From Bacillota bacterium (GTDB lineage: Bacteria > Bacillota > UBA4882 > UBA8346): a stretch of 46,758 nt of DNA. Within the stretch, counting starts at the first letter, position 1. The number at the start of each line of letters is the position of its first letter. Shown here one piece after another: positions 1 through 46,758 of the stretch. The stretch spans positions 1 through 46,758 of the forward strand of contig JAKOTQ010000008.1 of assembly GCA_029776205.1 (NCBI GenBank), written 5' to 3'. The translations under genes and the position numbers were made by a program. A model generated the notes under the pieces. That model was not told the origin of the DNA and did no database searches. It was given only the letters and a program-made list of their open reading frames with translations.

Positions 1-236
1 ACGGCAAACATGCCGAAGGGATAATTGTCGCGTAAATCATCTTTCACCGTAAACGGCAGTTTCGCCAAATCTTCCAAATGCTTGATATCCCCCGGCTTCA
101 CACCGGCTTCATCAAATTTGCGGCGGTAAAACGGCACCTGCCGGTAGACCCGCTCCACCACTGTCTGTAAACGTTCCAGTTGCAAACGGCGGATGGCATT
201 CCGGTCCATACATTCCCACTGAGGTTCCCAAATCAT
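1..236 (-). CDS. paaK: Phenylacetate-CoA ligase, N-terminal part (runs off left edge)
   Basis: Adenylate-forming ligase that activates aryl acids such as phenylacetate to the CoA thioester with ATP. Only about 78 N-terminal residues are in the window. The start reads [10 protein letters not shown] and continues through [18 protein letters not shown] and a segment ending [12 protein letters not shown], the typical N-terminal signature of PaaK-type ligases. ATG at 236-234 is preceded by AAGGA seven bases upstream. The gene lies 33 bp downstream of the symporter gene on the same strand, so the two are probably co-transcribed and the symporter may import the acid substrate; that link is inference. 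The catalytic domain is outside the window, so substrate is not assignable. Confidence 0.88.
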
Positions 237-269
237 CACTTGTTCCTTCTTTCATTCCATGATGTATTT

Positions 270-1796
270 TTATGCTTCGGTTTTGGTCGCCGCTGCCAGA
301 GTCTTGACCGGTTCAAATTCTCCAAATACCGTCTGAATATGAGCGGCATCGAACTTCTTTGTAAACAGACTCACCAACGGTACCACGACCAAAGGAATAA
401 ACATAGCTACTGAACTTACCAGCGGCGAGACACTCTCCGAAGGGAACAATTGGCTTCCGACCACAGAAACCATAACTCCGGAAACTAATCCGGCCCAGGC
501 TCCGGCTTTGGTCGTCCCTTTCCAGAACAAGCCGTAAATATACGGGGCTAAAAATGCACCGGAGATGGTTCCCCAGGAAAGGCTCATCAACTTAATGATA
601 AAATCCAATTTAAAAATGGCCACCAGGATCGAACAGATGATAAACAAACCGCAGAATAAACGCATAACCGTGATGGAATGCTTTTTATCCATTTGCGGAT
701 AGAAGACCCCTTGAATCAAATCAATGGTCAAAGCGGAACTGGAGACCAACACCAACGATGACAGCGTCGACATGGAAGCTGAGAGCACCAACAAAAGAAT
801 GATAATCAACAGATATTCCGGCATGGTCCGTTCCAACAACTGCGGAATCAACACATTATAGGCCGGGTTTCCGGCAGCATCTGCAGGCACTTCGTTATAA
901 AACAGATGGACGGTGGAACCGACGCCATAAGCTGCTCCGGCAATAATCAGCGCAAACATCGTCGCGACGATCATTGCGGTTTGAATCACTTTTTCATTTT
1001 TGATGGCGTAAAATTTCTGCACCATCTGCGGCATACCCCAAACGCCCACACAGGTCATTACCACCAGCCCCAGCAAAGGCAGCCAGTTATCGGGGATCAT
1101 CTTGCTTAAGGACGGATCAACCTTCGCCAAATTGGATAGGAAATTGCCAAAACCGCCAACCTCCGGTTGATTGAAGACGTTTCCGACCATCAGAAAGACT
1201 CCGGCCAACATAATTAGGCCTTGAATAAAATCAGTCAACGCCACGGCAAAATAACCGCCCAACACCAAATAAATTCCGGTTAAAATGATCATCACGATCA
1301 ACGAGAGCTGATAATCGATTTTCAATACATTTTCAAACAAGAAACCCAAACCGGTAAAAACCGATCCGCAATACGGAATGAGGAAAATAAAAATTAAGGC
1401 AGCAGAAACAATTTTGAGCCCTTTACACTGATATCGGGCTTCCAAAAATTCCGGCATGGTCATCGCCCCAAGTTTGGTCGTCATCGCCCGGGTCCGCTTG
1501 GCCAATACTTTCCAAGCGAGCCAACTGCCAACCACCGCATTGCCAATGGCGATCCATAGCGTAGAGATACCGAACCCCCATCCCAACTTACCAGCATACC
1601 CAATAAAAATGACGGCCGAAAAATAGGTCGTACCATAAGCAAACGCCGAGATCCAAGGCCCCACGTCTCTTCCTCCCAAGAAAAAGTCCGCAGTGGTCTT
1701 AGTCCGGCGCATCGAATAAATACCTATTCCAATTAAAAGTGCAGCAAAAAGCAGAATCGCTGCCCAACGAAATAAAGTGATACCCATGAGATCCAT
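270..1796 (-). CDS. Sodium:solute symporter (SSS family)
   Basis: Integral membrane sodium/solute symporter of 508 residues, the usual SSS length, with about 13 hydrophobic segments. Family features visible include an N-terminal FFLGGRDVGPWISAFAYG stretch, a GYAGKLGWGFG region, and a later SASMSTLSSLVLVSSSA helix typical of sodium-site residues. The substrate is unknown; adjacency to paaK suggests an organic acid. ATG at 1796 follows a purine-rich AAGGAAAGGAAGG run; an in-frame ATG three codons later at 1787 has better spacing to the same run and is an alternative. The leader holds an 8-bp-arm inverted repeat (1841-1861). Confidence 0.92.
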   Translation of the reverse strand: MDLMGITLFRWAAILLFAALLIGIGIYSMRRTKTTADFFLGGRDVGPWISAFAYGTTYFSAVIFIGYAGKLGWGFGISTLWIAIGNAVVGSWLAWKVLAKRTRAMTTKLGAMTMPEFLEARYQCKGLKIVSAALIFIFLIPYCGSVFTGLGFLFENVLKIDYQLSLIVMIILTGIYLVLGGYFAVALTDFIQGLIMLAGVFLMVGNVFNQPEVGGFGNFLSNLAKVDPSLSKMIPDNWLPLLGLVVMTCVGVWGMPQMVQKFYAIKNEKVIQTAMIVATMFALIIAGAAYGVGSTVHLFYNEVPADAAGNPAYNVLIPQLLERTMPEYLLIIILLLVLSASMSTLSSLVLVSSSALTIDLIQGVFYPQMDKKHSITVMRLFCGLFIICSILVAIFKLDFIIKLMSLSWGTISGAFLAPYIYGLFWKGTTKAGAWAGLVSGVMVSVVGSQLFPSESVSPLVSSVAMFIPLVVVPLVSLFTKKFDAAHIQTVFGEFEPVKTLAAATKTEA

Positions 1797-1840
1797 CCTT
1801 CCTTTCCTTCCGTTATGATACCGCTCTACACATTCCTACC

Positions 1841-1861
1841 CGAATTGCAGCTCGCAATTCG
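1841..1861. promoter_or_regulatory. Inverted repeat in the symporter leader
   Basis: CGAATTGC and GCAATTCG form perfect 8-bp arms around a 5-base centre, 45 bp upstream of the symporter start. It has no T-run on either side, so it is not a terminator. It could be an operator for a dimeric repressor or a leader hairpin; nothing in the sequence decides which. Confidence 0.4.
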
Positions 1862-1962
1862 TTCTACCGGTCTACCACTTTAACGGGATTTGCATCTTCG
1901 CCCGTAAAGCATAAAATACCACTAATTTTTATTCTGCATTTTTCAAAATATTCCTGCCGTTT

Positions 1963-1997
1963 ATAAAAAAAATTACGGGAGGTAATCACCGCCCGCT
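1963..1997 (-). terminator. Intrinsic terminator of the DUF3795-GNAT gene
   Basis: Read on the minus strand, a GC-rich stem (GCGGG-C-GGT pairing with ACC-T-CCCGT around a GATT loop, one mismatch) starts right after the stop codon of the 1998-2834 gene. It is followed by AATTTTTTTT. Confidence 0.8.
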
Positions 1998-2834
1998 TCA
2001 CTCCAGCACCAGAACTGCAGTATGTTCAAAACCATAATCCCCATCGCCATAATCATCCAAAAACTCCGGCAAAAGATATGCCCGAAGAGTTGCCTTTTTA
2101 TCCTTCACCCGTATAAAGCCGACTTTATGATAAGCCCGAATCGCCCGGATATTTTTCTCCGAAGGGCGGATCAGAAACTTCTCAATTCCCAATTCGGATC
2201 GTAAATACTCCACCAATTTCTTTAATGCGGCCGTTCCATAACCTTTTCCGCAATACTCCAACCGATTCAGCCAGATATCCAATTCTGCCGCATTTGGGAT
2301 CAGATGAAAACAGGCATAACAAAGGCAGCCAATCTCGGCTTGATCGTTGGTAATAATCATGACTCCGCCACGCTTTCGATGTTCCGGCTGATAATAAAAA
2401 TCCTCGAAATCCCGATGAAACTGATCCCAATCAGGAATCGGGTTTTCCGGGTAATCTGGAACTCCCATATGTAATCCGGCAGTATCCGACAGACAGAGCC
2501 ATTCGTAGGTTTTATACTTTTCCTCGAGGGTTGCATGTCTGATCAGAACATATTCGGCCAGCTTCTCCACGCCCTCTTCCCGGGCGTAACGGACAAAGGC
2601 CCGGATTCGGATATCGTGCGATTCCGAAAACATATCCTGTCCACTACATTCCCAACAGCCCTCAATTCCCCGTTCTACACAACAGTTATAATGATAACAA
2701 CCGTTTTGCGATAAATGCCTGCTGCAACCGTTATGATCCGATTTACATCCTTTACAAGCGTCCTTCAAATGACACAGACTGCATACCAGGCCACAGTAAC
2801 CAATATTCCGGGCAACCTCAGAAATAGTCGCCAT
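1998..2834 (-). CDS. Cys-rich DUF3795 domain fused to a GNAT acetyltransferase
   Basis: A 278-residue two-domain protein. Residues 10-65 are DUF3795-like: CGLVCSLC at 14-21, then CKGC, C37, C46, C51, C52, C60 and C63, eleven cysteines that probably bind zinc or an iron-sulfur cluster. Residues 155-278 look like a GNAT N-acetyltransferase, with the acetyl-CoA pyrophosphate-binding motif CGKGYGTAAL at 195-204 and the late SEKNIRAIRAYHKVGF motif at 225-240. Substrate is unknown. ATG at 2834 has AAGGAGG five bases upstream. It is a single-gene unit with its own terminator. Both domain calls are by motif recognition. Confidence 0.8.
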   Translation of the reverse strand: MATISEVARNIGYCGLVCSLCHLKDACKGCKSDHNGCSRHLSQNGCYHYNCCVERGIEGCWECSGQDMFSESHDIRIRAFVRYAREEGVEKLAEYVLIRHATLEEKYKTYEWLCLSDTAGLHMGVPDYPENPIPDWDQFHRDFEDFYYQPEHRKRGGVMIITNDQAEIGCLCYACFHLIPNAAELDIWLNRLEYCGKGYGTAALKKLVEYLRSELGIEKFLIRPSEKNIRAIRAYHKVGFIRVKDKKATLRAYLLPEFLDDYGDGDYGFEHTAVLVLE

Positions 2835-2961
2835 TTTTACCTCCTTTTTAAGATAAAAACTTTCCGATCATGATCTATATCTCAATTTCCACATATGGAT
2901 ATTTATTCCTGCGTCTGACTTAAAGCATCGTTAATAGAGTTAAAAAGAGATGTCTTACAGA

Positions 2962-2993
2962 CAACAAAAAACCGCGACCTTCGTCGCGGTTTA
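2962..2993 (-). terminator. Intrinsic terminator after tRNA-Arg
   Basis: ACCGCGAC and GTCGCGGT form a perfect 8-bp stem with a four-base loop (2971-2990). On the minus strand it is followed by a T6 run. It sits 14 bp past the 3' end of the tRNA. Confidence 0.88.
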
Positions 2994-3006
2994 ACTCTTA
3001 AATAAA

Positions 3007-3081
3007 TGGTGCGCCCGACAGGAATCGAACCTGTGCACCTGGCTCCGGAGGCCAGTGCTCTATCCTCTGAGCTACGGGCGC
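3007..3081 (-). tRNA. tRNA-Arg(CCG), CCA encoded
   Basis: The minus strand folds as a cloverleaf: acceptor GCGCCCG pairs with CGGGCGC, the D arm contains AGCTCAGAGGATAGAGC, the anticodon stem CTGGC/GCCAG carries loop CTCCGGA with anticodon CCG reading codon CGG, and the T arm has GGTTCGAATCC. CCA is genomically encoded at 3009-3007. Its own promoter and terminator flank it. Confidence 0.96.
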
Positions 3082-3097
3082 GCGTTCAGCAAATAAT

Positions 3098-3126
3098 ATT
3101 CTACACCATCACAGGACATTTGGCAA
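3098..3126 (-). promoter_or_regulatory. Sigma-A promoter of tRNA-Arg
   Basis: Minus strand: TTGCCA (3126-3121), a 17-bp spacer, then TAGAAT (3103-3098). The expected transcription start lies about ten bases before the mature tRNA 5' end at 3081. Confidence 0.75.
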
Positions 3127-3164
3127 GAAAAATCTGAAGCTCAATACTGATAAATTTATGGAAA

Positions 3165-3281
3165 TGAGATCAGGAGGAGTCAGCAGTTAAAAGACAAAAG
3201 TATTGAGTACTGTGAACTGTGTACTTATCAATGGAACCCAAGGCCCGAAACTATCTCCTGTCTACTGTCTACTGACTCCTC
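3165..3281. repeat. Imperfect short-repeat cluster (copy A), abutting the pflA stop
   Basis: The gap between tRNA-Arg and pflA contains TACTGTGAACTGTGTACTT (3208-3226) and a run of CTGTCTACT units at 3257-3275. The 12-mer CTATCTCCTGTC (3251-3262) is the exact reverse complement of a 12-mer in copy C (15685-15696). The run continues into the last codons and TAG stop of pflA. No ORF or clear terminator was seen here. Confidence 0.55.
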
Positions 3282-3973
3282 ATCCCCAACAACCTTTCAA
3301 ATTCTGCCACCTTCGCCTCATCGGTCCGGATATCATCGTAAAATAAGGGGCTGTCCCAGCCAAGTTTTTTCCATTTTTCTTGAGCCAGGCTATTATAAGG
3401 CAGTATCTCCACCTTCTCCACACTTGGGATACGGGATATGGCCTTTTTCAGCCCTTCAGCCGCTTCCGGTCCGTCGGTCCAGCTGGGAATCAGCACGTAA
3501 CGAATCCATACCGGCGTTGTCGCACGGGATAAAACTGCCAGTTTTTCTTCCAACTCGTTGACTGTCAGCTGAGATACCCGAGTAGGTTCCAATGGATGTT
3601 TAATGGAGAAAAGCACCAGATCAGCCCCACGAACGGCTTCCTCAAAATGCAGCGGGGAACCCCAGCCCGAAGTATCCAACGCCACATGCCAGCCTTCTGT
3701 TTTCGCCTGGCGAATCAATTCCATCGTGAATTCAAACTGGGCTAACGGCTCTCCTCCGCTGATGGTCAACCCCGGATTGGGCAGAAAGGGCCGAAACCGA
3801 TCGATCCGGCGCAGCAGCTCATCGATGGGTATTTCCATTCCTTTTTGCCCATCCCACGAATCCGGGTTATGACAGAAAATGCACCCGACCGGACAACCTT
3901 GTAAAAAAATCACACATCGGCTTCCCGGGCCGTCCAAGGTACTGAAACTTTGAATCTGTTGAATTCGCCCCAC
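3269..3973 (-). CDS. pflA: Pyruvate formate-lyase activating enzyme
   Basis: Radical SAM enzyme that installs the glycyl radical on PflB using SAM and a 4Fe-4S cluster. It has 234 residues, usual for the family. The N-terminus reads FSTLDGPGSRCVIFLQGCP; the cluster ligands are C27, C31 and C34 in the C-x3-C-x2-C motif, followed by HNPDSW. The SAM-binding ISGGEPL lies at 71-77. The start is GTG (3973-3971) after a G-rich ribosome site. It follows pflB on the same strand, separated by an unusual 365-bp repeat-filled gap, so co-transcription is likely but read-through of the gap is not proven. The last codons (MRSQ, stop TAG) lie in repeat-type sequence. Confidence 0.95.
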   Translation of the reverse strand: MGRIQQIQSFSTLDGPGSRCVIFLQGCPVGCIFCHNPDSWDGQKGMEIPIDELLRRIDRFRPFLPNPGLTISGGEPLAQFEFTMELIRQAKTEGWHVALDTSGWGSPLHFEEAVRGADLVLFSIKHPLEPTRVSQLTVNELEEKLAVLSRATTPVWIRYVLIPSWTDGPEAAEGLKKAISRIPSVEKVEILPYNSLAQEKWKKLGWDSPLFYDDIRTDEAKVAEFERLLGMRSQ

Positions 3974-4009
3974 CGGAACACCCCCGCTTTTCTAGTTAAG
4001 ACAGTTGAG

Positions 4010-4325
4010 ACAGTTGACAGTTAAGAAGGATAAAGGGTACTGGGTACTAGGTGCTGGATACTAGGTTCTATGCTTTAGGTTCCAGGTTCTAGCTTTTATG
4101 TTTAGGAAGAAACGCGAACGCGTTCCCTCCATCACCCAGAACCTAGAACCTAGGATCTCGAACCCTATAACTGCACGAAACGAAGAACGAGAATTAGACC
4201 TCACCCCGGCCTCCTCCTAAAGGAGAGGGTCCGAGCCCGAAACGACAGTTAATCTCTATATGCTGTGTATTGTGAACCGTGCACCCGTAAAAACAACTAT
4301 CCACTGTACACTGTCAACTGTTAAG
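4010..4325. repeat. Repeat-filled gap between pflB and pflA (copy B), with 12-bp terminal inverted repeats
   Basis: The 365-bp gap 3974-4338 has no credible gene. It is bounded by ACAGTTGACAGT (4010-4021) and its exact complement ACTGTCAACTGT (4310-4321). Inside are imperfect inverted copies of a TAGGTTCTAGGTTC-type word (about 4073-4092 and 4138-4154) around the palindrome AACGCG-AA-CGCGTT (4111-4124), and a CTCC-TAAA-GGAG hairpin in a CTCACCCCGGCCT context (about 4200-4235). The layout resembles a miniature element or a composite of REP-like hairpins. No transposase is linked. Confidence 0.6.
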
Positions 4326-4338
4326 TTACTAAGCCTAT

Positions 4339-6558
4339 TCACATCCGCTCATATATCGTCCGCTCAATCACTTCCATCTGCTGTTCTTTACTGAGCTTGG
4401 TGAAATGAACAGCGTAACCGGACACCCGGATGGTGAGGTTGGGGTAGAGTTCCGGATGCTCCATGGCATCGATCAAGGTTTCCCTACTGTAGACATTAAC
4501 ATTCATATGGTGGCCGCCGGAACCGAAATACCCGTTCAACAGATTGACCAGATTGTGAATCCGCTGCGGCATATCTTCACCCAATGCCCGCGGTGTGATG
4601 GAAAAGGTATAAGAGATACCGTCCCGGCAAACTTCATAGGGAAGCTTTGCTACCGAACGCATAGCAGCAATCACTCCGGAAAGCTCCCTGCCATGCATCG
4701 GATTGGCGCCGGGTGCGAAAGGTTTCCCCCGCTCCCGGCCATCCGGCGTTGCACCGGTTTTCTTTCCGTAAACCACATTGGAGGTAATCGTTAATACTGA
4801 GAGGGTCGGTACCGCATTACGATAAATGGGCTGTTCCGACAGGGAATTGTAGAAATAGCGCAACACCCGGACCGCCAATCCGTCCACCCGGTCATCATCA
4901 TTGCCATAACAAGGGAAATCTCCTTCGATCTCAAACCGTTCGGCAATTCCCTGTTCATTCCGGATGGCTTTCACTTTAGCGAAGCGGATGGCGCTTAAGG
5001 AATCCGCCACCACCGAAAGCCCTGCCACTCCAAACGCCATATGTCGATGAGGATTGGAATCAATCAAAGCCATCTGGACCCGCTCATAATTGTACTTATC
5101 ATGCATATAGTGGATGCAGTTCATCGTCCGGCTGTACAACACCGAAAGCCATGTAAGAACCCGTTCATAATTGCTCCATACTTGATCCCACTCCAAATAT
5201 TCGCCGGTAAGTTCCGGAACATCCAGCACCTGTTCGCCGGTGAGCTCGTCGCGGCCGCCGTTGATGGCGAGCAGCAACGCCTTGGCCAAATTAACCCGGG
5301 CTCCAAAAAACTGCATATCCTTGCCAAGGCGCGTGGCTGACACGCAGCATGAGATCCCATAGTCATCCCCGAAGATGGGACGCATCAAATCGTCATTTTC
5401 AAACTGAATCGCCGACGTTTCGATGGCCGTCCGGGCGCAAAAATCCCGGAACGGTTTGGGCAAGCGCGAGCTCCAGAGAACCGTCAGGTTCGGTTCAGGC
5501 GCAGTCCCAAGATTTCGCAGGGTTTGCAGCCAGCGATAATCGGTCTTCGTCACCAGCGGCCGGCCGTCATCGGCCATACCGCCGAGGGATTCAGTGACCC
5601 AAGTTGGATCGCCGGCAAAAAGCTCGTCATATTCCGGCGTACGTAAGTGCCGGACCAAACGCAGTTTAATCGTCAGTTGGTCAATTAACTCCTGAGCTTC
5701 GGTCTCCGTCAAGGTTCCTTCATCCAAATCCCTTTGGATATAAATATCCAAAAAGGGACTGTTATGACCGAAGGACATGGCTGCACCGTTTTGCTCCTTC
5801 ACTGCACACAGATATGCCATATACAGCCATTGAACCGCTTCCCGGGCATTACTGGCCGGCCGGGTAATATCGCACCCGTATGCTTTACCCAATTCGGCCA
5901 TCCGCTCCAATGCCCGAATCTGATCGGCAATATCCTCCCGCAGGTGAATGGTGGTATCATCCACGTTATCCAAAGCGTAAAGATCTTTTTCTTTTTCCTG
6001 ACGCAAAAATTCAGTACCGTAAAGCGCAACCCGGCGATAATCGCCGATTAACCGCCCCCGTCCGTAGGCATCGGGAAGTCCGGTAATAATGCCCAATCTC
6101 CGGGCCTGCCGCATGGCCGGAGTATAAATGCGGAAAATAGCTTCATTTTGCGTCCGGCGAAAACTGGTAAATATCTTGGCCATCTGCGGATCGGGTTCAA
6201 CGCCTCTGGCTTTGCAGGCAGCCTCCACCATTCGCCAGCCACCCCACGGATTCACCATCCGTTTCAACGGCTCATCAGTTTGCAAACCCACGATCACTTC
6301 ATTTTCCCGATCAATAAATCCGGGTTTCCAGGCTGTTATCCCGGCCACCCGTTTGGTATCGATGGCCAACACCCCACCGACCTGCTTCTCTTTCTCCATC
6401 AATTCCAAACATCGGTTCCATACCCGTTGGGTTCGTTCGGACGGACCGGACAAGAAACTTTCGTCCCCATAATAAGGCTGATAGTTATCCCTGATAAAAT
6501 CCGCCACATCCACCCGGTTTCGCCAGCCATCCCCCTTAAATCCTCGCCATGGATCCAT
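4339..6558 (-). CDS. pflB: Pyruvate formate-lyase (formate acetyltransferase)
   Basis: Glycyl-radical enzyme that converts pyruvate and CoA to acetyl-CoA and formate, central to anaerobic mixed-acid fermentation. It has 739 residues from the ATG at 6558. Catalytic Cys404-Cys405 sit in the [13 protein letters not shown] segment, and the radical glycine is Gly714 in RVSGYAVHF near the C-terminus, as in E. coli PflB (C418/C419/G734). An in-frame TTG one codon earlier is possible, but GGAGGAGG nine bases upstream favours the ATG. Transcription starts at a sigma-A promoter (6727-6754) and passes through a ZTP riboswitch, so the gene is expected to respond to folate/purine one-carbon status. PflA follows. 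Confidence 0.97.
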
Positions 6559-6613
6559 CAATATCTACCTCCTCCAATGGTTTTGATGCATTGTCACAAA
6601 TACCAATCAAAGG

Positions 6614-6650
6614 AAAACAAAAACCGCCTGGACATATTCTGCCCAGGCGG
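6614..6650 (-). terminator. Riboswitch-controlled intrinsic terminator before pflB
   Basis: Minus strand: CCGCCTGG and CCAGGCGG form a perfect 8-bp stem (6650-6624) followed by TTTTTGTTTT. No minus-strand gene lies upstream to be terminated, so this is a leader terminator. Its 5' arm is the conserved CCGCCTGGGCA end of the ZTP aptamer, so ligand binding should compete with the terminator. Confidence 0.85.
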
Positions 6651-6718
6651 TCGACAATTCTTACTTCCCTGTACTCCCTCGTGGTTATACCCACTTTTCC
6701 GCCAGTCATACAGGTGCT
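6624..6718 (-). ncRNA. ZTP riboswitch (pfl motif) in the pflB leader
   Basis: The minus-strand leader shows the hallmarks of the pfl RNA motif, which binds ZMP/ZTP. P1 is CCTGTA pairing with TACAGG, with GACTGGCGGAAAA next to it. P2 is GTGG pairing with CCAC, followed by the GAGGGAGTACAGG segment. After a short linker comes the invariant CCGCCTGGGCA, here shared with the terminator stem. Genes under this motif in other bacteria include folate one-carbon, purine and pyruvate formate-lyase genes, in agreement with pflB. By family logic ligand binding should prevent termination and switch pflBA on; the direction was not tested here. Confidence 0.9.
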
Positions 6719-6726
6719 ATACTTTA

Positions 6727-6754
6727 ATTATAATTCTTAACGGCCGGAAGTCAA
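6727..6754 (-). promoter_or_regulatory. Sigma-A promoter of pflBA
   Basis: Minus strand: TTGACT (6754-6749), a 16-bp spacer, then perfect TATAAT (6732-6727). The predicted start near 6720 is right at the 5' end of the riboswitch aptamer. Confidence 0.82.
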
Positions 6755-6792
6755 GTCTTTCATAGCAAATCATTCCAAAGGAGGATTACCCC

Positions 6793-7536
6793 TTGTCGAA
6801 TCACACTTTAAAACAGCGATTCTGGGAGATTGATTTCTGGCGCGGCATTGCATTAATCATGATGTTAATTTTTCATTTTTTAGTCGACTTCGAAATGATC
6901 AGCGGCGAAAATCTCCGTCTGGATTACGGTTTTTGGAGTTATTTCCAAAAGGCTACCGCTTTTCTTTTCCTGGCCATTGTAGGCCTTTCACTAAAGATCG
7001 CCTTTAACAGCGGAAAATTAACCTTTCACCACGCCCTTCGCCGTGGCCTGAAGATTTTTTTATGGGGATGTCTCATCACTTTGGTGACAAAGATAGCGTT
7101 GACGGACGGAGCCATCGTTTTTGGCGTGCTGCATCTGATCGGTACCGGAACGATTTTGGCATACCCCATGTTAAGATATAAGAAAGTCAATCTCTGGCTT
7201 GGCCTCATCATTGTCATCATCGGTTATTATCTGGACCGGATGTCCTTCCCATTCTATTTTCTATTCTGGCTGGGTTTTGTGCCCAGAGGCTTTTATTCCC
7301 TGGATTATTTCCCGCTCTTTCCATGGTTTGGCCTGATTTTATTAGGTATTTATTTCGCTGATCTGCTTTACCCCGGCAATCAACGTCGCTTTCCTGTAAA
7401 AGAACAGCCTTCTCCAGGTCTCATCCGATGGATTTCCATCCTTGGCAGACATACACTCCCTATTTACCTCATCCATCAACCCCTCTTCATGCTTTTAATT
7501 TACTTAGCTATCTACGGATGGGGATCCCCTCACTAG
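6793..7536 (+). CDS. DUF1624 / HGSNAT-like integral membrane protein
   Basis: A 247-residue membrane protein with about seven helices. The N-terminal RFWEIDFWRGIALIMMLIFH matches the DUF1624 (heparan-alpha-glucosaminide N-acetyltransferase catalytic-like) family, whose E-x-D-x-x-R-G and downstream H are conserved; the C-terminal GRHTLPIYLIHQP is also typical of membrane acyltransferases. The acyl donor and acceptor are unknown. The start is TTG at 6793, set by AAAGGAGG eight bases upstream. It is transcribed divergently from pflBA. Its TAG stop shares the CTAG at 7533-7536 with the stop of the convergent lipoprotein gene. Confidence 0.82.
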   Translation: MSNHTLKQRFWEIDFWRGIALIMMLIFHFLVDFEMISGENLRLDYGFWSYFQKATAFLFLAIVGLSLKIAFNSGKLTFHHALRRGLKIFLWGCLITLVTKIALTDGAIVFGVLHLIGTGTILAYPMLRYKKVNLWLGLIIVIIGYYLDRMSFPFYFLFWLGFVPRGFYSLDYFPLFPWFGLILLGIYFADLLYPGNQRRFPVKEQPSPGLIRWISILGRHTLPIYLIHQPLFMLLIYLAIYGWGSPH

Positions 7537-8720
7537 AAAGCAATCCCTGCCCAGTTGGCATATTTTTTGTCTCCGCTGCCCGGAGTCACCAGGATCCAAG
7601 CCGGATTATCCGGCACATCCAGGCTTCCGTCCCATCGAATGGCGTAAATATCCTGCCTGGACGAGAAGGCGATATCCGCTGAAAAAAAGAGCAAATTTCC
7701 GTCATCTGACCAACATGGATGGGTATGGGTGTCAGCTAAAGGTTCCCCAACGGTCAATCCAATGAATTCCTGAGGCCGCTCCGACGTCAACAAATAAATA
7801 CGGTGGCGTTTGTCCGTATCCGTCCAAGCTTCCACCGCCAGACGCCAATCTGCCCCATTACTTGCAGGATGCCAACTAGGATGGTTCACTTTTCCCTGAA
7901 ACGGATGGAGCGTCTCCGTCCCACTCTGCAAATCAAAGATATACAGCTTATAGTTTTTGATGTAAGCGATTCGGCTGCCGTCGGGACTGATCACCGGGCT
8001 ATCTCCGCCTGTGGTAATCAGCTTCGTCTCTTTCGTTTGACGATCACAAAGATAGATACCCCATACTTTTCCGGTATATGAGCGAAAAACCACCCGGTTT
8101 CCCAGTCGATCCACCGATGGATGGCTACTGTTATCCATCCCGGGCAAAAAGCGCTCTGCCGCCTCTGCCGGCATTCCCAATGTAAGTACATAAATATCGG
8201 TCCGGCCGTCGCTCCGTCCAGCATCTGATTCAAATAACACCTGATTCGGAGGTAAAAACACCGGCATCCCTTCTGAAGCAGCCGTCGCCATCACCGCATA
8301 ATACTTTCGGGTCTCCAGATTTAAATAGTACACATCGTTTCCGGAACCTTGTCGATAACTATGATAAAGCAATCCGCCTCTTAACGGTTGCGGTTGAAGT
8401 TTAAATTCCCAAGTTTCGCCTTTTCCAACATGTTTTTTGATACTTACCTGCCGTTGATACCAAGGATGTTCCAGCACGATAGAATAGGTTCCCGGCGGCA
8501 ACATCCCAAAGGCGAACTCGCCCTTACGCCCGGTTTCAATCGGGTCATAGCCTTCGATGAATACCCTAACCCCCGGAATACCGACCTCCGTCAAACTGTC
8601 AATAACTTTCCCCTGAAAATCCCCGCTCGTCGGCTTTGGCATATGATCTTTGCCCAAACATCCGTGAAACCCAAAGATTAAACATCCTATCAGCAGAAAC
8701 TTGATGTAAAGCTTAACCAT
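7533..8720 (-). CDS. Lipoprotein with carboxypeptidase-regulatory-like domain and WD40-like beta-propeller
   Basis: A 395-residue exported protein. Residues 1-21 form a signal peptide ending FHGC, a non-canonical but plausible lipobox with Cys21. Residues 36-108 resemble a carboxypeptidase-D regulatory-like (CarboxypepD_reg) beta-sandwich (GKVIDSLTEVGIPGVRVFI, then a GKGEFAFGMLPPGTYSI stretch). Residues 112-395 carry TolB/WD40-like repeats such as SPDGSRIAYIKNYKLYIFD and CWSDDGNLLFFSADI. It probably binds a ligand at the cell surface. The upstream in-frame ATG at 8756 is rejected because AAAGGAGG lies just before the ATG at 8720. Confidence 0.75.
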   Translation of the reverse strand: MVKLYIKFLLIGCLIFGFHGCLGKDHMPKPTSGDFQGKVIDSLTEVGIPGVRVFIEGYDPIETGRKGEFAFGMLPPGTYSIVLEHPWYQRQVSIKKHVGKGETWEFKLQPQPLRGGLLYHSYRQGSGNDVYYLNLETRKYYAVMATAASEGMPVFLPPNQVLFESDAGRSDGRTDIYVLTLGMPAEAAERFLPGMDNSSHPSVDRLGNRVVFRSYTGKVWGIYLCDRQTKETKLITTGGDSPVISPDGSRIAYIKNYKLYIFDLQSGTETLHPFQGKVNHPSWHPASNGADWRLAVEAWTDTDKRHRIYLLTSERPQEFIGLTVGEPLADTHTHPCWSDDGNLLFFSADIAFSSRQDIYAIRWDGSLDVPDNPAWILVTPGSGDKKYANWAGIAF

Positions 8721-8780
8721 TCTTGGAATCTCCTCCTTTCTGGAAAATTTCTCCATTTAAGGTTGAAATCCTTTAACGGG

Positions 8781-8818
8781 AGAAAAAATAAGTCTGTTGC
8801 TTTTTCAAGCAACAGACT
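8781..8818 (-). terminator. Second (tandem) terminator downstream of tRNA-Gly
   Basis: AGTCTGTTGC and GCAACAGACT form a perfect 10-bp stem with an 8-base loop (8791-8818). On the minus strand TTATTTTTTCTC follows. It backs up the nearer hairpin at 8834-8868. Confidence 0.8.
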
Positions 8819-8833
8819 GGATTAAAGGAGGAT

Positions 8834-8868
8834 ATAAAAAAACTTTTAAGAGTTACTCTTAAAAGTTT
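8834..8868 (-). terminator. First terminator after tRNA-Gly
   Basis: AAACTTTTAAGAG and CTCTTAAAAGTTT form a perfect 13-bp AT-rich stem with a 3-base loop (8840-8868). On the minus strand the hairpin runs into a T7 tract. It begins 12 bp past the tRNA 3' end. Confidence 0.8.
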
Positions 8869-8879
8869 ATAGTTAAATA

Positions 8880-8955
8880 TGGAGCGGGAAACGGGACTCG
8901 AACCCGCGACATTCAGCTTGGAAGGCTGACGCTCTACCAACTGAGCTACTCCCGC
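8880..8955 (-). tRNA. tRNA-Gly(UCC), CCA encoded
   Basis: Minus-strand cloverleaf: acceptor GCGGGAG pairs with TTCCCGC (one G-T pair), D arm AGCTCAGTTGGTAGAGC, anticodon stem TCAGC/GCTGA around loop CTTCCAA with anticodon TCC, and T arm GGGTTCGAGTCCC. CCA is encoded at 8882-8880. Confidence 0.97.
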
Positions 8956-8971
8956 GTCACGTGCAAAATAG

Positions 8972-9000
8972 ATTATACACCCTAAACTTCCAAAGGTCAA
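8972..9000 (-). promoter_or_regulatory. Sigma-A promoter of tRNA-Gly
   Basis: Minus strand: TTGACC (9000-8995), a 17-bp spacer, perfect TATAAT (8977-8972), placed 16 bp before the mature tRNA 5' end. Confidence 0.85.
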
Positions 9001-9010
9001 GATAAAATAT

Positions 9011-9499
9011 TCAATTTTCTTCATCCATTATCTGGTTTTGATTCTCCATAAACTCCTTTTCAGTCATTATCCGGGCACCGGATTCCAGAAGCAACGCCAT
9101 AGCAACCCCGTTGCCGGAACGCAGCGAACCCGAAAAGCTGCCGTCATAGATTTGCCCCAAACCACAGGATGGACTATTGGCTTTGGTAATCACCCAATCC
9201 GGTTGATGCTGTTGATATAAAGCAAGGCTCTTCCGGGCGCCTTCACAAAATGCATCGGTTCGATCAATGCCCTTTCGATCAACCACCCGGGCCCGACCCT
9301 TCCAAACATCTTCTCCAGTCCCATTTTGGATCTCCGCCGGCGGCCGGGGAATGGGCAGCCCTCCGGCACACTCCGGACAAAAGGGAATGATCTCTGCTTT
9401 TTCTCTAAGATCGCAAAGCGCAGCAACGGGCTTCGAACCGCCGTCATAGCGGCAAGGTTCTCCCAGCAAACAAGCACTGACCATCAGTTTTTTGACCAT
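9011..9499 (-). CDS. DUF523 (YbbK-like) Cys-rich protein
   Basis: A 162-residue DUF523 family protein of unknown function. The conserved blocks are all visible: SACLLGEPCRYDG (C10, C16), FCPECAGGLPIPRPPAEI around residues 40-57, and SPSCG further on. The conserved cysteines suggest metal or cluster binding. ATG at 9499 has GAGGT six bases upstream. It lies 77 bp downstream of the PH-domain gene on the same strand, behind a hairpin with a weak T-run, so co-transcription is uncertain. Confidence 0.85.
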   Translation of the reverse strand: MVKKLMVSACLLGEPCRYDGGSKPVAALCDLREKAEIIPFCPECAGGLPIPRPPAEIQNGTGEDVWKGRARVVDRKGIDRTDAFCEGARKSLALYQQHQPDWVITKANSPSCGLGQIYDGSFSGSLRSGNGVAMALLLESGARIMTEKEFMENQNQIMDEEN

Positions 9500-9548
9500 G
9501 AGTTACCTCGACAGTTTCAATTATTACTTATATTATCTTATATCAAGA

Positions 9549-9570
9549 CAACCGGCTTGTTTGCCGGTTG
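9549..9570. terminator. Hairpin after the PH-domain gene, weak terminator
   Basis: CAACCGGC and GCCGGTTG make a perfect 8-bp stem with a 6-base loop. The minus-strand tail is only TCTTGATAT and the plus-strand tail TTCCTATTAT, so termination may be partial. It lies just past the 9577 stop codon. Confidence 0.45.
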
Positions 9571-9576
9571 TTCCTA

Positions 9577-10788
9577 TTATACCTCACGATTCATCAATTC
9601 TTCAATTTTTTTAAGAACCTCTTTAGGTTTCATAACACCTTCAATGATCACCGGCGAGGATCCCCCTTCTTCAAGCAGAAATTCAATATTGCCAATACCC
9701 AGTATTTTCGCAAGCATCGACTGCTTCATCCGAACTTCGGCAACGACTCCCCAGGGAATTTGACGACTCCTGTTTGACGAGTCAATAAGAACAATTCCCA
9801 TATTCGTAATCCGGTACAAGCTCGGCAAAGGTACACCAAACCAGGTTTGCCTTCCAGCGAGAAAAGTCGTTTCAACCGTCTGTACCGGTTCCGGTCCTAA
9901 AACCGGTTCTGTATCAGAAAAAAGATCTTCAGACAGATTTGGTTCTGATACAGGTTCAGAATCAAGTGTATCATCGCCCGATATCGGTGGTTCTTCCGGT
10001 AAAGATTCGGCCGGAAATTCCCCTTCCAATCCTAACTGCTCTTCTCCCTGCAACGTAGGTTCCTCGGTCTCAGTGCAGACAGGATCAACCGAATCCTCTT
10101 CCTTCTCCTGTACCATCTCGTCCTCAATGGTGTCCAACATCATTTCATTTTCTGCCCTGGTATTCCCTTCAACTGGGCCCTCTTCAAACAGCCGGTGAGA
10201 TTCACTTGTTCCTTCTGTACCTTCTATTATATTTTCCGGCTCCTGCTTACCAGTCACCGGTTGGTTCATAGCTGATGACATTCCCAAAAAATCAAACTCC
10301 GAATCCGCCATCCGTTTTTCGACGATCGTCTCTTTCATAAAGGATTCTGCTTTCGCCAAACGCGGCGTAGGTTTCTCATAGGAAAAATGATACCCGTCGA
10401 TCGCAACCTGAACGGAGGTAGGTTTGATCAACCCTTTCCCCAGATGGTTATCTTCGTCGCTTTTCGCTTCTCCCTGAAAACCGAAGATCATCGTATTATT
10501 CTCCGGCACAGACCTTTCCACCGCTAGGTCTGCCATACTAGCAGAAACCGCCGTTTCTTCAGGCACTTTCATTGCATTTTTACCATTTGCCGTTTCATTT
10601 CCACCATTCTCCGGCGCCACACCACTGTCAGCCGCCTGAGTTGTAACCCTCTCGTTTTCACCGTTATCATTGGGAAAGGCTTCATTGGGATTCAAATTTC
10701 CATTATCCGGGCAATCAGGCATCTTCATCACCTCTCTGGAGGTTTTTTCATCACGGGCATAGACCAGTTCCTGAACCGACCTTTTCAA
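9577..10788 (-). CDS. Acidic low-complexity protein with C-terminal bacterial PH-like domain
   Basis: Not recognised as a named gene. Of 403 residues, about 1-310 are low-complexity, rich in E, D, P, N and S and probably disordered. Residues about 318-403 look like a bacterial PH (bPH_2/DUF304-type) fold: PSLYRITNMGIVLID, a RQIPWGVVAEVRMKQSMLA stretch, then LGIGNIEFLL and a final helix PKEVLKKIEELMN. There is no membrane segment. The start is ambiguous: TTG at 10788 has AAAGGA upstream, but ATG at 10722 follows GAGAGGTG. Function is unknown; a scaffold or regulator is only a guess. Acidity and proline content set it apart from its neighbours. Confidence 0.65.
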   Translation of the reverse strand: MKRSVQELVYARDEKTSREVMKMPDCPDNGNLNPNEAFPNDNGENERVTTQAADSGVAPENGGNETANGKNAMKVPEETAVSASMADLAVERSVPENNTMIFGFQGEAKSDEDNHLGKGLIKPTSVQVAIDGYHFSYEKPTPRLAKAESFMKETIVEKRMADSEFDFLGMSSAMNQPVTGKQEPENIIEGTEGTSESHRLFEEGPVEGNTRAENEMMLDTIEDEMVQEKEEDSVDPVCTETEEPTLQGEEQLGLEGEFPAESLPEEPPISGDDTLDSEPVSEPNLSEDLFSDTEPVLGPEPVQTVETTFLAGRQTWFGVPLPSLYRITNMGIVLIDSSNRSRQIPWGVVAEVRMKQSMLAKILGIGNIEFLLEEGGSSPVIIEGVMKPKEVLKKIEELMNREV

Positions 10789-10807
10789 ACCGAGTTCCTT
10801 TACACTA

Positions 10808-10838
10808 AATATATTGCCAACCCTGAAAAATATGACAA
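10808..10838 (-). promoter_or_regulatory. Possible promoter of the PH-domain gene
   Basis: Minus strand TTGTCA (10838-10833) and TATATT (10813-10808) are 19 bp apart, longer than optimal. Position fits a start site just upstream of the TTG initiation codon at 10788. Confidence 0.3.
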
Positions 10839-10877
10839 TACAGGATGAGAGTCACCAAATATCCGGTTATCACGATA

Positions 10878-10886
10878 TGCTATAAT
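10878..10886 (+). promoter_or_regulatory. Extended -10 promoter of the metallophosphoesterase gene
   Basis: TGCTATAAT matches the extended minus-10 consensus TGnTATAAT. There is no good minus-35. Initiation near 10893 agrees with the ATG at 10914 and excludes the earlier in-frame ATG at 10845. Confidence 0.55.
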
Positions 10887-10913
10887 AAGAAAAAAGACGG
10901 AGCTGCAGATATA

Positions 10914-12308
10914 ATGATTAAAGTTACGAATCATCCATGGATCAAAAATGCGGTTATATTAACCTTAATCATCATTACCACTCTGTTTTCGATTGAGTTT
11001 TTTGCGAAAACATCCTTTGATTATGATTCATTTTCCTTTACGATTCAGTCCAAAATCAGTGTAGCGGGAGGTACCATCCTTGAAATACCGCCCGTTGGTC
11101 AACTGTTTTTAAAATCCCACCATACTCCTTGGCAGTTAGTGATTACCTTAAATGAAATTAACTTTAATAAACTGGAGCAACAATTGACTTCTCTGGCCTC
11201 TAAAGAAGAATTACTAGATTTATTTCAGATAGAAGTCAAAAAAGCACTTTTCGCCTTTATCGGTTCGGTTTTCCTCTGTGGCATTATCGCTACTGCGCTA
11301 CTCCTTTGCCTATTAAGGATTTATCCTTCCGATCCCTGGTTCGGCCGCGGGCTCTTTGCTTCTGTCCTTGTCATGACCTTATTTATCGGATTAACCGCAG
11401 CCACCTACGATCAAAACGCGATTAAACACCCGCAGTATCAAGGCGCATTGGAATCGGCTCCCTGGGCAATGAATTTGGTCTCTATGAGCCTGGACAATAT
11501 TGAAGTGCTTGGCAGCAGTCTTCGTAAAGTCTCCGAAGGTTTGCCTATGCTATACAAACAAGCCGTCCAAATCCAAAACATGGGAGAACTTCAGCCTGAT
11601 CTTGCGGTTCTCCACGTATCGGATATTCACAACAACCCGGCAGCTTTCGAATTCATTCAGGAACTGGTGGCCAATTTCAACATCAAACTGATCATTGATA
11701 CGGGTGACGTAACCGATTACGGGACAGCATTTGAAGCCGACATTGTTTCAAATATTGAAAAATTTAAGATTCCTTATGTTTTCATTCCCGGAAACCATGA
11801 TTCGCCGTTAATCATCGAGCGGTTAAAACAGATAAAAAACGTTCGGATTATCGACAAAACCACTGAAACCATTGCCGGGCTAACCATCGCCGGGATCGGC
11901 GATCCTGCCGCGGATAGTTTCAACTCCGATGTATCTCCCACGGAAGTGATGGATGCCCGTCGGACAGATCTCAATGAATACTTGGCCTCACTCGAACAGC
12001 AGCCGGATATTGTCGCTGTTCACAACCGGCAACTGGCGAAGGATATCATTGGAAAATACCCGTTAATCTTGCACGGCCATGATCATAAATATAATTTAAG
12101 CATTGTTAACGGAACCATCCTCCATGATGCCGGAACCACCGGTGCTGCCGGCATCCGGGGACTGACGGCCAAAGGAGTACCCTACAGTGCCGCCATTCTC
12201 TATTGGAAAAAGACAGAGGACGGCAGTTGGAAACTTCAGGCCATCGATTCCATCAAAGTAAATGGAACTGAAGGACGTCTGACCATCGACCGTCATAGTT
12301 ATAGCTGA
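10914..12308 (+). CDS. Membrane-anchored calcineurin-like metallophosphoesterase
   Basis: A 464-residue protein with an N-terminal membrane helix (12-28), an extracytoplasmic region, two further helices (112-134, 147-164) and a C-terminal metallophosphoesterase domain. Metal-binding motifs are in order: SDIHNN (D237, H239), TGDVTDYG (D265), GNHDS (N294, H295), H370 and HGHDH (H387, H389). It should hydrolyse a phosphoester with two metal ions; the substrate is unknown. The start ATG at 10914 has GGAG nine bases upstream and lies downstream of the promoter. It is a single-gene unit that ends at a bidirectional terminator shared with typA. The topology is read from hydrophobicity only. Confidence 0.85.
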   Translation: MIKVTNHPWIKNAVILTLIIITTLFSIEFFAKTSFDYDSFSFTIQSKISVAGGTILEIPPVGQLFLKSHHTPWQLVITLNEINFNKLEQQLTSLASKEELLDLFQIEVKKALFAFIGSVFLCGIIATALLLCLLRIYPSDPWFGRGLFASVLVMTLFIGLTAATYDQNAIKHPQYQGALESAPWAMNLVSMSLDNIEVLGSSLRKVSEGLPMLYKQAVQIQNMGELQPDLAVLHVSDIHNNPAAFEFIQELVANFNIKLIIDTGDVTDYGTAFEADIVSNIEKFKIPYVFIPGNHDSPLIIERLKQIKNVRIIDKTTETIAGLTIAGIGDPAADSFNSDVSPTEVMDARRTDLNEYLASLEQQPDIVAVHNRQLAKDIIGKYPLILHGHDHKYNLSIVNGTILHDAGTTGAAGIRGLTAKGVPYSAAILYWKKTEDGSWKLQAIDSIKVNGTEGRLTIDRHSYS

Positions 12309-12340
12309 CATTTTGAGCAATTGAAGATTATTGACAATTT

Positions 12341-12366
12341 AAAAAACCCGCCACAGGCGGGTTTTT
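12341..12366. terminator. Bidirectional terminator between metallophosphoesterase and typA
   Basis: CCCGCC and GGCGGG form a 6-bp stem with loop ACA (12347-12361). T5 follows on the plus strand and T6 on the minus strand, so it serves both convergent genes. Confidence 0.88.
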
Positions 12367-12370
12367 ACTC

Positions 12371-14194
12371 TTATTTACTATTCACCTTTTTCAACAGCCG
12401 TTCCCGTTCGCTTTTGTCCAGCACTTTCTTACGAAGCCGGATCGATAGCGGAGTCACTTCAACCAATTCATCATCCTCGATATATTCCATGGCCTGCTCC
12501 AGGCTGAAGCGGATCGGCGGCGTCAATCGCATAGCCTCATCGGAACCGCTGGCTCGCATATTCGTCAAGTGTTTTTTCTTGCAAACATTCACATCCAAAT
12601 CGTTTTCCCGGCTGTGTTCCCCAACGATCATTCCGGTATACACTTTTTCACCGGGAGATATAAACAATCTGCCCCGATCTTCCACATTATAAATCCCATA
12701 GGTAGTGGCTTCCCCGGTTTCAAAAGCGATTAACACCCCGCGCCGTCGGCCGGTGATCTCCCCTTTCCAGGGGCCATAATGGTCGAAAATATGATGCATA
12801 ATGCCTTCGCCTTTGGTATCGGTCAGAAAATCGGAGCGAAAGCCGATCAACCCGCGGGCAGGAATCAAAAACTCCAATTTCACATTGGCGCCCATCGGCT
12901 GCATATTGATCATATCCGCCCGACGCATTCCAAGATTTTCAATGATTTTCCCCGAACATTCTTCCGGAACGGTGATAAACAGACGCTCATAGGGTTCATA
13001 GGTCTCTCCGTTAACCTGTTTTAAAATCGGTTCGGGTTTAGAGATCTGGAACTCAAAACCTTCTCTCCGCATCAACTCAATTAAAATTGCCAAATGCAAT
13101 TCGCCACGGCCGGACACACGAAAAACATCGGGCGAATCGGTCTCTTCCACCTTCAGACTGACATTGGTTTCCATCTCTTTGAACAATCGCTCCCGTAAAT
13201 GCCGGGATGTAATATACTTCCCTTCCCGTCCGGCAAAGGGACTATTATTCACCATAAACTCCATTGTCAGAGTCGGCTCGTCAATGGTTAGCAATGGCAT
13301 CGGCTGCGGATTTTCCGGGTCGCTGACAGTTTCCCCAATATTCACCTGACCAATCCCTGCCAAAGCAACAATATCGCCAGCTCCCACTTCAGAAGCTTCC
13401 ACCCGTTTCAGCCCTTCATAGGTCCATATCTTTCCGATCTTAATCAGTTCCTGACTGCCGTCCTGTTTACATATGCTGACCATCTGTCCGGCACGAATCG
13501 TTCCATTATATATTCGTCCAATCCCGATCCGGCCTACATAATCATCATAGTCTAACGTCGTAATCTGGATCTGAAGAGGCTTCTCCGGATCACCGGAAGG
13601 CGTCGGGATCGCCTCTTTAATCATTTTAAAGAGTGGAAGCATATTTTTTCCCTGTTCATCCGGTTGTTCAACCGCAATTCCCAGCCGCGATGAAGTATAA
13701 ATTACCGGAAAATCTAACTGCCAATCATCGGCTTCCAATTCCACAAAGAGATCAAAAACTTCATTTAATACTTCATCCACCCGGGCATCGGGACGATCGA
13801 TTTTATTAATGACCACGATCAGTTTTAAACCGGCTTCCAACGCTTTACGCAGCACAAATTTGGTTTGGGCCATCGGTCCTTCGAAGGCATCCACCAAAAG
13901 CAGCGCTCCGTCCACCATCCTGAGGACCCGTTCTACTTCACCGCCGAAATCAGCATGTCCCGGTGTATCCACAATATTGATCTTTACATCTTCAAAATAA
14001 ACGGAAGTGTTTTTGGAGAGAATAGTAATACCCCGTTCTCGTTCCAAATCATTATTATCCATCACCCGCTCCACAATCCGCTCATTTGCACGAAAAGTGC
14101 CGGATTGCTTCAGCAGACAATCCACTAACGTCGTTTTGCCATGATCCACATGGGCGATAATCGCCACATTCCGAATGTTCATCGGTTTTAGCAT
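12371..14194 (-). CDS. typA: Ribosome-associated translational GTPase TypA/BipA
   Basis: Translational GTPase of the EF-G-like family, involved in ribosome assembly and stress growth. It has 607 residues, the standard length. G-domain motifs are AHVDHGKT (14-21), the switch-region RGITILSKN, DTPGHADFGG and NKIDRPDA; the C-terminal domain contains GRGELHLAILIELMRREG and the TypA-specific GLIGFRSDFLTDTKGEG. ATG at 14194 has AGGTGG just upstream. It is transcribed alone, divergently from the MFS gene. Confidence 0.97.
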   Translation of the reverse strand: MLKPMNIRNVAIIAHVDHGKTTLVDCLLKQSGTFRANERIVERVMDNNDLERERGITILSKNTSVYFEDVKINIVDTPGHADFGGEVERVLRMVDGALLLVDAFEGPMAQTKFVLRKALEAGLKLIVVINKIDRPDARVDEVLNEVFDLFVELEADDWQLDFPVIYTSSRLGIAVEQPDEQGKNMLPLFKMIKEAIPTPSGDPEKPLQIQITTLDYDDYVGRIGIGRIYNGTIRAGQMVSICKQDGSQELIKIGKIWTYEGLKRVEASEVGAGDIVALAGIGQVNIGETVSDPENPQPMPLLTIDEPTLTMEFMVNNSPFAGREGKYITSRHLRERLFKEMETNVSLKVEETDSPDVFRVSGRGELHLAILIELMRREGFEFQISKPEPILKQVNGETYEPYERLFITVPEECSGKIIENLGMRRADMINMQPMGANVKLEFLIPARGLIGFRSDFLTDTKGEGIMHHIFDHYGPWKGEITGRRRGVLIAFETGEATTYGIYNVEDRGRLFISPGEKVYTGMIVGEHSRENDLDVNVCKKKHLTNMRASGSDEAMRLTPPIRFSLEQAMEYIEDDELVEVTPLSIRLRKKVLDKSERERLLKKVNSK

Positions 14195-14288
14195 TTTTCC
14201 ACCTGCTCTGTCCTTAAAAGTTCAAGCAATATACCATTTAATTATTAAATCATTATTTCCGGACAAATACAATCCACTCATCAAAAAT

Positions 14289-14304
14289 TTAACGCTTACG
14301 TTAA
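14289..14304. promoter_or_regulatory. Inverted repeat between typA and the MFS gene, candidate operator
   Basis: TTAACG-CTTA-CGTTAA is a perfect 6-bp inverted repeat extended by AT-rich flanks, about 95 bp before the MFS start. It looks like a TetR/MarR-type operator half-site pair; no regulator gene is adjacent. Confidence 0.4.
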
Positions 14305-14399
14305 TTTTAGGCTCTAAAAAGTTGTCTAAATAGAATAGCAGCCCTTTTGGTACACTAGAAAGGACTCTTACCAATTCTAATGAAGAGGTTGCTTTCGTC

Positions 14400-15632
14400 A
14401 TGGACAAAAAACTATACCTAACCATATTCCTGCTCTGCCTGGTTCCCTTTATTATGGTCTTGGGAAACTCCATGTTGATCCCGGTATTACCCAGTATTCA
14501 AAAAGAACTTCACATCAATGTCGTACGCGTCGGGTTACTGATCACCGTCTTTTCCATTCCGGCCGGCATCGTCATCCCTTTTGCCGGCGTCATCTCAGAC
14601 CGGATCGGCCGAAAAAAAGTCATGTTCCCGGCCTTGCTGGTCTATGGTATTGGCGGTATCCTGGCCGGGGTTTTCGCAATCATGTTCAAAGAAAAATCCT
14701 TTCCCTGGATCATCGCAGCCCGGATCATTCAAGGCATCGGAGCCGGAGGCACTTACCAACTTAGTATGGCATTGGCCAGCGATTTGATCCAATCCAACGA
14801 ACGCTCCCAAATCCTCGGCTTTTTGGAAGCCTCCAACGGATTGGGAAAAGTCATCAGCCCGCTGGCAGGTGCAGCCATTGCACTCATTGCATGGTACATG
14901 CCTTTTTTCGTTTACGGAATACTGGCCATTCCCATTGCCTTTTTGATTCTCTTCTTTGTAAAAGAAAACACCGACAAACTCAAAGAAAATGTACAGCCTC
15001 TTCCCGAATATTTAAAGAATCTTCTCAAGATCTTTAAAGAAAAATGGGTTGCCCTGCTCATTTCCTTTCTTGCCGGATTTATGGTTCTTTTTTCCCTTTT
15101 CGGCCTGCTCAGTTTCTTCTCGGATATTCTGGAGAAGGAGTTTAAAATGGAGGTTTTTCAGCGGGGATGGGTACTGGCCATTCCCGTACTGGTCATGGCC
15201 GTGGTCGCTTTTGTTCTCGGAACGGTGATGCAGAATCAATTGGCAAAAATCCTTAAAATCGCTGTAGTTGGCGGATTAATATTAGTTGGTTGCGGATTAG
15301 CCTTATTCTGTCCTTGTAAGAAAACTTTATGGTTTGTAGTGACAGCTACGATATTAGGACTTGGCACTGGTGCCGTATTACCGGCCCTCAACACGCTGAT
15401 TACGTCGACCGCACCTAAAACCGAACGGGGATTGATTACCTGTTTATACGGAACAGTCCGTTTTTTTGGGGTGGCTGTCGGCCCGCCCCTCTTCGGCTTT
15501 GCCGAAAAACTCTCCAAACCGCCTATCTTCTTCACAACTGCGGCCATCTGCGTCGCCATCGCTATTCTCTTTGTCATTTTCGTGAAACCGGAGCAGATTA
15601 TACCTAAAGATATTCAGAATAGTCAGGGATAG
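14400..15632 (+). CDS. MFS transporter (DHA1-type drug/metabolite exporter)
   Basis: A 410-residue major facilitator with 12 predicted helices. Motif A between helices 2 and 3 reads GVISDRIGRKKV. A GPPLFGFAEKL segment follows a helix near the C-terminus, and ARIIQGIGAGGTYQLSMALA in the N-half fits proton-coupled DHA1 exporters. The substrate is unknown. ATG at 14400 has AGAGG about 11 bases upstream, a rather weak site. It is a monocistronic gene; no clear terminator follows before the repeat cluster that starts at 15636. Confidence 0.9.
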   Translation: MDKKLYLTIFLLCLVPFIMVLGNSMLIPVLPSIQKELHINVVRVGLLITVFSIPAGIVIPFAGVISDRIGRKKVMFPALLVYGIGGILAGVFAIMFKEKSFPWIIAARIIQGIGAGGTYQLSMALASDLIQSNERSQILGFLEASNGLGKVISPLAGAAIALIAWYMPFFVYGILAIPIAFLILFFVKENTDKLKENVQPLPEYLKNLLKIFKEKWVALLISFLAGFMVLFSLFGLLSFFSDILEKEFKMEVFQRGWVLAIPVLVMAVVAFVLGTVMQNQLAKILKIAVVGGLILVGCGLALFCPCKKTLWFVVTATILGLGTGAVLPALNTLITSTAPKTERGLITCLYGTVRFFGVAVGPPLFGFAEKLSKPPIFFTTAAICVAIAILFVIFVKPEQIIPKDIQNSQG

Positions 15633-15635
15633 TAT

Positions 15636-15828
15636 TCCATGGTACAGTACACAGTACACAATAGATAGGAGCCGGGAGTCAGGAGACAGGAGATAGTCTA
15701 AGTCTAGGATTCCATGGATAGTTCAAGGTACACTTCTCGTTCTCATCTCAGTACTAGTTACTATTAGCAACTTATTTTCTGTATTCCGGCTTCCTCACTG
15801 ACTATTGTCTTCCAACTCCTGTCTACTC
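15636..15828. repeat. Imperfect short-repeat cluster (copy C), abutting the nitrilase stop
   Basis: Gap between convergent genes with ACAGTACACAGTACACA (about 15644-15660), GGAGTCAGGAGACAGGAG (about 15674-15692) and CTCCTGTCTACT (about 15815-15826). It contains GACAGGAGATAG (15685-15696), the reverse complement of a copy A 12-mer. As in copy A, the last unit runs over the TAG stop of the neighbouring minus-strand gene. No gene was seen. Confidence 0.5.
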
Positions 15829-16650
15829 CACTCTTTCAATCCGGTACAAATCCCTCCGGCGATGCTGATAGAGAGGCATATTTTGGCGAACTTCTGCGAT
15901 ACGCCCAAGGTCTATCCCGACTACCTTGACGGTTTCCTCCGCATCTGCCTGCCACAGTATATCTCCCCAGGGACTGACGGCCATCGAGTGGCCATAAGCC
16001 GTATAACTGGCAGCGGGATTGCGGGCCGGACTGACAGCAATGACAAAGATTTGATTATCAATGGCCCGTGCCCTGAGTAATGTTTCCCAATGGGCCGGGC
16101 CGGTGACCATATTAAAAGCAGCTGGCAAAAACAACATCTGTATTCCGGCATCAGCCAACAGCCGAAAATATTCGGGGAACCGAATATCATAACAAATGCC
16201 GACCCCAAACCGGCCATACTCGCTGTCGATCACAGTAAAATCGTTTCCGGGTGTAAAGACAGCCGACTCTTTAAACGTGATTCGGCCCGGAACATCGATA
16301 TCAAAGAGATGCAATTTCCGATGTTTGCCGATAAGTTGCCCCTTTCGGTCAAAGATAAAGGACGCATTGTAGATTCGGTCCCCATCCCGTTCCGGAATGG
16401 AGCCTCCAATGACATAACATTGAAGAGAAACGGCCATCTCCGCAAGAAAACGGACGGTCTCCCCCGTATCCCCTTCCTCTGCAAAAACGGGGAAATAAAG
16501 GTTATCATAAGGGCAATTGAACATCTCCGGCAACACCAGAAAATCTGCCCCGCCCTTTCGGGCTTCTTTCATGAGTTCCTCAGCCCGCTTTAAGTTTTCC
16601 AATTTAGAATCTGAGACCTTCATTTGACAAATACCGATATTAAACATCAT
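15823..16650 (-). CDS. Nitrilase-superfamily carbon-nitrogen hydrolase (omega-amidase-like)
   Basis: Cytosolic amidase of 275 residues. The catalytic triad is visible: Glu42 in LPEMF, Lys112 in KHRKLHLFD and Cys153 in GICYDIRFPE. The GKHRKLHLFDIDVPGRITFKE region and overall length fit Nit2/omega-amidase (branch hydrolysing alpha-ketoglutaramate or similar omega-amides); the substrate is inferred from family only. ATG at 16650 is preferred over a TTG one codon earlier because AAGGGG lies about six bases upstream. A terminator hairpin at 16711-16738 separates it from the sporulation cluster. Confidence 0.9.
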   Translation of the reverse strand: MMFNIGICQMKVSDSKLENLKRAEELMKEARKGGADFLVLPEMFNCPYDNLYFPVFAEEGDTGETVRFLAEMAVSLQCYVIGGSIPERDGDRIYNASFIFDRKGQLIGKHRKLHLFDIDVPGRITFKESAVFTPGNDFTVIDSEYGRFGVGICYDIRFPEYFRLLADAGIQMLFLPAAFNMVTGPAHWETLLRARAIDNQIFVIAVSPARNPAASYTAYGHSMAVSPWGDILWQADAEETVKVVGIDLGRIAEVRQNMPLYQHRRRDLYRIERVE

Positions 16651-16710
16651 CAATATCCCCTTCGATTACATTTCCTTTTTCTTTCGCTTCCTAAAACCCA
16701 ATTCCCTCCC

Positions 16711-16738
16711 AAAAGAAAAAACCACACCGACGGTGTGA
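16711..16738 (-). terminator. Intrinsic terminator between spoIIR and the nitrilase gene
   Basis: CACACC and GGTGTG form a 6-bp stem with a 3-base loop (16723-16737). On the minus strand GGTTTTTTCTTTT follows. It ends transcripts coming from spoIIR through the repeat gap. Confidence 0.75.
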
Positions 16739-16784
16739 TCTCTTTCTCATTATTATAACTATTTACGAACTTAGCATTTCGGGT

Positions 16785-17014
16785 ACACAGTGCACAGTTC
16801 ACAGTGCCCAATTTAGTCATCAGGCGCGAGGCACGAAGAGAGTTGACAGTTTACAGTTTATAGTTGACAGTTTTTTCGGGACCATGATTCACAGTTTCAT
16901 GGTCATAGGTACTCCTTTTGGATTTATTAACTGTCAACTGTCACACTGTCAACTGTATAACTATTTGACACTGTCCACTGTCAACCATGTAACTGTTAGA
17001 CAACTGTGAACTGT
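16785..17014. repeat. Large imperfect inverted repeat (copy D) downstream of spoIIR
   Basis: The 364-bp gap 16651-17014 has no gene. A left arm (16841-16872) with two AGTTGACAGTT words faces a right arm (16928-16962) with two ACTGTCAACTGT words (16930-16941 and 16945-16956). Between them is a perfect hairpin GACCATGA/TCATGGTC (16880-16904). More units flank it: CACAGTGCACAGTTCACAGTG (from 16795) and AACTGTGAACTGTTT (about 17000). The same 12-mer delimits copy B in the pfl gap. Confidence 0.6.
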
Positions 17015-17662
17015 TTAAATCAGCCCAAAATATCGTCCCCAATTTTTCCAAAATTCATCCATGGTTAATCCTTTAGCTTTCACCCAATCTTCCAAAAGGG
17101 CCAACCGGTACTGGACTTTAGGCTTTTGAGTTACTGTCTCCCCTTTAAAAGCCGGGGCATCCGGAGAAAGAAGGCACAATGGCGGATAAAGGATGCACCA
17201 CCAGTTCCGGCCTTTGCCCTCTCCCACGATCACCCGGAGACTTTTATACTCTCCAGCCCCCAAGGTTCCAAAAGGATATTCCCGCTCTGGAAACATATGG
17301 CGGCCAAATTCTGCCCGTACCGGTAAATCCCGGTGATGCTTGGCGATTTCATCTCGGGCTGCTGCTACAATCTGATCTAAATTAGCCCGAATGATGCCCT
17401 CGGCTAGAACCGGATCCTTCACATCCAGCAAAAATTTCTCTGTCAACTCGACAATACGGTTACGGATTTGAAGTTTTAGATTTTGATCTACCAACGCATC
17501 GCTATTGGCGATCACATGTAACCGAATTAAATTCTTTTGATTATAAGCCTCCAAATTGGATGGCTTCATCCAGGCAAACCCGGAGCTCGCTGTGGCCAAT
17601 CCCAGAAAAACAGCGATTAATATCGTTATCGTCAAAATCCGGTATCGTAACACGTCACCCAT
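17015..17662 (-). CDS. spoIIR: Stage II sporulation protein R
   Basis: Secreted forespore signal that activates SpoIIGA across the septum so that pro-sigma-E is cleaved in the mother cell. From the ATG at 17662 the protein is 215 residues with an N-terminal membrane/signal segment (TITILIAVFLGLATASSG). Family signatures are IRLHVIANSDALVDQNLKL and GEGKGRNWWCILYPPLCLL. AAGGTG eight bases upstream supports this ATG; a GTG at 17689 would overlap sigG and is less likely. It follows the sigG stop by 13 bp, so the two are co-transcribed. In B. subtilis spoIIR belongs to the sigma-F regulon; no separate sigma-F site was found here. Confidence 0.93.
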   Translation of the reverse strand: MGDVLRYRILTITILIAVFLGLATASSGFAWMKPSNLEAYNQKNLIRLHVIANSDALVDQNLKLQIRNRIVELTEKFLLDVKDPVLAEGIIRANLDQIVAAARDEIAKHHRDLPVRAEFGRHMFPEREYPFGTLGAGEYKSLRVIVGEGKGRNWWCILYPPLCLLSPDAPAFKGETVTQKPKVQYRLALLEDWVKAKGLTMDEFWKNWGRYFGLI

Positions 17663-17675
17663 TCCCCCGTCACCT

Positions 17676-18467
17676 TTACTCGACTTCACTGTCGGAAATA
17701 TACCGCCTCATATGCTTTAGGGCTGATTTCTCCAACCGGGAAACCTGGGCTTGTGAAATACCGATCTCATCGGCAACTTCCATTTGAGTCCGCCCTTCAA
17801 AGAAGCGTTTTTTCAAAATTAGACTTTCCCGTTCATTCAGTTTGGACATGGCCTCTTTGATTGACAGCCCTTCCAGCCATTGGCCATCCAATTGCTTTTC
17901 ATCACCGATTTGATCCATCACATAGATAGGATCGCCGCCATCATGATAAATGGGTTCAAATAAAGATACCGGTTCCTGAATGGCATCCAATGCAAAGACC
18001 ACTTCTTCCCGGGGAACATTGAGTTCTGCTGCAATCTCCGCCACTGTCGGCTCTTTCGAATTTTTACTCACCAATGCATCCCGTACTTGCAATGCCTTAT
18101 ACGCAATATCCCGCAGGGAACGGCTGACCCGTACCGGGTTGTTATCCCGCAAATAACGTCGGATTTCTCCGATAATCATCGGTACCGCATATGTCGAAAA
18201 TTTAACATTTTGAGATAAATCAAAATTATCGATGGCTTTCATCAGTCCAATGCATCCTACTTGAAACAAATCGTCGACATATTCGCCCCGATTGTTAAAC
18301 CGTTGGATAACACTTAATACTAGACGCAGATTGCCATTGATCAATTCCTCCCTGGCAGACCGTTCTCCATTTTGCATCCTTTCAAGCAATTCCCGCATTT
18401 TACTGCCGGAAAGTACTGGCAATTTGGAAGTATTGACTCCGCAAATTTCAACTTTATTGACTAACAT
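17676..18467 (-). CDS. sigG: RNA polymerase forespore sigma factor G
   Basis: Late forespore sigma factor. The 263-residue protein has the diagnostic N-terminus NKVEICGVNTSKLPVL, region 2 NGNLRLVLSVIQRFNNRGEY with DLFQVGCIGLMKAIDNFDL, and region 4 RTQMEVADEIGISQAQVSR. It aligns almost end to end with B. subtilis SigG. ATG at 18467 gives the same N-terminal length as the Bacillus protein; an in-frame GTG at 18479 is an alternative. A sigma-F/G-type promoter (18510-18539) precedes it, and a terminator of sigE separates the two. Confidence 0.97.
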   Translation of the reverse strand: MLVNKVEICGVNTSKLPVLSGSKMRELLERMQNGERSAREELINGNLRLVLSVIQRFNNRGEYVDDLFQVGCIGLMKAIDNFDLSQNVKFSTYAVPMIIGEIRRYLRDNNPVRVSRSLRDIAYKALQVRDALVSKNSKEPTVAEIAAELNVPREEVVFALDAIQEPVSLFEPIYHDGGDPIYVMDQIGDEKQLDGQWLEGLSIKEAMSKLNERESLILKKRFFEGRTQMEVADEIGISQAQVSRLEKSALKHMRRYISDSEVE

Positions 18468-18509
18468 TAAGCCTATCACTCCCGATTAACATTCGGCGCC
18501 GTCAATATC

Positions 18510-18539
18510 GATTATTGCCACGGGAGCCAAAAAATATAC
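18510..18539 (-). promoter_or_regulatory. Sigma-F/G-type promoter of sigG
   Basis: Minus strand: GTATA (18539-18535), a 15-bp spacer and GGCAATAATC (18519-18510). This fits the forespore consensus GyATA, 15 bp, GGnnAnAnTR except the last base. The start site would be about 35 bp before the sigG ATG. Confidence 0.65.
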
Positions 18540-18589
18540 TTGTATATCTGCAGTCGAAAATGTCAATAATCAATGATTAACCCTGGACA

Positions 18590-18623
18590 TAAATAAAGCC
18601 CCTCCTCCTTTCGGAGCGGGGCC
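18590..18623 (-). terminator. Intrinsic terminator of sigE
   Basis: Minus strand: GCCCC-G-CTCC, loop GAAA, GGAG-GA-GGGGC with a small internal loop, then TTTATTTAT. It starts about 10 bp after the sigE stop codon. Confidence 0.75.
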
Positions 18624-18631
18624 ATCAAACT

Positions 18632-19366
18632 TTATTCCAATCGCCAGATCTCTTTTTTCAGTTTGCGGATAATCCGTTTTTCCAGCCGGGAGATATAGGA
18701 CTGGGATATCCCCAGAAAATCGGCAACCTCCTTTTGAGTCTTTTCAATACCATCTTTCAGACCAAAACGCAACTCCACGATGACCTTTTCCCGATCGGAA
18801 AGATGGTCTAATGCATATCCCAAGAGCTTTCGATCGACTTCTTCTTCAATATACTTATAAATCGAATCATTTTCGGTCCCCAAAACATCAGAAAGCAACA
18901 GTTCATTCCCGTCCCAGTCGATATTGAGGGGTTCATCAAAGGAAACCTCCGAACGGGTTTTATTGTTGCGACGCAAATACATTAGGATCTCATTTTCAAT
19001 ACACCGGGAAGCATATGTGGCCAGTTTAATTCGTTTCGTCGGATCAAAAGTATTCACAGCTTTGATTAGCCCGATGGTTCCAATGGAAACGAGATCTTCG
19101 ATACCGACCCCTGTATTTTCAAATTTTCGGGCGATATAAACCACCAATCGCAAATTTCGCTCAATTAGGATAGTTTTAACCGCCCGATCTCCATTGGCTA
19201 ACCGTTCAAGCAGATAAAGCTCTTCATCATTGGTCAACGGCGGCGGCAAAGCTTCGCTACTCCCGATGTAAGCAATGAGTTTTGGAGCTATCCCAAGCTT
19301 CATTAATATACGTAATAAATACATCCTAAACATCAGTGACCATCTTCGAATTTGCCGACTCATCAT
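18632..19366 (-). CDS. sigE: RNA polymerase mother-cell sigma factor E precursor
   Basis: First mother-cell sigma factor, made as inactive pro-sigma-E. From the ATG at 19366 it has 244 residues. The basic, amphipathic N-terminus ([19 protein letters not shown]) is the pro-sequence; by comparison with B. subtilis, cleavage would fall before [11 protein letters not shown], between Tyr33 and Ile34. Region 2 reads [19 protein letters not shown] and [15 protein letters not shown]; region 4 contains [23 protein letters not shown] four bases upstream sets the start; a farther in-frame ATG at 19396 would overlap spoIIGA. Its protease spoIIGA ends 13 bp upstream. Confidence 0.97.
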
Positions 19367-19379
19367 AGCTCCTCCTTTT

Positions 19380-20318
19380 TTAAAAGCCCCCGTCATTTAA
19401 TACGACCGGAGGGATTAATCCCTGATATAGTCCTTCCGGCGAAAGGCGGGACTGATGCAACGCCACTACTACATTGCGGTGCGTTGCCCTTTGATTTTTT
19501 TGATAAACCTCTAAAACATCCGGTCGAAAGCCAACCATCATTCCTCCGCTTTGGCCGACCGCATGAAACGGCAACAAACGAAAACGTTTTTCCCATCCTT
19601 CCGGTACATCCTGATAACCGCTGAACTGCCCATCAGTCAATCCTTGAGTTAAACGGATAAGCTCCGGCGGTAAAAATGACTGTAATCGGTCCAACTCCAC
19701 GATCACCACAGGATGTCGCGTCAACGGATCGATCAAGGTATTACCTGTATCTAACAAGGCTGTTAGCTTGACTTCATGGCCATCCCACCGAACCGTTACC
19801 GGATAAAGACATACCTGTTCCCAAATTTTCTGATGGATGACTCCCCAGCCTAGTTCGCCCAAGATGAAAATGAACATCAAATGTAGCCAAAAACGCCAAC
19901 CGAGTCCGATATCCACTTGGAAAAAACGCTGATTGAGACTGTCAACCCCCCAATGGATCCCAGCCAGTAAAAATGAAAGCAAATAAAAATATCCGGCGAG
20001 CCGGGTCATCTTTCTTAGCGTGACCGGAAAAAAGACGATCCCGAGCATCATTCCGGGGAGGACCACCATATATAGTAAAGGCGATAAAACCCATGAAAAA
20101 AGCAGACCTGATGACACCTGGTACATGAGAACCATAAACTGAAACAATCCTCCCACCAGGCCGCCGATAATATAGCGCCGGAAAGGGGGATAATAGGATG
20201 TGATTTGTCCAACCATCCACAACAAGGCAGTATCCTGTATCCATCCAAATAGGCCGCCCAAAAGCGGAGTATCCAAATAGATGGTAACTGTCTCCAACAG
20301 TTTCACCGCCTCAACCAT
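19380..20318 (-). CDS. spoIIGA: Sporulation sigma-E factor-processing aspartic peptidase
   Basis: Membrane aspartic protease that cuts pro-sigma-E after activation by SpoIIR. It has about 312 residues, with five N-terminal membrane helices (roughly 20-165) and a cytoplasmic domain whose catalytic motif [14 protein letters not shown] places Asp190. Both substrate (sigE) and activator (spoIIR) genes follow on the same strand. The start is unsure: ATG at 20318 has no ribosome site and an in-frame stop just ahead, while a TTG at 20297 follows GGCGGTG and would match the shorter B. subtilis N-terminus. Possible Spo0A boxes lie upstream. Confidence 0.93.
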
Positions 20319-20356
20319 ATTTTACAAAAAATCACGGAGGATTCCTCTTTAAAAAA

Positions 20357-20403
20357 TCCGACAAACTCCTTGGATATCTCAGTTTTTCTCGATTTTTGCC
20401 GAA
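20357..20403. promoter_or_regulatory. Candidate Spo0A boxes upstream of spoIIGA
   Basis: TGCCGAA on the plus strand (20397-20403) fits the core TGnCGAA exactly. TTTGTCGGA on the minus strand (20365-20357) has one mismatch. The spoIIG promoter of B. subtilis is activated by Spo0A through paired boxes at similar distance, so the arrangement is plausible but the words are short. Confidence 0.4.
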
Positions 20404-20419
20404 ACATCCCAAAGACGCC

Positions 20420-20457
20420 AAAAGCGCTCAGGCTATTATTCACCTGAACGCTTTTTT
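20420..20457. terminator. Terminator between ftsZ and spoIIGA
   Basis: AAAAGCGCTCAGG pairs with CCTGAACGCTTTT with one mismatch around a 10-base loop. On the minus strand it follows the ftsZ stop by about 30 bp and ends in TTTTGG; on the plus strand it ends in T6. Confidence 0.7.
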
Positions 20458-20487
20458 GACTCATTTTCCTATTTCGATATTAATTTT

Positions 20488-21528
20488 TTACTTTTTCCGT
20501 AAAAAGGTAGGTATCTCCAGATCATCCGTAATAAACGGCCGAATCTCTAAATCTTGAGAGATTCGTTTCGGCCGGCGTTGTTCAAAGCCAGTAGCAATGA
20601 CCGTTACCCGAATTTCATCACCTAGCGTCTCATCGATCACTGCACCAAAGATAATGTTGGCATCCGGATCCGCTGCTTCGGAGATAATCCGAGCTGCTTC
20701 ATTCACTTCATACAAACCCAGATTACTGCTTCCGGTAATATTCAACAATACGCCCTTCGACCCTTCGATGGAAGCCTCCAAAAGCGGGCTTTCCACTGCC
20801 GCTTTCGCAGCAAGCACCGCCCGATCTTCTCCTTTGGCCACCCCGATCCCCATCAGGGCCGAACCTGCTTCGGACATAATGGTTTTCACGTCTGCAAAAT
20901 CCACGTTGATTAAACCAGTGATGGTAATCAAGTCAGATATGCCCTGAACACCTTGGCGAAGAACGTCATCAGCAATTCGGAATGCTTCCAACATCGGTGT
21001 ATTCTTATCCACGATCTGCAACAAGCGTTCATTGGGGATGGTGATTAAGGTATCTACGCTATCCTTCAATACAGAAAGTCCCCGTTCCGCCTGCATCATC
21101 CGAACCCGGCCTTCAAAGGAAAAGGGTTTGGTAACCACTCCTACGGTAAGAGCGCCGCTGTCCTTCGCAATCTGAGCAATGACTGGAGCAGCACCGGTAC
21201 CGGTTCCTCCGCCCATTCCGGCAGTGACGAACACCATATCCGCGCCCTGCAAAATACCGGCTAACTCATCTTTACTTTCCAACGCTGCTTGTTGCCCGAT
21301 TTCAGGATTGGCTCCGGCGCCGAGACCTTTGGTTAACACATCACCGATCCGCAACCGGATATCCGCATTGGAACGATTTAACGCTTGTCCGTCAGTATTG
21401 ATCGCGATAAACTCGACTCCTTGAATTTTGGCTTCAATCATTCGGTTGATTGCATTGGTGCCTCCGCCACCGACACCAACGACTTTAATATTGGCAAATT
21501 GCTGATTGGCAACCTCAAATTCAAGCAT
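20488..21528 (-). CDS. ftsZ: Cell division protein FtsZ
   Basis: Tubulin-like GTPase that forms the Z ring. From the ATG at 21528 it has 346 residues. The G-loop [13 protein letters not shown] lies near the N-terminus, the tubulin signature [12 protein letters not shown] at about 100-111 and the T7-loop region [11 protein letters not shown] further on. The C-terminal tail [12 protein letters not shown] is the conserved binding peptide for FtsA/SepF/ZipA-type partners, preceded by an unusually short linker. AGGAGG eight bases upstream sets the start; an earlier ATG at 21552 is rejected. No ftsA is next to it. Confidence 0.98.
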
Positions 21529-21674
21529 ATAATAATCCTCCTGTAGATGCATATCCGAATCTTCGATGCATTCGTTTTCTATTATTCAAGGATCTAAATG
21601 TCTATTAGTTCCACACTGAATGAAATTCCCCTTCTAACGGGAAAAATTTTTTATTTCAGTAACATTTATGGGCA

Positions 21675-22427
21675 CTAGCGGGAAATCACCGTTGGTATAT
21701 CCGGTACCCGCAGGTTAATCCCCTTAAACTCATGAAATTTTTCATGGCTGACGATCGCTCTTAAATTAGCGATTTTCGCCTCTAGTTTATCCATGTTGCC
21801 CAAGTCCGCCGGTATCCGGCTTGACGATGGCGTCCGCAGATATAGGCGGTAATTTCGAAGATCGATTTCTGTGGTGATTTCCCGTAGCGGTTGATCCATC
21901 AGCGCCATAATCGCCAATATTTCATCAAACTTCTTGGCTCTCACGGACTTTCCCGGTTCCGGATTGATCATTGCACAACCAGTAACCAAAGGAAGTCGAA
22001 AACCGTCACGCGGTCCCGGTCCGGCTAAAACCACTCCGTCTTCTGCAATACAGACATATTGTTTCTGATATGCGACCCAAACCAAAGGTACCCGTTCTTC
22101 CACTCGAATCCGAACCGTATCCGGCGGCTGAATTTCAACGTTGGCCCGCTTGATCATGGGATTTTTTTCTATCTGAGCCGCAACAACCTCCGGTTTTACT
22201 TGAAAAACAGTTTGTCGGCGATCTATACCTGAAGCAAGGATAATCTCTTCTTTGGTAACTTGCCGGTTATGATAAACTTGAATATGACGAAGGCGAAAAA
22301 CATCGGAATTAGCGATAATAAATCCTGCCAAAATCACAGCTAAAAGAAGAAACATCTGTATAAAACCAACCGCTCCGTGCTCGTCCCGAAGCCGGTAAAT
22401 ATCTAAACGCAGGTCATTCCATTTCAT
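21675..22427 (-). CDS. ftsQ: Cell division protein FtsQ/DivIB
   Basis: Bitopic divisome protein that links FtsB/FtsL to septal synthesis. It has 250 residues: a short cytoplasmic tail, one membrane helix (about 22-40), a POTRA domain (FRLRHIQVYHNRQVTKEEIILASG onward, about 43-115, split here only by position) and the FtsQ beta domain. VFRLRHIQVYHNRQVT is the POTRA start. ATG at 22427 has AGGA nine bases upstream. It lies 28 bp after the SwrB-like gene, so it is joined to the flagellar operon, and is followed by ftsZ after 146 bp without ftsA. Confidence 0.9.
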   Translation of the reverse strand: MKWNDLRLDIYRLRDEHGAVGFIQMFLLLAVILAGFIIANSDVFRLRHIQVYHNRQVTKEEIILASGIDRRQTVFQVKPEVVAAQIEKNPMIKRANVEIQPPDTVRIRVEERVPLVWVAYQKQYVCIAEDGVVLAGPGPRDGFRLPLVTGCAMINPEPGKSVRAKKFDEILAIMALMDQPLREITTEIDLRNYRLYLRTPSSSRIPADLGNMDKLEAKIANLRAIVSHEKFHEFKGINLRVPDIPTVISR

Positions 22428-22455
22428 TTAAAACCGTCCTGTTCCATCAAACGGC

Positions 22456-22968
22456 TTAACTCCTTTGATATAAGCCCAAAATCAATTTGACTTCTCCGAC
22501 ACCAATACCCATCTTCCGGGCTATATCAGCTACTTCCATCCCTTGACTGTGTAAAGCTAAAACCTGTTGACGCTTATCATCGACGGATTGACCATTCTCC
22601 TCCGCCTGAGCCGAAACAGCCACATCCTGCAGAGAGTCAACCGGCTGAAAGGCCATCGCCGGATCATTGACAACTACCGGCCTGTCAATGTTCTCGGGCT
22701 CTTGGATAATCATCGGTTGATAGGTAGCCTTGGATTCTTGCACCTGCATCGGCTGATTAGCCATTCCCAACTCTTCATTGGAAGCTTCGTCTAATCCGGC
22801 AACCTCTTCAAACTCTTCAATAATCGCTGCGACCAAGTCTTCCAATTCCCGTATTTCCTGACTGACCCGTTTCAAACGACGTTCCAGGTTGCGGCCATGA
22901 AAATGTTGCATGACCATAACGATCAGGATATTAAATCCAAGTAACGTAATAACTTCCACCAAACGCAC
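22456..22968 (-). CDS. SwrB/DUF6115-like motility-operon protein
   Basis: A 170-residue protein with an N-terminal membrane helix (about 3-22), a predicted coiled coil (about 27-58), a long variable middle and a C-terminal helix-turn-helix-like end (residues 130-165: VLALHSQGMEVADIARKMG then GVGEVKLILGLYQ). This layout and its place after sigD match SwrB of B. subtilis and DUF6115 proteins, which assist flagellar assembly. The start is GTG at 22968, set by GGAGG eight bases upstream. The assignment is by architecture and position. Confidence 0.7.
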   Translation of the reverse strand: MRLVEVITLLGFNILIVMVMQHFHGRNLERRLKRVSQEIRELEDLVAAIIEEFEEVAGLDEASNEELGMANQPMQVQESKATYQPMIIQEPENIDRPVVVNDPAMAFQPVDSLQDVAVSAQAEENGQSVDDKRQQVLALHSQGMEVADIARKMGIGVGEVKLILGLYQRS

Positions 22969-22998
22969 CGGTCATGCCTCCATTATATAACAAATATA

Positions 22999-23328
22999 CT
23001 AAAATCTTACATCGATATGGGTTCCCCGTTGTTCATCACGAAGCTCATCTTGATTTTCAGCTTCGGGTTCCACTTTGGCACCAGTCCGTGAACGGCTATA
23101 TTTCAGATTGCGCCGTTTTTCTTTTTCTGAATCTTCCCGTCGAATGGTTCGGCCTTTACTAGATGATTCATTGCGTTGAACCTGTTCCTGTTGAATCTGG
23201 GACTGTTGGATCAATTGGCGATGAAACTCAAAATGATCCGTGGCCGGACGGTTATGCTGAACGCCCTGAACCTTTTGGACATCCATCGAACGTGGAACCA
23301 TTGTTTGCAGATCAACGGGTTTAAGCAT
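22999..23328 (-). CDS. Small conserved flagellar-locus protein of unknown function
   Basis: A 109-residue hydrophilic protein. The N-terminal MLKPVDLQTMVPRSMDVQKV stretch is of a kind I associate with small genes after sigD/fapA in clostridial motility operons. The rest is a Q-rich helix followed by a basic, highly charged tail. No membrane segment or known domain is seen. ATG at 23328 has GGAGG about five bases upstream; a TTG four codons earlier is rejected. Confidence 0.6.
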   Translation of the reverse strand: MLKPVDLQTMVPRSMDVQKVQGVQHNRPATDHFEFHRQLIQQSQIQQEQVQRNESSSKGRTIRREDSEKEKRRNLKYSRSRTGAKVEPEAENQDELRDEQRGTHIDVRF

Positions 23329-23384
23329 GATAACCTCCAAAAACGCTTTTATCCTCTGTTATTTCCGCACTGTATGGCTCCAGA

Positions 23385-24782
23385 TTAACGGTAAGGCTGA
23401 GTCTGAATTTCACCCTCACCGTACATCAGGGTCACAAATTTTATTTCATCTTTGATTATTGTGGTTGCTTTTCCAATGGTAATCCGCACACCCGGATATA
23501 TCGTATCTCTCGCCCGGATTCGAGCTTTCTCTTTGGATAGAACCACCATTTCCTCGAGAAGTTCTTTCCGCCTTGCTTCTGCCTCAGCAATTTGCCCTTT
23601 CAGCACATATGTGGTTTTCACCAGGTTCTGATACATTTCCTGACGATCCTTGGGTAAATATGGACTTTTCTCGAGCAAAGCCACAGCTTTCTCTGCTTTT
23701 TCCAGATTTACTTTATATTCTTTGATTTGATCTTCCAAATCCTGAAATTCGATTTTCATTTTCGGCCGAATACCGACTTCCATTTCGGTCACTGTTCCGA
23801 ATTTGGACCCGATAATCTTCGCCGAAATCTCCTCACCGGCCCGAAGAATTCCGCCGACTATCAACCCTTTTCCACTATCCACGCTGATTTTACCGTCAGC
23901 ATTCACCTGGCAGTACATCATCGCTTCTTTTATCAGCACATTACTGTCACAATTGATAGAAGCATGCTCCACATACTTGGCACTGAAATCTCCAACACAA
24001 TTGATCTGTGCTTTATCCATCCCGGATATACCGCCGAAAATTGTAATGCTGCCACCGGCTGTTAGATCGGCAGCCTCCACCATTCCGCGAATAGTGATAT
24101 CTCCGTCGGCTTCCACCTTAAATCCTGCTGTGACATTTCCGCGAACCACTACGCTGCCCCGGAAATTAATGTTTCCAGTGTTGAAATCCACATCTCCCTT
24201 CACTTCGTGAATGGGAAATACGCTCAGTTTCCCGGCACTGAACGAAGGTTCGCCGTTGATGGTAGAGACCGCTCTCAAACCATCATTCGTCATCACCACA
24301 TTCTTGCCAAGCCTTAAGGTTTTATCTTTACCCGGAACAGGGGCCAAGGAGTTACCAAACACATCAACCCCAGGTTCACCGGGAGTAGCCGGAATTTTTT
24401 CAGCCAAAACTTCTCCAACGACAACATTTTGAACTGTCTGAAGATCCCGATAATCGACCCGGCCAAATTCATCCTCAGTCAAGGAGTGTTCCCCTGGCGT
24501 TAAGGAAAATAAAAACCGAAACTCCGCGTCTTTCCCGGCCACCGGCCGTTGGCCGGAAGCTACCAGATGAGGTCCGGTTTTTTGGGATTTGATCACCTCT
24601 TTAACAGCCTCTTCATCAATCCCGAAAACGATGTTTTCTGATTTTAAGGCCTGAAAAGCCTCCTCAACAGTAGGCCATTTCCCGTTACCAACGGGGGGTT
24701 CGATAACCAAATAAGCCTCCATCTTATCAGTAGAGGTTTCTACTTTAATCAATCCATCGCGATCCACAACTTGCTCTGTCAT
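23385..24782 (-). CDS. FapA/DUF342 family protein
   Basis: A 465-residue cytosolic protein of the FapA (DUF342, flagellar assembly protein A) family. An N-terminal domain (1-175) is followed by a right-handed beta-helix-like region of short G-rich turns (GDVDFNTGNINFRGSVVVRG, about 195-330) and a C-terminal coiled coil (about 340-420). It is often encoded in motility loci; the biochemical role is not established. It follows sigD by 7 bp. GGAGG lies 12 bases before the ATG because a four-codon ORF (ATG AAA GAC AAA TGA) overlaps both neighbours. Confidence 0.85.
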   Translation of the reverse strand: MTEQVVDRDGLIKVETSTDKMEAYLVIEPPVGNGKWPTVEEAFQALKSENIVFGIDEEAVKEVIKSQKTGPHLVASGQRPVAGKDAEFRFLFSLTPGEHSLTEDEFGRVDYRDLQTVQNVVVGEVLAEKIPATPGEPGVDVFGNSLAPVPGKDKTLRLGKNVVMTNDGLRAVSTINGEPSFSAGKLSVFPIHEVKGDVDFNTGNINFRGSVVVRGNVTAGFKVEADGDITIRGMVEAADLTAGGSITIFGGISGMDKAQINCVGDFSAKYVEHASINCDSNVLIKEAMMYCQVNADGKISVDSGKGLIVGGILRAGEEISAKIIGSKFGTVTEMEVGIRPKMKIEFQDLEDQIKEYKVNLEKAEKAVALLEKSPYLPKDRQEMYQNLVKTTYVLKGQIAEAEARRKELLEEMVVLSKEKARIRARDTIYPGVRITIGKATTIIKDEIKFVTLMYGEGEIQTQPYR

Positions 24783-24789
24783 TTGTCTT

Positions 24790-25584
24790 TCATACCTCCG
24801 CTGCCGATTTATGCCACCTGTTTAAACGACCCCGCAGCCGAAAAATAGCTTTGGTATGTATTTGGGAAACCCGAGATTCTGAGATCTCCATAATTTCGCC
24901 AATTTCCTTTAATGTAAGCCCTTCATAATAGTAAAGGGCAATAACCATTCGCTCCCGCTCCGGAAGGCAATCGATGGCTCCTGTCAACGTCGCTTTAATT
25001 TCTTCAATCTCAACATGGTGTAACGGATCTTCACTCTCATCGTTTCGAATCAAATCCAAGACCCGAACCGAATCATCCTCATTGGAATTGACTAGCCACA
25101 GTTCATCCAAAGAACTCAATGTCGTACAGCTGACTTCCGACAGCAAATCATAAAATTCGGAAAGGCTGACATGCATGGCTTCACTGATCTCCTGATAGGT
25201 AGCAGATCTTCCCAATTTATTCTCGAGATCAGCGCAAACCCTCTCCAATTCTCTGGCTTTTTGGCGAACTGATCGTGGAACCCAGTCATTACTTCGCAAT
25301 CCGTCCAGGATCGCTCCTCGGATTCTGGCAATGGCATAAGTCTCAAATTTAATTCCCCGAGAAGGATCAAATTTATCAATCGCGTCCATCAATCCAAAGA
25401 CACCATAACTGACCAAATCATCAAACTCGACATTTGAAGGTAACCCAATTGCAACCCGGCCGGCGACGTATTTAACCAATGGAGCATAGCGTAAAATTAT
25501 CGCTTCCCTGGCAGCTGGCGTTTTTAGAGTTAAATAATTTTTCCACAAAATCTCTTCATTTTGCATCGTTTTCTCGATGGACAT
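24790..25584 (-). CDS. sigD: Flagellar RNA polymerase sigma factor (SigD/FliA/WhiG)
   Basis: Sigma-28-type factor for late flagellar and chemotaxis genes. It has 264 residues from the ATG at 25584. Region 2 shows EFDDLVSYGVFGLMDAIDKF and GIKFETYAIARIRGAILDGL; region 4 has YEGLTLKEIGEIMEISESR. AGGAGG nine bases upstream favours this ATG over the one at 25593. It ends the chemotaxis gene run. No anti-sigma factor gene (flgM) is in the window. Confidence 0.96.
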   Translation of the reverse strand: MSIEKTMQNEEILWKNYLTLKTPAAREAIILRYAPLVKYVAGRVAIGLPSNVEFDDLVSYGVFGLMDAIDKFDPSRGIKFETYAIARIRGAILDGLRSNDWVPRSVRQKARELERVCADLENKLGRSATYQEISEAMHVSLSEFYDLLSEVSCTTLSSLDELWLVNSNEDDSVRVLDLIRNDESEDPLHHVEIEEIKATLTGAIDCLPERERMVIALYYYEGLTLKEIGEIMEISESRVSQIHTKAIFRLRGRLNRWHKSAAEV

Positions 25585-25652
25585 AGCTGCCATCCTCCTG
25601 TCTAAAATATTAACCGTCCGCTGGTCAACTGTCCATCCTTGGAGTTAACTGC

Positions 25653-26150
25653 TTAACCCATTGATAATTCCATCGTTCCCTGATTTATGGTACGTACATA
25701 AACCTTACCGGTATTCAGATCGAAAAGAACGCTGCGCCCGAATTTTCCGCCCACACTCCGGGCAACGATCGGTATCCCAATTTTCACGCAGGCTTCCTCT
25801 ACCGACTGAATATTTCGTACCCCAATGTCTAACAACGAATCTTCTGATTTAAACGCAAACATATGAGCGCCGCCAACGATAATCACTTGAATCCTGGACT
25901 GAATCGCTCCCAATTTTACCATCTCTCTGACTAAAAACGGTACGGCAGTATCCCCGAATTTCCCGGGATTAAAGTTCTCTCTAAATATCGAACTGTCCGG
26001 AAGCATTACATGGGCCAACCCACCGACTTTAATCGCCTGGTCATAGGCACAAACCGCGATACAGGATCCCAAACCTAAAGAAGCCAACTTTTCTGGTGCC
26101 TGAGTAACTTTCAGCTCAGCCATACCAATTTGTATTGCATCAACAAACAT
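25653..26150 (-). CDS. cheD: Chemoreceptor glutamine deamidase CheD
   Basis: Cysteine-hydrolase-type deamidase that modifies chemoreceptors and partners with CheC. It has 165 residues. Catalytic Cys30 lies in LGLGSCIAVC and His47 in GLAHVMLP; the third residue is probably the Thr in KFGDTAVP. GGAG eight bases upstream of the ATG overlaps the end of cheC, which stops 3 bp before. Confidence 0.95.
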   Translation of the reverse strand: MFVDAIQIGMAELKVTQAPEKLASLGLGSCIAVCAYDQAIKVGGLAHVMLPDSSIFRENFNPGKFGDTAVPFLVREMVKLGAIQSRIQVIIVGGAHMFAFKSEDSLLDIGVRNIQSVEEACVKIGIPIVARSVGGKFGRSVLFDLNTGKVYVRTINQGTMELSMG

Positions 26151-26153
26151 CTA

Positions 26154-26765
26154 TCAAACTCCAATGGCTTCCAAAATAACTTGCAGGGAACCTGGATCCG
26201 GAATGAGGAAAAAATGGCCGTCCATCTTTTCCTGTGTCATTTTGAATTGTGTATCGATGAGCATCGCATAATCTCCGACCATTCCAAAATCCAACAACGC
26301 TGAATTGATAATAGCCCCAGCCATATCACACGCATAGGCCGGTACCGACGATAACATGTTCAATCCGGTTAATCGAGAGATGGCGTTTAAATAAGCGCCG
26401 GTCATAATATTGCTAATTTCCTGTAAGACGGATTGATCTAAATCTTCGATTTCCACGTCTCCCGGCAGAGTTTTAGAGTTCACTATTTTCACCAATGTCT
26501 GTGCATCGTCATAGTTGAACAAAAATATGATCTTCCCGGGAGCATCGCCAAACACCTTCATATAAATACCGACCACGATTTTCTCGGGTCCCCCCAGAAA
26601 ATCACTGACTTTGCTCAAGGTTAAAATCGAAACATTGGGAACAGTCATCTCGATCCTTTCGGACATCAGCTGCGATAAAGCCGTTGCCGCATGACCAGCA
26701 CCAATATTCCCAATTTCCTTCAAAACATCCAGATGAACATTACTCAAATTTTCAATGGTAACCAT
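26154..26765 (-). CDS. cheC: CheY-P phosphatase CheC
   Basis: Dephosphorylates CheY-P and is stimulated by CheD. It has 203 residues with both pseudo-symmetric active sites intact: D13-E17-N20 in LDVLKEIGNIGAGHAATALS and S112-E116-N119 in SVLQEISNIMTGAYLNAIS. ATG follows AGGAG by six bases; the gene starts one base after the cheW stop. Confidence 0.95.
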   Translation of the reverse strand: MVTIENLSNVHLDVLKEIGNIGAGHAATALSQLMSERIEMTVPNVSILTLSKVSDFLGGPEKIVVGIYMKVFGDAPGKIIFLFNYDDAQTLVKIVNSKTLPGDVEIEDLDQSVLQEISNIMTGAYLNAISRLTGLNMLSSVPAYACDMAGAIINSALLDFGMVGDYAMLIDTQFKMTQEKMDGHFFLIPDPGSLQVILEAIGV

Positions 26766-26766
26766 T

Positions 26767-27255
26767 TTATTCTCCTAAATCTGTTTCACGGAGCTCTTTA
26801 GCCTCTTCAGCGGACAAAGCCCGATCCAGATTTAATAAAACGATTAAACGGTCACCCACTTTGGCTACACCGCTTAGGAAATAGGCGTCGACCCCTTTGG
26901 TAATTTGAGGGGCATCTTCAATGGCTGAGACATTGATCCTAAGCACTTCAACCACGGCATCGACCATCATGCCGACGAGATTATCGTTGATTTCCACAAT
27001 AACTACCCGGGTATCGCTCCCGATAGGTTTCAAGGATAAGCCGAAACGTTTTCGCAAATCAACGATGGGTACGATCTCACCGCGAAGATTGATCACGCCT
27101 TCGACAAATGCCGGTGCTTTAGGCACACGCGTAATATTTTGATCCAGTTTTTCAATTTCCCTAACCTGGAGAATATCCACACCAAACTCTTCTTCTCCAA
27201 GTTTGAAGATGATTAACTGTTTTGTCTCTTCGACGACTTGCTCCTTAGCCTTCAT
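26767..27255 (-). CDS. cheW: Chemotaxis coupling protein CheW
   Basis: Adaptor that links receptors to CheA. The 162-residue protein is a single CheW domain: IIFKLGEEEFGVDILQVREI at the start, INLRGEIVPIVDLRKRFGL and VGDRLIVLLNLDRAL later. ATG at 27255 has AAAGGGG eight bases upstream; a GTG three codons earlier is less likely. Confidence 0.95.
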   Translation of the reverse strand: MKAKEQVVEETKQLIIFKLGEEEFGVDILQVREIEKLDQNITRVPKAPAFVEGVINLRGEIVPIVDLRKRFGLSLKPIGSDTRVVIVEINDNLVGMMVDAVVEVLRINVSAIEDAPQITKGVDAYFLSGVAKVGDRLIVLLNLDRALSAEEAKELRETDLGE

Positions 27256-27274
27256 CTTCAACACCCCTTTCGTG

Positions 27275-29218
27275 TTAAGCCACCGCTCTGATATCTATGA
27301 TCAATGCGACTCTTCCGTCACCAAGAATCGTCGCTCCGGCGATACCTTTCACAGAACCCAGATACCCGCCAAGAGACTTAATCACCACGTCCTGTTGGCG
27401 TAATAAGGCATCAACCACGCATCCAATCAGCCGATCGCCTATCCGCAACACCACCACGTCCAACTCTTCCAATTCGTGATTGATGGCATCCGGAGTATCA
27501 AGAACTTCTTGCAACCGGATAATCGGGATCAGTTCCCCGCGAAGCATACATACCTGCTGAGAACGGACTTGTTTGATTTCATCCTGCCGCAAGCTGATAA
27601 TCTGTTCAATATATCCTGAAGGAATAGCATAAATTTCTTTACCCAACTGAACCATTAACGTCTGGATAATTGCCAACGTCAACGGGAGACGAATCTCTAG
27701 GAGCGAACCTTTTCCAAATTCCGAATGAATCCGGATCATGCCGCCCAAAGAATCCACCTTGGTTTTGACCACATCCATACCGACACCGCGGCCGGATACA
27801 TCTGTTACTTTACTGGCTGTCGAAAAACCAGGCATGAGCGTTAGCTCCAGGATCTGATCCTCTCTCATCTCAGCCAAGGCTTCTTTGGTGACGATGCCCA
27901 TCCGAAGCGCCTTTTCCTTCACCTTTTCCACATTAAACCCTCGGCCGTCATCTTCAATGGCAATCACCACGTTATTGCCTTCTTGATATGCATTTAGCCG
28001 TACCGTTCCGGTTCTCGGCTTACCGGCATTCTCCCGTTCCTCGGGAGACTCAATACCATGATCCACCGAATTGCGAATGATATGAACCAGAGGATCGCCG
28101 ATCTCATCGATAACCGTTCGATCCAGCTCAGTTTCACCGCCTTCGATCACCAGGTCAATCTCCTTCCCCAATTCTTTGGATAAATCCCGAACTAAACGGG
28201 GAAAACGGGAAAATACCGTTTCAATAGGAACCATTCGGGTTTTTAATACGCTGTCTCTCAAATCCAACGTCAAACGGCCGACCTGTTCCAAAACCTCCTC
28301 CAAATCCTTGGAACGAAGATTGGAACTAATGGCCTCGAGACGGGAACGGTTGATCACCAATTCTGCAACTAAATTCATTAAAACATCCAATTTACGGATG
28401 TCCACCCGGACTGTTTGGCCGGTAACTTTGGTCCGTTCCTCCACCGACTGGTTTTGCATCCGTTTTTCCATGGGAAGATTCTGAGGATCGATCTTCTCAA
28501 AGGACACCTGCGCAATATCGGTGATATTGGAAATAGATTTGGCCAATTCTTCCGGCGGGTTGGACATAAGAACCGCAACGATAAACTCAAGATCAAACTT
28601 TTCATCTTCAAGATCCTTTAGGGACGGCATACTCTTCACAATGGTTCCCAGCCGTTCGATCTCCCGAAGGACCATAAAAACCCGTACCCCTTTGAGCACG
28701 CAATTTTCGGCCATCTTGACCGAAAAATGATACAACTGCACATTATCATTGATCGCAGCCAAAATCTCTTCTTTCTCTGCTTCCAGATAACGAAGTTGGA
28801 TATTTTTTCTCCGTTCCTGCTGAGGTTGGGCTGCAACATTTCCAACATTGAATAACTGCAGCGCTTGAACAACACCGGTTATTTCGATATCCTCTTCTTT
28901 TCCCTCACCGATCTTGTTTGCTAATATTTCAAGGAGATCCACCGCTTCAAAAAGGGTATTGACGATCTCCGGCGTCATCGTCAATTCTTTAGCCCGTAAT
29001 TTACTGAGTACATCTTCCATGGTGTGGGTTAAATTAGCCATTTTATTAAAGCCCATCGTCGCCGAAGCGCCTTTTAAGGTATGGGCGGCTCTAAATATTT
29101 GGTCCAAAATGGACGAATTTTCAGGATCATGCTCCAATTCTAGCAAGGACTGGTTCAATGTCTGCAAATGTTCCCGACATTCATCCATAAAAACGCTAAG
29201 ATATTGGGATGTATCCAT
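27275..29218 (-). CDS. cheA: Chemotaxis histidine kinase CheA
   Basis: Five-domain kinase of 647 residues. The HPt domain has phospho-His46 in AAHTLKGASATMG. A P2-like domain (about 140-240), the dimerization helices (about 262-340), the ATPase with N box HIIRNSVDHG (379-388), G boxes DDGRGF and GRGVGMD, and a C-terminal CheW-like domain (about 515-647) follow. ATG at 29218 is set by GGGAGGTGGG. A 113-bp gap separates it from flhG. No cheB is next to it, unlike in B. subtilis. Confidence 0.97.
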   Translation of the reverse strand: MDTSQYLSVFMDECREHLQTLNQSLLELEHDPENSSILDQIFRAAHTLKGASATMGFNKMANLTHTMEDVLSKLRAKELTMTPEIVNTLFEAVDLLEILANKIGEGKEEDIEITGVVQALQLFNVGNVAAQPQQERRKNIQLRYLEAEKEEILAAINDNVQLYHFSVKMAENCVLKGVRVFMVLREIERLGTIVKSMPSLKDLEDEKFDLEFIVAVLMSNPPEELAKSISNITDIAQVSFEKIDPQNLPMEKRMQNQSVEERTKVTGQTVRVDIRKLDVLMNLVAELVINRSRLEAISSNLRSKDLEEVLEQVGRLTLDLRDSVLKTRMVPIETVFSRFPRLVRDLSKELGKEIDLVIEGGETELDRTVIDEIGDPLVHIIRNSVDHGIESPEERENAGKPRTGTVRLNAYQEGNNVVIAIEDDGRGFNVEKVKEKALRMGIVTKEALAEMREDQILELTLMPGFSTASKVTDVSGRGVGMDVVKTKVDSLGGMIRIHSEFGKGSLLEIRLPLTLAIIQTLMVQLGKEIYAIPSGYIEQIISLRQDEIKQVRSQQVCMLRGELIPIIRLQEVLDTPDAINHELEELDVVVLRIGDRLIGCVVDALLRQQDVVIKSLGGYLGSVKGIAGATILGDGRVALIIDIRAVA

Positions 29219-29331
29219 AATCCCACCTCCCAAGGTATAATTAGACTTTTCAAGAACAATTCCTGCCGTTTTTTAAATAATTTTAAACAAAAATACGCTT
29301 TCTTACCGATAAATATCTATTTTTGTCATCC

Positions 29332-30210
29332 TTAACGAAATTTTCCTCTGAGGAGGCGCTCAAAAAATCCGCCCGATGTCTCTCGGCTCGTCGTACGATC
29401 CATCAAATTACGGGCAATCTGAAATACATTTTGCGCAGCCGCCGACCGAGGATGGCTGATGACGAAAGGCTGTTGTTCCCGGACTGCCTTCGGAACATCG
29501 GGATCCCAGGGAATAGAGCCAATGTTGAGCAAATCAATACCTAAAAATCGCTTGGATACGGTGGACAGCCGGTCCATTACTTGCTTGCCTTCATGATGGT
29601 CCCGGGTCATATTCACAACAACCCAGATTGGAAGAGACGGCTTCGTGCTGGCCACCACTTTAATAATGCCATATGCATCCGTGAGAGCCGTCGGTTCCGG
29701 AGTGGTGACAACGATCACTTCACCGGCAGCTAAAACAAATTTGAGAACATTCTGTGAAATACCGGCCCCCGTATCAATCAACATAATATCCGAATTTTTT
29801 TCGAGATCATTCAATTGTTCCAAACAATATTCCAAGCTCTGCGCATTCAGATTGGCCATTTGATAATCACCGGATCCGCCGGCAATAATTTTCAAACCAA
29901 GCGGGCCTTGAGTGATCACATCATCGATGCGTTTTTCGCCGGTTAACACTTGTCCCAAGTGATATCTGGGAACTATTCCCATCATCATATCCACATTAGC
30001 CATTCCCAAATCGGCATCAACCAGCACTACGCGGCTTCCCAGCTTTAGTAAGGCAATGCTTAAATTAACGGAAAGATTGGTCTTTCCGACGCCTCCTTTG
30101 CCGCTGGTAATAACAACTACCCTGGCCGATCGGATTTGGGTTTGGGTTTGGGCTTGAGTTTGGTTTTGATTTTTAAAGAGCTGCCGTAAACGTTCAGCCT
30201 GATCAACCAT
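29332..30210 (-). CDS. flhG: Flagellar number regulator, MinD-like ATPase FlhG (YlxH)
   Basis: MinD-type ATPase that stimulates the FlhF GTPase and controls flagellar number. It has 292 residues. The activator motif DQAERLRQL lies at 3-11, the deviant Walker A SGKGGVGKT at 36-44 and the switch LVDADLGMANVD around 64-75. A short Q/T/N repeat (residues 15-26) from CAAACC-like hexamers separates them. No clear C-terminal membrane helix. The ATG at 30210 overlaps the end of flhF by 8 bp. Confidence 0.95.
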   Translation of the reverse strand: MVDQAERLRQLFKNQNQTQAQTQTQIRSARVVVITSGKGGVGKTNLSVNLSIALLKLGSRVVLVDADLGMANVDMMMGIVPRYHLGQVLTGEKRIDDVITQGPLGLKIIAGGSGDYQMANLNAQSLEYCLEQLNDLEKNSDIMLIDTGAGISQNVLKFVLAAGEVIVVTTPEPTALTDAYGIIKVVASTKPSLPIWVVVNMTRDHHEGKQVMDRLSTVSKRFLGIDLLNIGSIPWDPDVPKAVREQQPFVISHPRSAAAQNVFQIARNLMDRTTSRETSGGFFERLLRGKFR

Positions 30211-31570
30211 GCATTATCCCCTTAAATAACTCTGTGACTAATTTTTGTGGTTGGGCAACCTCGATATCGTCTGGAACATTCTGCCCGACGGTCAGATAAG
30301 AGATCGGACGTCTGACCTTCCATGCCAAACTGACGACGGGCCCCAGGCAACTGGTTTCATCCAGTTTGGTGAAGATCAAATGGGTATAAGCAATCTTCGA
30401 AAATTTATCTTCGATAGCCACCATATCTCTCCATTGAGTCGTCGCACTGAGCACCAATAAAATTTCAGAAATTTGAGCATTGGTCAAAAAACGGTGTAAC
30501 TCTTCCATCATCGTTTGGTTGTGCGGACTCCGTCCGGCAGTATCGATTAAAATCACATCGCATCCTGATAAATTTTGAATCGCCTGATCCAGGTCAGAAG
30601 GGGCATAAACCACTTCTACCGGGAGATTCATAATATCACCATAAGTCTTTAAATGCTCTACTGCTGCGATTCGGTAGGTATCTATCGTAATCAGCCCAAC
30701 TTTTCTGCCTTGAAACAAGTTGATATGCGCAGCAAGCTTCGCAATCGTTGTAGTTTTACCAACCCCCGTAGCGCCAATCAAAGCCGCAATAACGGGTTTT
30801 CCGTTATCCAACTTTAACGGCTCCGAGAACATCAAATCAGAGATTAACCGTTGTTGACAATAGTCAAGAATAACGGATTGGGGAGTCGAAGCATCCACTG
30901 TCTCCGGCAAACCGGCAACCAAATATTCCGCCAGTTCTTTTGACAAGCCGGCATCCATTAGCCATTGACGCAATGAATCCCGAATCCCTGATTCCGACTC
31001 CGTTGATTTCGCCGATTCCGCCGGGTACACCGAAACACCGGGTGACGCTTGAGGTTTTTGAGCAACCTGGCGAATTAACTCTTTCATCTCGGCAATCTCT
31101 TCCCGGATCGAGCTCAGATCCGGTTCAACAGAAGCCGTTGAAGTTACGGAAGTTACCGGAGTTACCGGTGTTACCGGAGTTGCTGGGGTTGTCGAAGTGA
31201 CCGGGATGACCGAAGGCGCCATAGCTATTGAAACTCCAGAAGCTGCTGTTTCCTGGAACGCCGGCCGTTCATTGATGATACGGCCTTTGATTTCGGGCTC
31301 CCGCTGTAACGGTAGGGGTTGAAACGCAGTATTCGAAAGAACATTTTGCTCTTTATTTTCTACGGCCGACTGGGCAACATCTTTTTTCGATGGTTTCGGT
31401 TTTTCATCCACCGCAGCGATAACTTCCACCCGACGGCGGCCGAACAAACCTAAAAAACCACCTTCTTTAAAGGGTTTGGTATGCAAGATAATCGCATCTC
31501 GGCCCAGATCATTTTTGACTCTGGCAATCGCCTCTTGAATGGAATCCGCTATATATCGTTTAACCCTCAT
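30203..31570 (-). CDS. flhF: Flagellar biosynthesis SRP-type GTPase FlhF
   Basis: SRP-like GTPase that sets the site of flagellar assembly. It has 455 residues: an N-terminal basic domain (MRVKRYIADSIQEAIARVK), a long variable linker with a TPV/TSV repeat (about 122-146), and the NG domain with P-loop GATGVGKT (266-273), DTAGRSPHN and TKLDETSCLG. ATG overlaps the flhA stop as ATGA. Gene order flhA-flhF-flhG is conserved in Bacillota. Confidence 0.96.
   Translation of the reverse strand: MRVKRYIADSIQEAIARVKNDLGRDAIILHTKPFKEGGFLGLFGRRRVEVIAAVDEKPKPSKKDVAQSAVENKEQNVLSNTAFQPLPLQREPEIKGRIINERPAFQETAASGVSIAMAPSVIPVTSTTPATPVTPVTPVTSVTSTASVEPDLSSIREEIAEMKELIRQVAQKPQASPGVSVYPAESAKSTESESGIRDSLRQWLMDAGLSKELAEYLVAGLPETVDASTPQSVILDYCQQRLISDLMFSEPLKLDNGKPVIAALIGATGVGKTTTIAKLAAHINLFQGRKVGLITIDTYRIAAVEHLKTYGDIMNLPVEVVYAPSDLDQAIQNLSGCDVILIDTAGRSPHNQTMMEELHRFLTNAQISEILLVLSATTQWRDMVAIEDKFSKIAYTHLIFTKLDETSCLGPVVSLAWKVRRPISYLTVGQNVPDDIEVAQPQKLVTELFKGIMHG
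31131..31207. repeat. 9-bp tandem repeat in flhF linker
   Basis: About seven degenerate units related to GTTACCGGA (as in GAAGTTACCGGAGTTACCGG) encode the TPVTPVTSV-like linker of FlhF. Unit length is a multiple of three, so copy-number changes would stay in frame. Confidence 0.65.
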
Positions 31571-33642
31571 TGAACACCATCCACCACTCCAATAGCTTGA
31601 ACTTCAGCTTCAGCTACTAGTTCATTATAAGATAAAACCATCAATTTGGTCGAAAGCCGCTCAGTAATCCGCCGGAACGTCAACCGAATCGCCGGTGAAC
31701 AGAGAATAACCGGCTGATAACCGGAAGCTGTGACCTGCTGTACCAAATCGCCCAATTTTTTGTATATTCCTTGAATCAAATTGGGATCGATAGAATAACC
31801 CTGTGATACCTTCGCTTCTTCTTGAGCCCTCATGATCACCTGTTCCAATCGGGGATCAATAGTAATCACCCGGACCACGCCGTCATCGGATTGGACCATT
31901 TTGGTAATTTGGCGGGCTAAAGACTGTCGAACGAATTCCGTCAACATATCAATATCTTTGGTCATCGGCGCATAATCGGCCAGCGTCTCCAAGATGGTCA
32001 CCAGATTTCGAATGGGTATCCCTTCCTTAAGCAAATTCACCAAAACTTTCTGAATTTCACCGATGGTCATCAAATTCGGTATCAATTCGGAGACAACCAC
32101 ATTGTATTCTTCTTTGATATTATTGATCAATGCCTGAACTTCTTGACGGCCCAGCAGTTCATAGGCTCTGGATTTGATAACTTCCGTCAAATGAGTTGCT
32201 AAAATCGACGGCGGATCGACCACCGTATATCCGGCAAGCTCCGCCGCTTCCCGCTGAGAATCGGTAATCCAAAGCGCCGGAAGTCCAAAAGCCGGTTCTG
32301 TGGTGGGGATCCCTTCGATCTTTTGAGAAACAATCCCCGGATCCATGGCCAAATAATAATTGGGAATAATTTCGCCTTTGGCCACTTCGATCCCTTTGAT
32401 TTTAATTACATAGTGGGTTGGATCCAACTGCATATTATCACGGATCCGAATGGGAGGTAATATCATTCCGAGTTCCAAAGCAGTCTGACGCCGGATCATC
32501 GATACCCGATCGAACAAATCTCCACCCTGACCCGGATCAACCAATGGAATTAAGCGATAGCCGATTTCCAGTTCCATCGCTTCAACCTGCAATAGCGAGG
32601 CCACATTCTCCGGTTTTTTAACTTCTTCGGCAGCAGCAGCCTTCTCTTCAGCGACAGCCTGACTTTGGGCAATGGTCATTTGCTTGAGGGTATATCCGAA
32701 GAACCCAATAAGACCTCCAAGGATAAAAAAGGGAATCGTCGGCATTCCCGGAATAATTCCTAAAAGAGCAAATACCCCGGCAACAATCATGAAAATTTTT
32801 GGATACGCCACCAATTGCCGGGTCAAATCGGAACCCAGATTATCTTCGGAAGCAGATCGGGTTACTAAAATACCGGTAGCCGTCGAAATTAACAATGCTG
32901 GCACCTGGCTGACCAGTCCATCGCCGATGGTTAATAAAGCGAAGGTCTGCAATGATTGCAACGGCTCCATTCCTTTTTGAAGAGCCCCGATGGCAAATCC
33001 GCCCAACAGATTGACGACGGTAATCAGAATTCCGGCAATGGCATCGCCTTTGACGAACTTACTAGCACCGTCCATGGCTCCGTAGAAATCCGCCTCACGC
33101 TCAATTTCACGACGGCGGACGCGAGCTTCAGCTTCATTAATCAATCCGGCATTCAGATCAGCGTCTATGCTCATCTGCTTACCGGGCATGGCATCCAAGG
33201 TAAACCGGGCAGCCACTTCGGCAACCCGTTCCGAACCTTTGGTAATCACCATAAATTGAATAATGGTGAAGATAAGGAACATTACAAAACCGACAATATA
33301 ATTGCTTCCTGCCACCACATTCCCGAAAGCATCGATCACCGCACCGGCTTTGGCATGGAGCAAAATCGACCGGGTAGAAGAAACATTTAATCCCAATCGA
33401 AACAAGGTGGTAATCAACAATAACGAAGGGAAAACTGAGAATTCCAAACTTTTCTGGACATACATCGTCAAAAGAAGAATCGCAAATCCGACAAAAATAT
33501 TCATGCTGATGAGCATATCCAGCATCCAGGTGGGCAACGGGACGATAAACATGATCAATACCACGACAATCATCCCGACAACTGCCATTTCACCGTTTTT
33601 TAATAATTGACCGCTTAATGTAACATTGTTTGACTGAGCCAT
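31567..33642 (-). CDS. flhA: Flagellar type III export gate protein FlhA
   Basis: Proton-driven export gate of the flagellar secretion system. It has 691 residues: eight N-terminal membrane helices, the FHIPEP-type cytoplasmic segment ARFTLDAMPGKQMSIDADLN, and a C-terminal nonameric ring domain. ATG at 33642 follows GGGAGATAGA. The 128-bp leader holds two GCCGATAT words that match the sigma-D minus-10 consensus, so it may start its own transcript. Confidence 0.97.
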   Translation of the reverse strand: MAQSNNVTLSGQLLKNGEMAVVGMIVVVLIMFIVPLPTWMLDMLISMNIFVGFAILLLTMYVQKSLEFSVFPSLLLITTLFRLGLNVSSTRSILLHAKAGAVIDAFGNVVAGSNYIVGFVMFLIFTIIQFMVITKGSERVAEVAARFTLDAMPGKQMSIDADLNAGLINEAEARVRRREIEREADFYGAMDGASKFVKGDAIAGILITVVNLLGGFAIGALQKGMEPLQSLQTFALLTIGDGLVSQVPALLISTATGILVTRSASEDNLGSDLTRQLVAYPKIFMIVAGVFALLGIIPGMPTIPFFILGGLIGFFGYTLKQMTIAQSQAVAEEKAAAAEEVKKPENVASLLQVEAMELEIGYRLIPLVDPGQGGDLFDRVSMIRRQTALELGMILPPIRIRDNMQLDPTHYVIKIKGIEVAKGEIIPNYYLAMDPGIVSQKIEGIPTTEPAFGLPALWITDSQREAAELAGYTVVDPPSILATHLTEVIKSRAYELLGRQEVQALINNIKEEYNVVVSELIPNLMTIGEIQKVLVNLLKEGIPIRNLVTILETLADYAPMTKDIDMLTEFVRQSLARQITKMVQSDDGVVRVITIDPRLEQVIMRAQEEAKVSQGYSIDPNLIQGIYKKLGDLVQQVTASGYQPVILCSPAIRLTFRRITERLSTKLMVLSYNELVAEAEVQAIGVVDGVQ

Positions 33643-33702
33643 TCTATCTCCCTATCGTTTCATATCCTCTATCTATCTTTACACAAAAAATATACACTTA
33701 GT

Positions 33703-33728
33703 ATATCGGCACAATCAACTGAAGATTA
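33703..33728 (-). promoter_or_regulatory. Sigma-D-type promoter of flhA, proximal
   Basis: Minus strand: TAAT (33728-33725), a 14-bp spacer and GCCGATAT (33710-33703). The sigma-D consensus is TAAA, 14-16 bp, GCCGATAT, so the minus-10 is exact and the minus-35 has one mismatch. Confidence 0.55.
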
Positions 33729-33736
33729 AACCCAAA

Positions 33737-33744
33737 ATATCGGC
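33737..33744 (-). promoter_or_regulatory. Sigma-D-type -10 word, distal copy
   Basis: A second exact GCCGATAT on the minus strand, 34 bp upstream of the first. Its minus-35 region (TATT/TTAT) is poor, so it may be a weaker or decoy site. Confidence 0.35.
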
Positions 33745-33770
33745 AATAATAACATAATAAATAACATAAG

Positions 33771-34943
33771 TTATCGAACCTGACGGTTCTGGCGCAACCG
33801 GTAAACGAAGGCCAACACTTCAGCCACTGCCTGAAACAACTCCGCCGGAATCGCCTCCCCGATCTCGACGGTTCGATAAAGGGCTTGAGCCAAGGGCTTA
33901 TTTTCCACGATAGCAATATCATTTTCTTTGGCAATTTCCTTGATCTTGGCAGCGATGAAGTCTTCACCTTTGGCTATCACGATCGGGGCAGACATGGTCT
34001 GAGCATCATAACGCAATGCCACCGCATAATGGGTCGGGTTGGTAATAACCACATCCGCCTTGGGCACTTCCTGCATCATCCGCCGCATAGCAATTTGACG
34101 CTGACGCTGCCGAATTTTCCCTTTGATCTGCGGATTTCCTTCCTGCTGCTTCATTTCATCCTTAATTTCTCTTTTAGACATCCTCAAGCTCTTACGATGT
34201 TGATACCGTTGATAATAAAAATCCAGGATAGCAATGATCAACAGCAGCGTGCAGACTTTTGTGGCAACCCGATATAGAATGCGCCAGATCTCCGTTGCTA
34301 CTCTTAATGGGGATTGGTCCAAAAACTGGAGCAACGCTCCAGATTGTTCCCGAAGCGTTCCATACGTTACATAGCCAACGATTGTCAACTTCAAAGCCGC
34401 TTTGGCAAATTCCACCAAACCCTGAGCGCTCATCAGACGCCGAAAACCATTGAGAGGATTTAAACGATTAAATTTTGGCTTTAACGTTTCTAAAGTAAAC
34501 AAAGGCCCAATCTGAATATAATTTACAGCAAACCCGATAACCATCGCACTAAGGCCCAACGGCAAAAAAATCTTTCCAAAAAAGATAACCTGAGTCAGAA
34601 GAATCATTCTCAGATTGGTGTCGGACAGTTCGATATTGACTTGGCCCGGTGATAACATCTTCCGGAAATAACTGAAAAGTTCTTGAAAGAACCATTCCCC
34701 CACGAAATTCAAGATCAAAAACAACCCCATTAAAACGATGACCGAATTGAGTTCGGTACTCTTAGCAACTTGTCCCTTCTTACGCGCATCCGCTTTACGT
34801 TTAGGGGTTGCTTCCTCGGTTTTATCAGGATCTTGGGCAAAAAATTGGAGATCAAAACGATATTCCGCCCCAAGTTTCAGAGGGGAATCCAATCTTGCTT
34901 CAGGATGCCGGATATTTGTCCAATGATCCAACAATTGCCTCAT
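33771..34943 (-). CDS. flhB: Flagellar type III export switch protein FlhB
   Basis: Export apparatus component that switches substrate class after self-cleavage. It has 390 residues, four membrane helices and a C-terminal cytoplasmic domain with the autocleavage motif NPTH (N302-P303-T304-H305). The common N-terminal motif LQFFAQDPDKTEEATPKR begins only at about residue 32; the 31 preceding residues are an extension without homology I recognise. ATG at 34943 has GAGGGA upstream; ATG at 34946 is an alternative. Confidence 0.96.
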   Translation of the reverse strand: MRQLLDHWTNIRHPEARLDSPLKLGAEYRFDLQFFAQDPDKTEEATPKRKADARKKGQVAKSTELNSVIVLMGLFLILNFVGEWFFQELFSYFRKMLSPGQVNIELSDTNLRMILLTQVIFFGKIFLPLGLSAMVIGFAVNYIQIGPLFTLETLKPKFNRLNPLNGFRRLMSAQGLVEFAKAALKLTIVGYVTYGTLREQSGALLQFLDQSPLRVATEIWRILYRVATKVCTLLLIIAILDFYYQRYQHRKSLRMSKREIKDEMKQQEGNPQIKGKIRQRQRQIAMRRMMQEVPKADVVITNPTHYAVALRYDAQTMSAPIVIAKGEDFIAAKIKEIAKENDIAIVENKPLAQALYRTVEIGEAIPAELFQAVAEVLAFVYRLRQNRQVR

Positions 34944-34971
34944 CATATTCCCTCATCATCACTTACTCCAT

Positions 34972-35763
34972 TTATCCGGTCAAATGACGTAATATCATCC
35001 GCAATAGCTTAAAAGCCGTTCCGGAGCTGGAAAAATTTTGCTCAATCAGATAAACATAAGCCGGAATAAACATGGCCAGTGTCATCAAGCCAACGATAAT
35101 TTTAATGGAAAAACCCATGACAAAAACGTTGATTTGCGGAATCAGCTTTGAAATCATTCCCAAGGCCACATCCGTCAGAAAAATGGTTCCAACTATCGGT
35201 ATTCCAATCTTAAAACCAAGATAAAACATATTTGAAAAAGCCCGGAGAAAAACTCCCACCGCCTCCCGATGGAAGAAAAACGCCCCCGGTCCGATCACAT
35301 CATAGCTTTTAATAAATGAAGAGATTAACGTATGATGACCATCGATGGCGAGGAAGATTAATCCCCCCAAAATGGCATTAAATTGACCCAATAACGGCAT
35401 TTCAGTTCCTGACTGAGGATCGAGGACATTAATCATTCCAAAACCCATGGGCACATCAAAAAAATATCCGGCCAATTGCAAGGCATACATCGTCAAATTC
35501 ACCATTAGCCCCATAATCAATCCGACGATCATTTCCTGTATTAGCGTGACAATAGCCATCCAGTAACTGAATGCTTCCAAATCCAGATCGCTTTGAATAT
35601 ACGGGGCTACCGTCAAAGCAAGAGCTCCAGCAAAAAGCGCTTTAGCCTGTGCCGGAATGCTTCGGCTCTGAAACAGCGGCGCTGTGACCATCAGCCCGGA
35701 AGCCCTCACAAGGCCCAGTAAAAACTGGGTGATATTCATACCGATGAATGCTTCGATATTCAA
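34972..35763 (-). CDS. fliR: Flagellar type III export protein FliR
   Basis: Export gate protein with six or so membrane helices, about 263 residues. The N-terminal half reads FLLGLVRASGLMVTAPLFQS and later IPAQAKALFAGALALT; a GPGAFFFHREAV loop follows mid-protein. The start is a TTG: the one at 35763 has GGGAG nine bases upstream and is preferred over TTG at 35769. flhB starts 28 bp after its stop. Confidence 0.92.
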   Translation of the reverse strand: MNIEAFIGMNITQFLLGLVRASGLMVTAPLFQSRSIPAQAKALFAGALALTVAPYIQSDLDLEAFSYWMAIVTLIQEMIVGLIMGLMVNLTMYALQLAGYFFDVPMGFGMINVLDPQSGTEMPLLGQFNAILGGLIFLAIDGHHTLISSFIKSYDVIGPGAFFFHREAVGVFLRAFSNMFYLGFKIGIPIVGTIFLTDVALGMISKLIPQINVFVMGFSIKIIVGLMTLAMFIPAYVYLIEQNFSSSGTAFKLLRMILRHLTG

Positions 35764-35835
35764 TAGCAATGACTCCCAGCCATGTATTATGATGATAAAT
35801 GATATTTATCGTTATGGGAAACAAAGAGGAAACAA

Positions 35836-36111
35836 CTATTTGATAAAGGTAAATTGATTGAGATTCGCCAGTATTTTCGATGCAAAGGAGGTCAATGAAT
35901 GCAGCATCCAAGGACCAAAGATCACCAGTGCAATTAGAATGCCCAGAAGTTTCGGGATGAACGTCAATGTCTGTTCATGGATTTGAGTTGTGGCCTGAAA
36001 AATGCTCACCACTAAGCCGATAATTAACCCGATTCCGAGAATAGGCGCTGAAATCATTAAGGCTACCCACAACGCCTCCCGGGCCACTGAAATGATAAAG
36101 GTATCCGTCAT
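35836..36111 (-). CDS. fliQ: Flagellar type III export protein FliQ
   Basis: Small export gate subunit of 91 residues with two membrane helices. IISVAREALWVALMISAPIL begins the first and EQTLTFIPKLL precedes the second. ATG at 36111 has GAGGT eight bases upstream. The 72-bp gap to fliR contains an AT-rich hairpin GATAAAT/ATTTATC (35794-35810). Confidence 0.95.
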   Translation of the reverse strand: MTDTFIISVAREALWVALMISAPILGIGLIIGLVVSIFQATTQIHEQTLTFIPKLLGILIALVIFGPWMLHSLTSFASKILANLNQFTFIK

Positions 36112-36172
36112 CGCTTTCGACCTCACATTATCTTTTAATAAAGCATACGGTCTCCCGGATTTTGCCTAAAAC

Positions 36173-36952
36173 CTATACAAAACTGGTAATCAATGACCGG
36201 ACTACTAAGTGCCAGCCGTCCACCATCACAAAGAGTAAGATTTTAAAGGGAAGAGAAATCAGGGACGGCGGCAACATCATCATCCCCATGGACATCAACG
36301 TACTGGCGACGATCATATCAATAATCAAAAACGGAATGAAAATCATAAATCCAATTTGAAATGCAGTTTTTAACTCACTGATAATAAATGCAGGAATAAC
36401 GACCTGTGTCGGGATCTCATCTTTATTCGCAGGCCGTTTTATCTTTGAAGCCTTAATAAAGAGCTGAAGATCTTTCGTTCGGGTCTGTTTAAACATAAAA
36501 TCCCGAATCGGTGCCATCGCTTGATTAAAAGCTGCCTCTTGGGCTATTTCGCCTTTTAAAAAAGGCTGTAATGCCGTATCATTGACTTTCGCCCAGGTAG
36601 GAGCCATGGTAAAAAAGGTCAAAAATAACGCCAAACCGATCATCACCTGGTTCGGCGGCATTTGATTCGTCCCCAGAGCCGTCCTGGTAAAAGAAAGGAC
36701 AATTACAATCCGAATAAATGACGTAGTCATAATCAAGATAGCCGGAGCCAAAGAGAGCACTGTTAAAATGATCAGCAGTTGCAAACTTTGGGCAACTTCA
36801 GCCGGACCTTGAGCTTCACCGACACCGATCTGAATCTGGGGGATCGGCATTGCCGGAGCAGCCCAGCTAATCCCGGAAAAAGCACCAAGCAACATCAGCA
36901 CCAGCAATCCGGTATATATCATTTTTCGCTGTTGGCTCATGTTCTTTTGCAT
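36173..36952 (-). CDS. fliP: Flagellar type III export protein FliP
   Basis: Core export gate subunit of 259 residues. A cleavable signal peptide (IYTGLLVLMLLGAFSGISWA, about 13-32) precedes four helices. Family motifs are LSLAPAILIMTTSFIRIVIV, TALGTNQMPPNQV and FKILLFVMVDGW near the end. The ribosome site is weak (AAGG about ten bases before the ATG), so coupling to fliO, which ends 7 bp upstream, is likely. Confidence 0.97.
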   Translation of the reverse strand: MQKNMSQQRKMIYTGLLVLMLLGAFSGISWAAPAMPIPQIQIGVGEAQGPAEVAQSLQLLIILTVLSLAPAILIMTTSFIRIVIVLSFTRTALGTNQMPPNQVMIGLALFLTFFTMAPTWAKVNDTALQPFLKGEIAQEAAFNQAMAPIRDFMFKQTRTKDLQLFIKASKIKRPANKDEIPTQVVIPAFIISELKTAFQIGFMIFIPFLIIDMIVASTLMSMGMMMLPPSLISLPFKILLFVMVDGWHLVVRSLITSFV

Positions 36953-36959
36953 CTGTCCG

Positions 36960-37499
36960 CTACCTTCGCTTTCTCCACGACCGAATCCGTTCTAACCCTT
37001 CGGTAAGCTTTTTCTTCACATCGGAAAAGTCATCCTGAGTCAATGTCGCATTTTCGTCATCCGGTTGGATGAAATTTTGCAACATGGATTTGAATTTCTC
37101 GCCCGGAAGCATTACGCCATTTCCTTGGGTTAGATTGAGCATTTCATAAAAGGTCTCATCATTATATTCTTTGAGCAATGTAATCCCGTGCTCGGTACAG
37201 CCCACCAGAAGCACCTGATTGTTGACTAATAATAGATAAATATGGCGATTAGGCCCCAAAGTGAGGCTTTCTGCCACCTTAATATATTTCGCCTGCGACA
37301 CATTGAGCTTCCCCGCTAAAAAACGGGTCGCCCAATAGGCAAGGAAAAGAACAACCATCAATGAAAATAAAGCCCACACCCACTGTCCACCAAATTCAGG
37401 ACTCGGAGGTTCATTGGCTTCTGCGGCAAAAACTACTGGCAGGAAGGAAAAACCGGCGATCAAGACAAGGGCAGTAAAAAACCGGTTAAATTTACCCAA
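36960..37499 (-). CDS. fliO: Flagellar biosynthetic protein FliO (FliZ)
   Basis: Membrane chaperone for FliP assembly. From the TTG at 37499 it is 179 residues: a signal-like helix (FFTALVLIAGFSFLPVVFA), a second membrane helix (WVWALFSLMVVLFLAYWATR), then the FliO cytoplasmic domain (KLNVSQAKYIKVAESLTLG, RHIYLLLVNNQVLLVG). AAGGGAG seven bases upstream sets the TTG start; a longer reading frame would overlap cheY in full. Confidence 0.88.
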   Translation of the reverse strand: MGKFNRFFTALVLIAGFSFLPVVFAAEANEPPSPEFGGQWVWALFSLMVVLFLAYWATRFLAGKLNVSQAKYIKVAESLTLGPNRHIYLLLVNNQVLLVGCTEHGITLLKEYNDETFYEMLNLTQGNGVMLPGEKFKSMLQNFIQPDDENATLTQDDFSDVKKKLTEGLERIRSWRKRR

Positions 37500-37518
37500 A
37501 TATGTCGCTCCCTTCCGT

Positions 37519-37881
37519 TTATGACAAAACTTTTCGGACCGCTTCCAAAACCCGATCCGGTTGGAACGGCTTAACCACAAAGTCGCGGGCTCCAGCTTGA
37601 ATCGCATCAATAACCATGGCCTGTTGACCCATAGCGCTGCACATGATAATTAAAGCATTCGGATCGATTTTCCGAATTTCCTTAACTGCAGTGATTCCGT
37701 CCATATCCGGCATAGTAATATCCATGGTCACCAGATCCGGTTGGAGTTCTTTATATTTTTCTATGGCTTTAGCACCATCTTCTGCCTCACCTACGACTTC
37801 ATATCCCCCTTTTCTCAGGATATCTTTGATCATCATTCGCATAAATGCCGCATCATCCACAACTAATACTCGATTACGCAC
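37519..37881 (-). CDS. cheY: Chemotaxis response regulator CheY
   Basis: Single receiver domain of 120 residues. The acidic pocket is D9-D10 in LVVDDAAFMR, phospho-acceptor D54 in TMDITMPDMDG, S82 in MCSAMGQ and K104 in VVKPFQ. The start is GTG at 37881 with GGGGGAG six bases upstream. Placement between fliY and fliO is typical of Bacillota. Confidence 0.97.
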   Translation of the reverse strand: MRNRVLVVDDAAFMRMMIKDILRKGGYEVVGEAEDGAKAIEKYKELQPDLVTMDITMPDMDGITAVKEIRKIDPNALIIMCSAMGQQAMVIDAIQAGARDFVVKPFQPDRVLEAVRKVLS

Positions 37882-37901
37882 CTGAAACTCCCCCTTTAGG
37901 A

Positions 37902-39026
37902 TTATTGAAGCGTATTGGCTCTCTCAATCTGACTGACAATATCAGTCACTTTAATACCAAAGTTTTCATCGATAACAACGACTTCACCCTTGGCAATCAA
38001 CTTTCCGTTAACGAAGATATCCACTGGATCGCCGGCCAGTTTATCCAATTCGATAATGGATCCTACCCCTAATTCGAGGATCTCTTTAATCTTCATCCGA
38101 GTACTACCCAATTCAACAGTAACCTTCAGGGGTACGTCCAATATCAAACCAATATTCCCATTTTCCTTAACCGCCTTGTTGTTACCAATGGCCGCAAATT
38201 GAGCAGGCTGTACCGTGACTTGAGGCTTGGGTTCCGTCCGGTAAACCGGTTCCGCGGCTGCAGCCGCCGCTGCGGCTCCCGACGGACTGCTGTCGGCTAC
38301 AGGCGCCTTCGAAGCAACGGTTTCGGCTTTCGTCTCCTGCGGCGAAGGCGCAACAGTTTGATTCAACAACGAATCCACCAACTCAGCAGCAAATTCGTAC
38401 GGAAGAATCAACATCACTTCGCTGTCAACCAAACCTTCGATAATCAATTTAAATTTCACGGCCGCCAGATGATCATCTTCATTGATTCCCCGGATACCCG
38501 CTCCGGCGCTTCCGAAATCAACCACAGTCAGCCGGGGAGTGTCGATCTCAATCCGCTTCGAAAACAATGTAGACAACGATGTGGCCGCATTGCCGGCCAT
38601 CTGGTTCATGGCCTCGGAAACAGCGCTCAGCGCCAGGTCATCCAGGGTTTCCTTGGGATTTTCGCCGGTTCCGCCCATCATCAAATCGGCAATAACGGCA
38701 GCGTCGCGCATTTTTAAAATTAAAATATTTCCGCCGTGAAGCCCGATTTTATAATCTACTTCAACCAAAACGTATGGATTGGGATATTGTTCTTTCAATT
38801 CCCGCTGGGTTGTTAAAAAAACCGTCGGGGTATTAATATCCACCCGTTTATTCAACAGTTGGGACAGCGCAGTAGAGGCTGTTCCATAACTGATATTTCC
38901 TATTTCGCCCAAGGCATCCTTTTGAACGGAAGATAACTGGGGCGCATTATCAACCACCTGGGACGAATTATCAGCATCCCTTAACAGCGCATTAATCTCT
39001 TCCTGAGATAAAATCTGGCGATCCAT
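37902..39026 (-). CDS. fliY: Flagellar motor switch phosphatase FliY (CheC-FliN fusion)
   Basis: C-ring protein that combines switch and CheY-P phosphatase activity. It has 374 residues. The N-terminal MDRQILSQEEINALL is the CheY-binding type peptide; a CheC-like domain has E41-N44 in LGEIGNISYGTA and E138-N141 in SEAMNQMAGN; a proline/alanine-rich linker (Ala run near 255) leads to the FliN/SpoA domain (about 290-365). The gene overlaps fliM by 35 bp, with AAGGAG nine bases before its ATG inside fliM. Confidence 0.96.
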   Translation of the reverse strand: MDRQILSQEEINALLRDADNSSQVVDNAPQLSSVQKDALGEIGNISYGTASTALSQLLNKRVDINTPTVFLTTQRELKEQYPNPYVLVEVDYKIGLHGGNILILKMRDAAVIADLMMGGTGENPKETLDDLALSAVSEAMNQMAGNAATSLSTLFSKRIEIDTPRLTVVDFGSAGAGIRGINEDDHLAAVKFKLIIEGLVDSEVMLILPYEFAAELVDSLLNQTVAPSPQETKAETVASKAPVADSSPSGAAAAAAAAEPVYRTEPKPQVTVQPAQFAAIGNNKAVKENGNIGLILDVPLKVTVELGSTRMKIKEILELGVGSIIELDKLAGDPVDIFVNGKLIAKGEVVVIDENFGIKVTDIVSQIERANTLQ

Positions 39027-40014
39027 TATCTTCTTCTCCTTCCTGAATCAGCCGTCCGATTTGAACAGCCATCCGGCTTCCGGAGATGCCGGGACTTCCC
39101 ATAAATTTAACGTGATTACCTATTCTGACTGGCAAAAACTGGTTAACGTGTTGATCGAGCTGAATCACATCACCCACAGAAAGTTCCATCAGTTCGCCGA
39201 CAGTGATGTTCGCATGACCCAGTTCCACCACAACCCGCACCTTGGCTTGTTCCAGCCGGTGCTGAATCGCAGAAATACTTTGTTCATTCGAATGTTGGCC
39301 GCTTCGGGCAAACCAAAATTGAGCATTTAACCGATTGATAATCGGTTCCAAAACTACATAAGGAAGACAAATATTCATCAGTCCGAAGGTCTCACCGATC
39401 CGGACATCCAGCGTAACCAGTACAATCATATCTGACGGCGGTATAATTTGGGTGAATAACGGATTTAACTCCGTACTCTGATAAACAGGTTGCAAATCAA
39501 CTACAGCTTGCCATGCTTCCTGAATATTACCAAACATTTTAAGAACAACCCGTTTAATCACCGTCAGTTCAATATCAGTCAATTCTCGCACTTTCTCTAT
39601 CGTGGCACCCGTCCCCCCGAGCAAACGATCGATAATTGCAAAGGCCAGTTGCGGGGAGAACTCGATAATAATGTCGCCCTCCAACGGTTTAAGGGCAATG
39701 ACATTCATGACAGTTGGATTTGACAATGACTTGGTAAATTCGTCATAGGTTAATTGATCAATCGAAGCTACCTGGACCCGGACCATGCTCCGCAGATACG
39801 CTGAGAGTGAAGTTGTTAACAAGCGGGCAAAGTTCTCATGAAGCATAACCAAGGTCCGAAGTTGGTCTTTGGAGAATTTATTTGGCCGCCGAAAATCATA
39901 AGGTTTAACTTTTTTCTTTTTTTCGTCACTGATAACTTCGTCAACTTTGATGGTCCCAGAGGAAAGCGCTTCAATCAACGAATCTATTTCCGATTGTGAA
40001 AGAACTTCGGCCAC
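38992..40014 (-). CDS. fliM: Flagellar motor switch protein FliM
   Basis: C-ring protein of 340 residues that binds CheY-P. The N-terminal VLSQSEIDSLIEAL is the CheY-binding peptide; a middle domain with TGATIEKVRELTDIE and a C-terminal SpoA domain (ANITVGELMELSVGDVIQLD) follow. The start is GTG at 40014, ten bases after AGGAGG. Its last 35 bp also encode the start of fliY. Confidence 0.97.
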   Translation of the reverse strand: MAEVLSQSEIDSLIEALSSGTIKVDEVISDEKKKKVKPYDFRRPNKFSKDQLRTLVMLHENFARLLTTSLSAYLRSMVRVQVASIDQLTYDEFTKSLSNPTVMNVIALKPLEGDIIIEFSPQLAFAIIDRLLGGTGATIEKVRELTDIELTVIKRVVLKMFGNIQEAWQAVVDLQPVYQSTELNPLFTQIIPPSDMIVLVTLDVRIGETFGLMNICLPYVVLEPIINRLNAQFWFARSGQHSNEQSISAIQHRLEQAKVRVVVELGHANITVGELMELSVGDVIQLDQHVNQFLPVRIGNHVKFMGSPGISGSRMAVQIGRLIQEGEEDNGSPDFISGRD

Positions 40015-40028
40015 CCCAAAGACACCTC

Positions 40029-40496
40029 CTACTGGATTACAAAGTCTTGAAAGAACAAGTTGGTCACCTTTCCTTGGACCAAATGGGAATTAATCGCTCT
40101 AATTATTTCGCTCCGTATCTGTTCTTTCCCTTCTTTTTCGTCAATTTTCTTTTTGGTATTTCTGCTCAAAATATTGATGATCAAGTCCCGGACCTGTGGA
40201 ATCCTGGCGGTCAGCTCTGCCTGGGCTTTTTCATTGTTTACTTCCAACGTCACATTAACTTTCAGGTACCGTTCCAACCCTCTTTCATCGGGCTGGAGAT
40301 TGACAATGATATCATTCCCCAACGACACCAAGGGGCCAAGCATGGCTTTCTTTCCGGCTACCTTCTCCGTCTGGCCGTTATGTTTATTCAAACTCAAAAA
40401 TAAAACGGTACCCGCCACCACGACGGTGATTAAAAACGCAAAAAAACCGATTAAAACGATTTTCATCATTGAATTGTTATTGTTTTCCTGGGCCAT
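40029..40496 (-). CDS. fliL: Flagellar basal body-associated protein FliL
   Basis: Stator-associated membrane protein of 155 residues: a short cytoplasmic N-terminus, one helix (about 12-34) and a periplasmic-type domain (LVSLGNDIIVNL, RYLKVNVTLEV, VRDLIINILSRNT). ATG at 40496 has a G6 ribosome site. It ends 14 bp before fliM. Confidence 0.94.
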   Translation of the reverse strand: MAQENNNNSMMKIVLIGFFAFLITVVVAGTVLFLSLNKHNGQTEKVAGKKAMLGPLVSLGNDIIVNLQPDERGLERYLKVNVTLEVNNEKAQAELTARIPQVRDLIINILSRNTKKKIDEKEGKEQIRSEIIRAINSHLVQGKVTNLFFQDFVIQ

Positions 40497-40516
40497 TGGA
40501 CAACCCCCCGAGAATT

Positions 40517-41200
40517 TTAATTCGTTTGAATAATAATATCCACCCGTCGGTTTTTCTCCCGGTTTTGTTCCGAAGTATTGGGCACCAGCGGGCGATATGG
40601 GCCGTAAGCTGCTACGGAAAGCTGTTCCGGCGGTATTTTAATGTGATCGATCAAATACTTAGTGACATTCACCGCCCGAATGGAAGACAACTCCCAGTTG
40701 GAGGGAAACCGATAATTGCTGATGGGCAAATCACACGAGTGCCCCTCGATTCGAATCGGGAAAGTATTTTCCTTCAATATTGCCCCGACCTCATCAAGGA
40801 TGGGGATGGCTTCTTCCAAAATATCGGCTGAAGCAATCTTAAAAAACAGCCGTTCTTTAAAACTAATGACGATACCTTCCTTGGTCTGCGAAAGCTCGAC
40901 TTTTCCTTCCAATCCTTTGTTATTCAAAATACTCTGAAGCCGCTGGAACATAAGCTGTGCCGGACTGGGAGTGGTTAACTCTCCAATATCATCCACGGTT
41001 ATCCCATGTTGCAAAACGCCGACATTGCCTCCAAGGGCTCCCCTAAGTGAATTGGAGATTTGAATATATTTCTTGGCATCAATCGACGAAAACGCATATA
41101 ACAGCACGAAGAAGGTTAAAACCAGTGTGACCATGTCCCCGTATGTAACCATCCATAACGGAGCTCCCGGTTGAGGTTTCTCTTTTCCATTTCGCTTCAG
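40517..41200 (-). CDS. motB: Flagellar motor stator protein MotB
   Basis: Stator subunit that anchors to peptidoglycan and conducts ions. It has about 227 residues if it starts at CTG 41200. A basic cytoplasmic tail (KRNGKEKPQPGAPLW) leads to the helix MVTYGDMVTLVLTFFVLLYA with ion-carrying Asp22, then a plug region and a C-terminal OmpA-like domain (IRIEGHSCDLPISNY, EKNRRVDIII). The in-frame ATG at 41152 would cut away the tail and begin at the membrane. Between an in-frame stop and that ATG the only start-like codon is CTG, overlapping the motA stop as CTGA with a G-rich ribosome site nine bases upstream. Confidence 0.85.
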   Translation of the reverse strand: MKRNGKEKPQPGAPLWMVTYGDMVTLVLTFFVLLYAFSSIDAKKYIQISNSLRGALGGNVGVLQHGITVDDIGELTTPSPAQLMFQRLQSILNNKGLEGKVELSQTKEGIVISFKERLFFKIASADILEEAIPILDEVGAILKENTFPIRIEGHSCDLPISNYRFPSNWELSSIRAVNVTKYLIDHIKIPPEQLSVAAYGPYRPLVPNTSEQNREKNRRVDIIIQTN

Positions 41201-42003
41201 CTTTCTTCACCCCCCTGTTCCCTGACAGCCGCATTCTGTTTGTCGTTCATGGATTTCCGTTGCGTTGCAGACAAGAAGGCGTTGAGTTTTTCTTCAACGA
41301 TGCGTGGATTTTCGCCCGCTTGAATCGACAGGATCCCTTCGATCATAATTTGCTTGATAAATATTTCATCTGAAGTTTTTTGAGCCATTTTTCCGGCGAT
41401 CGGAATACAAATCAAGTTGGCCCACACTGCGCCGTAAAAGGTAGTGATCAAGGCAACTGCCATTGAAGGCCCGATCTGGTTCATATCATCGAGGTTCGCC
41501 AACATTTGAACCAATCCGATAACCGTTCCAATCATACCGAAAGCCGGAGCCAATGCCGCCCAGGCATCAAAAAACGCTTTATTCGATTTATGCCGCTCTT
41601 CCGTAAAGGAGAGTTCGATTTCTAAAATACTCCGCACCAATTCCGGATCAGTGCCATCCACAATCATTTGAATTCCTTTTTTCAAGAATTCATCACCGGA
41701 TTTTTGAACTTCATCTTCAAGGGCCAACAACCCTTCACGACGGGCTTTTTTGGCATATTCAACGATCTCTGTCAGAACTGTCTCCGTATTCAGTTCGGAC
41801 TTTTTCAGAATATGAAACATAGCCTTAAAAGCCCTGGCAATTTCCTCAAAGGAAAAGTTGATAAACATGGCCATCATGGAACCGCCAAAAGTAATAAAAA
41901 TTGAAGGAAGATCAAAAAACCCTCTTAATGTACCGCCTAAAGCAATTCCGACGGTAATAACGATAAAGCCCCCAACTATACCAATAATCGTTGCTATTTC
42001 CAT
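41197..42003 (-). CDS. motA: Flagellar motor stator protein MotA
   Basis: Stator subunit of 268 residues with four membrane helices. Family features are GGSMMAMFINFSFEEI, the charged cytoplasmic loop, and AALAPAFGMIGTVIGLVQML before helix three. ATG at 42003 has GAGGTG upstream. motB begins at its stop codon. Confidence 0.97.
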   Translation of the reverse strand: MEIATIIGIVGGFIVITVGIALGGTLRGFFDLPSIFITFGGSMMAMFINFSFEEIARAFKAMFHILKKSELNTETVLTEIVEYAKKARREGLLALEDEVQKSGDEFLKKGIQMIVDGTDPELVRSILEIELSFTEERHKSNKAFFDAWAALAPAFGMIGTVIGLVQMLANLDDMNQIGPSMAVALITTFYGAVWANLICIPIAGKMAQKTSDEIFIKQIMIEGILSIQAGENPRIVEEKLNAFLSATQRKSMNDKQNAAVREQGGEES

Positions 42004-42012
42004 AATTTCACC

Positions 42013-42225
42013 TCAAGGCATTCCGTCTTGATCAGTAAAACTGCCTTTCCCTACGATTTTTCGATACTCAATGATTCGGTCAACCACATCGTCAATCAGA
42101 TCCTGAACCACCAAACGCTTACCGTTAATCAACGTGATAACGGTATCCGGAGTCGCCTCAATGGTTTCGATCAAATGCGGATTGACCATGATCTCCTCTC
42201 CGTTCAAACGTTTAACCGATATCAT
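42013..42225 (-). CDS. flbD: FlbD/YlzI family flagellar protein
   Basis: A 70-residue cytosolic protein of the FlbD family: VKRLNGEEIMVNPHLIETIE, then TLINGKRLVVQD and a C-terminal helix. Function is poorly defined; it sits between flgE and motA in many Bacillota. ATG at 42225 is preferred over TTG at 42228 because AGG lies five to six bases upstream. Confidence 0.9.
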   Translation of the reverse strand: MISVKRLNGEEIMVNPHLIETIEATPDTVITLINGKRLVVQDLIDDVVDRIIEYRKIVGKGSFTDQDGMP

Positions 42226-42273
42226 CAAAACCTACTGCCTTTCTTCCGTCAAAGCACCCTCTGACTTATTTTT

Positions 42274-42302
42274 GCTCGTCCCTGCCTAAGACAGGGACGA
42301 GC
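42274..42302. other. Intercistronic stem-loop between flgE and flbD
   Basis: GCTCGTCCCTG and CAGGGACGAGC form a perfect 11-bp stem with a 7-base loop, 12 bp after the flgE stop. On the minus strand AAAAATAAG follows, so there is no T-run. It is more likely an RNA-processing or 3'-protecting element than a terminator. Confidence 0.7.
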
Positions 42303-42314
42303 TATTCACTTATA

Positions 42315-43862
42315 TTACCGTTTCAGATTAACCAATTCCTGAAGCATTTCGTCGGAGGTTGTAATGATTCGGGAATTTGCTTGGTAACCCCGTTGCGTTG
42401 TGATCATATCGGTAAATTCTTGTGCCAAATCCACATTGGACATTTCAAGAGCACCCGTCGTGATCTGGCCCCGTCCGGCTTGACCCGCTACCCCGATTTG
42501 AGCAGTACCGGAGTTATTGGACTCCGAAAAGAGGCTATCTCCCGAACGGGTCAACCCTGCTGGGTTGGTAAAGCTGGCAACCGCTATTTGGGCTAATGTT
42601 TTCGTTAATCCGTTGGAGAAGACGCCGATAATTTGTCCCGTTGAATCAATATTGTAACTTTGCAGTTCGCCCATGGGATAACCGTTTTGGGAAGGAGACG
42701 TAATCTCCGACGTCGACGATGCAAACTGAGTAACATTGGAGAAATCCGGATTAATCACAACCGTTTCGGCTCCAGTGGGCGTAAACGTGATGGGGGTCCC
42801 TGCCGCAGATACCAGACGGCCAGTCGTATCAAAGTTCAATGTACCGTTACCGATTACATTCCCTTGGGGATCGGTTGTTTCCCAAACCCAACTATTGACC
42901 GAAACTTTTGTTACAATTGTCGTAAGATTATGGGCATTACCCAACGAATCATAAATACGGGTGGATGTCACCAATGGATCGGGAGCTTTAAATGTACCCT
43001 GCAAACTCGTAAGAGGAGTAGTATTCGTTACAAATGCACCTCCGTTGAGGTCTCCGACATTCGGCGGATTAATCGTCACTGAAGTGGTTGAACCTGCAGC
43101 CGTCACGATAAAAGGACCTCCGGTTACCGACTTCACGGTGCCGTCCAAATCCAAGGTGATCCGGCCAGTCGCCGTATCACCGGTGATCGTACCGTTGTCA
43201 ACACTGACCACATATTCAAATTCGTTATAATTTGACGTTGCGGTCAAAGTAAATGAAAGCCGGAAGGATTTTCCGTCACCATCCGTAATCGTTTGATCCG
43301 GATAACTGAGAGTTCCAAAGGTTTTGGAATCCAGATTCCCACCGAATTCAATCAACGTCGTCGCGATAGGATCAATGGTTTGGCCAAGAGGCAACTGAAG
43401 ATTGGTAACCGGTCCATTGGCAATAATATTGCCATCCCGATCCGCCATCCATCCCTGAACCACCAAACCATTGGCAGGATTAACCAGCCGTCCGTCTGCT
43501 TCCAGGTTAAAATTTCCTGCCCGGGTATAATATTGGCGGGCACCGTCGCTCAATACAAAGAACCCGTCTCCTTGAATTGCAAGATCGCTGATATTACCGG
43601 TATTTTGCAAATTCCCCTGAGTCTGCAACACGTCAATGGTTGCGATACTCATTCCCAAACCAACCTGCAAGGGGTTAGTACCACCCTTGGAACCCTGAGG
43701 AGCCGAAGCACCGCGCAACATTTGATTTAATGTATCCTGAAAAGTTACACGACTGCTTTTAAAACCAATCGTATTCACATTAGCAATATTATTACCGATG
43801 ACATCCATCCGGGTCTGGTGATTGCGCAGACCGGATACACCGGCAAACATGGAACGCATCAT
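42315..43862 (-). CDS. flgE: Flagellar hook protein FlgE
   Basis: Structural subunit of the hook, 515 residues. The N-terminal rod/hook motif MFAGVSGLRNHQTRMDVIGN and C-terminal MITTQRGYQANSRIITTSDE are conserved; the middle (about 160-400) is a variable Thr/Asn/Gly-rich domain. The protein is exported without a cleaved signal. ATG at 43862 is 11 bases after AGGAGG; it is bracketed by stem-loops on both sides. Confidence 0.96.
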   Translation of the reverse strand: MMRSMFAGVSGLRNHQTRMDVIGNNIANVNTIGFKSSRVTFQDTLNQMLRGASAPQGSKGGTNPLQVGLGMSIATIDVLQTQGNLQNTGNISDLAIQGDGFFVLSDGARQYYTRAGNFNLEADGRLVNPANGLVVQGWMADRDGNIIANGPVTNLQLPLGQTIDPIATTLIEFGGNLDSKTFGTLSYPDQTITDGDGKSFRLSFTLTATSNYNEFEYVVSVDNGTITGDTATGRITLDLDGTVKSVTGGPFIVTAAGSTTSVTINPPNVGDLNGGAFVTNTTPLTSLQGTFKAPDPLVTSTRIYDSLGNAHNLTTIVTKVSVNSWVWETTDPQGNVIGNGTLNFDTTGRLVSAAGTPITFTPTGAETVVINPDFSNVTQFASSTSEITSPSQNGYPMGELQSYNIDSTGQIIGVFSNGLTKTLAQIAVASFTNPAGLTRSGDSLFSESNNSGTAQIGVAGQAGRGQITTGALEMSNVDLAQEFTDMITTQRGYQANSRIITTSDEMLQELVNLKR

Positions 43863-43890
43863 TGTTAAATCGACCTCCTCTTTCTAACCA

Positions 43891-43959
43891 CATCTATCGT
43901 TCAGTGGTTTTGAAGCTTCCTTTGCACCTTTATGCAAGAGGTCCAGCTTCATCTATCGT
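43891..43959. repeat. 10-bp direct repeats flanking a stem-loop between TIGR02530 gene and flgE
   Basis: CATCTATCGT occurs at 43891-43900 and 43950-43959; the second copy contains the TAG stop of the TIGR02530 gene. Between them TGAAGCT (43911-43917) pairs with AGCTTCA (43945-43951), with inner CCT/AGG and TTGCA/TGCAA pairs. No T-run follows on the minus strand. Confidence 0.6.
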
Positions 43960-44339
43960 GCAATGACTGCACTGTCAATATTGGTAAATACATTCTCTTT
44001 TAAGCTTTGGCCATCCACCGCCGTAATCACGGTCCGGTTTTTAATGCTGACGATTAACGCCAACTGGTCCATTAAGATTAATGATTCCCGGGCTCCTTTG
44101 GCTTCAGCCCGATCCACCGCTTCGTTCAATCGCGCCATATCTTCCGGACTCATCTTTATCTGACGGCTCTCCAACCGTTTTAAAGCATGAGCGGAAAATT
44201 TGACTTCTTTCTGAGCTGCGATGGTTTGCTGAAATATACTTTGAAAATCCGGCCCGTTCGAATTTTGAACCGGTTTTTGGGTCGTAAGAGGTGCTGCCGG
44301 ACCGATCTGGGGAGGCCTGATAAAAATAGGATTGTTCAT
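43953..44339 (-). CDS. TIGR02530 family flagellar operon protein
   Basis: A 128-residue cytosolic protein of the TIGR02530 flagellar operon family. The core is VKFSAHALKRLESRQIKMSP, LNEAVDRAEAKGARESL and ALIVSIKNRTVITAVDG. It is regularly encoded between flgD and flgE; the function is unknown. GGGAGG five bases before the ATG. Confidence 0.9.
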   Translation of the reverse strand: MNNPIFIRPPQIGPAAPLTTQKPVQNSNGPDFQSIFQQTIAAQKEVKFSAHALKRLESRQIKMSPEDMARLNEAVDRAEAKGARESLILMDQLALIVSIKNRTVITAVDGQSLKENVFTNIDSAVIAR

Positions 44340-44349
44340 GATTTCCTCC

Positions 44350-44940
44350 CTAGCTCGCAGCTACATTCCAAATATCTTCTAAACCGTATTTTTCTCCGTC
44401 CGTGGTATAAAGGTTGATTTGTCCGTTTTCATATTTCACTTCTTTAATGGTCACTAATTTGACGGATTCGGTATAACCTCCCGAATTATATTGCCGGACG
44501 TAAACCTTCTCTCCAGTATAACTCACAGCCTCTTGCCACAACCCGTCGCCACTCAATACGGCTAAAATATCATCCGCCTTAATTTGAATCCCGCTATTCA
44601 AAGTCAAATACATTTCGCCTTTGATCTCCCGGGCCGAAGTGACGCGTCCGTAAACCAGCTGGGTGTAGCCATCCTCCGTGACCTCAGCCTTGACGTTTTT
44701 ATCGATCATCGTCGAAGCTTGTTGGAACTGAGTAATTTTCACCAGATTTTGCATTTGTTCCAACGAGGTAAACTGGGCCATTTGAGCAATAAACTCTGTA
44801 TCCTCGGTAGGATTTAAGGGATCCTGGTTTTGCATTTGCGTAACCAATAATCTTAAAAAATCATCTTTACCAAGGGTACTACCGGTTTTGCGCTGCGTCG
44901 ATGTATTGCTCTGTGTCGAAGTGGTACTCGATACTTGCAT
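44350..44940 (-). CDS. flgD: Flagellar hook capping protein FlgD
   Basis: Scaffold that caps the growing hook. It has 196 residues. The N-terminal [20 protein letters not shown] and [19 protein letters not shown] are diagnostic; a C-terminal beta-rich part follows. ATG at 44940 has AAAGGAGG nine bases upstream. Confidence 0.95.
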
Positions 44941-44958
44941 CCTCTTTCGCCTCCTTTC

Positions 44959-46434
44959 CTAAGCAATCAAATCAATCACCGATTCCGTTCCCTGCCGTAC
45001 TGGATCTTCGGAAAACTCCGCTTCATCGGAAATCATCGCCCATTTTCCGTTGGATTGAGACTGATTTTGTTGGTGATCGGAAAAAGCATTTTGATTTAGC
45101 GCCGGATCGCGTGATTCATTTCCGGTAGAAACCAGGAGTTGTTGAACATTTACCCCATTTTCCTGAAGTTGGCGCTTGAGATCGGCCAGATTGGTTTCTA
45201 AAATCGCCTTCACTTGTTCCGATTCAGCGATAAACCGGGCTGAAATCAAATTATTTTCCAACGAAATCCGTAATTGAATTTTCCCGAGATGATCCGGTTT
45301 CAAGTCCAGTTCCATCTCGCTATGCCCGTTACCAGCCATAATCCTGGCCTTCTCCACAATTTGCTCAAAAACATTTTCTCTGGAAACCGGAGATGTTTCA
45401 GTTTGATTCGGTATTTCTCCACCGGCAACCGGTTGTTGCTGGGTTTTATGAGCTAAAACTGTATCCAAACCGGCATTCATCGTCATTTCTGGCTCTTTGC
45501 CGCTTGTTTCGGCAAAAGCAATCTCCGTCTCAGCCTCTATAGCCAGTTTCAATTCAGATGCCGCCGCAATATCCGAAAAATGGATATCCTCCATGTTTTC
45601 CGGTCCCGAGGTTACCTCTGCCTCATGTTCCGGCTGTTGTTGCAGAAGGGGAGCCACACTCAGTTGATGTTTAAAGGTTGTATCGGGCTCTACCGTTATC
45701 GGTACCGATGAAACCCCTTGACCCAAAGGATTCCTGAAGTTCACCACCTGCAATGGGTGAACAGTAACGCCGAAAGCCGGCTTTTCAATCGATGCCATCG
45801 ATGCTTTGACAGCATTCAGTTCAATTTCAGGCATCTGTTCAGATTGGGCCGTTGAAAATGTTTCAGCCACTTGGATTTCACCCACACCGTTGTCAACTGC
45901 CGTTTTCCTTAAGTCTGTGGGGACAGGGTTTCCCACCAGGCCGTTAAGGTTATTGCCAAGCAAGGATATCCCCGCTCCGTCTGCCAGAATTATTCCTTGT
46001 CCAGTCCCAGAGAGTCCCTCGATACTCATAGTTTCCTCAACAGCATCCAGTGCCAACGTTTCCTTGCCCATCGATTCGGCAGGTAATCCCGGTAAATACA
46101 CGTGATACCATGATGCTAAGTTCTCCTGCATCTCATCAAGGCCGGATTTCGCTGTCGATTTTCCGTCTGCTTCAGACGAAAGAGCCTCTCCTTCCGAGGC
46201 AGGCGCAGCATCTGACCCTACTTGCTCCGACATTTCCGCCGTTTTTCCGGACGGACTCTTCATCGACTGGGATGATGAAGACGATTTCATCTGCCGAAAT
46301 TTCTCAGGTTTATCCATCATTTGATTCAACAGTTGGTTAAATTGACAACCGTCTGCCGTCTGCCCGGGCCCTTCCACTGAAACAGCGGGCTGTGCCGTTC
46401 CAGTACCGACAGGAATTAAAAGCAGTTCAGCCAT
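44959..46434 (-). CDS. fliK: Flagellar hook-length control protein FliK
   Basis: Molecular ruler that switches export specificity. It has 491 residues. A long acidic, low-complexity N-terminal and middle region is exported with the hook; the C-terminal Flg_hook domain has EMELDLKPDHLGKIQLRISL and LKRQLQENGVNVQQLLVST. ATG at 46434 follows AAGGAGGTGA. A terminator lies upstream, so fliK may begin a new transcript. Confidence 0.92.
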   Translation of the reverse strand: MAELLLIPVGTGTAQPAVSVEGPGQTADGCQFNQLLNQMMDKPEKFRQMKSSSSSQSMKSPSGKTAEMSEQVGSDAAPASEGEALSSEADGKSTAKSGLDEMQENLASWYHVYLPGLPAESMGKETLALDAVEETMSIEGLSGTGQGIILADGAGISLLGNNLNGLVGNPVPTDLRKTAVDNGVGEIQVAETFSTAQSEQMPEIELNAVKASMASIEKPAFGVTVHPLQVVNFRNPLGQGVSSVPITVEPDTTFKHQLSVAPLLQQQPEHEAEVTSGPENMEDIHFSDIAAASELKLAIEAETEIAFAETSGKEPEMTMNAGLDTVLAHKTQQQPVAGGEIPNQTETSPVSRENVFEQIVEKARIMAGNGHSEMELDLKPDHLGKIQLRISLENNLISARFIAESEQVKAILETNLADLKRQLQENGVNVQQLLVSTGNESRDPALNQNAFSDHQQNQSQSNGKWAMISDEAEFSEDPVRQGTESVIDLIA

Positions 46435-46458
46435 ACATTCACCTCCTTCCTTCTTCTT

Positions 46459-46486
46459 TTATCGGAAAGATCGACTGGTTAGATTA
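46459..46486 (-). promoter_or_regulatory. Possible sigma-D-type promoter before fliK
   Basis: Minus strand: TAAT (46486-46483), a 16-bp spacer and TCCGATAA (46466-46459), a two-mismatch version of GCCGATAT. It is placed between the terminator and fliK, about 25 bp before the ATG. Confidence 0.35.
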
Positions 46487-46551
46487 GAGATTTGTTTTGA
46501 TTTGATGAAAATATAAGAAAATTTCCGGGTAAAATCGCCCGAAAATTAAAA

Positions 46552-46582
46552 ACCAACAACAAAAAAGGCGGGAAATCCCGCC
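46552..46582 (-). terminator. Intrinsic terminator between the MotE-like gene and fliK
   Basis: GGCGGG and CCCGCC form a 6-bp GC stem (46567-46582) with a 4-base loop. On the minus strand TTTTTTGTTG follows, 24 bp past the upstream stop. Confidence 0.85.
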
Positions 46583-46605
46583 ACAATTACAATAGATGAT
46601 TACCA

Positions 46606-46758
46606 TTATGGATTAAGACGTTTTTCTGTTAACGCAACTACATAATCAGCAGATAAATTCTCCATAATCTTCGTTGCCTGCGAAGCCCGAAATTCCTTTA
46701 AAATTGCCAAAGAAGTTTCAACCGGTAATTTCTCAATTACTTCTGCTGCTTTCGCCGG
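46606..46758 (-). CDS. MotE/YlxF-like (MgtE N-domain) protein, C-terminal end
   Basis: Only the last 50 codons are in the window; the gene continues to the right. Residues such as AAEVIEKLPVETSLAILKEF and SQATKIMENLSADYVVALTE show the helical repeats of the MgtE intracellular N-domain found in MotE/YlxF, which usually precedes fliK in Bacillota flagellar operons. The stop is TAA at 46608-46606. Confidence 0.7.
   Translation of the reverse strand, partial: PAKAAEVIEKLPVETSLAILKEFRASQATKIMENLSADYVVALTEKRLNP

Follow-up and report, generated by a model that had tools for sequence, protein, structure and literature searches.

Inverted heptamer arrays downstream of spoIIR are one copy of a dispersed intergenic repeat type in a Bacillota genome

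RESULTS

Heptamer arrays between spoIIR and a likely terminator

The window analyzed here is the whole 46,758-nt stretch of contig JAKOTQ010000008.1. The gap under study is bounded by spoIIR (17015-17689, minus strand) and a nitrilase-family gene (15823-16653, minus strand); the spoIIR call comes from a TIGR02837 match (E 1.7e-40) whose score, 138.3 bits, is under the curated cut-off of 151.9. The gap holds four heptad arrays, two forward and then two in reverse complement, of a degenerate 7-bp word, and Tandem Repeats Finder assigned the arms a period of 7. On the plus strand, the first array (16777-16812, period 7) is made of CACAGTG and CACAGTT words, and the second (16831-16872, Tandem Repeats Finder) passes from GCACGAA words into AGTTGAC words, with AGTTGACAGTT at 16841-16851 and again at 16862-16872. 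On the minus strand, an array of AACTGTC words (16929-16956) contains both copies of the 12-mer ACTGTCAACTGT found in this gap (16930-16941 and 16945-16956), and a decayed array (16970-17014) touches the spoIIR stop codon (TAA, minus strand, 17017-17015), which the right arm directly adjoins. Between the arms, at 16880-16904 and assigned to neither strand, a word search located a hairpin in which GACCATGA (16880-16887) base-pairs with TCATGGTC (16897-16904). All of the words named in a preliminary description of this DNA, and its hairpin, are present in the window where it had placed them. That description also put the gap between a sporulation gene and its distal terminator. A palindrome (CACACCG/CGGTGTG) at about 16718-16740, followed by a T run on the minus strand and kept in a related MAG, is likely that terminator; the sporulation gene is identified at the sub-cut-off score given above.

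The 12-mer is common to the spoIIR gap and the pfl gap, as had been noted, with a copy at 4310-4321; a fourth copy in the window lies on the minus strand at 4010-4021. With up to two mismatches allowed, the window contains 20 copies, versus 1.76 expected and a maximum of 7 in 100 shuffles. The pfl gap is organized like the spoIIR gap, with the addition of an inner pair of GGTTCTA-type arrays flanking a palindromic core. Its forward arrays (4009-4103, plus strand) consist of TTGACAG words and then GGTACTA/GGTTCTA words; the core, GAAACGCGAACGCGTTCC (4109-4126, neither strand), is 1 mismatch from the dispersed core GGAACGC..GCGTTCC described below; a reverse array of AACCTAG words (4126-4164, minus strand) is the partner of the GGTTCTA array; and a further reverse array (4292-4326, minus strand), close to the pfl stop codon, includes the shared 12-mer. 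Reverse arrays of ACTGTGA and ACTGTCT words occupy the gap beside the pfl-activase gene (3199-3274, minus strand), and forward arrays of ACAGTAC and AGTCAGG words (15633-15700, plus strand) lie immediately 3' of the stop codon of an MFS transporter gene, whose gap in the related MAG is 40 nt only.

Two other features of this region were recorded. A 30-nt palindromic stretch resembling CTCACCCCGGCCTCCTCCTAAAGGAGAGGG (4198-4227) has 90% identity to C35:138514-138543, and comparable stretches occur in other array gaps; these may form a second family of repeats nested among the heptads. An Rfam search of the window returned two tRNAs and a ZTP riboswitch only, with no match for the arrays; this ZMP/ZTP riboswitch (RF01750, 65.5 bits; 6634-6719, minus strand) lies directly 5' of the pyruvate formate-lyase gene (4339-6561).

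The unit is a degenerate 7-bp word in intergenic DNA

ACTGTCAACTGT has 44 exact places, on many contigs, in the genome of 2,727,293 bases. In an 843-kb sample, 86% of which is coding, 21 copies were intergenic and 0 were genic, and 200 shuffled 12-mers gave a mean of 0.13 and a maximum of 2 in the same sample. The preliminary description had staked its dispersed repeat family on this count and gene split, and copy number, lag-7 signal, and word families all bear the family out. The 12-mer is not the repeat unit, however: the unit is 7 bp, of which the 12-mer spans ~1.7. Self-similarity in intergenic DNA peaked at lags 7 and 14 only, at 12.1 and 6.9 per 10 kb in the larger sample. The other lags from 4 to 13 gave 0.7 to 1.6 per 10 kb, coding DNA gave 0.36 at lag 7, and intergenic DNA of the related genome gave 19.3 at lag 7. 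These rates are biased by contig choice: each own-genome contig in the sample was already recognized as carrying one or more 12-mers, and the contigs of the related genome had mostly been picked for 12-mer content. The same choice may bias the orthologous-gap test described below and hardly affects polarity or the genic/intergenic split. A first 447-kb sample contained 61 intergenic lag-7 windows, versus 3.4 in Markov sequence; together with the mismatch counts in the window and the shuffled 12-mers, this rules out a chance origin. Among spacings of up to 45 between successive ACAGT words, 133 of 227 in gaps were 7 and 28 were 14, while coding DNA gave 2 of 30 for each. By lag, Tandem Repeats Finder, and spacing alike, the arrays have the tandem 7-nt unit of heptamer simple sequence repeats (SSR) and STRR-like repeats, and they share with these an intergenic, genome-dispersed location. 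The repeat unit is thus a degenerate tandem 7-bp word (CAGTTGA and relatives) in an inverted array pair.

Genes were predicted with an in-house codon-usage script, which missed some (for example, 36960-37610). By these predictions, arrays were rare in the 25 nt 5' of starts and frequent 3' of stops. Within 100 nt past stop codons, forward-type arrays covered 6 to 7% of positions and reverse-type arrays covered 0.6 to 3.3%.

Forward arrays precede reverse arrays

Polarity was tested with five word families, in both orientations, across the gaps of both genomes. Where a gap held both orientations of a family, forward words preceded reverse words in 72 of 73 cases, which are not independent since word families overlap inside gaps; the remaining case was interleaved and none was reversed. 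The order was kept in 22/22 cases for CAGTTNA, 5/5 for GGTNCTA, 7/7 for GAGNCAG, 2/2 for GGCAYGA, and 36/37 for CAGTNCA, which contributed the interleaved case. The same 72 of 73 show the Xanthomonas-type arrangement, in which close pairs on opposite strands have a fixed relative orientation. Single-orientation gaps carried their words on the expected side in 96 of 123 cases; an AG/CT version of the test, first applied post hoc and later replaced by the word families, gave 48 kept versus 34 broken, a side preference that was not significant (P 0.15). By the AG/CT measure, 39 of 42 tandem gaps were in order (2 mixed, 1 reversed), as were 5/5 convergent and 6/6 divergent gaps. Since the order holds across tandem, convergent, and divergent gaps, the rule belongs to the element and not to gene direction.

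These data bear on the notion of a readthrough trap, in which TGA or TAG in the heptads would present ribosomes leaving a gene with stops in all three frames. TTGACAG and GTTCTAG words do carry a stop, 7 is not divisible by 3, and the arrays are located 3' of stop codons. Polarity is identical in the 6/6 divergent gaps, however, where neither flanking gene reads in, and GAGACAG words lack a stop; we regard such a trap as highly improbable.

Folding and cores

As minus-strand RNA, 16785-17014 folded to -81.5 kcal/mol (z -6.0), and the plus-strand DNA fold gave z -3.9. Each was more stable than every one of 200 shuffles. Folding was also more stable in 40 sampled array gaps (median z -2.27) than in 40 other gaps (median z -1.41, P 0.04). 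The term "nested cruciform" nevertheless overstates the pairing, as the complementarity of arms within a gap was not clearly greater than that with the arms of other gaps (P 0.07). Copying of one arm from the other by local fold-back is unsupported by the same comparison; arms of one gap that are no better matched than those of other gaps fit copying between loci.

The GACCATGA/TCATGGTC hairpin named in the preliminary description does not belong to the repeat family: it occurs at 1 place in its own genome and at 0 in the related genome and was rejected as the family core. A recurrent core, GGAACGC-N-GCGTTCC, was found instead at 17 places in the own genome and 30 in the sister genome, with a constant stem and a variable loop, and most of the examined copies were bordered by GGTTCTA-type words. 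A covariation check of this element found 0 of 7 core pairs changed on both sides among 15 selected copies. Composite modules are also common to different loci, at 76 to 88% identity. The spoIIR stretch that runs from GCACGAA into AGTTGAC words recurs at C76:23295-23386 (76% over 92 nt) and, in reverse orientation, at C35:33403-33456 (85% over 54 nt).

One alternative is that the inverted arrays are kept as a hairpin of the transcript past the stop codon, protecting or processing the mRNA. The z of -6.0 at spoIIR, the better folding of the 40 array gaps (P 0.04), and the coverage by forward arrays of 6 to 7% of the first 100 nt past stops all favor this idea. However, divergent gaps bear arrays about as often (19/84) as tandem (96/465) and convergent (20/67) gaps, no core pair changed on both sides, and the arms within a gap are not specifically matched. 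We therefore consider an mRNA 3'-end element unlikely. At spoIIR itself, we most likely see passive 3' sequence that runs from the stop codon to the terminator and is transcribed as a hairpin; a function of the arrays, including a regulatory role at spoIIR, is unproven.

Binding of a nucleoid or regulatory protein to words in 7-bp register, with the inverted pair as a dyad, would account for strict register and polarity across several word families and for a conserved core with a variable loop, and has been proposed for the paired heptamers of Geobacter metallireducens (PMC2700814). The use of at least five different words and the replacement of contents between close species argue against it, and we judge protein-binding arrays to be distinctly unlikely.

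Turnover of array contents between related species

Contig JAKOSX010000105.1 of the related MAG is identical to G001 across 1101 bases. In this MAG, spoIIR is 85% identical, the distal terminator is kept, and the gap holds a GGTACTA-type element instead. Across 67 orthologous gaps, arrays were present in both genomes in 10, in the own genome only in 5, in the sister only in 4, and in neither in 48 (odds ratio 24, P 8.6e-6), so that 10 of 15 array-bearing own gaps were also array-bearing in the related MAG. Median gap identity was 0.53 with arrays in both genomes versus 0.77 with none, and of the 22 points at which collinear alignment broke, 16 held an array in one or both genomes. Much of the architecture was kept in the pfl gap and in two further gaps (3 of the 10 both-array gaps). 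Replacement of array contents at the same gap between the two species is frequent, not universal.

A nonautonomous REP-like or MITE-like element moved by a transposase could explain why composite copies are dispersed and why the GGAACGC..GCGTTCC core is found in many gaps of both genomes. Yet aligned copies show no fixed ends, species differences in the gaps viewed are replacements with no clean insertion or empty site, and no Y1 transposase was found, PF01797 being the only transposase family searched. The RAYT search proposed as a check in the preliminary description returned 0 PF01797 matches in the own genome, which is 99.4% complete, and the same search was positive in 5 of 14 control genomes. 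A mobile element of this kind is improbable, and a REP-RAYT origin of the repeat is unlikely.

Occurrence in other genomes

Of 29 genomes of the class, 2 contained the word CAGTTDACAGTTDACAGTT, both from this genus; across the phylum, 10 of 398 sampled genomes, belonging to several families, contained it, one genome at 68 places. In five genomes holding it, intergenic DNA had lag-7 rates of 11 to 31 per 10 kb, measured in stretches selected mostly by hits; one of these genomes (G066) had high rates at other lags too. Clusters in other Bacillota were forward before reverse in 7 cases and mixed in 2 by the word test, in which word definitions overlap; by the AG/CT test, 10 gaps were consistent, 1 was mixed, and 0 were reversed. 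Other genera of the family showed no lag-7 excess (1.15 per 10 kb) in 154 kb, a small sample for which gene calling had been trained on the own genome.

Isolated heptad arrays were nonetheless seen in those other genera (genomes G003, G004, and G009); such arrays were recorded at L058:1490-1530, L128:1494-1560, and L129:1380-1520, the first of them just 5' of a Shine-Dalgarno-like sequence and a start codon. In two unrelated Bacillota among the five genomes with measured lag-7 rates, tRNA-gene gaps are filled by heptad arrays of the same polarity (L145:1381-1539 and L146:1472-1566). A contig from a viral collection (L163:1610-1720) carries a long CAACTCT heptad array that turns into CAACTGT words within the same array.

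DISCUSSION

The feature downstream of spoIIR is one copy of a dispersed intergenic heptamer-array repeat type, and it varies on a theme of heptamer repeats that earlier studies have reported from other bacteria. The preliminary description saw no obvious match to described STRR types; that view did not hold, since a 7-bp word in several families matches the general STRR or heptamer-SSR kind. The Xanthomonas GGGAATC and Nostoc GGGGA(C/T)T repeats are likewise tandem, degenerate, and intergenic heptamers, and are described as having no preferred functional class (Rehm 2015, PMC4692102). Their G-rich strand reads away from the open reading frame (ORF), and they lie nearer the upstream ORF; Xanthomonas has 70 and 75 close convergent inverted pairs (PMC4692102). 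These pairs, and G-rich words reading outward from ORFs, amount to a polarity rule like the one seen here. The arrays described here differ in using other words, in several families per gap, and in the palindromic core of one family; also, 83% of Xanthomonas repeats are reported in the same context in the other species (PMC4692102), whereas contents here are mostly replaced between related species. CAGTTGA, GGTTCTA, GAGTCAG, and GCATGAG have no runs of three G, and we found no G-quadruplex tracts in them.

Geobacter metallireducens carries tandem MTYCTGA heptamers in opposite-strand pairs at variable distance, in 16 sequences that the authors read as sites of a global regulator (PMC2700814). 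These resemble the GAGTCAG family but involve one word, compared with at least five here. TAACTGA repeats of Beggiatoaceae, Cyanobacteria, and Bacteroidetes, which are mixed with other heptamers in Microcystis, are also intergenic heptamer arrays of a related word (MacGregor 2015, PMC4679880); those of Beggiatoaceae are described as mostly direct repeats just 5' of starts, in contrast with the inverted pairs avoiding starts that we observed (PMC4679880). Calothrix STRR, short tandem heptanucleotides with several families per genome (as cited in PMC4692102), are alike by description alone. REP/BIME sequences with RAYT are dispersed extragenic palindromes near gene ends (PMC3733652), unlike the present repeats, which have tandem 7-bp arms, no RAYT gene, and no fixed unit length. 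No description of repeats of this type from this lineage turned up in our search of open-licence papers.

The origin of heptamer repeats is unexplained, though they have been noted in many bacteria; slippage linked to a 7-nt polymerase contact is one idea (Mrazek 2007, as cited in PMC4679880 and PMC4692102). Strict polarity, and arrays at the same gap with mostly different contents, make models of origin testable here: under slippage alone no polarity is expected, an mRNA hairpin should leave arrays scarce in divergent gaps, and a mobile element should have fixed ends. The element comprises two inward-facing degenerate heptamer arrays, forward on the left and reverse on the right, around a variable core. 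From the 7-bp register, intergenic location, polarity, modules common to loci, and content replacement that we observed, we infer a process of the following kind. Arrays may lengthen and shorten through 7-nt slippage, and those at separate loci may trade content via common words, by template switching or gene conversion. An array-bearing gap would tend to stay array-bearing while its contents turn over, and the fixed polarity would stem from a dyad-symmetric founder, possibly being kept as the inverted pair forms a hairpin.

Our confidence in such a slippage-prone, copy-spread intergenic repeat with inward-facing arrays is evenly divided. In its favor are the confinement of the lag-7 excess to intergenic DNA, the shared composite modules, the dispersed core, and the occupation of the same gaps in the related MAG. 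Against it, no slippage or conversion event was caught among the loci compared, polarity is not predicted by slippage on its own, and 3 of 10 both-array gaps largely keep their architecture, in an orthologous-gap test biased by contig choice. A broader and rather doubtful proposal is that heptad-armed inverted arrays form one self-renewing intergenic class recurring in distant bacteria, with a non-RAYT process of 7-nt step and strand-specific recognition that would rewrite gaps in place. Were this so, reading away from whichever gene flanks an array, one would always meet the same word type first.

A general permissive cause, the loss of SbcD, a nuclease that acts on palindromes, was considered and rejected: 4 of 11 genomes with the exact word and 17 of 39 without it were over the cut-off (Fisher P 0.74). 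Within the family, the TIGR00619 cut-off was passed by 6 of 8 other genomes and by neither genome of this genus. In the own genome, an SMC-like ATPase gene adjoins a metallophosphoesterase gene at L100:571-4939.
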